From positions 1-40,723 of the forward strand of contig JABUEW010000029.1 of assembly GCA_013314855.1 (NCBI GenBank): 40,723 nucleotides of DNA, given 5' to 3'. The notes beneath the pieces were generated by a model that saw only the letters and a program-made list of their open reading frames with translations, did not search any database and was not told the origin of the DNA. Numbering within the stretch: position 1 is the first letter of the stretch; the number at the start of each line of letters is the position of its first letter. Shown here one piece after another: positions 1 through 40,723 of this stretch. The translations under genes and the position numbers were made by a program. The stretch comes from Bacillota bacterium (GTDB taxonomy: Bacteria > Bacillota > Clostridia > Acetivibrionales > DUMC01).

Positions 1-148
1 CCTTAATTGCACCTGATAAAATACTGTAATGATTTTGTACCAGCTATTTTCCATGCTGGAATATGTCACTGAAGATTAAATTGTCTTAAAATATTGCTTT
101 TACTGAAAATTATTCTGTCCTATAACACTAATTGTCTGTCAGTCGTAA
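1..148 (+). promoter_or_regulatory. CRISPR leader (partial, runs off window edge)
   Basis: This AT-rich, non-coding stretch lies directly upstream of the first repeat. The repeats end in ATTGAAAC on the plus strand, the usual sense orientation for this repeat class, and the only mutated terminal repeat is at the far right end. The leader and array promoter should therefore be here. A possible promoter is TTTACT (99-104) and TATAAC (121-126) with a 16-nt spacer. A small inverted repeat CCAGC/GCTGG lies at 40-44 and 55-59. The leader's upstream limit is outside the window. Confidence 0.6.
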
Positions 149-650
149 GTTTTTATCGTACCTATAAGGAATTGAAACCGTGTGTTTATTCGTGGCTGCG
201 GGAGGGCGTACCAGTGTTTTTATCGTACCTATAAGGAATTGAAACTCACAATGGCGAAATTCGGCTGTGAAGGAAATGCTATCGTTTTTATCGTACCTAT
301 AAGGAATTGAAACTATCCAAGAGCGTTCAGTTTGTCTATGATTTCGCCGTGTTTTTATCGTACATATAAGGAATTGAAACTTGCCTCATCAATGAATAAG
401 AATGCTCCAAAAGATAATGGTTTTTATCGTACCTATAAGGAATTGAAACTACACTTAACATTGAGCCATTTACATTTGAGATAGAAGTTTTTATCGTACC
501 TATAAGGAATTGAAACATCGTGCGCCCAAAAAGGTGAACGGAAAATTCAACAAAGTTTTTATCGTACCTATAAGGAATTGAAACCTATTTCCACATATCT
601 CTTTTCAATCAATTTCTCCAGTTTTTATCGTACCTATAAGGAATTGAAAC

Positions 651-822
651 AATATTAACTGTGTGCCTTCTTCTCCTATTTCGTATGTGTTTTTATCGTA
701 CCTATAAGGAATTGAAACCGTTTAAAAGTTATAAAATCCAATAGTAGCCCTCCAGTTTTTATCGTACCTATAAGGAATTGAAACAATATTAACTGTGTGC
801 CTTCTTCTCCTATTTCGTATGT
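651..822 (+). repeat. Duplicated spacer: spacers 8 and 10 are identical
   Basis: The 38-nt spacers at 651-688 and 785-822 are the same sequence (start AATATTAACTGTGTGCC, end TTTCGTATGT). They are separated by one unrelated spacer (719-754) and its repeats. Either the same protospacer was acquired twice or a recombination between repeats copied the unit. Confidence 0.97.
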
Positions 823-1121
823 GTTTTTATCGTACCTATAAGGAATTGAAACTTCTTTTAGTATTTTATTGAATTCTTCATATGAAATAGTTTTTATCGT
901 ACCTGTAAGGAATTGAAACTTATCTATATTTCATTTTCCCATAATTTCAGTACAGGGTTTTTATCGTACCTATAAGGAATTGAAACTAATCTGCCGCTTT
1001 TTGGTATGACGTTTTTTGATTTATGTTTTTATCGTACCTATAAGGAATTGAAACATTCATCTTGAGTATAAGCCTTAAGTAAATTCTTTACGTTTTTATC
1101 GTACCTATAAGGAATTGAAAC

Positions 1122-1627
1122 TAAAAAAACCATATTTTCTAAACTCTATTTCTCTTCGTTTTTATCGTACCTATAAGGAATTGAAACAACAATTCCTCTA
1201 ACTTTCTTTTCTTAACTTCCATTTCGTTTTTATCGTACCTATAAGGAATTGAAACATTCATCTATCATTATAGGCCCTGCCCTCCACTTTCCGTTTTTAT
1301 CGTACCTATAAGGAATTGAAACTACTGTTTAGTCTATCTAAAACGTCAATAACTTCAAGTTTTTATCGTACCTATAAGGAATTGAAACGAGAATACAGGA
1401 AAAGATATGGAGATAAGATATATAGTTTTTATCGTACCTATAAGGAATTGAAACCTACTACCTGGATTAAATCTATCACTAACAAACTGCCGTTTTTATC
1501 GTACCTATAAGGAATTGAAACTCTATAAAGTATTTACTGAAGGTTATAGGAGAGTTAGCGTTTTTATCGTACCTATAAGGAATTGAAACTACTAGAAGAG
1601 AAATAGAGTTTAGAAAATATGGTTTTT
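1122..1627 (+). repeat. Reverse-complementary spacer pair (spacers 15 and 22)
   Basis: Spacer 15 (1122-1157) and spacer 22 (1590-1627) share a 33-nt core in opposite orientation. Spacer 15 carries CCATATTTTCTAAACTC and spacer 22 carries its exact complement GAGTTTAGAAAATATGG. Spacer 15 extends 3 nt past the core on one side and spacer 22 extends 5 nt on the other, so they are independent captures of one locus from opposite strands, not a simple inversion. Confidence 0.95.
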
Positions 1628-4323
1628 GTTTTTATCGTACCTATAAGGAATTGAAACAGATAAAAGTTATATTTTATATTATTATTTTATATATATGTTT
1701 TTATCGTACCTATAAGGAATTGAAACACGGAATATTTTTTGGAATAAAATTGTTGACTTATGGTTTTTATCGTACCTATAAGGAATTGAAACTCCCTGCT
1801 GCATTTGTGATTTGTTTTTCCCGATTAACGTTTTTATCGTACCTATAAGGAATTGAAACTTTTCCCATTCCTCCAAATTGTATATCCATCCATAGTTTTT
1901 ATCGTACCTATAAGGAATTGAAACAGTTCAACACATCCGTTTTCGTGCAATTTCCCGTATTGGTTTTTATCGTACCTATAAGGAATTGAAACGTATTTGC
2001 CCTGTAGTCCTTGCGGTTCTAGCTTTTTCGTTTTTATCGTACCTATAAGGAATTGAAACATGCTCCTGGCAATGTATTATCATAATTTTCTTTTTCCGTT
2101 TTTATCGTACCTATAAGGAATTGAAACTGTCCTTTGGACTTACGGCTTCAATGCCAAACCATTCGTTTTTATCGTACCTATAAGGAATTGAAACTTGGTT
2201 TATCCCCGCCTTCAATCGGGCCCATATTCAGTTTTTATCGTACCTATAAGGAATTGAAACATAAAGTTACTCTATAAAGATATAAAAGAGAATATAGTTT
2301 TTATCGTACCTATAAGGAATTGAAACTTTCCAATTGATGTTTGGATTGCAGTAATAGCTAGTTTGTTTTTATCGTACCTATAAGGAATTGAAACTACGGA
2401 ATATATGGATATTTTGGATTGCCAGGGTCAGGAAGTTTTTATCGTACCTATAAGGAATTGAAACTTTAAGATATTCATTGGTATTTTCACTGGTGACTGG
2501 GTTTTTATCGTACCTATAAGGAATTGAAACGTTCTCCTACCGAACTAGGCCCAGGCCGTGATGCCGAGTTTTTATCGTACCTATAAGGAATTGAAACTAC
2601 TTCGCTGTCAACTCTTTGTGAAGCTGTAATGTGTTTTTATCGTACCTATAAGGAATTGAAACAAAGCATCGGGTCTATTTCAACAACAAGAATGCCGGTT
2701 TTTATCGTACCTATAAGGAATTGAAACGTGGCAAAGTGCCTTTTGGATATCGGTTGAAAAATAGGTTTTTATCGTACCTATAAGGAATTGAAACTTTCAT
2801 CATCCCTCGCTTTACCCATTACAATTTTTCCATTTTTATCGTACCTATAAGGAATTGAAACTTGGCAAAATTGAGAGCGGCCAATTTGATGGCTGTCGTT
2901 TTTATCGTACCTATAAGGAATTGAAACGAAGGAGGTAGAATCGTGTTGAGCGAATATAGAGTAGTTTTTATCGTACCTATAAGGAATTGAAACGCACATA
3001 CAAGCATATCCTCTGCATGTATGCGTATTGTTTTTATCGTACCTATAAGGAATTGAAACTTCATCCAGACGATAAAGACGCAGAATCAACAAAAGGTTTT
3101 TATCGTACCTATAAGGAATTGAAACTGAGAAACATAATAATAAGTATTCGGCTCAACTGGCACGTTTTTATCGTACCTATAAGGAATTGAAACATGCAGT
3201 AGTCAGATAGCTTGCAAAATACAGCGACAGTTTTTATCGTACCTATAAGGAATTGAAACAGGCCAATTGTGTAGCAAGTTTCTCCTGCATCATCTGGGTT
3301 TTTATCGTACCTATAAGGAATTGAAACTCTCGTTCATACGCTTTTAACCTCCTTCAACGGACACCGTTTTTATCGTACTTATAAGGAATTGAAACCCAAG
3401 ACATATAAATTTGTCTGGCAAAGAACAAATACGTTTTTATCGTACCTATAAGGAATTGAAACTGTCCTCGAAGTATATTTCTGTATCGTTTACACTTTGT
3501 TTTTATCGTACCTATAAGGAATTGAAACTCTCAAAGTGTGAACAGTCTTACATGTTTTCAGTCTTAGTTTTTATCGTACCTATAAGGAATTGAAACATAC
3601 CAGCTTGAATACCGAGCCAAATCCATTTGCCCAGTTTTTATCGTACCTATAAGGAATTGAAACCTATATAATTATACTGCTGTCAACTAAAACTAATTGT
3701 TTTTATCGTACCTATAAGGAATTGAAACAAGAAGGGGCTCTTAAATATGGAGGAGCAACAAAATTGTTTTTATCGTACCTATAAGGAATTGAAACGCACC
3801 TGGAAGATTACAACTGCTGCTGTCAGGTCGTTTTTATCGTACCTATAAGGAATTGAAACTTAATTATATTATATTAATATTTTACTGTAATAAGTGTTTT
3901 TATCGTACCTATAAGGAATTGAAACCTGTATTAGTCATGCTCGCCACGTTATCCCCGACATTAGTTTTTATCGTACCTATAAGGAATTGAAACTCCCCTG
4001 TTGTTGTACCCCCTGTTGTACCTCTTGTTGTGTTTTTATCGTACCTATAAGGAATTGAAACCTTGATTGTATTTTAGCATTGCATTGCTTTTTTGTCAGT
4101 TTTTATCGTACCTATAAGGAATTGAAACATTAGATTGCACTGTATAACCTCTTGTCCTTCGTCCAGTTTTTATCGTACCTATAAGGAATTGAAACCTGCC
4201 CGTATTGTGCTGTTGGCAGCCAATACAACTATGGTTTTTATCGTACCTATAAGGAATTGAAACTAGACAAACATGCAACACAAGTTGCACCATCAAACAG
4301 ATGAAAACGAGTTGATTTTGCGG

Positions 4324-4329
4324 TATAAT
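4324..4329 (+). promoter_or_regulatory. Candidate -10 box of the IS110 element
   Basis: A consensus TATAAT lies upstream of the structured region and the transposase gene. No good -35 lies 16-18 nt upstream (ATGAAA at 4301-4306). IS110 elements often complete a promoter only when the excised ends join, with the -35 in the right end and the -10 in the left end, which would fit. That assignment is inference. Confidence 0.4.
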
Positions 4330-4334
4330 ACTGG

Positions 4335-4500
4335 TACGGTGGAGAAGATCGAGTCTTCTTGGTGCTTTAAGCCCGTGAACTAGACTGATTTCAGCTTCCT
4401 GCTTGTACCACAAATTGTTGCCATCTTAAAAGATGAGCACGCAGGGTAGATTAATAATGTTCGGGAAGCTGCGCCGAATATTACAGCCATAGAGGTGTTG
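4335..4500 (+). ncRNA. Candidate IS110 bridge RNA
   Basis: The noncoding stretch before the transposase is rich in perfect stems. AGAAGA (4343-4348) pairs with TCTTCT (4354-4359) across a 5-nt loop. CAGCTTCC (4392-4399) pairs with GGAAGCTG (4464-4471) as a long-range stem. Inside it CATCTT (4422-4427) pairs with AAGATG (4430-4435). A 5' hairpin followed by larger looped domains just upstream of the recombinase is the layout of the bridge RNAs that guide IS110 recombinases to donor and target. The guide loops cannot be assigned without the element boundaries. The limits given are approximate. Confidence 0.5.
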
Positions 4501-4505
4501 TAGGG

Positions 4506-5729
4506 ATGGAAGTAATATACGAGCGTTGTTGTGGGTTGGATGTCCATAAGGACAAAATAGTTGCCTGTATCAGGTCCGGCAATAGGAAGGAAACAAGGAC
4601 ATTTGGCACGGTAACAGAGGATTTGCTATTACTTATTGACTGGATTAAGAGCGAGGGGTGCCAGATGGTGGCTATGGAAAGCACTGGGTCGTATTGGAAG
4701 CCTGTATACAACCTATTGGAAATGGAGGGGATACCGGCAATGGTAGTCAATGCTCAGCATATCAAGGCGGTGCCTGGGCGTAAGACCGACGTGACTGACT
4801 CGGAATGGATTGCAGACTTACTAAAGCACGGACTGTTGAAGGGGAGCTATATTCCAAGTCGTGATCAGAGGGAATTAAAAGAACTGGTAAGATATCGCAG
4901 GAGTATGATAGATGAACGGGCAAGAGAATTGAACCGTTTGCAGAAAGTACTTGAGGGAGCGAATATCAAACTGGGTTCGGTGGTAAGTGACATTAATGGA
5001 GTATCAGCGCGACAGATGTTGATGTCGATGATTCAAGGAAATGAGGATGTAGACAAGCTGGTGTTGTTTGCAAAGGGGAAAATGAGGGAAAAGACGGAAG
5101 ATTTGAAACGTGCTCTCAAAGGGATGATGGGTGAACATCAGCGAATGATCCTAACCAGGATGATGGAGCATATCAATTATCTGGATGGGCTCATTGAAGG
5201 TCTGGACGAAGAAATCAAGAGAAGGATGCGCCCTTTTGAGGAAAAGGTGGCTGCGCTGGATGCGATAACCGGGGTAGGAGAGCGAAGCGCACAAACAATC
5301 ATCGCAGAAATCGGGATAGATATGAGTACATTCCCGAGTGCAAGACACCTTGCGTCATGGGCAGGAATGTGCCCCGGTAACAACGAAAGCGCTGGCAAGA
5401 AGAAGAGTGGAAAGACACGGAAGGGCAATAATACATTGCGATGTACACTGGTTGAGTGTGCAAAAGCGGCAGGAAGAAGCAAGAACACATACCTTTCGGA
5501 ACAATACAAAAGACTTGCTGCAAGGCGAGGCAGGAACCGTGCAGCCGTAGCTGTAGGACACTCTATTCTGACTATAGCATATTACATTTTAAGAGATAAC
5601 AGAACATTTTATGATTTAGGTGCTGATTACTTTGAAAAAAGAAAGAAAAAGGATATTGTCCGTAGAGCAGTGAAACGCCTTGAAGCTCTGGGATATAAGG
5701 TAACTATCGAAGAAGAGATAAGTGCCTGA
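4506..5729 (+). CDS. IS110-family transposase (DEDD recombinase)
   Basis: This 407-residue protein has the full IS110 architecture. The N-terminal RuvC-like DEDD domain opens with GLDVHKDKIVA; the acidic residues are D12, E58 (AMESTGSYW), D95 and D98 (KTDVTDSE). A helical middle region follows (about 150-250). The C-terminal Transposase_20 domain has GVGERSAQTIIAEIG and CPGNNESAGKKKSGKTRKGNN, with S295 in the position of the catalytic serine. The length is normal and no frameshift is seen, so the enzyme looks intact. Such enzymes excise the element as a circle and insert it at short targets using an RNA guide from the element's own noncoding end. It starts at ATG 4506 and is coded in the same direction as the array. 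Confidence 0.95.
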   Translation: MEVIYERCCGLDVHKDKIVACIRSGNRKETRTFGTVTEDLLLLIDWIKSEGCQMVAMESTGSYWKPVYNLLEMEGIPAMVVNAQHIKAVPGRKTDVTDSEWIADLLKHGLLKGSYIPSRDQRELKELVRYRRSMIDERARELNRLQKVLEGANIKLGSVVSDINGVSARQMLMSMIQGNEDVDKLVLFAKGKMREKTEDLKRALKGMMGEHQRMILTRMMEHINYLDGLIEGLDEEIKRRMRPFEEKVAALDAITGVGERSAQTIIAEIGIDMSTFPSARHLASWAGMCPGNNESAGKKKSGKTRKGNNTLRCTLVECAKAAGRSKNTYLSEQYKRLAARRGRNRAAVAVGHSILTIAYYILRDNRTFYDLGADYFEKRKKKDIVRRAVKRLEALGYKVTIEEEISA

Positions 5730-5877
5730 TAATATCCTTTTATATATAATAATTTTAATAATTTAAGTGCCTGGGACCCATGGATTCAGGTTTAGTAGAG
5801 ATTTTTTTGCTTTCGACTGGATTAATGGGAGTTTTCAGGATAGAATATAATGTAGGTGTTAATTTGCCTGAATGGGA
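5730..5877 (+). other. IS110 right end and interrupted-spacer remnant
   Basis: These 148 nt between the transposase stop and repeat 63 contain no gene. They must hold the right end of the element and the right part of the split spacer. The 12-nt AATGGGAGTTTT occurs at 5824-5835 and again across the junction into repeat 63 (5871-5882). Both copies place GTTTT after AATGGGA, so the first could be a leftover spacer-repeat boundary. I could not resolve this further. Confidence 0.45.
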
Positions 5878-6040
5878 GTTTTTATCGTACCTATAAGGAA
5901 TTGAAACTCGGAGATTGAGGCAGCAAAAGGGGATGATATGAAAGTTTTTATCGTACCTATAAGGAATTGAAACTCGTGATTCCATTCTTGCAAGGTGATA
6001 TTGTAATTCTGTTTTTATGGTACCTATAAGGAATTGAAAC
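5878..6040 (+). CRISPR. CRISPR array, distal block: 3 repeats, 2 spacers
   Basis: Repeats 63-65 lie at 5878-5907, 5944-5973 and 6011-6040, separated by 36- and 37-nt spacers. The first two match the consensus; the last carries C9G (TATGG in place of TATCG), a typical trailer-end decay. The block has the same phase and orientation as the main array, so the IS110 element split a single array. Transcripts from the leader must cross the element to reach these repeats. Confidence 0.95.
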
Positions 6041-6659
6041 TTGAATTTCTTACCAAGGGCAATTTTTCTAGCCAAACTCCAAGCAGAAAGATTTATTAAG
6101 CAAAATGGGATTAAACAAGTTAATAGATAAAAAATTCGTTGGTAAAATTATAAAAAAATTAGTGTAGTGACAAAATAAATTATTGTCATTACACACAAAC
6201 CCTTAACGTAATTATATATGGAAAAATTTTACGCCAAACTAAGATTAAAATAAAAAAATTACAAAAAAAAGAAGGAAATTCTATATATTGTGTAGAATAT
6301 ACATAATATTAATATATTGACAAAATATATATATACAACTAAGAATTATTTACACTGTTTTTTTATGGATTTACAGAAGAAAAGGCATAAAATCTATTAT
6401 TATATAGGAGTATATAGAATTTAATTTAGAAAAGAACTATTAAAACACTCATCATAGTAATATATGTAATTATAAATTGAAATAGTCGATAACATTGAAT
6501 AAACATATTTTGCAATTACATGGCAAAGAATCAAAGACAATAAACATAAACGCTGATTTGTACATATATTAATTGCTTTGAAATTTTGAATAAGTAAGTG
6601 TTAAAAAGTGTTAAATACAATACTTTAATATGTGTAAATGTGTCAAGGAGGGGGAAAAG
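6041..6659. other. AT-rich spacer between array end and cas operon
   Basis: About 620 nt without a supportable gene. It is strongly AT-rich and contains the palindrome at 6162-6194 and a TTGACA at 6317-6322 that has no convincing -10 at 17 nt (TAAGAA at 6340-6345). AGTGTTAAA occurs twice near 6597-6616. The cas promoter should lie here, but I cannot place it with confidence. No copy of the CRISPR repeat or clear repeat-like guide is present. Confidence 0.6.
6162..6194. promoter_or_regulatory. 12-bp inverted repeat, operator or terminator-like hairpin
   Basis: GTGTAGTGACAA (6162-6173) and TTGTCATTACAC (6183-6194) are inverted with one mismatch (G-T in RNA) around a 9-nt AT centre. It lies 122 nt past the last repeat and about 470 nt before cas8b. 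It could end array transcription, though no U-tract follows, or bind a dimeric regulator of the cas operon. Confidence 0.5.
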
Positions 6660-8618
6660 TTGATTGAGGAGATAACTCAGTTAGGAAGCATTATAATGGA
6701 TGAAAGAGATATTCTTTCGAATATCATTAAACGGGTAGAGCCTGAAAAAAGAGGGAAAAAACAGCACATCCTGAAATTCAACTTTGATTTATCGGCTAAA
6801 AAGCTTTATATTGATGTAAATGAGGAAATTGACAGCAATTCTTCAGAAAAATATTTATTTATAGGGTCAGCGGATGGGCCTAATTCTCCACAGTGGTATG
6901 TAACCTCTAGTTCGGTTCCTTATCATTTAAGTGAAACAATTCAAAGATTGTATGATATCAACCTTGGAGATGAGATAAATAAATTACTATCGGAAATAAT
7001 GGAAGAGTTTTATGTAATCGCTGATGAGAGCCTAGATAAAAAATACAGATATATTCTTGATATCAATAAAGCAGGTTTTAGCGATAAAACCATAAATCAG
7101 ATATATGATGAAATCATAAAGAATAATAATGGCGGAGGAAATAAAGGAAAAGCGCTTCTTGCAGCTGTTGCCAAAGAATTTGAGTCCTACCTCAAGAACA
7201 GATACGGAACAACCTATAACGATATAGGCCTTTACACAATTCTTATCAACAACAAGCCTTTATCCGATTTAAAAGAATATAGGGATGCAGTGATCCTCTC
7301 AAAGAAACCGAAGTCAATGGCAGTAAAAGGCAAAAAAGGACTACCCCAGGAATTAATATGCAGTGTTTGCCTTTCAAAAGAAAATGTCAGCAGCGATACA
7401 TCAAAAATGAAGATTAAATATTATACAACCAATCAGATGATATTCGCAAACCAGGTGGACAAGAAAAATTACCATAAAAACATGCTGCTCTGCGAAAATT
7501 GCATAAATGCAATACAAGCCGGTGAGAATTTTATTACCAATAACCTTGATACAAATATAGCAAGGTTTAGAGTATATATAATACCAAATTTTGTATACAA
7601 CAGCAAACTTAACAAGGATGATATATACAGAATAACAAAGAAAATTACTGATTCTTTTAATACTGTAAAAAATTTAAGAGCTATAGAAGAATTGAGGGCT
7701 GACATTGAAAATGCCCTATTTGAAAATACACTCATATTTGAAGGTGAAGAGAGCAGTTTCTTGTTGAATTTTATGTTTTACAGAACTTCACAATCGGCTA
7801 CTAAAATACTGAGGTTGATTAAAGATGTATCACCATCAATATTTGAAAAGATTTATAATTCCTCTCGTAATGCTGACAATCTTGCCGGTAATGTAATAGG
7901 AGAAAGCTATTCTAATCATCCGTCACTGGAAACCGTATACTATATGACTCCTGTTCGCTTAGATTCAGGAAATCCTACAGAATACAGAAATGTGCTTAAT
8001 ATATATGATGCATTGTTTACAGGGAGGAGATTATCAAAGCGAGCAATAATCAAAAATATTAAAAATGTATTTAAAATTATATATCTTGAAAAACCGGGTT
8101 ATAACATTACAACCAAAAAGCAAAATCTGGCTTTTACAATACTGGACGCAATATTTTATATAAAATTCCTTGAATTTATGGGATGTTTAAAAGGAGGTGA
8201 AAATGTGGGATTGGAATCATTAAATTTAAAAGACGATATAAAAAACTATATTCATGAAATGGGTTATGACCAGCAACAGACAGCGATGTTCCTTTTGGGG
8301 TACTTGATAGGCGAAGTTGGCAATTCACAGTATAAAAGGTCAGCAGACGGTCAAAAGCCTATACTAAATAAAATCAACTTTAACGGCGTTGATAAAAACA
8401 AGATTATCAGGCTGGCGAGAGATGTTTTTGCAAAGCTCAAACAAGAAAAAATTCTTATATATAATGAAGTTATTTTTCATGAATTTAAAAAGTTGCTGGA
8501 TTCAAACCTAAACTGCTGGGAACTAGACAAGGATGAAAACTTATTTTATATCCTTTCTGGGTATGCATATTCAACCACAAGACCAATTTATAAGGAGGTA
8601 AATACAGATGAACAATAG
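6660..8618 (+). CDS. cas8b: Cas8b, type I-B Cascade large subunit (TM1802/Csh1 type)
   Basis: This is the large subunit of the I-B Cascade, expected to recognise the PAM and recruit Cas3. The protein is about 652 residues, normal for the TM1802 family. A zinc-finger pair is visible: CSVC (near 7363-7372) and CENC (near 7492-7501). I chose TTG 6660 because AAGGAGGGGG lies immediately upstream (6645-6654); an in-frame ATG at 6630 lacks a ribosome site and would add ten residues. It is the first gene of the operon and overlaps cas7 by 11 nt. Its 3' fifth has its own strong ribosome site (8191-8200) and probably also encodes the small subunit. No cas6 precedes it, which is unusual for I-B. Confidence 0.88.
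   Translation: MIEEITQLGSIIMDERDILSNIIKRVEPEKRGKKQHILKFNFDLSAKKLYIDVNEEIDSNSSEKYLFIGSADGPNSPQWYVTSSSVPYHLSETIQRLYDINLGDEINKLLSEIMEEFYVIADESLDKKYRYILDINKAGFSDKTINQIYDEIIKNNNGGGNKGKALLAAVAKEFESYLKNRYGTTYNDIGLYTILINNKPLSDLKEYRDAVILSKKPKSMAVKGKKGLPQELICSVCLSKENVSSDTSKMKIKYYTTNQMIFANQVDKKNYHKNMLLCENCINAIQAGENFITNNLDTNIARFRVYIIPNFVYNSKLNKDDIYRITKKITDSFNTVKNLRAIEELRADIENALFENTLIFEGEESSFLLNFMFYRTSQSATKILRLIKDVSPSIFEKIYNSSRNADNLAGNVIGESYSNHPSLETVYYMTPVRLDSGNPTEYRNVLNIYDALFTGRRLSKRAIIKNIKNVFKIIYLEKPGYNITTKKQNLAFTILDAIFYIKFLEFMGCLKGGENVGLESLNLKDDIKNYIHEMGYDQQQTAMFLLGYLIGEVGNSQYKRSADGQKPILNKINFNGVDKNKIIRLARDVFAKLKQEKILIYNEVIFHEFKKLLDSNLNCWELDKDENLFYILSGYAYSTTRPIYKEVNTDEQ
8191..8200 (+). promoter_or_regulatory. 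Internal Shine-Dalgarno inside cas8b
   Basis: AAGGAGGTGA is a perfect 10-nt complement to the 16S rRNA tail, within the cas8b frame (coding LKGGE). It lies 7 nt (counted from GGAGG) before an in-frame GTG at 8205. An out-of-frame ATG at 8203 would give only six codons. Confidence 0.8.
8205..8618 (+). CDS. cas11b: Cas11b small subunit, translated from inside cas8b (predicted)
   Basis: An in-frame GTG at 8205, behind the perfect ribosome site at 8191-8200, would make a 137-residue protein equal to the C-terminal part of Cas8b. In several type I-B, I-C and I-D systems the Cascade small subunit Cas11 is made by internal initiation in the large-subunit gene, from this part of the gene and at about this size. 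The segment is predicted to be mostly helical (for example GYDQQQTAMFLLGYLIGEV), as expected of Cas11. No separate small-subunit gene exists in the I-B operon. The function is inferred; the start signal is seen directly. Confidence 0.7.
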   Translation: MGLESLNLKDDIKNYIHEMGYDQQQTAMFLLGYLIGEVGNSQYKRSADGQKPILNKINFNGVDKNKIIRLARDVFAKLKQEKILIYNEVIFHEFKKLLDSNLNCWELDKDENLFYILSGYAYSTTRPIYKEVNTDEQ

Positions 8619-9483
8619 TGAGATACTGTTCTTGTATGATGCAAAATTTACTAATCCAAACGGCGATCCCGATGAGGAAAACAGACCCCGGATGGATTAT
8701 GATAGGGAAATCAATCTGGTATCGGATTTAAGATTGAAGAGGTACATAAGAGATTATTTATTTGACAATGGACACGATATATTTGTAAGAAAGGTGGATG
8801 ACAAATCAGTCACGCCCAAAGCAAGAGTTGATGAACTTAAGAATTTTACGGAAGAGGAAATTTTTAATGCTTGGGTGGATGTAAGGCTTTTCGGTGCGAC
8901 AATGCCTGTGAAAAATGAAAACAAGTCGTTTATTGGTCCTGTCCAGTTTAATTGGGGATATTCATTAAATAAAGTGGAACTCCTTGAAGCAAGCATTACT
9001 TCTCATTTTTCTGCAGGTGAACAGAAGGGACAGGGAACAATAGGAAAAGATTTTCGTGTCAAGTACTCATTTATTGCATTCTTTGGAGTAATAAGCGGTA
9101 AAAGGGCAGAACATACTAGATTATCAGAAAGTGACATAAAGTTATTGGATGAGGCTATGAAATACGCAATCCCTCTTCAGGCAACAAGGAGCAAGATAGG
9201 GCAATATCCAAGGCTATATATGAGGGTAGAATATAAAGATGACAGGAGCATAATAGGGGATTTCAGAAAACATTTGAAGCTTGTAGAGAAAAATCCGAGT
9301 ATAAGGGATATAGACGAACTTTATATTGAGATAGGAAATTTAATAAATGAATTTAAAGCAAATAAAAACAAGATATACAAAATAGCTTATTTTATGGATA
9401 AAAACCTTGACATTAGAGTAGCTGGCGAGAAGGTGGATATTTGCAAAGCGCTGGAAGGTTTCAACTTAATTGAAGTCGGGTGA
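8608..9483 (+). CDS. cas7: Cas7b, type I-B Cascade backbone (Csh2 family)
   Basis: This 291-residue protein forms the crRNA-binding filament of Cascade. It opens with LYDAKFTNPNGDPDEENRPR, the hallmark of the Csh2/Cas7 family, followed by DLRLKRYIRDYL, the RLFGATM segment and GPVQFNWGYSLN. Its length is normal. The start at ATG 8608 has AAGGAGGT at 8591-8598 and overlaps the end of cas8b, indicating translational coupling. cas5 follows after 5 nt. Confidence 0.93.
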   Translation: MNNSEILFLYDAKFTNPNGDPDEENRPRMDYDREINLVSDLRLKRYIRDYLFDNGHDIFVRKVDDKSVTPKARVDELKNFTEEEIFNAWVDVRLFGATMPVKNENKSFIGPVQFNWGYSLNKVELLEASITSHFSAGEQKGQGTIGKDFRVKYSFIAFFGVISGKRAEHTRLSESDIKLLDEAMKYAIPLQATRSKIGQYPRLYMRVEYKDDRSIIGDFRKHLKLVEKNPSIRDIDELYIEIGNLINEFKANKNKIYKIAYFMDKNLDIRVAGEKVDICKALEGFNLIEVG

Positions 9484-9488
9484 TATAA

Positions 9489-10214
9489 ATGAAGTTGATA
9501 GTATTTGATATGTATGGAGTATGTGCTCATTTCAGAAAGTTCTACACAAACTCTTCATCTTTATCATACTCTATACCTCCAAGGACTGTTGTTGCAGGAT
9601 TTATAGCAGCCATTTTGGGATATGCAAGAGATAGCTATTATGAATTGTTCTCATGCAACAAGCTCGATATTGCAGTCCGCAAAATGAGTAAGACAAGAAA
9701 AATCATGCAGTCTTTAAACTATATAAGGGCAACTACAACAACTGAGTTAGTATGTCCTAGAGAACATACCCAGATACCTTTTGAGATAGTTGTAGGGGAT
9801 GAAGGCGTAAAATACAGAATATATGTAAAGCATGAAAGTGAAGAGATTATGGACAGGTTATATGAAAGCCTGAAAACAAAAGCTTCGGTATACCCTCCAT
9901 ATTTTGGTGCCGCACCTTTTAACGCCGACTTTGCATTAGTTGGTGTATTTGATTTGGAAGAGCGCTATGGAAATGGCAACTTCCTAAAGACTGCAACTGT
10001 TATTGACCAGAACTATATCATGGATAAAGGGCTTAAATTAGAACCCGGGATTTCACTTTTTAAAGATAGAATGCCCAAAGACTTTGGGACAGGGAGGGAA
10101 ATAAAGGAAACAGCGTCATACATATATGACGAAAACTTAAACCCTTTAAATGTTAAAGTTGCAGGGAATTATTTTATTATAAGAGAAACAGGTGAAAATA
10201 TACTTTTTATGTAA
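9489..10214 (+). CDS. cas5: Cas5b, type I-B Cascade subunit
   Basis: This 241-residue Cas5 of the Hmari/I-B type caps the 5' handle of the crRNA and contacts Cas8b. The N-terminus (LIVFDMYGVCAHFRKFYTN, then SYSIPPRTVVAGFIAAILG) is the typical Cas5h start, where the PPRT segment leads into the first helix. The gene starts 5 nt after cas7 and is followed by a 76-nt gap before cas3. Nothing suggests truncation. Confidence 0.9.
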   Translation: MKLIVFDMYGVCAHFRKFYTNSSSLSYSIPPRTVVAGFIAAILGYARDSYYELFSCNKLDIAVRKMSKTRKIMQSLNYIRATTTTELVCPREHTQIPFEIVVGDEGVKYRIYVKHESEEIMDRLYESLKTKASVYPPYFGAAPFNADFALVGVFDLEERYGNGNFLKTATVIDQNYIMDKGLKLEPGISLFKDRMPKDFGTGREIKETASYIYDENLNPLNVKVAGNYFIIRETGENILFM

Positions 10215-10290
10215 TACACTATTATACAAATCTGCAATTATTATAAAAATTATAAAGTGATTTAAAGTAATTTATCGAGGCGATTGTGCT

Positions 10291-12621
10291 ATGGTATTTT
10301 ATTCACACAAACAACCTGTGCCAAAAAGAATGATAGAACATATTAATGAAGTGATGAAAATAGCAGAAAGCCAGGTTGATGGAATTGATAAAATAAAAAG
10401 AGATGCCGTTAAAATACTTTCAATATGCCATGACTTTGGGAAATATACAACATATTTTCAAAAATATCTTGATACCAAAAAAAAGAGCCCCTTCACCAAT
10501 CACGGCTTTATATCTGCTGTTTTTGGGGCATATGTCGCATTTAACATCCTGGGGGAAGAAAGCATTCTTCCCCTTATAATATTTAGTGCAATTTTACATC
10601 ATCATGGTAATATTGAGAATGTATCAAAAGATTTACCAAAAACAATTAAAATATCCCCATCAGCTTTTAGTATGAGTCTTCATAAAAAAAATGAAATAGC
10701 TAAAAAGCAGCTGGAAGATATAAAATCTAACAGGGATTTAATCGGAAAAGATTTTGAATTTATTGACTACAGAACAATTTTTGAAAAATTTTTAAATAAC
10801 AGCGACATAGAGAAAATATTATCGAAACTAAAACAAATTGAGTTTAAAATGTCAAAACAGCAATCAAGCGAGTACTACTTTTTGCATAACACTTTATATT
10901 CGTCATTGATTTCTGCTGATAAGATGAGTGCCTCAAACACTGTTATATCGGGCGAGAAATATGCTTTGTTTAGAAGTTTGGATGAAATAAGAATAAGAAA
11001 ATTTAAAGGTCAGACATCAGAGATTTCAAATATAAGGCAAAACGTTTTTAATAGTGTAATAAATAATATAGAGAAAAATGGCAAAAAGTATGACATATTT
11101 TCTATAACTTCTCCTACGGGTACCGGTAAAACTTTTGCCGGTTATTTTGCGGCTTTAAAATTAAATGAATTATTGGGGGGGAAGAGAAAAATCATTTATG
11201 CCCTTCCTTTTACTTCTATTATTGATCAAAGCTATCAATCAATTCATGAATTATATAACAATTATAATGACTATGAGAGAGAAAACAGCAGGTATTTGAT
11301 AAAACACCATCACTTGGCCGATGTTATATATAATACATCTGAAACAGATTATGAGAAAGACCAGGCAGAACTGTTGCTTAATAACTGGGTAAGCGGTTCA
11401 ATAATAACTACTTTTGTACAGTTATTGGAAACATTGGTAAGCAATAAAAACAGAATGTTGATGAAACTAAACAGTATGAAGGATGCAATTGTCATATTGG
11501 ATGAAGTCCAGGCAGTTGACATAGAATATTATAAACTTGTTGATTATGTTTTAAAACTTGCGGTGAAAAATCTTGGCCTTAAAATAATTCTTATGACAGC
11601 GACAAAACCTCTGGTTTTAACTGAAGCAAAGGAGCTGCTTGATGACGCTCTAGCTTATTTTAATATGTTTAATAGGACGCGGATAGTACCAAGGATGGAG
11701 AAAATTACAGCAGAGGAGTTTGTTGATGAATATGTCCCCATAATTTGTGGTAAATCCTGCCTTATTGTATGCAACACAATAAACCAATCGCTGAAAGTAT
11801 TTGAATTATTGAAGGAAAAAGGGATTAATGCCGAATACCTTTCTTCCAATATATTACCTGTACACAGGAGGAAAAGAATTGAAGAAATAAAAGAAAGATT
11901 GGAAAACAAGCAAAAGGTAGTCCTGGTATCAACCCAGGTTGTAGAAGCAGGAGTTGACCTTGATTTTGATTTGGTAATAAGAGATATAGGACCTCTTGAT
12001 TCCATAATTCAGTGTGCCGGTAGGTGTAACAGAAATGGTAAGAATAATATGGGGGATGTGTATGTTACTCAAATGGTAAATGAAAATAATGAGCTTTATT
12101 CTTATAAAATATATGGAAGCACATCTGTTAATATAACTATTGAACTTTTAAGTAAGTATGATTTTATTGAAGAAAAGGAATATTATAACTTAATTAATGA
12201 GTACTTTAATAGGGTGCAGGGAAATAAATCCTTTGAGAAATCAGAAAGGATTATTGAATCGATAGAAAGCCTAAACTTTGATGGTGATTATGGAATACCT
12301 ATAAATAAATTCTCCTTAATAGGAAACAATCAGGGTTATATTGATGTAATATTCAGGATTGATAATTATATAGAAGAAGCGTATCAGAAGTTCCTGGAAG
12401 CTTTGAAGGAAAAAGATTACAAAACTAAACGAAATTTGGTATTGGAAGTCAAAAATACAATAAAGGATTATACAATATCTTTACCTGTCAAATATTATAG
12501 AAAGTTTACGAGAGATGAGCATTATGAAAATATTATTTCACTGCCCTATTCTGACTGCGTAAGTTTGTATAATGAAACTACAGGGTTTAACCGGCAGGAA
12601 GAAGATTATTATATGTTTTGA
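10291..12621 (+). CDS. cas3: Cas3 helicase-nuclease, type I-B
   Basis: This is the effector that Cascade recruits to unwind and degrade target DNA. The 776 residues begin with an HD nuclease domain: H47-D48 in CHDFGK, HHHG at about 103-106, and SADK near 208-211. A superfamily 2 helicase follows: SPTGTGKT (about 274-281), DEVQ (about 404), LMTATKP, and STQVVEAGVDLD (about 547) running into QCAGRCNRNG. All expected catalytic motifs are present, so it looks active. It starts at ATG 10291 after a short gap that may hold its own regulatory signal. A hairpin follows it at 12660-12684. Confidence 0.95.
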   Translation: MVFYSHKQPVPKRMIEHINEVMKIAESQVDGIDKIKRDAVKILSICHDFGKYTTYFQKYLDTKKKSPFTNHGFISAVFGAYVAFNILGEESILPLIIFSAILHHHGNIENVSKDLPKTIKISPSAFSMSLHKKNEIAKKQLEDIKSNRDLIGKDFEFIDYRTIFEKFLNNSDIEKILSKLKQIEFKMSKQQSSEYYFLHNTLYSSLISADKMSASNTVISGEKYALFRSLDEIRIRKFKGQTSEISNIRQNVFNSVINNIEKNGKKYDIFSITSPTGTGKTFAGYFAALKLNELLGGKRKIIYALPFTSIIDQSYQSIHELYNNYNDYERENSRYLIKHHHLADVIYNTSETDYEKDQAELLLNNWVSGSIITTFVQLLETLVSNKNRMLMKLNSMKDAIVILDEVQAVDIEYYKLVDYVLKLAVKNLGLKIILMTATKPLVLTEAKELLDDALAYFNMFNRTRIVPRMEKITAEEFVDEYVPIICGKSCLIVCNTINQSLKVFELLKEKGINAEYLSSNILPVHRRKRIEEIKERLENKQKVVLVSTQVVEAGVDLDFDLVIRDIGPLDSIIQCAGRCNRNGKNNMGDVYVTQMVNENNELYSYKIYGSTSVNITIELLSKYDFIEEKEYYNLINEYFNRVQGNKSFEKSERIIESIESLNFDGDYGIPINKFSLIGNNQGYIDVIFRIDNYIEEAYQKFLEALKEKDYKTKRNLVLEVKNTIKDYTISLPVKYYRKFTRDEHYENIISLPYSDCVSLYNETTGFNRQEEDYYMF

Positions 12622-12659
12622 TATTGCGTTATATAATGTTCACTTTATTTTATATGTTG

Positions 12660-12684
12660 TTCCGCATCAGTAGGCAGTGCGGAA
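12660..12684. other. Hairpin between cas3 and cas4
   Basis: TTCCGCA (12660-12666) and TGCGGAA (12678-12684) form a perfect 7-bp stem with an 11-nt loop. No U-tract follows, so a terminator is doubtful. An attenuator or RNA-processing site separating cas3 from cas4 would fit. Confidence 0.4.
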
Positions 12685-12730
12685 ATAATACGAAAATGTT
12701 TATATGAGGTAAAAACAAGAGGTATTATGT

Positions 12731-13264
12731 ATGGAGGAAATTAAACCGAATATCGATCATGCAAAAGAACATGAAAAAGTAACCGGTACCCTTGTCTGGT
12801 ACTATTGCATATGCAAGAGGGAAGTATGGCTCATGGCAAGAAATATTTCATCAGATCAGGACAACGAGCTTCTGGATATAGGAAGGTTTATACACGAGCA
12901 TTCATACTCAAGAAAAGAAAAAGAACTGGAATTAGAAAATATGAAATTGGATATTATTGAAAATATAAACGGAACGGTAATAGTGGAGGAGATAAAAAAG
13001 ACCTCTAAGTTTATTGAAAGCTCAAAAATGCAGCTGCTCTTCTATTTGTATGAATTGGATAAAAAGGGTATAGCAGCTGAAGGATTGCTTCTATTCCCTG
13101 AAGAAAAAAAGAGGGAGCGGGTGGTGCTGGATGAAGAGAAAAAGTCAGAAATAGAAGCGGTGATAAGGGACATCTTGAGCATAACAAGCATGGAAAGACC
13201 TCCTGAACCGGCAAAAAGCCACTACTGTAAATCATGTGCCTATGCTGAATTTTGCTGGGCTTGA
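12731..13264 (+). CDS. cas4: Cas4, Fe-S cluster nuclease of CRISPR adaptation
   Basis: This 177-residue RecB-like nuclease has the cluster cysteines: C26 (or C28) near the N-terminus and C166, C169 and C175 at the end (CKSCAYAEFC). The nuclease core motif VEEIKKTSK is at about 85-93, in the position of the usual E-x-K. Cas4 trims prespacers and checks PAMs together with Cas1 and Cas2. Neither partner follows here: the next gene is a Cmr-like RAMP. The ribosome site AAGAGGT at 12717-12723 supports ATG 12731. It may serve a Cas1-Cas2 pair encoded elsewhere, or be a stranded remainder of a longer I-B operon. Confidence 0.92.
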   Translation: MEEIKPNIDHAKEHEKVTGTLVWYYCICKREVWLMARNISSDQDNELLDIGRFIHEHSYSRKEKELELENMKLDIIENINGTVIVEEIKKTSKFIESSKMQLLFYLYELDKKGIAAEGLLLFPEEKKRERVVLDEEKKSEIEAVIRDILSITSMERPPEPAKSHYCKSCAYAEFCWA

Positions 13265-13372
13265 AAACATATCAATACGCAACACTAACTATTTAATTAA
13301 AAAACAAAAGAATTTTTATTTTTTAGAAGGATTTTCATAATTTATATAGAATAATGTTATATTAAGAAAATA

Positions 13373-14401
13373 ATGGATGGTGAAACCATGGTTACTAAAA
13401 TCAGTGTCAATACTGTAACCCCTATTTACATGGGTGATGCCTTTGGTATTAACGAAATAAAACCTCAAACTATAATTGGAAGTCTAAGGTTCTGGTTCGA
13501 AATATTTTTAAAAGCTGTAAATCAATTGCCTAGTAGTTATAATTACAAAGATGAAAATCTTAACTTAAAAAAATATAATGATGATGTTTTAAAAATTATA
13601 GCAGAAGGGAAATCATTAAATGAAGCAAAAATTAAAGCATATGAAAAAATATCTTTACCTTCCCAGATTTTCGGATGTAACGGTTTAAAGAGCAAAATTG
13701 CAATAAAAAGTATTAGCCAAATAGATGCAGATAATCACTTGAATCTGAAACGAGGCATATATGTACCAAAAGATAGATATTATTCAGAAAATATAAGGCG
13801 TTCAAAGAAAAAAGAATATTCACGTTGGTTTTTCCCACCGGCATATTTTTATGGGTATTTTACAATTGAGTTTTATATCGCAGATGAAGATATATTTAAT
13901 GGAATTTTTTGTCCTTTACTTAATTTTATAGAAAAGTATGGATATTTAGGAGCAAAAAATAATCTTGGTTTCGGGAGAGTTAAATTTGAGCTAGAAGATA
14001 ACAATTTTGGTAATATTAAAGATTATCGGATTTTCAGATTAACTAATTATGGATTTAGAGATAAAGGTATTTCGGAAGCTGTTAAGCAATATAACAAAAT
14101 AGAAGATATGTATTCTATTTCAAATATTGGTCTCTATATAAAAAATAAAAGACAATATAATGATAACAATTTTTTTGCTGAGCTAATTGAAGAATTGTTA
14201 AAAGAGAAGGCTCATTGGAGAAATAATTTAAGTGATAACGAAAACTTACGTCATTATATTTTTGGAACTACTAAGGACCCTACCAATGCTACAAAAATAA
14301 TACCGTGGATAAATAAAGTAGATAGCAATAGTTATGAGTATGGGTTCATTTCTTTAGCTTTCTTAGATGAAGATATGATAAAAAAAAGAAGGTGTGGTTA
14401 G
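13373..14401 (+). CDS. cmr1: Cmr1-like RAMP protein (type III-C module)
   Basis: This roughly 340-residue group 7 RAMP sits first in the type III operon. The N-terminus (VNTVTPIYMGD, then PQTIIGSLRFWFE) is the classic Cmr1 opening. SLPSQIFGCNG follows, and the glycine-rich RAMP loop is GYLGAKNNLGFGRVKFE at about 194-210. Cmr1 sits at the target-end tip of Cmr complexes. ATG 13373 has a weak ribosome site; the in-frame ATG 13388, preceded by GGATGGTGA, may be the real start and would remove five residues. A 108-nt AT-rich gap separates it from cas4, so the type III genes may be transcribed separately. The stop overlaps the GTG start of the next gene. Confidence 0.85.
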   Translation: MDGETMVTKISVNTVTPIYMGDAFGINEIKPQTIIGSLRFWFEIFLKAVNQLPSSYNYKDENLNLKKYNDDVLKIIAEGKSLNEAKIKAYEKISLPSQIFGCNGLKSKIAIKSISQIDADNHLNLKRGIYVPKDRYYSENIRRSKKKEYSRWFFPPAYFYGYFTIEFYIADEDIFNGIFCPLLNFIEKYGYLGAKNNLGFGRVKFELEDNNFGNIKDYRIFRLTNYGFRDKGISEAVKQYNKIEDMYSISNIGLYIKNKRQYNDNNFFAELIEELLKEKAHWRNNLSDNENLRHYIFGTTKDPTNATKIIPWINKVDSNSYEYGFISLAFLDEDMIKKRRCG

Positions 14402-15621
14402 TGAATAGCATGTTTTTTGAAGTAATAAATGAAGAAATAACAAAAAATGACTTCAAGAATAATTATTTTCATTTTATTAAATATGCCTATAAATATAAAA
14501 ATGTAAATAGATATTTCGGCTTTATTCCTAAATATGACGATGAACAACATTACAATAAGGAAAAATTAGAAAAGGATTTCCCATTTTTTGAAGAAGAGGT
14601 ACATAAAAAATGTCGCACAAAAATTAAATACAGTGATTATCCATTGGAATACTATAAGATGCTAAAAAATTTTAATTATCGTAATTTCTATACAATAGAT
14701 ACTAAAATCATTGCAAAATTAAAATCTATATCGAATATATTTAAGAAGGAAGAAGAAATAAAAAACTATGCAAATTCTCTGATACCGGGTTCTTTCATTT
14801 TATATCAGGAGTTTGAACTTATATCACCATATTTCTCTAGGGACGATGATGACTTTTATATTATTGATAATCCAGTATTAAAAGAAAAAGTATATAAAGT
14901 TCCTATGATAAGAGGGAGTGCATGGAAAGGCAACTTGTTGAATAGTGCATCTAAAATATTGGAAGAAAGAATAGAAGACGAGACCTCAACAATTGAAGAA
15001 ATTATAGATATATATGCTCGAATATATAGGATATTTGGTACAGGTTCGGAAGACTTTAGAGATTTAAAAGACGTCCTGGATAAGTATGTAGAAAGTAAAA
15101 GCAAAAATGAAAACATATCAACGCCTAATCTGGAAAAACAGCTGGTTAAATATGCTTTATTTGATTTAGGAATCAGCTTATTTGTAAAACGTAAAGAAAA
15201 GACTTTGATCAGCCAGCTTATTGAACTGATAGATGAAAAGATAAAATCAAGCGACCTAAAGGATATTTCTGTATACAAAGGCAGAACAGTTTTTTATCCA
15301 ACTTATTTTGATAGAATAACTCTTGAGGTGATAAATCCACATAACAGGAAAACAAAAGCAGGAGAATTTCCAATATACTTCGAAGTTGTACCTGAAGGAA
15401 CAAAAGGATATTTGCAGATAATATACATACCATTCGATGCAGTATTACTTCCTGAAAGTGAAATTAAAAAGCAGGCTAAAGAAGATATTGCTTTTATTAA
15501 GGATATCGTAGAGAAAACATTGACTGAGCATGGTGTTGGTGCAAAGACAAAGCTTGGTTGGGGATATGCAAAGCTGATACCGGAAGGATCAAAATTATAC
15601 TGTAATATTAGGGGGGTGTGA
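14401..15621 (+). CDS. Cmr6-like RAMP protein with N-terminal extension
   Basis: This protein of about 406 residues has no recognised domain in its first 130 residues, which are lysine- and tyrosine-rich. A RAMP domain follows. Its signs are the substrate-loop motif KVPMIRGSAWKGNLL (about 175-189), the insertion with IYRIFGTG, and the C-terminal glycine loop HGVGAKTKLGWGYAKL. The motif order matches Cmr6-type group 7 RAMPs. GTG 14401 overlaps the preceding stop in TAGTG and is spaced correctly from AAGAAGG (14386-14392); an upstream in-frame GTG at 14392 is less likely because it lies within that ribosome site. The N-terminal extension is the least explained part of this complex. Confidence 0.7.
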   Translation: MNSMFFEVINEEITKNDFKNNYFHFIKYAYKYKNVNRYFGFIPKYDDEQHYNKEKLEKDFPFFEEEVHKKCRTKIKYSDYPLEYYKMLKNFNYRNFYTIDTKIIAKLKSISNIFKKEEEIKNYANSLIPGSFILYQEFELISPYFSRDDDDFYIIDNPVLKEKVYKVPMIRGSAWKGNLLNSASKILEERIEDETSTIEEIIDIYARIYRIFGTGSEDFRDLKDVLDKYVESKSKNENISTPNLEKQLVKYALFDLGISLFVKRKEKTLISQLIELIDEKIKSSDLKDISVYKGRTVFYPTYFDRITLEVINPHNRKTKAGEFPIYFEVVPEGTKGYLQIIYIPFDAVLLPESEIKKQAKEDIAFIKDIVEKTLTEHGVGAKTKLGWGYAKLIPEGSKLYCNIRGV

Positions 15622-18600
15622 CGGTGAATAACCTTAATATTAATAATCTTTTTAATAAGCGCATTGAAGTAATAAAAGCTGAAATTGGAGCGTTATTGTT
15701 TAATCTTGGGAAGACACATATAGGATTTTGGAGAGAGAAAAAAGATGAGATTACAGGCCAAAAAGTAAAATATTTTAGCATAGATGAAAATTGTTTTGAA
15801 AGAGAATATGGATATAAAGTATTTGGGGGTTATAGAGATTACTATAAGGAAAGGGATGGAATTAGTCCATTTGAGAAAGATTTGAATTCAGCAAATGATA
15901 AACTTAAGGAAGTTATATACAAAACAAAGCTGAACCTTAACTTATTTGATATTAAAGAAATGTTTTTATATGAAATTATATATGGTGATGCATTACCGGA
16001 AGCAAAACAAAATAAATTGAATAATATATTTTTCAGGGGTTGTGAAAATATAAATTCAGGCATAGATAAGGGAGTACCTAAAAAACAACTTAATAATTTA
16101 TGGATATCAAACGCTTTTGGCAGTTTTAATGAAGAGATAAGTTTTAATGGAGATGTAAAAAGAATGTATTTTGATGAAAAGCGCCGGAGCTTTTTCTCAA
16201 AACTAGGGAACAAACTATCTTCTTTTGGAAATGGTCCTGATAATTTAACATATGAAAACTGGACAGAGATAAGACAATTTATTTTAAAAGAAATAAAAGA
16301 GCGGTATTCTTATCTTTTAAGTGATAGCAGGTTTCCCGCAAATGATGTGACATTATGGGATCAGGCGTATATGACAGCTTCTTTATTTAAAGCATCAATT
16401 GCAGCAATGCTGCTTGATAACAATAAATGCCAGAAATATGAAACTCCTAAAAACATAAAATGGAGCATCCTAGGAATACAATATGATAAATTATCATTAA
16501 TAAACAAATCTTTAAAGTCTCATTTTATATCCTGGTATAATGAAAATATAAATAAATGCGATGAGGAAATAAAAAGAATAATTGAAGAAAAATATGCTTT
16601 AGGCAACGAAATATATAGAGATGAGACAGGAATTTATTTCATTGTTCCTGAAAATATTTCACATGAGAAAGATAAAGAATTATCCGGATTACATAATGAT
16701 TTATACATGGTAAAAGAAAATATTTTAGATGTTTTCAATAAAGTATTTGCTGATGAAATTTACCCTTCTATTTTTATAACTAGGTCATCAAGAGGTACGA
16801 TGAATTTAGCTTATCTTATCGAAAAATCAAAAGAAAATTTCCTTAAGCCAACTTTGCCAGAAAATTTCTGTGAAGGCATACTAAGTTGTAGTAATATAAA
16901 TTATAACGGTATTTGCCAGGTATGTGGGATAAAACCCGGAAAGAAGGAAGACGGCGAAGATAATATGATTTTATGCGATCAGTGTTCAGATAGAAAAGAA
17001 TCAAAAATGGTGAAATGGTTTAAAAATCCGGAAAATGAAACTATATGGACAGGAGAATTGCAAGATGAAAAAGGGCGTATTGCGCTAATTACTTTAAAAT
17101 TTGAGTTGCAAGAATGGTTAAATGGAGATTTTTTAAATAGCTTGATTATGAATGATGTCATTCATAATCAAGTATCCTATAAGGATTATTTAAATACCAT
17201 CAAACAACTTTTGGCGAATATGCAAAAACGTTATAATCAATTTTTGCTGGGAGATAAGAAAAATCTATCAAAAATTTATGGATTTTATTCTGAAAATAGA
17301 ACAGTTATAGGCGAATTTCTTAATTTGTTTGATAAAGATGGAATAAAGCTCCCTCATGATGATGTTGTTAGAAAAATAGTAAATATATTCAATGAAGATT
17401 TGCAAAAAGAAGATGATAAGAGGTTGAAAGAATTATTTAGAAATGAATTTTTTGACTTTTTGAAGAGGAACTGGCATTTTATAAGAGAAAAAAATGAAGA
17501 AAATAAAGATGATGATAATTATATTATTTACGATGAAAAAGGAGAATTTATTTACAAAATAGAGAGCAAGGAAATAAATTTTAAAAATCCCAGTTTTAAA
17601 AACCACTACGGAAACAACACAGGCTGGAAATTGGTTACTGACATTTTTTCGTTTGCTTATCTTGAAACCCAAATTAATAACATTTTGTTGGAACGGGCTG
17701 TAGGTGATAGGTGGGAAATTTTAATTAGAGAGAAATTGAACACAAAAGTAGACTTTAAAAATAGAAAAATTGAATGGGATAAGCTATCTGATGATGATAT
17801 CGATTTTCTATCCGGAATATTACTTCAATTTTTAATAAGGAAAAATCCTTCTCCTGCAAGGCTAAGAAGAATAACAGAGACAACCAAAGAATTTCTGGAT
17901 GAGATAAAAAAAGATTTATTATGTTTTATGTTTGAAGATAAGGATAAAAAAGAGTGGAGAATCAAAAGAATTGTGTGGCATATAGACAATTTGAAAGATA
18001 ATCAAAAAAACAGAGAGTATGAATATAAAGGACTTGAATTTATGACGGATGATTTCGGCAATGTATACCTTATATCATCAATCGAACAGGCAATAGATAT
18101 AATTAGGAACATCAAAAAGGAAGATAAGAGGGAAAAAAGTGAAATTCACAAGGAAGTACACGAAGCAATAAAATCCGAGAATTGCGATTGGATAAAAGAC
18201 AAGCTATCTATTGAGCCAAAGTATAAAAATAAAAATAGTCAGTATGATAAGCATGATGAAAAAATCGATGGAAAAATTGAACTCAGAAGAGAAAATGCAA
18301 CATATAAAAAATATTTGCCATATATTTCAATAATGGATCCTACTCCAATCATGTGGCAGTTTATAGTGCCTTCCGAATGTATACCTCAGATAATAAAAAC
18401 AGTCCAAAAAAGATACAATGAATGCTTCAAATATGTTATTGGCAAGCTGCCTTTGCATATAGGTGTAATTATTCAGGATTATAAAAAACCTATATATGTT
18501 GGACTTAAAGCTCTAAGGGATATAAAGCGAGATATAGATGATTTTGATAAGATTAAAAAAGAAATAAGTACTACAGAGCTTGATACTCTCAGAAATGAAG

Positions 18601-19214
18601 GGCTTAATTGTAAAAATAAACATGAAATATTAGAACCTCTGGGAGATGTATATTCACTTTATGAAGTTAATGGCAATTACGGGAAATATAAATTTTATAT
18701 AAACCCGGATAAGAAAGAAAATATTTGGATTGATACAACAGTTGATAAAGCAGGAGATGAAAAATTTTATATATATCCAAATACAATTGATTTTGAATTT
18801 TTAGATGTAAATACAAGAAAAAATGATATATTTTACGGGGAAAACGGGAAAAGAGCAACTCAAAAAAAGAATAGACCATATACGTGGACCGAATGGAAAT
18901 TATTTAAAAAATTTTTTGAATATTTCAATAAAGAAAACTGCAAAACCAGGCTCCAAAATATTATAAGTCTTATGTATTCCAAAATCGAAGAATGGGGAAA
19001 TGAAACTGAAGGCCTGAAACATTTTATGCTTTCGTCCTTTATAAATATTCTTGATTTAAAAGGTGATAAAGATAAGTTAAATGAATTTTCAACGATTTTC
19101 GGTAAGGATAACTGGGATGAACTTGCAAATACACCATCAGAAAATTTTAAGAAAGATTTAATGATGTTTATTGATATGTATGAGTTTTGGCATAAAGCCT
19201 TAAAAAAACTTTAA
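15618..19214 (+). CDS. csx11: Cas10-like large subunit, Csx11 family (type III-C)
   Basis: This 1198-residue protein occupies the Cas10 position and resembles the Csx11 family, the divergent Cas10 of subtype III-C. The N-terminal region aligns with a Cas10 HD domain, but the HD pair reads N-L: ALLFNLGKTH at 25-34. A zinc finger follows: CQVC (about 433-436) and CDQC (about 452-455). In the palm region (about 900-960: YISIMDPTPIMWQFIVPSE, then LPLHIGVIIQDYKKPIYVG) no GGDD or GGDE is found, and none occurs elsewhere in the protein. Both DNA cleavage and cyclic oligoadenylate synthesis therefore look lost, as described for the III-C cyclase domain. The start is GTG 15618 or, better spaced from AGGGGGGTG, GTG 15624. 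It overlaps the preceding gene. Confidence 0.8.
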   Translation: MTVNNLNINNLFNKRIEVIKAEIGALLFNLGKTHIGFWREKKDEITGQKVKYFSIDENCFEREYGYKVFGGYRDYYKERDGISPFEKDLNSANDKLKEVIYKTKLNLNLFDIKEMFLYEIIYGDALPEAKQNKLNNIFFRGCENINSGIDKGVPKKQLNNLWISNAFGSFNEEISFNGDVKRMYFDEKRRSFFSKLGNKLSSFGNGPDNLTYENWTEIRQFILKEIKERYSYLLSDSRFPANDVTLWDQAYMTASLFKASIAAMLLDNNKCQKYETPKNIKWSILGIQYDKLSLINKSLKSHFISWYNENINKCDEEIKRIIEEKYALGNEIYRDETGIYFIVPENISHEKDKELSGLHNDLYMVKENILDVFNKVFADEIYPSIFITRSSRGTMNLAYLIEKSKENFLKPTLPENFCEGILSCSNINYNGICQVCGIKPGKKEDGEDNMILCDQCSDRKESKMVKWFKNPENETIWTGELQDEKGRIALITLKFELQEWLNGDFLNSLIMNDVIHNQVSYKDYLNTIKQLLANMQKRYNQFLLGDKKNLSKIYGFYSENRTVIGEFLNLFDKDGIKLPHDDVVRKIVNIFNEDLQKEDDKRLKELFRNEFFDFLKRNWHFIREKNEENKDDDNYIIYDEKGEFIYKIESKEINFKNPSFKNHYGNNTGWKLVTDIFSFAYLETQINNILLERAVGDRWEILIREKLNTKVDFKNRKIEWDKLSDDDIDFLSGILLQFLIRKNPSPARLRRITETTKEFLDEIKKDLLCFMFEDKDKKEWRIKRIVWHIDNLKDNQKNREYEYKGLEFMTDDFGNVYLISSIEQAIDIIRNIKKEDKREKSEIHKEVHEAIKSENCDWIKDKLSIEPKYKNKNSQYDKHDEKIDGKIELRRENATYKKYLPYISIMDPTPIMWQFIVPSECIPQIIKTVQKRYNECFKYVIGKLPLHIGVIIQDYKKPIYVGLKALRDIKRDIDDFDKIKKEISTTELDTLRNEGLNCKNKHEILEPLGDVYSLYEVNGNYGKYKFYINPDKKENIWIDTTVDKAGDEKFYIYPNTIDFEFLDVNTRKNDIFYGENGKRATQKKNRPYTWTEWKLFKKFFEYFNKENCKTRLQNIISLMYSKIEEWGNETEGLKHFMLSSFINILDLKGDKDKLNEFSTIFGKDNWDELANTPSENFKKDLMMFIDMYEFWHKALKKL

Positions 19215-19228
19215 GGGGGAATATATGT

Positions 19229-20308
19229 ATGGAGAATTTAAAAATCTATGCTATAGCTTCCGACCCAATATATATTGGAACGGGAGGATATACAATAGGA
19301 AGAGTTGATAATACAATAGTAAGGGATCCAACTACCCAAATACCCAAAATTCCTGGCTCAAGTTTTGCTGGAACTATGAGATTCTATATGGCATTAGTAC
19401 TTCAATCGGCTTTTAAAGACGATTATAAAAAGGATTTAAAAAACAGAAAAGATAAGAAAATGGAAGAATTGTTAAACGAAGGGCAAAACATTCAGAATTG
19501 GATGAAATATGAAGGCAATAGATATGCTTTGATGAAATGTGCAGGACAGGATGATAACCCAAATGAATATTATGAAAATTATCAAGAAATTGAAAAAATA
19601 GACGAAGTTAATTCCGGACACTGCGGCCATTGTATTGTTTGTCAAACTTTTGGATATTCTAAAAACAAAAGATCAAGATCACAGCAGGGCATCGCTTTCT
19701 TCTCCGACCTTAATATACTGTTTTTCCCGGTTTACACGAGATTTGGTGTTAAGTGGATTACATCTCCACAGGTATTAGAATTTGCTGGAATTGAGTTTAA
19801 AGATGTAGATTCAGGTAATGGTGAAGAGGTCATTATGGTAGTAGAAAATGTACAAAAAAACGACACTGAAACAAAAACTATAAACCTGGGATGGATTAAT
19901 TTACCCTATAAAACAAATAAAATTGAAACATTACCTTTGAAAGGTTTAGATCAATATATTGAAAAACATATTACAAATAATTCAGTAATAGTTCCCGACA
20001 GTCTTATATCCCACATAATTAACTCTAATCTTGAAGTGAGAACTTCTGTTTCGATAAATCCTCTTACGGGAGCTGCACGAGAAAGTGCATTATTTACTTC
20101 AGAAGCTATACCAAGAGGTACGGTTTTTTATGGAGAAATAAGGCTTATAGACAGACCATTGGCGAAGGATATGATCAATTTGTGTGATATAAAAGAAGCA
20201 TTAGAGTTGTCTTCAAAATACTATGAGAGCTTTGGAATAGGAGGAATGACAACAAGAGGTTTTGGACGTATAAAAATGTTTATAAGCAGTGATGATAATA
20301 AACAATAA
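19229..20308 (+). CDS. cmr4: Cmr4-like backbone subunit, RNA-cleaving
   Basis: This 359-residue Cas7-group RAMP forms the repeated backbone of Cmr complexes. The opening YIGTGGYTIGRVDNTIVRD carries D27 at the position of the Asp that cuts target RNA at 6-nt steps in Cmr4. It is followed by KIPGSSFAGTMRF (RAMP loop), a CGHC-xx-C cluster (GHCGHCIVCQTFG) and TRFGVKWITSP. The C-terminal glycine loop is GIGGMTTRGFGRIKM. The catalytic Asp is kept although the Cas10 partner has lost its motifs, so RNA cleavage is the likeliest remaining activity of the complex. It begins 14 nt after csx11 and precedes cmr5. Confidence 0.88.
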   Translation: MENLKIYAIASDPIYIGTGGYTIGRVDNTIVRDPTTQIPKIPGSSFAGTMRFYMALVLQSAFKDDYKKDLKNRKDKKMEELLNEGQNIQNWMKYEGNRYALMKCAGQDDNPNEYYENYQEIEKIDEVNSGHCGHCIVCQTFGYSKNKRSRSQQGIAFFSDLNILFFPVYTRFGVKWITSPQVLEFAGIEFKDVDSGNGEEVIMVVENVQKNDTETKTINLGWINLPYKTNKIETLPLKGLDQYIEKHITNNSVIVPDSLISHIINSNLEVRTSVSINPLTGAARESALFTSEAIPRGTVFYGEIRLIDRPLAKDMINLCDIKEALELSSKYYESFGIGGMTTRGFGRIKMFISSDDNKQ

Positions 20309-20321
20309 GGGGGGACAGCAG

Positions 20322-20726
20322 ATGTCAATGGTAAAGAATCTTGATTCGGAGCTTAATAAATTAGGGTATAAAATATATAAAGATATAAAAGATGAAAGTA
20401 ATAAGTCTACAAGAAAAAATTTAGCAAATCATGTAGATAAAGCTTTGGGAGTTTTAACAAACGACGGGGTATATGCTTACTATGTATTTTGCTTAAGCAA
20501 AGACAAAGAAGATAATAAAAATAAATATAGTAAAATTTTTATTGAAAATCCTGTTAATATAATAAAATCTTTTTTGCCTTCAAACTATAAAAACTTAAAG
20601 GATGAACAATTTTTCCAAGAATTGTCAAAAAACTTACATGACCTCTTATTCTTTAGAGATTTATTAGAAAAAGCTTTGATTTATGCAAGGTATCATCTTA
20701 AGACACTAGGTGATGAACATGAGTAA
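20322..20726 (+). CDS. cmr5: Cmr5-like small subunit
   Basis: This 134-residue, mainly helical protein sits between cmr4 and the last RAMP gene, the normal place of the Cas11-group subunit in Cmr operons. LANHVDKALGVLTNDGVYAYYVFCLS and the C-terminal HLKTLGDEHE-type helix fit Cmr5. The start is ATG 20322, preceded by AAGGGGGG at 20307-20314; a frame-open extension back to 20289 has no role because it overlaps cmr4. The stop overlaps the next gene start. Confidence 0.75.
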   Translation: MSMVKNLDSELNKLGYKIYKDIKDESNKSTRKNLANHVDKALGVLTNDGVYAYYVFCLSKDKEDNKNKYSKIFIENPVNIIKSFLPSNYKNLKDEQFFQELSKNLHDLLFFRDLLEKALIYARYHLKTLGDEHE

Positions 20727-21579
20727 TATTAAATGGCTGGAATTAACCTTTATTCAGCTTACACCAATTCACATTGGAAAATATAATTATGGAGTTATTT
20801 CCGAAAGCAGAATTTTTATTCCTGGTTATACAATGTGGGGAGCATTGGTAAATGCATATAGTTTGAAAAACGGGGCAACTGAAGAAGTTTATAATGATGC
20901 AGAGAAAAAATTCGAGTACATTTCATGTTTTTACCCGGTTTTTGATAATAATATATTTTTACCCGAATTCTGCAAAGGAAAACTGTATTATATAGATCAT
21001 GCTAATGAAAAAAGATATACTGAAGCGGAGTTGAGAGCAAAACTGACTGATACATATATATCTACAGCAATTATGCCTATTACAAGGACTAGCAAAGACG
21101 AATCTCTTCACGAAATTGAAGTTATCCTTAATAAAAGTAAAGATAATAAAGATAATGTTAAGAATCTTAATTGGAAGGGAGTAATAGGATTATCTGATGT
21201 TAGTTATGAAAAATTTTTACATGAAGGTTTAGAAATATTTGTTGGTGGAGATGTAAGATATGGACTTGGGAGATTAAGATTAGAATCAAAGAAAGATATT
21301 GGAGAAAACGAACTTGAAATGTGGCAGATAAATAAGGATGGATATTTCAGAAATATTGACAATTCAATAGTAAATTATATAGATGTTTGTGGAGTTGACT
21401 TATTAAAAGGAAGGATAGAAGCTTTTATACAACTAGAATATACAACGGCTATCCCTCAAAAAATTAAAAATAAAGACGAAGACGGATTTAATTTATGTTT
21501 TGTTCCCGGAAGCATAGTAGCATTAAGAGATGATAAGCGGCTTAAGCTTAAAAGAGGAGTTTTCAAAAGAGAGTTATAA
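20719..21579 (+). CDS. Cas5-group RAMP protein, Cmr3 position
   Basis: This protein of about 286 residues is the last gene of the type III-C operon. The opening LTFIQLTPIHIGKYNYG and FIPGYTMWGALVNAY are a RAMP start and the first loop-helix; GGDVRYGLGRLRLES is the glycine-rich loop. By elimination it fills the Cas5/Cmr3 place that holds the crRNA 5' handle. The C-terminal part, ending GSIVALRDDKRLKLKRGVF, also recalls Csx10-type proteins, so the family name is left open. AGGTGAT at 20708-20714 favours ATG 20719 over ATG 20713. No Csm6, Csx1 or other cyclic-nucleotide effector follows, consistent with an inactive Cas10 cyclase. Confidence 0.65.
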   Translation: MSNIKWLELTFIQLTPIHIGKYNYGVISESRIFIPGYTMWGALVNAYSLKNGATEEVYNDAEKKFEYISCFYPVFDNNIFLPEFCKGKLYYIDHANEKRYTEAELRAKLTDTYISTAIMPITRTSKDESLHEIEVILNKSKDNKDNVKNLNWKGVIGLSDVSYEKFLHEGLEIFVGGDVRYGLGRLRLESKKDIGENELEMWQINKDGYFRNIDNSIVNYIDVCGVDLLKGRIEAFIQLEYTTAIPQKIKNKDEDGFNLCFVPGSIVALRDDKRLKLKRGVFKREL

Positions 21580-21663
21580 ATAATTCATAAATATTTTTGT
21601 TAACTTCAAAAAGAGCATAACAATGCGTATTTTCCTATAAGAAGAATACATTAAAAATAATTT

Positions 21664-21696
21664 GTAAATACACATTCTTTGGTAAATGCACATTCT
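21664..21696. repeat. Two direct repeats with an 18-bp period
   Basis: GTAAATACACATTCT (21664-21678) and GTAAATGCACATTCT (21682-21696) differ at one base and are 18 bp apart start to start. They lie between the type III operon and the effector-binding gene at 21846 and could be a regulator site. No function is proven. Confidence 0.5.
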
Positions 21697-21721
21697 ATTG
21701 ATGAATATTGCCAGTTTTTAT

Positions 21722-21760
21722 GCGTATTCCGGCTTATTCGGATGCTGCCGAAATATACGC
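21722..21760. other. Imperfect hairpin downstream of the type III operon
   Basis: GCGTAT (21722-21727) pairs with ATACGC (21755-21760), and inside it CGGC (21730-21733) pairs with GCCG (21747-21750). No U-tract follows, so it is only a weak terminator candidate for the type III operon. Confidence 0.35.
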
Positions 21761-21781
21761 TCTCCAAAAATATTTCCAATT

Positions 21782-21815
21782 TGACATACTGTTGTCATAT
21801 TTGGTAAGGTATAAT
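21782..21815 (+). promoter_or_regulatory. Promoter and operator candidate for the GyrI-like gene
   Basis: TGACA (21782-21786) and TGTCA (21793-21797) form an inverted repeat, and TATAAT lies at 21810-21815. The TTGACA at 21781-21786 is 23 nt from the -10, too far for an ordinary promoter, so a bound regulator may be needed. Established knowledge: overlong spacers with a dyad between -35 and -10 are typical of MerR-family control. Confidence 0.4.
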
Positions 21816-21845
21816 AAAAACAAATTGAAAGGGGGATGGATATAA

Positions 21846-22322
21846 ATGGAACCTGTTATTGTAGAGAAAAGTCAAATAATTGTCGCAGGCATAAGTGGTG
21901 ACGGCAATAAGACATATGATCTGTGGAAGAGATTTTCGGAAAAGGACGGCAGAATCCCGCATTCAAACAAGGTGAATGACGACGGCTATGAAATCCGCAT
22001 GTATCATGAAAATGGCAAATGTGATTGTTTTGTCGGCGTAGCAGTCGCAAATGCTAAAGTGACGGATGATTATGAACTATATAACATTCCGGCAGGTAAA
22101 TACGTGATATTTGATATATACCCGTCGAAAGGGTGGGATAGTTCTAATGAAGAGATGAACGCATGGCTAAAAGAGAATGCGAACAAATATACACAGATAC
22201 GTGATGAAAAAACGGGGGCGTATTTTGTTATTGAATATTATGGCGCACGTTTCAAGGGTATTGATAATCCTGACTCGGTGGTGGAGATGTGGATTCCACT
22301 TAAGGCTAAGGCTGGGGAATAG
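21846..22322 (+). CDS. GyrI-like / AraC effector-binding domain protein
   Basis: This 158-residue protein is a lone effector-binding (GyrI-like, BmrR C-terminal) domain without a DNA-binding part. The family signature is visible in the YELYNIPAGKYVIFDIYPSKG segment and the closing FVIEYYGARFKGIDNPDSVVEMWIPLK, where an acidic residue lines the ligand pocket and the chain ends in EMWIP. Stand-alone members bind small, often cationic, hydrophobic molecules and are thought to act as sensors or sequestering proteins. AAAGGGGGATGG precedes ATG 21846. It is not part of the CRISPR operon: a 266-nt gap with repeats and a promoter-like site separates them. Confidence 0.8.
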   Translation: MEPVIVEKSQIIVAGISGDGNKTYDLWKRFSEKDGRIPHSNKVNDDGYEIRMYHENGKCDCFVGVAVANAKVTDDYELYNIPAGKYVIFDIYPSKGWDSSNEEMNAWLKENANKYTQIRDEKTGAYFVIEYYGARFKGIDNPDSVVEMWIPLKAKAGE

Positions 22323-22343
22323 AAAGAAAGCAATCAATTCTTT

Positions 22344-22821
22344 CTAACCCAAAATCCTGTGTACGTAATTATTACGTTCACGAAGCCCGATGTCAATACG
22401 GTTGGTAATAATAGCATCAACACCCAAATTAAGCATATGTCTTATTTTAACCGGATCATCAACAATCCATGAAAATACTTTTAGGCCCAAACGACGGCAG
22501 TTTTCAACATAGTGCTCATCAACTAAAAGCACACACTTCTTCAAGCGTTGGGATGGTTACTCCTTTATATTGACTGCTGAATTTGTAAGAGTAATCATAT
22601 TGCCGCAGTTGTTTTAGCGTCATTTGATCTACTCGGCCTTTCCCATTACCGGTATCATCGATGGTTTCATCGTGTATGGCTACAATAATACCGTCAGCGG
22701 AGCGGTTCACATCCAATTCGATTCCATCCGCTCCCATTGAAATAGCAAGTTCGAATGCAGGCATAGTATTGCGTGGCGCATATGCATCCGTCCCCATATG
22801 GCCTAAAATCAATGTATACAT
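22344..22821 (-). pseudogene. Glycerophosphodiester phosphodiesterase, internal deletion
   Basis: Two minus-strand pieces belong to one GDPD gene. The N-terminal piece (22519-22821) has LILGHMGTDAYAPRNTMPAF, GADGIELDVNRSADGIIVAIHD and IPTLEEV. The C-terminal piece (22344-22544) has GLKVFSWIVDDPVKIRHMLNLGVDAIITNR. Family members are about 240 residues; roughly the 100 between IPTLEEV and the KVFSW strand are gone, and the join shifts the frame so that translation ends at TGA soon after. The usual HRG metal motif is HMG here. The enzyme would hydrolyse glycerophosphodiesters to glycerol-3-phosphate. It follows a permease remnant on the same strand, so the two were probably one uptake operon. 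Confidence 0.85.
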
Positions 22822-22880
22822 TGGTTAACTCACATCCCCTCTTCATTTATTTTCCTTTATTCAGTTCCTTTATTTATTCT

Positions 22881-23220
22881 TTATGCCTTAATTGCTCCAA
22901 TCATAACTCCCTTGATAAAATGCTTTTGAACAAAAGGATAAACCATAACGATTGGTAAAATGGTAAGTATTACTACGGAATATTTTAACTGGCAGACCTG
23001 TAAACTTCGCCCTATTCCCAATTGCGCCCTATTCCCAATTGTGTATCACCTGCAAGAATCTCCGAATCCTGAATGAGTATTTTCATTAAAAACAACTGCA
23101 AAGGTTGGAGCTTAACATCCGGCAAAAAAATCATTGCATTGAAGTAGCTATTCCAATATCCTACAGCATAGAAAAGGCTCATGACCATAATAATAGGCTG
23201 ATAACCTTAATTCCCATGTA
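22881..23220 (-). pseudogene. Sugar ABC transporter permease remnant (3' part)
   Basis: Read on the minus strand, this encodes the C-terminal third of an AraQ/LplC-type permease: SLFYAVGYWNSYFNAMIFLPD, LQPLQLFLMKILIQ, then after a frame break YSVVILTILPIVMVYPF and HFIKGVMIGAIKA before the stop at 22881-22883. The N-terminal membrane segments are absent. The frame is broken at the 17-bp tandem duplication at 23008-23041. The protein end resembles that of the intact permease at 29292-30176, so it may be the relic of a related transporter. Confidence 0.85.
23008..23041. repeat. 17-bp tandem duplication
   Basis: CGCCCTATTCCCAATTG occurs at 23008-23024 and again at 23025-23041 with no gap. As 17 is not a multiple of three, it shifts the frame of the permease remnant that it lies in. 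Confidence 0.95.
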
Positions 23221-23228
23221 AATTATAA

Positions 23229-23753
23229 CTATGATTTATTAAAAGCCTTCTGGAACTACCGAAATTGCACCTTATTCCGGATAAAGGGTTTTACAGCAAA
23301 AAGAACGTTGATGAGCTGCTGGCAGCAAGAGATAAGTTTACTATTGCCGTATCGATCCGGAATAAGTGGGTTCAGGAGGTTATTGATGAAATACGTGATG
23401 ACATCTACGGCCCTGATGGATACCGGAAACTAGATGGGGAGATCCTTTACGTTTATACCAGGCTGCATTGGTGGGGCAAAGAGAATAGGCGGTGTTATCT
23501 GCATCTATACTACAATGCCCATTTGGCTGCAGAAAGCTTTGACGGCTTTACTGAGGAACTGCTAAATTACAAGGAAGAACTGGAGACCGGCAATATTGTG
23601 AAAGAACATGAAGATGCCCACAAGACATTCTTTACCATCAAGGAAACACCTGTGCGAGGTATAAAAGTCAGCTATAACGCAGATATTCTTAATGGCTTTT
23701 CCTACCATTTTATTATCATCATCCTTAATAATTCCCGGCAAGTTGTACAATAA
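23229..23753 (+). pseudogene. Transposase fragment, IS4/IS1634-like DDE type
   Basis: An open stretch of about 160 residues without a normal start reads IPDKGFYSKKNVDELLAARD, then FTIAVSIRNKWV and RRCYLHLYYNAHLAAESF. The aspartate followed by GFYS and a helix is the second catalytic Asp region of IS4/IS1634-type transposases. The N-terminal DDE part and the C-terminal end are missing. A possible N-terminal fragment of a similar transposase lies at 25440-25588 on the same strand, in the reverse order expected of one gene, so there may have been two copies with the MFS gene between. Confidence 0.7.
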
Positions 23754-23784
23754 TTTTGGCTAATGCCAGGTGTATTTCCAATTT

Positions 23785-25071
23785 TCATATTGATGAGGAT
23801 GTATAACGCCAATTGTTATCCCCCCTGATTTCGGCCGGGAAAAACATTGTTCCTATGGCTCCGAGAAGAGCTACCGCCGAAGCCAGGAAGAATGAATGAG
23901 AAAAGGAGCCCGTTATTTCCGATATGGCTCCGCCGACAACGGGGCCTAAAGCTTGTCCGATTCCAAAGAAAAGCGTGATAAAGCCCAGTGCTGCAGGGGC
24001 AAGTTTTGCTCCCAGCATGTCACCGCAGGCAGCCGACATAATTGCAGGTATGCTCCAGGCCGAAAGCCCGAAAAGTATGGCGGAAACCAGAAAATATATA
24101 TGGGAATTGCCTATTCCAAATAAAGCAAAAGCCACGGTGTGGATAAGGAATAATACGATAAGGGTATTTTTACGCCCTATTCTATCCGATACGGCACCCC
24201 AGATTATTCCGCATAATAGGCTGAACCATCCCATTGTCATAAAAAGCTTGCCGGATTCCCCTACGGTATATCCGTAATCACTTGCCAGGGATTTTACAAA
24301 GAAAGTCATATAAATTATGTAGGAAAAGCCAAAAGCACTATAAATAAGGCCAAAGCACCATACCCGGGCAGACAGGTAAACCTGTTTCCACAGGCAGGAT
24401 GAGCCTGAAGTCTGTGTCGCCGGTTGGTGGTCTCCATTCTTCTGTACATAACTCAATTCCATATCGGAAGGGTTGTTTCGTATTATCAAATATACGCCTA
24501 TAGCAAGTATTACTGTTATCCCACCGAAGATAAACCAGGCAATATGCCAGGCATCATCTCCGTAATTGGAAATAATCCAGGGGACGAATAAACCTGTAAA
24601 GATAAGCCCGACGGATGAACCGGACACGGCAATGCCTGAAGCAAAGCCACGCTTTCTTTTTGAAAACCAGGCTGCCCATAATCCCATAATTGCTATATTT
24701 GCGGCACCACTGCCTAGTCCTGTCATTCCCCGCCAAATTGCCGCTGAAAGAAAAGTATTTGTAAAACCGGTGCAAATCATACCTATGCCGGCTAAAAGCA
24801 AACCTATGGCAGCAACTAGTCTTATTCCGAAATAGGCCGACAGTGCACCGCCGATTATTGCAAAGGCAAGGTATCCTGCCAGATTTGCGGTTGCAAGCAA
24901 TCCTGCATGGCTGTTATCCAGGTTTAAATCCACCTGCATCGATGGAAGCAGCATTGAATAACCGTAACGGGCCAGTCCCAGTGCACCGAAAACGGCTAAT
25001 ACTCCTGTAATAAGCATAACCCAGCTATAATGTGAATAATTTGCTTTTATTTTACCCACCATGTTCGACAC
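23785..25071 (-). CDS. MFS transporter (YbfB/YjiJ-like)
   Basis: This 428-residue membrane protein has about 12 hydrophobic segments and the major facilitator signatures: LGLARYGYSMLLPSMQ in segment 1, and GAVSDRIGRKNTL in the loop after segment 8. The substrate is unknown; relatives move organic anions or drugs. The length is normal and the gene is intact. A perfect palindrome at 25098-25123 covers its probable -10, so it is likely to be repressed. It is flanked on both sides by transposase remnants, which suggests acquisition or rearrangement. Confidence 0.88.
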   Translation of the reverse strand: MSNMVGKIKANYSHYSWVMLITGVLAVFGALGLARYGYSMLLPSMQVDLNLDNSHAGLLATANLAGYLAFAIIGGALSAYFGIRLVAAIGLLLAGIGMICTGFTNTFLSAAIWRGMTGLGSGAANIAIMGLWAAWFSKRKRGFASGIAVSGSSVGLIFTGLFVPWIISNYGDDAWHIAWFIFGGITVILAIGVYLIIRNNPSDMELSYVQKNGDHQPATQTSGSSCLWKQVYLSARVWCFGLIYSAFGFSYIIYMTFFVKSLASDYGYTVGESGKLFMTMGWFSLLCGIIWGAVSDRIGRKNTLIVLFLIHTVAFALFGIGNSHIYFLVSAILFGLSAWSIPAIMSAACGDMLGAKLAPAALGFITLFFGIGQALGPVVGGAISEITGSFSHSFFLASAVALLGAIGTMFFPAEIRGDNNWRYTSSSI

Positions 25072-25097
25072 CTCTAATATTTTAATTAGTGCAAGTT

Positions 25098-25123
25098 TTA
25101 ATGATAATATATTATATCATTAA
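25098..25123 (-). promoter_or_regulatory. Palindromic operator over the MFS promoter
   Basis: TTAATGATA (25098-25106) and TATCATTAA (25115-25123) are perfect 9-bp inverted arms around 8 AT bases. Read on the minus strand, TATAAT (25116-25111) sits within the palindrome, 40 nt before the MFS start at 25071. A dimeric repressor binding here would block the promoter. No regulator gene lies next to it. Confidence 0.6.
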
Positions 25124-25134
25124 TAGTAGATATA

Positions 25135-25317
25135 AAGGGGGCAAATCGGAAATCCTGAAACATTATCAAATGACAAATTTAAAGAAATGCTTGAACTTAA
25201 CGGAATTATTACACTGTCGCAAATATCAAGAGCTTTTTTAATAAGTGTAACTGGTCAATCAGGGATTAATCCTCCCGTAAGACTGCCTATGATCAATGTT
25301 ATTGCCTTAAGGGAATA
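25135..25317 (+). pseudogene. Unrecognised open remnant
   Basis: An open frame with no start reads NPETLSNDKFKEMLELNGI, then TLSQISRAFLISVTGQSG and ends VIALRE. It follows an in-frame stop and has no ribosome site. I do not recognise the family. It may be the tail of a gene lost by rearrangement near the transposase remnants. A 6-bp hairpin ATTGCC/GGCAAT lies near 25370-25390. Otherwise the 25072-25439 gap holds only the MFS operator. Confidence 0.3.
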
Positions 25318-25439
25318 AAAAAGAAACCAGCAACAAAAAAAGGATTCTTAAAAATCGAGAGAGAAAATATTGCCAAATCAGGCAATTTATCTTAGGCCTA
25401 TTAACTAATATGTGTTAATGTAATAATAATAAACAAACA

Positions 25440-25588
25440 GTGGAGGGCATGCAAGTGGCAATAAATGTACAACCTGAAACCAAGGTATGTATTGACAGAG
25501 CCTTGCCGCTCCTTAAAGGGATATGTAATAAGATCGGGCTTGCCGAATTGATTGACGAAAAGTTGGATTCTCAAACCGAACTATACTA
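25440..25588 (+). pseudogene. Transposase N-terminal fragment
   Basis: Behind GGAGGG (25442-25447) a frame opens at ATG 25449 or GTG 25455 and reads VCIDRALPLLKGICNKIGLAELIDEKL. This looks like the start of an IS1634/IS4-type transposase. The similarity ends where the frame runs into the 3' end of the AraC-type gene on the other strand, so the gene is cut off after about 45 residues. The family call is tentative. Confidence 0.45.
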
Positions 25589-27958
25589 CTATGATATCGC
25601 ACTTTTAATCTTATATTGCTTGGGAGTTTTCCCGTATTTGGACTTGAACTTTTTAATAAAGTACTGGGAGCTGGAATATCCAACTACAGTAGCGATTTCT
25701 TCGATGGATAGGTTGGTTGATGTCAGCAGCTCTTTTGCCAATTCTAGCCTTGCTTCAATAAGATAGTCAATAAAATATATGCCGGTCTCTTCTTTAAATA
25801 TCCGGCTGAGATAATTCGGGCTTAGATACATGGCATTCGCGACGCTATTCAAAGATATATCCTGGTTGGCTATATTGGCATTAATATACTCTTTAACCTT
25901 CTTTACCAACTCCTTGTTCCTTTCGCACTGCCAGTCATCCGTATGAACAAAAATTTGCTCCAAAATATTACCTATCCAAAGTTCCAGTTCCTCTATATTG
26001 CTGATTTTGTTAAAATATGAGTATATATTTCTATCATATAGTACAGTTTTATCCGTGTTTGTTCGTTCTAAGGTATCGGCAACAGAGGTAATAATGTGAT
26101 ATAAAATATTCATTACATAATTGTATGGATAACATTCATTCCTGATGGAAGAAACGAGGCTATGCAGGCTGGAGAGAGCCGCAGCCTTATTTTGGGTTGT
26201 CAAACTATTTGAGAATTCTTCCAATGAGAGCTTTTCAAACTCTCTGTTATTATTTTCCCAATTAAGTACTTCATTCAGTAAAAACAAATCCTTATCCGGA
26301 TATATATAACTGTACTTTACACAGGTTTGAGCTTCGCTATATGACCTTGATAAGGACAGTACATCATCACATATACTCCCTATACCGGCATTTACCCTGA
26401 TTCCGTGGGTCTCCTTGACATACTTACATATTTCCTTAACTATACCTGCCACGTCTATATTAGCAAACTTAAGATTCACAACACTAAGAATGCTGTCACC
26501 GTCCTTCGTGCAGTAGAAACTCACATCCATGTTAAAGGAATTTCTTTCTATATACTCCATAATTTCAATGGTTGTATATTCAAATGTTTTTAAATCCATG
26601 GACGAGACCTTACCCACTTTTAATATTATGATACAATAGAAATCGTGATAAAAATCAATACGCAGTTGTTTTAGCCTGCTATTAACTTCTTCACGGCTGA
26701 GATAATTGCCGTTAATAAGGTTAAGAAGAAAGTGATGTTTTAAAATAGGGATATTATCTTCGAGCTTTTTTTCCTGTTCCTTTACTTTAAATGCAAGAGA
26801 GTTTAAAGCAGTATTTATAAAGTCGTACTCATTTTTTACCAATTCGGACGGCGAAGATGCTAATACTGCCCTGGTTACCCTAACCAGTTTCTTTAGCGGA
26901 GAGTAGAAATTCCTAGCAGAAAGCAGCGTTAGAATAACCCCTATAAGCAGTATGAATAAGGCTATAAAGATAATTACATTATTTAGGTAGCGGTACCCTT
27001 CAGTAATCTTAAAAACTGGTTTTATGGCTATATACTTCCAATTGTTGTATTCCGAGGTTACGTACGAAACTACTGATTTCTTTCCGTTAAAATTCGTAGT
27101 AAAGTAGCCGTTCCTGCTAGAATTATTTATTTTATCTCTACTACTACCGAATAGTTTACTAATATCAGCATTTAAATATTTTTTCTCACTGTGTAAAATT
27201 ACAGTGCCATTTTCATTTACTATTAAAATTTGTCCAAAATCTATAGGAGCAGAATCCTTTATTATATTGTACAGCACATCTTCAGATATTGATATGGCTA
27301 TACCGCCTAATAAATTATTATTTGAAGTTGAAAAAGGAAACTTTCTTATGAATGTAATCACATTCTTATAAGGTAACTCTACGCTGTTCGGATTTTTAAC
27401 TTTTCTTGCGCCAACCCATGTGTAATTGCCATCCATGCTATCCAAAATCTTTATCCATTCTACATCAATCCAGTCCTGCTTGAAGGGCAGGGAAAGGTAC
27501 TTCATACCTTCAGTTGAAAGAACAATATTATTCTTCTTATAATATATTGATATTGAATCAATAACAGGATTCAATACTTTCAAAGACCTCAAGTGATTGT
27601 ATGCTTTGCCTATTCCTGATACATTTCCTTCAACAGGGTTTGAGAAAAAATATATTATGTCCTGCTTATCAGCGGTATCCTGCAGGATGGACAGGGATAT
27701 CTTATCTATGCTTAAGAGCACAAAACTGTCTACAGACTTCTTGAGATGTCCTAACAGCTCGGAATTTGCTTTTATTGTTTGATTTTCCATATTCTTAAAT
27801 ATAAATTGATAAGAAAAACCTGAAATAATAGCAGTACATACTACAATAACAATGAAATATGACAGCAAAAGATTAAGCAGTGTACTGCTGATTTTTCTCT
27901 CATAATTGATACTGCAAACAAAATTAGATAGCCTTGCTTTTAGTCTATTTAAAAACAT
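25589..27958 (-). CDS. Membrane-bound AraC-family regulator with extracellular sensor
   Basis: This 789-residue protein combines a transmembrane segment near the N-terminus (LLSYFIVIVVCTAIISGFSY, about 30-50), an extracellular region of about 270 residues resembling a Cache sensor, a second membrane segment (VIIFIALFILLIGVILTLLS, about 328-347), a cytoplasmic linker, and a C-terminal AraC double helix-turn-helix (about 690-785: ISLNSVANAMYLSPNYLSRIFKEETG, then IEEIATVVGYSSSQYFIKKFK). This layout is common next to Lpl/Ytc sugar transporters, where the sensor detects a sugar or its binding protein and activates the uptake operon. It is divergent from the transporter genes at 28285, whose promoter has matching direct repeats. 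Confidence 0.9.
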   Translation of the reverse strand: MFLNRLKARLSNFVCSINYERKISSTLLNLLLSYFIVIVVCTAIISGFSYQFIFKNMENQTIKANSELLGHLKKSVDSFVLLSIDKISLSILQDTADKQDIIYFFSNPVEGNVSGIGKAYNHLRSLKVLNPVIDSISIYYKKNNIVLSTEGMKYLSLPFKQDWIDVEWIKILDSMDGNYTWVGARKVKNPNSVELPYKNVITFIRKFPFSTSNNNLLGGIAISISEDVLYNIIKDSAPIDFGQILIVNENGTVILHSEKKYLNADISKLFGSSRDKINNSSRNGYFTTNFNGKKSVVSYVTSEYNNWKYIAIKPVFKITEGYRYLNNVIIFIALFILLIGVILTLLSARNFYSPLKKLVRVTRAVLASSPSELVKNEYDFINTALNSLAFKVKEQEKKLEDNIPILKHHFLLNLINGNYLSREEVNSRLKQLRIDFYHDFYCIIILKVGKVSSMDLKTFEYTTIEIMEYIERNSFNMDVSFYCTKDGDSILSVVNLKFANIDVAGIVKEICKYVKETHGIRVNAGIGSICDDVLSLSRSYSEAQTCVKYSYIYPDKDLFLLNEVLNWENNNREFEKLSLEEFSNSLTTQNKAAALSSLHSLVSSIRNECYPYNYVMNILYHIITSVADTLERTNTDKTVLYDRNIYSYFNKISNIEELELWIGNILEQIFVHTDDWQCERNKELVKKVKEYINANIANQDISLNSVANAMYLSPNYLSRIFKEETGIYFIDYLIEARLELAKELLTSTNLSIEEIATVVGYSSSQYFIKKFKSKYGKTPKQYKIKSAIS

Positions 27959-28167
27959 CTATAACCTCCAGTGGTGCAAGTCGAGGACCTTCTTATATGT
28001 TCTTTCCAAATATTAATTATAACATAATTATAGCAGTATGAGAACTATTTTCAATGCAACAAATTTTGAAGACTGCTGTAATTGTCTTTTCAATGAGTTT
28101 AGGCCACATATGTGATAAGTTTTTATACATTTTTATTGATTATATATGTCTGGTTTTTTAAAAAAAC

Positions 28168-28231
28168 ATTGATTATTAACCATTATTATTGATTATTAAA
28201 ATTGACGTTAAAGATAGAGGAGGCTTATAAT
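28168..28231 (+). promoter_or_regulatory. Transporter promoter with AraC-type direct repeats
   Basis: ATTGATTATTAA occurs twice, at 28168-28179 and 28188-28199, 20 bp apart. TTGACG (28202-28207) and TATAAT (28226-28231), 18 nt apart, follow at once. Direct repeats two helical turns apart and touching the -35 are the usual site for an AraC-family activator. The regulator at 25589-27958 is the obvious partner, but this is inferred from position. The rest of the 27959-28284 gap shows no gene. Confidence 0.65.
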
Positions 28232-28284
28232 AAATTCATAAAACTTAATGTAAAAAACAGAGAAAGACAAGGAGACTTGTAATT

Positions 28285-29232
28285 TTGAAAATACCGAATA
28301 TTAAACAAGATAATGTAAATAAAGCAAGACATAATATATTTAAAGAATACTGGAAATATAGGTACCTATTTCTTCTATTAGCATTTGGACTAATATACTA
28401 TATTATATTCCATTATATACCAATGTATGGCATAGTTATTGCTTTTAAGAACTACAAATTCAGATTGGGGGTTTTCGGTAGCCCATGGATAGGTTTTGAA
28501 AACTTTAGAACCATGTTTAGAGGCGTTGATTTTTTTAATGTTTTCAGGAACACTCTGATAATAAGCTTCTATAAACTTATTTTTACCTTCCCTGCACCAA
28601 TTATACTTGCGCTTTTACTTAATGAAGTAAGGAATAGAGCATATAAAAAGACTATACAGACTATAAGTTATTTACCACATTTTTTATCATGGGTAATTCT
28701 TGCAGGCGTGTTCATGCAGCTTCTTTCTCCTTCCCAGGGGCCTATAAACTATATTATTAAGTCATTAGGAGGAAAAGCCATATACTTTTTGGGTGACCCA
28801 AAGTGGTTTAGGACAACTCTTGTTGCTACTTCAGTATGGAAGGGAATCGGGTGGGGATCTATAATATATATTGCATCAATATCAAGTATAAATCCTGAGC
28901 TATATGAAGCTGCATATATTGATGGCGCAAACAGATTTGTGCAAACTATTAAAATAACCCTTCCGTCCATTGTACCTGTTATTACAATAATGTTCATACT
29001 TAGCACTGGATCTCTTATAAATGATGATTTTGATCAGATATTTAATTTATACAATCCTGCTGTTTACGATGTAGCTGATGTTATAAGCACTTACACTTAC
29101 AGAATGGGACTGGTTCAAATGCAGTACAGTTTTTCTACGGCGGTAGGATTATTTAAGAATATTATATCATTTTTACTTATAATGATAACAAACTACATTA
29201 CTTCACGTTTCAGTGAGTATGGAATATGGTGA
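28285..29232 (+). CDS. Sugar ABC transporter permease, LplB type
   Basis: This 315-residue inner-membrane protein has six predicted segments and the binding-protein-dependent transport motif EAAYIDGANRFVQTIKITLP (about 210-230), which contacts the ATPase. The N-terminal FLLLAFGLIYYIIFHYIPMYG and GIVIAFKNYKF are typical of LplB/YtcO permeases for oligosaccharides or aldouronates. The start appears to be TTG 28285 with AAGGAGA at 28269-28275. It is followed by a partner permease and a binding lipoprotein; no ATPase is encoded here, as is usual when a shared MsmX-like ATPase is used. Confidence 0.9.
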   Translation: MKIPNIKQDNVNKARHNIFKEYWKYRYLFLLLAFGLIYYIIFHYIPMYGIVIAFKNYKFRLGVFGSPWIGFENFRTMFRGVDFFNVFRNTLIISFYKLIFTFPAPIILALLLNEVRNRAYKKTIQTISYLPHFLSWVILAGVFMQLLSPSQGPINYIIKSLGGKAIYFLGDPKWFRTTLVATSVWKGIGWGSIIYIASISSINPELYEAAYIDGANRFVQTIKITLPSIVPVITIMFILSTGSLINDDFDQIFNLYNPAVYDVADVISTYTYRMGLVQMQYSFSTAVGLFKNIISFLLIMITNYITSRFSEYGIW

Positions 29233-29291
29233 GTTATTCATAAATGTTTTTAAGTTGACTTGAAAGACTATTTACAGGAGAAAGTTATTTT

Positions 29292-30176
29292 ATGAAAAGG
29301 TCAAAGGGTGAAAAGATTTTCGACATATTTAATTATATATTACTCGGGATTTTAGGGTTCTGCACATTATACCCCTTTCTAAATGTCCTTACGATATCCT
29401 TAAGTACTCCGGCGGATATTAGCAGAGCAGGTTTACGTATATTACCACTTAATCCTGATTTTTATGGTTATAGAAAAATACTACAGAATAGTTATCTTCT
29501 TACAGGATACAAAAATACCATTATAAGGACAGTACTTGGAACAGCAGTTAATGTGGTGTTGTCTGCTATGGTTGCTTACCCTCTGTCAAAGAAATATCTT
29601 CCTCAAAGAAACTTGTGGACATCAATAATTGTTTTTACAATGTTTTTTAGCGGTGGATTGATACCTAGCTATCTTTTGGTACAAAAGCTTAAGCTTACAA
29701 ACACAATATGGGCATTAATACTTCCTGGTGCAATTAATACATTTAATATGATAATTATCAGGAACTATTTTATGTCTCTTCCAGTTGAACTGGAAGAATC
29801 TGCTAGAATTGACGGAGCTAATGATATAAGAATACTTTTTTCTATCATACTACCTGTAAGTGCTCCGATTATTGCTACTGTTACTCTCTGGTATGCAGTT
29901 GGTCATTGGAATGCATGGTTTGATGCGCTTATATATATAACAAATGAAAAACTTATGGTCCTTCAGGTAATACTTAGAAAGATGGTTGTAGAAGGGTCAA
30001 TGCAATATATGGAAACCAGTGGCACTGAGTTTGTTTCCGAGCACGAATTTCAACCTACTCCCGATGTTATCAAAGCAGCAACTATAATGGTTTCATCAAT
30101 CCCAATTATTATGGTATATCCTTTTGTGCAAAAATACTTCATACAGGGTATTATGATAGGGTCTTTGAAAGGATGA
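29292..30176 (+). CDS. Sugar ABC transporter permease, LplC/YtcP type
   Basis: This 294-residue permease pairs with the LplB-type protein upstream. Signs are LLGILGFCTLYPFLNVLTISLS at the N-terminus, GGLIPSYLLV, the EAA loop EESARIDGANDIRILFSIILP (about 173-193), and the end YPFVQKYFIQGIMIGSLKG. Six membrane segments are predicted. GGAGAAAG precedes ATG 29292, 59 nt after the previous stop. Its C-terminus resembles the minus-strand permease remnant at 22881-23220. Confidence 0.92.
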   Translation: MKRSKGEKIFDIFNYILLGILGFCTLYPFLNVLTISLSTPADISRAGLRILPLNPDFYGYRKILQNSYLLTGYKNTIIRTVLGTAVNVVLSAMVAYPLSKKYLPQRNLWTSIIVFTMFFSGGLIPSYLLVQKLKLTNTIWALILPGAINTFNMIIIRNYFMSLPVELEESARIDGANDIRILFSIILPVSAPIIATVTLWYAVGHWNAWFDALIYITNEKLMVLQVILRKMVVEGSMQYMETSGTEFVSEHEFQPTPDVIKAATIMVSSIPIIMVYPFVQKYFIQGIMIGSLKG

Positions 30177-30253
30177 GATTTTAACAAGCATCCTTGAAAG
30201 TAAATTTTAAGGGGCTTGAATAAAATATAAATCAAACAAGGAGGTTAATTAAA

Positions 30254-31876
30254 ATGCGCAGTAAACTATTTAAAGTAGTTAAAATGGTCTCTATCCTGCT
30301 AGTAGTGTTTATAATGTTTTCATTGGCAGGGTGTGGGAAAACTGAAAAAGATAACGATTCCAAAGGGTCTAAAACTGGCAGTGAAAAGGAACCGGATAGT
30401 GAAAATAAGGAAGAAAAAGTCTATACTATTGACTGGAATGGTTTACAGTATGGACCAGTGAAAGATGATGCACCTGTTAAAAAGATTTTGGAAGAGAAGT
30501 TCAATGTTAAGTTTAACATGATCTATGTAGACAGATCTAAGTATCTTGAATTAATGAACCTGAAGTTTGCTAACAATGAAATACCTGATGTATTTACTGC
30601 ACTAAATGTAAACACACTTATCCAGTGGGTTGATCAGGATTTGCTAGCAGAGATACCGGAATCTTTTATCAGAGAACATGCACCTAATATAGCTAAAGAA
30701 ATCGATAGCTATAAGAAGTATGATGAAAAAGTATGGAAATTTAGTTTAGTAGATGGTAAAAATTATGGTATACTTGCACATAATGCCGATATGGTATACC
30801 ATAGCCCGGTAATATGGAGAAATGATTGGCTTAAAAACGTAGGAATTAACAAACTGCCTGAGACTCTGGCAGAATTTGAAACTGCTCTCTATAAATTTGC
30901 AAAAGAAGACCCTGATAAAAATGGAAAGCCTGATACCTATGGATTATCGGCAGATGGATTTAACGCAATTTATGGAACTTCCGGATATTGGCCTACTTTT
31001 TGGAATAAAAAGGGCAATGAAGTTGTTTGGGGTGGAATTCAACCCGAAATTAAACAGGTGCTTGCTACTCTCAATAAGTGGTATAAAGACGGAGTAATAG
31101 ATCCTGAATTTGTAACCGGTGAAAATCAGGGTGGTTATTGGGCTATTAGCCACGCTTTTGTAAACGGTAGAATTGGAATGACAGCCCGTGGAAACTATTA
31201 TCACTGGAATTACCCCTATTATGAAGGCGAACCTGGCGGTGTAGGCAATTATGAGAACTTTGTAAAGATTCAGCCTAAAACAGCGAGTTATGCTTTTGGC
31301 AGACCTGCTATAGGAGCTGATGGTAAAACTGGAATGGGCATTGGAGGAGTAATTTCACATTTTTGTGTATTTGGTAAACAACTTGAAAAAGACCCTGATA
31401 AATTAGCCAGAATTTTAAAAATACTTGATGCTCTTGCTTCTGATTATGATTTGTACCTGAATGCCAAGTATGGAATAGAAGGACAGCATTGGGATTATAC
31501 TGCTCAGAAAGAGCCCTGGTTTAAAGATGAGTTTAAATCAGTTGAAGCACAAGCTTCAATTGGAGCGGGTAATGCATTCCTTCCATGGCAGAGTATGGAT
31601 TTTTATAGAAAGTTACGTCCCTTCCATTTTGCTTTCGCTGAAAAAAGTGTAAATTACGAGAAGTATGTAAATCAGGTGCCTGTAGGACTTCCTTCCAGCG
31701 GGAAATATAAGGCAGACCTGGATAAGCTTCAGGAACAGACCTTTATGAAAATTATTACTGGGGACCAAAGCATAGATTCCTTTGATACGTTTGTTGATCA
31801 ATGGAATAAAATGGGTGGAGAGCAGCTTACTAAGGAAGCAAATGACTGGTATAAAAGTGTTACTTCAGGCAACTAA
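30254..31876 (+). CDS. Extracellular sugar-binding lipoprotein, LplA/YtcQ type
   Basis: This 540-residue lipoprotein has a signal peptide and the lipobox SLAGC, with C27 as the lipidation site, then a charged linker (about 30-60). The mature part is a type 1 extracellular solute-binding fold (IPDVFTALNVNTLIQWVDQD, WRNDWLKNVGINKLPETLAEF, KNGKPDTYGLSADGF). It delivers a carbohydrate, probably an oligosaccharide, to the two permeases encoded before it. AAGGAGG lies 11 nt before ATG 30254. A strong terminator follows at 32004-32038, so the transporter genes form one transcription unit. Confidence 0.92.
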   Translation: MRSKLFKVVKMVSILLVVFIMFSLAGCGKTEKDNDSKGSKTGSEKEPDSENKEEKVYTIDWNGLQYGPVKDDAPVKKILEEKFNVKFNMIYVDRSKYLELMNLKFANNEIPDVFTALNVNTLIQWVDQDLLAEIPESFIREHAPNIAKEIDSYKKYDEKVWKFSLVDGKNYGILAHNADMVYHSPVIWRNDWLKNVGINKLPETLAEFETALYKFAKEDPDKNGKPDTYGLSADGFNAIYGTSGYWPTFWNKKGNEVVWGGIQPEIKQVLATLNKWYKDGVIDPEFVTGENQGGYWAISHAFVNGRIGMTARGNYYHWNYPYYEGEPGGVGNYENFVKIQPKTASYAFGRPAIGADGKTGMGIGGVISHFCVFGKQLEKDPDKLARILKILDALASDYDLYLNAKYGIEGQHWDYTAQKEPWFKDEFKSVEAQASIGAGNAFLPWQSMDFYRKLRPFHFAFAEKSVNYEKYVNQVPVGLPSSGKYKADLDKLQEQTFMKIITGDQSIDSFDTFVDQWNKMGGEQLTKEANDWYKSVTSGN

Positions 31877-32003
31877 ATCTATAGATACAGACATAAATAT
31901 ATGGATAAATATAAAGATAGACAAAATAAATTAAGGTTTAAATATTGTTTAACTCTATAAAAACTTTTATAATATAAATTGATGTAAATGGGATTTTTAG
32001 TTT

Positions 32004-32038
32004 AAGCCTGACTGGGATAGTCAGGCTTGAGCTTTTTC
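32004..32038 (+). terminator. Rho-independent terminator after the transporter operon
   Basis: AAGCCTGACT (32004-32013) and AGTCAGGCTT (32019-32028) form a perfect 10-bp stem with a GGGAT loop, followed by GAGCTTTTT. It lies 128 nt after the binding-protein gene. The rest of the 31877-32177 gap is AT-rich and shows no gene. Confidence 0.9.
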
Positions 32039-32177
32039 CAAGGATTTTAGTTTTAAGTAGCAGTATTGTTTATGTAGTAAAATGTTAAATTGGTAGCTAA
32101 CATTATCCAAACATTAATATACAAGCATTAAGATCTAAAATATAATTCTAAAATATAATGGAAAGGCAGGTATTAAA

Positions 32178-33491
32178 ATGTTTAACATAACCCAGAAGAA
32201 TAAGCCTGTAACAGCAGTTATAGTAGGAGCCGGGCATCGTGCTTTGGCATATGCAGGATATGCCCTAACTAATCCTGAAAGGCTTAAGATTGTAGGAGTT
32301 GCTGACCCCAATGAATTAAGAAGAAAAAAAGTTGCTGAAACCTTTAATTTCAGTGAAGAGTATTGCTTTAGTTCTGCGGAAGAACTGGCTTCAAAGCCTA
32401 GGTTTGCTGATGCAGCCATTAATGGTACCATGGATCATCAACATGTACCTACATCAATTCCCCTATTGAAAGCAGGCTATCATATCCTGCTAGAAAAACC
32501 TTTTGCCACAAATGAGGAAGAAATGTGGCAGTTGGTTAAAACTGCAGAAAAGTATGACCGCAAAGTAATGATTTGCCATGTATTAAGATATGCACCCTTT
32601 TATAGGGCTATCAAGGAAAGACTTCTTTCAGGAGAAATTGGAGATATTATTAATATTCAAACTGTAGAACATGTCAGTTATCACCATATGGCAGTAGGAT
32701 ATGTGCGGGGCAAGTGGAGAAGTAAGAAATACTGTCATACATCGATGCTGCTGGCTAAATGCTGCCACGACTTGGATCTGATAATGTGGTTTAAAAGCGG
32801 AACAGATCCGGTGTCTGTAGCGAGTTTTGGAGGTAATTATCAGTTTGTCAGGGAGAAAATGCCAAAGGGCGCAGGAAACCGGTGCCTGGTTGACTGCCCT
32901 ATTGAAGAGAACTGCCTGTATTCTGCCAAGAAACATTATATAGACCACCCAGACCGTTGGTCATTCTATGTTTGGGACTGCCTTGAGCATATAGATAACC
33001 CTACAATAGAACAAAAGATAGAATCACTCAAGAAAGATAATATTTACGGTAGATGTGTCTGGAAGTGTGATAATGACGTTGTAGACCATCAGTCGGTGGT
33101 TATATGGTTTAAAGACGGAAGTACAGCAACTCATAACATGATTGGAGGGGCTTCAAAACCCCAGCGTTCAATTCACATTATCGGTACCATTGGCGAAATC
33201 CAGGGGGTATTTGACGATTCTAAATTTGTAATCCGTAAAATCGACCCAAGACCAGGTAAAGAGTATAGCGAGCAAATTGTGGATCTTAATATTACCGGCG
33301 ATATGACGGGCGCTTTTGCAGGTCACGGTGGTGGTGACTTGCGTTTGGCAAGCGATTTCGTTGACTTTGTACAGAACAGACCCCGGTCCATTTCGTGTAC
33401 TTGTATACAGGATTCAATAAACGGACACCTTGCTGCTTTTCTCGCTGATAAATCGATGGAACAACACCGTGTAGTGGACTTCAATATATAA
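32178..33491 (+). CDS. Gfo/Idh/MocA-family oxidoreductase
   Basis: This 437-residue NAD(P)-dependent enzyme has an N-terminal Rossmann fold (AVIVGAGHRALAYAGYAL, then VGVADPNELRRKKVAE), the family motif LLEKPFATNEEEM (about 110-122) and a C-terminal GFO/IDH domain with a cysteine-rich insert (CLVDCPIEENCLY). Members oxidise or reduce sugars or sugar derivatives. It follows the transporter after a terminator, with AAAGGCAGG before ATG 32178, so it is probably controlled separately but belongs to the same sugar pathway. The exact substrate cannot be told. Confidence 0.9.
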   Translation: MFNITQKNKPVTAVIVGAGHRALAYAGYALTNPERLKIVGVADPNELRRKKVAETFNFSEEYCFSSAEELASKPRFADAAINGTMDHQHVPTSIPLLKAGYHILLEKPFATNEEEMWQLVKTAEKYDRKVMICHVLRYAPFYRAIKERLLSGEIGDIINIQTVEHVSYHHMAVGYVRGKWRSKKYCHTSMLLAKCCHDLDLIMWFKSGTDPVSVASFGGNYQFVREKMPKGAGNRCLVDCPIEENCLYSAKKHYIDHPDRWSFYVWDCLEHIDNPTIEQKIESLKKDNIYGRCVWKCDNDVVDHQSVVIWFKDGSTATHNMIGGASKPQRSIHIIGTIGEIQGVFDDSKFVIRKIDPRPGKEYSEQIVDLNITGDMTGAFAGHGGGDLRLASDFVDFVQNRPRSISCTCIQDSINGHLAAFLADKSMEQHRVVDFNI

Positions 33492-33617
33492 AGTAATCCA
33501 ATATAGCAAGACGGGAATTCAATATAGTAGAATTCAGGTGAATGGGCATTACTATTAAAGGTATTTTTCATTAGAGCATTTAGTTGTAAAGATATCGAAC
33601 TTAAGCGTCAAAAAGTT

Positions 33618-33637
33618 TCTCGCCTTTATAGGCGGGA
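33618..33637. other. Hairpin downstream of the oxidoreductase gene
   Basis: TCTCGCCT (33618-33625) and AGGCGGGA (33630-33637) form an 8-bp stem (one G-U pair) with a TTAT loop. No U-tract follows, so termination is only possible. A GAATTC pair (33516-33521 and 33531-33536) lies upstream. The 33492-33732 stretch holds no gene that I can support. Confidence 0.4.
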
Positions 33638-33732
33638 GCTTAAATTGGCGCAAATGATATTGTTACTTTATTTAGGAGGGGGATTTCAAGTTCCCATCTT
33701 AATTCTTAAGCTAAGCTAAATTGTAAATATAG

Positions 33733-33892
33733 TTACATTCTAAACTAACTGCAGCTATAGCTTTTGCTCTTTACCGGCAAGGCTTAAATCTTGAAGAAGC
33801 AGAAATTATTGAGAAAGCTTTAATAGAAAGATATTTTTATAATAAAGACAATTTTTCACTGGATGAAATGCACTTGTGCCTTTTGAAATAGG
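33733..33892 (+). pseudogene. C-terminal remnant of a type III gene preceding csm3 (tentative)
   Basis: An open frame without a start reads AAIAFALYRQGLNLEEAEII, then KALIERYFYNKDNFSLDEM and ends CLLK, 10 nt before a Csm3-like start. Its position suggests the gene just upstream of csm3 in a Csm-type operon, either the small subunit (Csm2 group) or the tail of cas10. The family is not certain. Its 5' part is lost. Confidence 0.35.
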
Positions 33893-33902
33893 AGGGAGAA
33901 AA

Positions 33903-33989
33903 ATGGAATTAAAACTATTGGGAAAATATATCATTAAAGCCAGGATTGGTGCGAAAACAGGGCTACATAAATACCAAAACTTCCCATAA
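33903..33989 (+). pseudogene. Csm3-like RAMP, N-terminal fragment
   Basis: ATG 33903 has AGGAGGGAG just upstream (33891-33899) and codes KLLGKYIIKARIGAKTGLH, the usual first strand of Csm3, where the next residues should be IGG. Instead the frame reads KYQNFP and stops at TAA 33987-33989. The gene was cut at about residue 22 and joined to unrelated sequence. It appears to be the relic of a second type III (Csm-like, III-A or III-D) locus, distinct from the III-C operon at 13373-21579. Confidence 0.6.
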
Positions 33990-34513
33990 GCTTTGAATTC
34001 AAAAACCTTGAGGAAAACATTCAGGTTTTCCTGCTATTGAGTGAAAATTGCTTTGAGGAAAAGATATTTGAAGCAATTTGCCCGCAAAAACTGCCGGAAG
34101 AGTTTGAAGTATTTATTGATAGAGGAAATAATTATATTTCATTATCAACCTGGGGATTTATATTTTGGAATAAATTTGGCAAGAAATATCTTGGGAAAAA
34201 GTTGTATAATCTGCCTCATCTTAAATACTTAGATTCTTTCAAAAAAGATTTTGAAAAAGCGGAACCCGTCCAAAGAACTGATTTACAGCAAAGGCTTGCT
34301 TTTGTATCAGGAATAATATTGAATGAAGGGATGCCGAGCCTGCAGAAACATACAGGTATTAATTTTTCTCCATTAACATCAGTAAAAACATCCGACAGAG
34401 AGCCTATTTGGCATTTTCGTTTAAATGACGGAAGAAGAGTTACTTGCGAAATGAGAGGGAATGAACTTCTTTTAAGAAGATTTGGAGAACATGAGGTAGA
34501 TGATAATCCGTAA
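33971..34513 (+). pseudogene. Unrecognised ORF, 5'-truncated, joined to csm3 fragment
   Basis: The frame is open from 33971, straight after an in-frame stop, and gives about 180 residues; a TTG at 34037 could serve as a start, but no ribosome site is seen. Visible features are KLPISFEFKNLEENIQVFLL, YISLSTWGFIFWNKFGKKY, and the charged end FRLNDGRRVTCEMRGNELL. I do not recognise the family. Because the open frame continues upstream of TTG to the csm3 junction, it is probably the C-terminal part of a longer gene fused there by deletion, possibly from the same lost type III locus. Confidence 0.45.
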
Positions 34514-34632
34514 GAAGGGGATGGTTCTACAAGGAGATGTGACACTGAGCGCTCACTGTAAAAGCATACACAGGACATAGCAGTAGAATTTTACTGTCAA
34601 ACTCAGAAAAATATCTATTAAGTTGTAGATTA

Positions 34633-34641
34633 TGGTATAAT
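34633..34641 (+). promoter_or_regulatory. Extended -10 promoter for the UroD-family gene
   Basis: TGG followed by TATAAT (34636-34641) is an extended -10 element. No matching -35 is obvious. Transcription would begin near 34648, about 28 nt before a short upstream ORF. Confidence 0.5.
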
Positions 34642-34675
34642 ATATACATGCAGATAATACAAAGCAGGTGAGATT

Positions 34676-34723
34676 ATGGATAAAGAAATTTTAATTACTT
34701 ACGAGGAGTGGTATTATGTATAA
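34676..34723 (+). CDS. 15-codon upstream ORF overlapping the UroD-family start
   Basis: ATG 34676, preceded by AGCAGGTGAG, opens a 15-residue frame (MDKEILITYEEWYYV) that stops at 34721-34723, 8 nt past the main start at 34716. It contains the ribosome site of the main gene. Translation of it could couple to or regulate the downstream start. It may also be chance. Confidence 0.35.
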   Translation: MDKEILITYEEWYYV

Positions 34724-35783
34724 GATGACATCACATGAAAGATTTATCAAAATATTTGAACATAAAGAAGCCGATAGAATTCCAATTTATGATATACCAT
34801 GGGCAGGAACTATAAGACGGTGGCATAGGGAGGGGATGCCGGAGGGCATAAGCTATATAGATTATTTTGGCCTTGACAAAATAGCTCATATAAATGTGGA
34901 TATCACACCGCAATATGAAGAAAAGACACTTGAGGAAACGGATGAGTACAGGATATATACCACTAAGTGGGGCGTAACTTTGAAAAGTTGGAAACAAGAT
35001 GATTCCACGCCCGAGTTTATAAATTTCACTATAACAGACCCCGACAGATGGGTTGAAGCAAAAAAGCGTATGGTTCCTACGAAGGATAGAATTAACTGGG
35101 ATTATCTTAAGAAAAACTATAAAAAGTGGCGTGAAGAGGGATATTGGATAGAAGCAGGGCTTTGGTTCGGCTTTGATGTTTCTCATTCTTGGGCAGTTGG
35201 AACCGAAAGGTTTCTTGTTGCGTTGGTTGAAGAACCGGAGTGGTGCATTGACATGTTCAACCACTTTCTTGACGTGAATATTGCGCTTTTGGAAATGGTG
35301 TGGGATGCCGGATATGAGTTTGACAGCGTTAAATGGCCGGATGATATGGGATACAAGCACAGTCAGTTCTTTTCGGTAAAAATGTATAGAGATCTTTTGA
35401 AGCCTGTACATAAAAGAGCTATAGACTGGGCACATTCCAGAGGTGTTAAGGCACATCTCCATTCGTGTGGAGATATTAATCCATTCATACCTGAGCTTAT
35501 TGATATAGGTCTCGACGCTCTCAATCCTCTGGAGGTAAAGGCTGGAATGGATCCTATAGAATTAAAAAAGAAATACGGGAAGGACTTGGTGTTCCATGGA
35601 GGAATAAATGCAGTATTATGGGATGATACTGAAGCAATAGAGGCTGAGATGAGGAGAGTAATTCCAGTAATGAAGGACTCAGGAGGATACATTTTTTCTT
35701 CCGACCATTCCATACCGAATAGTGTTAGCTTTGAAAATTTCAAAAGGATAATTGATTTAGTGAAAGAATTGGGAAGTTATTAA
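34716..35783 (+). CDS. Uroporphyrinogen decarboxylase (UroD)-family protein
   Basis: This 355-residue TIM-barrel protein belongs to the UroD/MtaA superfamily: SHERFIKIFEHKEADRIPI at the start, GTERFLVALVEEPEW, DDMGYKHSQFFSVKMYRDL, HLHSCGDINPFIPELID with the His and Cys that bind zinc in the methyltransferase branch, and HGGINAVLWDDTEAIE. It is not the heme enzyme; members of this branch occur in clostridial sugar or methyl-transfer clusters with unknown substrates. CGAGGAG precedes ATG 34716. It lies downstream of the sugar transporter and oxidoreductase, from which it is now separated by the type III relic. Confidence 0.85.
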   Translation: MYKMTSHERFIKIFEHKEADRIPIYDIPWAGTIRRWHREGMPEGISYIDYFGLDKIAHINVDITPQYEEKTLEETDEYRIYTTKWGVTLKSWKQDDSTPEFINFTITDPDRWVEAKKRMVPTKDRINWDYLKKNYKKWREEGYWIEAGLWFGFDVSHSWAVGTERFLVALVEEPEWCIDMFNHFLDVNIALLEMVWDAGYEFDSVKWPDDMGYKHSQFFSVKMYRDLLKPVHKRAIDWAHSRGVKAHLHSCGDINPFIPELIDIGLDALNPLEVKAGMDPIELKKKYGKDLVFHGGINAVLWDDTEAIEAEMRRVIPVMKDSGGYIFSSDHSIPNSVSFENFKRIIDLVKELGSY

Positions 35784-35855
35784 AACAGTATGATACGGGA
35801 CGTTTTGTTTTTCATATTGATTAGTTAATAAAATAAATAAAATAAGGAGCCTACT

Positions 35856-35897
35856 ATGAGATTTTCGATGATTTGCCTTAACAGAATATTGGAATAA
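35856..35897 (+). pseudogene. Truncated start of a gene after the UroD-family gene
   Basis: AAGGAG (35844-35849) and ATG 35856 open a frame of 13 codons (MRFSMICLNRILE) that ends at TAA 35895-35897. A good ribosome site before so short a frame suggests the start of a normal gene cut off by the sequence that begins at about 35880 and leads into the inverted repeat. The original family cannot be told. Confidence 0.4.
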
Positions 35898-35946
35898 GCA
35901 AGGGTGTTGTTGACATGCCCGGAAAAGCGTTGCGCTTAGATATCAA

Positions 35947-36073
35947 GGTAATAGTGTTATCGGATGAATTAAATGTATGCTTAAATTTATGCATTATTGT
36001 TACATAATTGGATGAAATTACTATAAAAGGCAGTATTAATAGGTACGAATAAAATTTTGATGCTTCAGCTCTG
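35947..36073 (+). repeat. Left copy of a 127-bp inverted pair flanking the BREX locus
   Basis: This segment matches the reverse complement of 40597-40723 at 107 of 127 positions with no gaps. In the frame ending at TAA 36005-36007 both copies encode the tail VIVLSD(E/D)LNV(C/W)LNLC and share the stop codon. The first six differences all fall on third codon positions, the mark of selection on protein. An open frame extends the left tail upstream to about 35888 (GISKGVVDMPGKALRLDIK). About 66 bp of shared 3' noncoding sequence ends at GCTTCAGCTCTG. The gene is not recognised; it may belong to an insertion sequence. Confidence 0.9.
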
Positions 36074-36109
36074 AGGTTCTCTTTTTTTTTAGTTTCTGAT
36101 CCAAAAATA

Positions 36110-36118
36110 TGATATAAT
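36110..36118 (+). promoter_or_regulatory. Extended -10 promoter of brxF
   Basis: TGA followed by TATAAT (36113-36118) is an extended -10 element about 60 nt before brxF. It lies 36 nt inside the left inverted copy, so the promoter belongs to the BREX fragment. A T-run occurs at 36082-36090. The rest of the 35784-36178 gap is covered by the truncated gene start and the repeat. Confidence 0.5.
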
Positions 36119-36178
36119 GTAAATCGATATTTTCGTAAATATTTATAATTCATAAATATTAGTAAAAGGTGATGGTTT

Positions 36179-36667
36179 GTGGCTGATATCGGCGAATTTA
36201 AGGAATTAGCCGCTTCTCTGTCCAGTGAGTACTACAAGCTTCTTTTATTGGTTGGCGGCAGCGGGAGAGGAAAGACAAGCTTTATAAGAAAAATCTGCAG
36301 TGAAGATACTGATAAATATAGATACATAAATTTAAACCGGGCATTATCTGAAAAGTTGAAGGAAATACCGATAGCAGAGAGATGCTACTATGTGCAGGAT
36401 TACATAGATGATATTGTAAAAGATAATCCGGGTGATTTTTTGGTGTTGGATAACATAGAGATAATTTTCTCCAGGCACCTCCAGGTAGAGCCGTTAAGAT
36501 TATTGAAAAATATTTCAAAATACAGAAAAACAATTACCGCGTGGCCGGGAAGCATAAAGGACGGATATTTGACCTATGCCGAACCCTGGCATAAGGATTA
36601 TGTCAAATATAGTTTAAATGATTTGGAGTGCTTATATATAAATCTTGAGAGGGGTATGCAGTTATGA
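36179..36667 (+). CDS. brxF: BrxF, small P-loop ATPase of BREX type 3
   Basis: This 162-residue P-loop protein has Walker A LLVGGSGRGKTSF (K32, T33) and a Walker B-like DFLVLDNIEIIF (about 87-98). A lone ATPase of this size placed directly before a 1200-residue BrxC/PglY is the signature of BREX type 3, whose first gene is brxF. The start is GTG 36179 behind AAAAGGTGATGG; a nearby ATG at 36172 is out of frame. The end overlaps brxC by 4 nt (ATGA). Its biochemical role is unknown in the family. Confidence 0.82.
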   Translation: MADIGEFKELAASLSSEYYKLLLLVGGSGRGKTSFIRKICSEDTDKYRYINLNRALSEKLKEIPIAERCYYVQDYIDDIVKDNPGDFLVLDNIEIIFSRHLQVEPLRLLKNISKYRKTITAWPGSIKDGYLTYAEPWHKDYVKYSLNDLECLYINLERGMQL

Positions 36668-39600
36668 AGTATAGGGATTTAATACAGTTTGAACCTATTG
36701 AAACTGTAGTTAAATTGAAGGATGCGGATACCAGGAGTGAGGCGGAAAGACTGGTAAAAACCTATGTAATGTCGGACAGTATGGCTGATAGCTTAATAGG
36801 CGTAGTTTTGCCGCAATTGCAATTTGAACGGACTGTTGACAATAAAGGAGTTTTTATCGTCGGTAATTACGGCACGGGCAAATCCCACCTTATGTCGGTT
36901 ATATCGGCGATTGCAGAAGATGCCGAGCTTTTGAACCTGGTAAAGCATGATGAATTTAAGAAACATGCTCAATCCATTGCAGGGAAGTTTGAAGTTTTAA
37001 GATTTGAAATCGGTGCTTCCAAGATGAATTTACGTGACATCATTTTAAGCAATATAGAAAAAGACCTGAAAAAACGGGGGATTGGCTATAAATTCCCACC
37101 TGTAGATAAAGTTACCGACAATAAACAATATTTGATTGAAATGATGGGGCTTTTTGAAGAAAAATATCCCGGCAAAGGATATTTGATAGTTGTTGACGAA
37201 CTGCTTGATTACTTGCAGCATAAAAAAGAACTTGAAATTAAGTTTGACCTGGGGTTCTTGCGTGAAATGGGAGAAGTGAGCAAAAACACCCGTATAAGAT
37301 TCATGGCGGGAGTACAGGAAACCCTATTTGACAATCCGTCTTTCTCGTTTGTTGCAAAAACCATATTAAAGGTTAAAGACAGGTATGAGCAGATCATAAT
37401 AAAAAGAGAGGATATATCCTATGTGGTTTCTCAAAGACTGCTGCAAAAAAATAATGAACAGAAGGCATGGATAAGGGAGCACCTGCAGAATTTTAGCTCC
37501 ATGTACAAAAACATGGCCGACCGGCTAGAAGAATATACAAACCTTTTTCCAATCCATCCTGCATACCTGGAGACATTTGAAAAAGTATACATAGCAGAAA
37601 AGAGAGAAGTACTGAAGACCATTACCATGACCATTCGGGAAATTCTTGATGAGGATGTTCCCCACGATGAGCCCGGTCTTGTTTCATACGATGCATACTG
37701 GACGTTTATAAAAAATAATCCGTCAAACAGGACTGACCCTGATATTAAGGAAGTGATTGATAAAAGTGAAATATTGGAGGGAATCATTAGGAATTCTTTC
37801 ACGAGATTGCCGTATAAGCCAATGGCGCTGCGGATTATATATGCTTTAAGTGTCCACAGGCTGACAACCGGAAGCATCAACGTACCAATAGGAATAACGG
37901 TACAGAACATGAAGGATGACTTATGCATATATGATTCAATGCTCCCGGAGAAGGAAGAGGACTTTCTTATTACTACGATAGAAACGGTAATGAGAGAGAT
38001 TTCCAATACCGTCAGCGGGCAGTTTATTGAATATAACCGTGAAAATGAGCAGTATTACCTTGATTTGAAAAAGGATATAGATTACAATGCAAGAATCCGG
38101 CAAAAAGCCGATGTGCTGGATGATGACAGCCTTAACGAATATTATTTTGACATCATCAATAAGGCAACCGAGTGGGATGCACCGGAGTATGTAACGGGTT
38201 TTAAAATATATGAATATGAGCTGCTCTGGGAGGATAAAAATGTTACAAGACAGGGGTACCGCTTTTTAGGAACCCCTAACGAACGTTCTACTGCACACCC
38301 CCCAAGGGATTTCTATGTTTATTTTTTGCCTCCTTACGGGGCAAATAATTATAATAGTGAAGACAATGAAGATGAAGTTTATTTTGAATTTATCGGTGAT
38401 GATGAATTTAAAGATGTATTAAAATTGTATACTGCTGCACATAAAATGGCAGAGGTTTCATCAAGCGAAAGTAAAGCTACCTACCTAAATAAAGCTGCAG
38501 GATATCAGAAAAGTGCCATAAATTGGATACATAAAAACATAAGCCAATGTTTTAATGTAAGGTATAGGGGGGAGAGCAGGAGCATATTAAATTGGTTAAC
38601 AGGTAGAAGATTGGGGGACAGGACCCTTAAGGAACAGATAGATATGGCTGCATCCGCCGGCCTGTCAACATGGTTTAACGAGCTGTACCCCGATTATCCA
38701 AGATTTTCACTGACTATAACATCAAACAATATAAATCAGATGTTCAAAAATGGGATGGAATATATTGCAGGTAAGGAAACCGATACAGGAATGAAAGTTC
38801 TTGATTCTTTTAAGCTTTTAGATGGAGATATAATTGCGCCCCATAAATCAGTGTATGGAAAATACTTCATTGATGTTATAAACAACCTGCCGCAAGGCAG
38901 AGTATTAAATAGGGGAGATATCATTGAGCGCATCAATGAAGATACGGAATATGACAGGAAGTTTAAATTGGAGCCCATTTGGGTGGCATTGATTTTGTCT
39001 GCAATGGTTTATAGCGGGGATATCATCCTTACAGTAGGAAAAAAGACTTATGATGCCACCATGCTTAAGGAACTGGCAGCAGAAAATACTTATGATTTGA
39101 TAAATTTCAAACATTGCGAAAGACCAAGGGACATACCCATAGCCGTGTTAAAAAAGCTTTTTGAAATGTTGGGGTTACCTCCCGGACAGATTGTTAATGC
39201 CAACACAAGGGATGCTGCCGTAGCGGGCATGCTTATCAGGATAGATGAATATATTGAAAAAGCTTTGAAGGCCATTGTATTCCTCAATGGAGACACGACA
39301 ATATGGGGGAGGCCTTCATTGGAACCTTATAAAGTTGAAAATTATAAGGGTAGTATCAGGAGTTTTAAAGAGTTCCTTGATTCTATAAAAAGATACAATA
39401 CCCAGGCAAAACTTAAGAACTTTAAATATACCGGTGAAGATATTGAAAAACATGCGGCTGCTTTAAAGCAACTTGCCGAAATCGATAAAATAAAGGAACT
39501 AAAGACAACAATTGAGACCGATACTTCTTATATTTCAGCAGCAGAGGTTATATTAAATGATAAATCGTGGATGGACAAGGTAAATGCATTAAAAACAAAA

Positions 39601-40332
39601 TTGGAAATGGCATTGAAGGATATCAACAGCATAGATGAAAACTTTATCCGGATATTCAATATTGAATTGGCAGAATTGAAAGACGAGTATATAAGCCTGT
39701 ACATGGAGCTTCATAAAAAGCACAGGCTTGATTTAAAGGGTGACAATGCCAAAAAGAGGATTATGAGGGGGAATGAGCTGAATAACCTGAAAAGACTGAC
39801 TGCCATTGAGGGCATACTTCCGGTTATCAGGTTAACGAAAATCCTGGAGAAAATTTCCGGATTAAACACTTGTTATAACCTTACGGAACAGGATATGAAA
39901 AGCAAGTATATATGCCCACACTGTAAATTTAACCCCTCGGAGGGCAGTAAGCCCGTATACGGAGTAATTGACTCGGTGGAGAATGATATTGACAGGCTTT
40001 ATGAAGAATGGACCGAAATTATTATAAACAGCATAGAAGACCCAATGGTAAAAGGGAATATACCTTATTTGAAGCCGGAGCAGCAGGAAGCAATAAACAA
40101 GCTACTAAATACAGGAAAGCTACCTGATGTTATTGATGGGAACTTTATATCAGGTGTCAATACATTAATGCAAGGCCTTGAAAAAATTGAAGTATCTATA
40201 GAAGATATGAAGAAAGCCGTATTCGGCGATGGCCCTGCCGGTATAGATGATATCAGGGCGAGATTTGAAAGATTCATAGGAGAACTCACAAAAGGCAAAG
40301 ACGAGAACAAAGTAAGAATTATTATAAAATAG
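36664..40332 (+). CDS. brxC: BrxC/PglY-type ATPase of BREX type 3 (DUF6079-like)
   Basis: This 1222-residue ATPase is the core P-loop protein of BREX phage defence. Walker A is GNYGTGKSH (G67-K73-S74) and Walker B is LIVVDELLDYL near 174-184; a sensor-like region RIRFMAGVQETLFD follows. The middle region is long and unassigned. Near the end CPHC (about 1084-1087) could be half of a zinc site. The length is normal and the frame is intact. In a complete BREX-3 locus pglX (adenine methyltransferase), brxHII, pglZ and brxA follow; here only the first codons of pglX remain. It is therefore probably an orphan without defence activity unless the rest is encoded elsewhere. Confidence 0.85.
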   Translation: MKYRDLIQFEPIETVVKLKDADTRSEAERLVKTYVMSDSMADSLIGVVLPQLQFERTVDNKGVFIVGNYGTGKSHLMSVISAIAEDAELLNLVKHDEFKKHAQSIAGKFEVLRFEIGASKMNLRDIILSNIEKDLKKRGIGYKFPPVDKVTDNKQYLIEMMGLFEEKYPGKGYLIVVDELLDYLQHKKELEIKFDLGFLREMGEVSKNTRIRFMAGVQETLFDNPSFSFVAKTILKVKDRYEQIIIKREDISYVVSQRLLQKNNEQKAWIREHLQNFSSMYKNMADRLEEYTNLFPIHPAYLETFEKVYIAEKREVLKTITMTIREILDEDVPHDEPGLVSYDAYWTFIKNNPSNRTDPDIKEVIDKSEILEGIIRNSFTRLPYKPMALRIIYALSVHRLTTGSINVPIGITVQNMKDDLCIYDSMLPEKEEDFLITTIETVMREISNTVSGQFIEYNRENEQYYLDLKKDIDYNARIRQKADVLDDDSLNEYYFDIINKATEWDAPEYVTGFKIYEYELLWEDKNVTRQGYRFLGTPNERSTAHPPRDFYVYFLPPYGANNYNSEDNEDEVYFEFIGDDEFKDVLKLYTAAHKMAEVSSSESKATYLNKAAGYQKSAINWIHKNISQCFNVRYRGESRSILNWLTGRRLGDRTLKEQIDMAASAGLSTWFNELYPDYPRFSLTITSNNINQMFKNGMEYIAGKETDTGMKVLDSFKLLDGDIIAPHKSVYGKYFIDVINNLPQGRVLNRGDIIERINEDTEYDRKFKLEPIWVALILSAMVYSGDIILTVGKKTYDATMLKELAAENTYDLINFKHCERPRDIPIAVLKKLFEMLGLPPGQIVNANTRDAAVAGMLIRIDEYIEKALKAIVFLNGDTTIWGRPSLEPYKVENYKGSIRSFKEFLDSIKRYNTQAKLKNFKYTGEDIEKHAAALKQLAEIDKIKELKTTIETDTSYISAAEVILNDKSWMDKVNALKTKLEMALKDINSIDENFIRIFNIELAELKDEYISLYMELHKKHRLDLKGDNAKKRIMRGNELNNLKRLTAIEGILPVIRLTKILEKISGLNTCYNLTEQDMKSKYICPHCKFNPSEGSKPVYGVIDSVENDIDRLYEEWTEIIINSIEDPMVKGNIPYLKPEQQEAINKLLNTGKLPDVIDGNFISGVNTLMQGLEKIEVSIEDMKKAVFGDGPAGIDDIRARFERFIGELTKGKDENKVRIIIK

Positions 40333-40350
40333 TGGAGTGGGGGTAGCATC

Positions 40351-40437
40351 ATGGAATTAACCAAGGAAATGATAGATAAAGTAAGGGATATTGACGGATT
40401 TCCCATAGGTAAAGATGAGGATATTATTAAACCCTAA
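40351..40437 (+). pseudogene. pglX (BREX-3 methyltransferase), N-terminal stub
   Basis: ATG 40351, 18 nt after brxC and preceded by a G-rich ribosome site, codes MELTKEMIDKVRDIDGFPIG and KDEDIIKP, then stops at TAA 40435-40437. The start resembles that of the BREX type 3 adenine-specific methyltransferase, which directly follows brxC. The full protein has roughly a thousand residues, so nearly all of it is lost. The break lies at about 40430; the sequence beyond belongs to the right-hand flanking element. Confidence 0.75.
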
Positions 40438-40550
40438 CTTTTCGACTTTACGTAATATGCATTCCTAATGAATCCATAAGAACCTTTGTCTTATTGGCAA
40501 TTTCAGACGTCACCCATTGCTGATTAATTTTTAATTTATGATGCATTAAT

Positions 40551-40579
40551 ATTATATTCAGTGATGTGAATAAAGTCAA
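40551..40579 (-). promoter_or_regulatory. Strong minus-strand promoter near the right inverted copy
   Basis: On the minus strand TTGACT (40579-40574) and TATAAT (40556-40551) are exactly 17 nt apart. It fires left, towards the pglX stub and the 3' end of brxC. The only frame it serves is a 32-codon ORF (40448-40546) whose ATG lies at the predicted transcript start and has no ribosome site. It could make an antisense RNA or belong to a cut-off element. Confidence 0.55.
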
Positions 40580-40596
40580 GTATTCAACACATGCAC

Positions 40597-40723
40597 CAGA
40601 GCTGAAGCATGAAAATTTTATTCTTATCCATTAATAGTGGCTGCGTTAGTAATTTTATCCAATTATATAATAATATTACATAAATTTAACCATACGTTTA
40701 AGTCATCGGATAACACTATAACC
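40597..40723 (-). repeat. Right copy of the 127-bp inverted pair (continues past the window)
   Basis: This is the reverse-complement partner of 35947-36073. Read on the minus strand it gives VIVLSDDLNVWLNLC and then NIII before the shared stop, followed by the same 3' flank down to GCTTCAGCTCTG. It reaches the window edge still aligned, so the gene or element continues outside. Its 3' end points towards the BREX fragment, as does that of the left copy. Confidence 0.9.

Follow-up and report, generated by a model that had tools for sequence, protein, structure and literature searches.

The window analyzed here, 40,723 nucleotides in length, is the entire contig C29 of a fragmented 4.43-Mb draft genome of a Bacillota bacterium (252 contigs, 3.3% contamination). 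Toward its right end, the BREX-3 genes brxF and brxC and a stub of pglX are bracketed by two convergent copies of a repeat (Table 1), as the preliminary description of this DNA had noted. The left copy is an old relic that has lost its left part, with homology to other copies (contigs C208, C103 and C6) beginning at about 35900. This old copy stands behind the BREX-3 promoter and the right, young copy behind an unrelated promoter, and the two converge only because these promoters face each other. The window also contains a CRISPR array (150-5975) with a 30-bp repeat, GTTTTTATCGTACCTATAAGGAATTGAAAC, whose 24-base core occurs in 61 exact copies in the window; a very long array of the same repeat, about 17 kb, is found on contig C11.

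Table 1. Features of the BREX-3 region and of the two flanking element copies, in coordinates of the window.
Feature	Position	Strand	Basis
Right-end relic of the element, 5'-truncated, terminus ...ATGCTTCAGCTCTG at 36073	35900..36073	+	Aligned with C208/C103/C6; 33-copy alignment
BREX-3 operon promoter beyond the relic: -35-like AGTTTC 36091-36096, -10 TATAAT 36113-36118	36091..36118	+	
brxF (BREX-3)	36179..36667	+	NCBIfam BREX_3_BrxF 2e-49; PADLOC BrxF 7e-52
brxC	36664..40332	+	PADLOC BrxC, E reported as 0, 1710 bits; Pfam DUF6079
pglX stub, 28 codons; homology to the intact pglX of contig C103 stops at 40432	40351..40437	+	
Promoter at the right copy: -35 TTGACT 40579-40574, -10 TATAAT 40556-40551, spacing 17	40551..40579	-	
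9-bp target duplication GTGCATGTG; second copy beside a left end in contig C141	40588..40596	-	
Right end of the young multicopy element, truncated where the contig stops	40597..40723	-	

The two copies match without gaps at 107 of 127 positions (35947-36073 against the reverse complement of 40597-40723), and the similarity ends at both limits, as originally described. This resemblance is far above chance, since the genome contains this sequence about 33 times. A genome search for more copies, which had been proposed as a check, yielded 33 right ends and 28 left ends, corresponding to about 30 copies of the element. The identical 127 bases begin about 25 other contig ends, with the terminus always on the same side. 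At the opposite end of the window, exactly 127 bp are common to two contig ends and 134 to a third, and unrelated repeats at other contig ends likewise break at 127. Given this exact sharing at so many contig ends, the length of the right copy was set by the assembler's k-mer overlap (k = 127) and is no biological boundary. Other dispersed repeat families, one with ...ATGCGCCC, break the ends of C10, C13, C14, C18, C20, C31, C32, C36 and C37.

What had been taken for a shared C-terminal protein tail and stop codon is actually an open frame of about 31 codons located downstream of the transposase stop codon. The third-position bias cited for it holds for the left copy (2,2,6), whereas two other copies do not have it (2,2,1 each); moreover, distant elements have no recognisable counterpart of the frame. 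Because the bias is present in one comparison only and the frame is not recognisable in distant elements, it is probably not a protein tail.

The element consists, in order, of a left end (CAGAGATGAAGCACGAATTT), a DruA-like gene, a DDE transposase gene and a right end (TTCATGCTTCAGCTCTG). Complete relatives, 2.7-2.8 kb long, share this layout and have short inverted repeats. For the young copies, the assembly lacks the body of the element, which was deduced from both ends and from relatives. In diverged copies in this genome, the C-terminus of the transposase precedes the right end, and the gene after the left end opens with residues (MNNTNRTFSGRTF, taken directly from contig-end sequence) that match the DruA-like gene found in C141, in a related copy of the element. 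Searches with the right-end sequence as query recovered no left ends because the left repeat differs (CAGAGATG, CACG), and left ends were detected only through comparison of contig ends. A distant clade without DruA, homologous by profile, comprises elements of 1.63-1.66 kb. No relative was found in the phage collection searched, and the plasmids searched held distant relatives only. One internally deleted copy (L117; C3:12300-13400) has the DruA C-terminus fused straight to a right end that still lies 17 bp from TTGATT/TTATAC, and it is possibly a non-autonomous derivative. In Acetivibrio alkalicellulosi (L078, 883-1971), a single frame starts with an IS110-type DEDD N-terminus, continues into the first half of this transposase and is followed by a frameshift.

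The transposase matches the DDE_Tnp_1_assoc profile and, weakly, DDE_Tnp_1, and its fold aligns with that of the Tn5 transposase 1mm8 (Foldseek E 2e-8; VIA Z 24.4, rmsd 3.9, 366 residues). As in Tn5 and the IS4 superfamily, the Tn5-fold DDE domain carries a beta-strand insertion, and short inverted repeats are combined with a 9-bp target duplication. The catalytic E lies in an R(3)E(6)K-like motif (invariant D168, D262 and E395; R391-(3)-E395-(6)-K402) that resembles the Y-R-E-K signature of the superfamily in part, as no Y is seen three residues before the R. The protein scores far below the cut-offs of the NCBIfam IS4, IS1380, ISH3 and ISAs1 models, with no NCBIfam family above its cut-off. 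We therefore place it at the level of the IS4 superfamily alone and in none of these four named families.

The first gene of the element belongs to the DruA family (DUF4338, PF14236; 5e-45), like the DruA protein of Druantia. Its predicted structure (pLDDT 63) resembles GNAT acetyltransferases and phage Mu Mom, which tentatively suggests a GNAT-like fold, in agreement with the assignment of DruA to GNAT (PMC10853773). No other Druantia dru genes lie around the DruA-like gene, which is followed by the transposase alone. Here, the gene travels with an insertion sequence, as its passenger or accessory, and is not a defence system.

Evidence that the element moves comes from its flanks. Between separate contigs, 16 left flanks pair exactly and uniquely with right flanks by their nine terminal bases, against a chance expectation of about 0.004 pairs (28 x 33 / 4^9, for random sequence, and somewhat higher in AT-rich DNA). 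Nine-base duplications are also present at L135, L140 and L143, and at the distant relatives L184, L185 and L186. The nine bases beside the right copy of the window recur at a left-end flank in C141 (L028 pairs with L285), where the reading frames past the copy are unrelated to BREX. Its own 9-bp duplication shows that this copy inserted independently, as a simple insertion, and is not one half of a composite transposon. Two DruA-less copies that lie 29 kb apart on one contig (L173 and L178; G513 contig 18) have swapped flanks: TATCTCACT occurs to the left of one copy and to the right of the other, as recombination between copies would leave it.

In nearly every copy in the genome, the terminal CTCTG is followed by 17 variable bases, a -35-like hexamer, 17 further bases and a -10-like hexamer. 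Among the 33 distinct right flanks, TTGACA is matched best at offset 18, with a mean of 4.42 of 6 positions (2.36 at the next best offset), the match to TATAAT peaks at offset 41, and the joint hexamer score is 9.70 versus 5.07 +/- 0.25 in dinucleotide shuffles (z 18.3). The same register holds (z 14.8) in 21 related elements, one in this genome and the rest elsewhere, whose right ends were placed from the inverted-repeat motif, independently of the promoter. Left flanks read outward have no promoter signal, with scores of 1.46 and 3.18 versus 4.42 and 5.27 on the right. The element inserts in a single orientation, its right end on the promoter side at about -53 from the transcription start, and its nine-base stagger spans about -52 to -44. 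Where the -35 is weak (at most 3 of 6), the flanks keep a strong -10 (z 9.6), so both hexamers matter, despite the 41 bp that separate the -10 from the cut. The promoter of brxF in the window, some 60 bp ahead of the gene, has a weak -35 and a perfect -10 at 40-45 from the element end (AGTTTC-16-TATAAT).

There are exceptions to this pattern. A full promoter is absent at L077/L136 (inside ftsY), at L178 and at the cyanobacterial L185, and less clearly so at L143, L142 and L176. Within the DruA-less clade, L166, L083 and L186 keep the same spacing, L173 has the -10 alone, and L178 has neither hexamer. In this genome or in relatives, three insertions (C208, C103 and G788) lie within coding sequence that has promoter-like DNA, so true promoter activity is either not required or not proven at such sites.

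The genes downstream of insertions, judged by eye from their translations, include murC, pckG, mreB, trpS, valS behind a leader, carD, lepB, rpoB, guaB, RNase J and dapB, and tRNA genes (ARAGORN) stand behind three insertions in other genomes. In a genome of the same genus, the promoters of mreB, carD, trpS and the gene at L023 are present without the element, as is the promoter of the gene at L019 in a genome of the same family; the comparison is less clear for pckG and murC. The targets are therefore real promoters that existed before the element arrived.

Taken together, these observations make it likely that we are dealing with an insertion sequence that inserts one way, 17 bp upstream of the -35 of sigma-70/sigma-A promoters, with capture of RNA polymerase as the most likely means and with the BREX genes left untouched. 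The only conserved bases of the target are the hexamers read by sigma, up to 46 bp from the cut, and capture of polymerase-bound promoters is the simplest reading of this restriction. The transposase would capture promoter DNA occupied by the RNA polymerase holoenzyme and join the element ends just upstream, perhaps through contacts with sigma region 4 or the alpha C-terminal domains. The latter bind at -40 to -60, and the insertion point at about -53 falls inside this range. Insertion at this position leaves the core promoter intact, so that it is tolerated even at essential genes and the element can spread without gene breakage. Taken alone, the proposal that RNA polymerase is the guide to the target, which draws on established promoter biochemistry, is probable. 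We lean only slightly toward the broader scenario in which a transposase superfamily unrelated to the Mutator-like one of TnGBS, ISLre2 and ISKra4 independently evolved capture of promoter-bound holoenzyme with single-base precision and spread with it in Firmicutes, Spirochaetes and Gammaproteobacteria, the DruA-like GNAT protein aiding the element in some way.

Alternatively, the transposase or the DruA-like protein might read the -35 and -10 DNA directly, without RNA polymerase. The N-terminal 40 or so residues of the transposase and the N-terminal helices of DruA could bind DNA, and a few insertions within coding sequence have a good TTGACA and a poor -10 (L176 and L004), as direct reading would allow. 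However, the target information sits in the sigma hexamers only, of which the farther lies 41-46 bp away from the cut; the -10 stays conserved where the -35 is weak, and the targets resemble strong housekeeping and tRNA promoters. Direct reading by DruA is further opposed by the DruA-less elements L166, L083 and L186, which keep the same spacing and so weaken the case for DruA as a targeting factor. We consider direct reading unlikely on these grounds.

The arrangement in the window had initially been interpreted as a composite transposon that carried BREX-3, or as the outcome of recombination between copies that deleted the rest of BREX. The part of this proposal that invoked a mobile, multicopy element is borne out, and related inverted copies do flank the BREX fragment on both sides. 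Moreover, the BREX genes are divided between this contig and C103, which has a second BREX-3 locus (L066, 3530-10470, minus strand) with pglX, brxH and a split or partial pglZ. C103 also holds a 12-14% diverged copy of the stretch upstream of brxF, followed by a deletion that runs from codon 4 of brxF almost to the end of brxC and places an intact pglX directly behind the brxF promoter. The two loci thus hold complementary parts of BREX-3, either as paralogues in one cell or as two strains in a draft with 3.3% contamination. Yet neither BREX break coincides with an element end, the pglX break at about 40432 lying 164 bp outside the element. In addition, the right copy is flanked on each side by a duplication of its own, with unrelated DNA beyond, the left copy is a relic lacking its left part, and the two are just 84% identical. 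The element neither carried nor trimmed the BREX locus, and a composite transposon or inter-copy deletion is very improbable.

Two further explanations can be set aside almost completely. An immobile regulatory box shared by a regulon would account for the fixed distance and the constant position upstream of promoters, but hardly for full-length relatives with transposase, inverted repeats and 9-bp duplications, for several same-genus promoters that lack the box, or for one copy within a deoB-like gene fragment. Random insertion followed by survival only of copies upstream of promoters fits the harm that insertions in genes often do, but has next to no chance of being correct, because selection cannot fix orientation or distance to one base pair and would tolerate other intergenic positions and terminators equally.

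The targeting habit itself is known from other elements. TnGBS and ISLre2 (p-MULT 3) and the ISKra4 group (p-MULT 4) land 15-17 bp ahead of the -35 in sigma-A promoters, the p-MULT 3 elements in a fixed orientation with the right end beside the promoter, and their transposases are Mutator-like (IS256-related); the authors suggested a contact with the initiation complex of RNA polymerase (Guerillot et al. 2014, PMC3942029). The element described here is likewise oriented and lies at the same 15-17 bp upstream of the -35, but it has a Tn5-fold transposase and, in most copies, a DruA-like gene. The structural match is far better to Tn5 (Z 24) than to ISCth4 (Z 8.6), which we take to be an IS256-family transposase, and no Mutator-type Pfam family was among the transposase hits up to E 10 (9 members). 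To our knowledge, promoter targeting is not a property of Tn5 or IS4. PF13808, found in this transposase, presumably also occurs in the ISAs1 family (E. coli H-repeats), but the transposase scores 14-17 versus an NCBIfam ISAs1 cut-off of 70. We considered ISAs1/H-repeats as a family with the same habit and rejected them, as the yhhI element of K-12, a single decayed copy, has no promoter at this spacing. A literature search that left ISfinder and subscription journals outside its reach found no Tn5-fold element with the promoter-upstream habit, and within that scope the combination of this habit with a Tn5-fold transposase is new. Elsewhere in the genome, a second repeat, ending ...ATAGGTCCTG, lies at the ends of C28, C7 and C34 (L126, L211 and L257) and is followed after 18 bp by TTGACA-17-TATAAT (L126) or by TTGAAT (L257). 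It is possibly another promoter-targeting element, perhaps of the ISLre2 kind.

A parallel can also be drawn with the yeast retrotransposons Ty1 and Ty3, for which a harmless site ahead of genes, tRNA genes among them, is marked by the polymerase machinery (PMC5911963). These elements are unrelated to the one described here and use eukaryotic Pol III factors, with no evolutionary link. Insertion next to promoters has so far been described for one bacterial transposase superfamily. If our reading is true, a second, structurally different superfamily working in a one-base-pair register would represent convergent use of the transcription machinery for safe landing, and would be a bacterial counterpart of Ty1 and Ty3. 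How a transposase reads bound polymerase would then become directly testable, and each insertion of the element in a draft genome would also mark a promoter.
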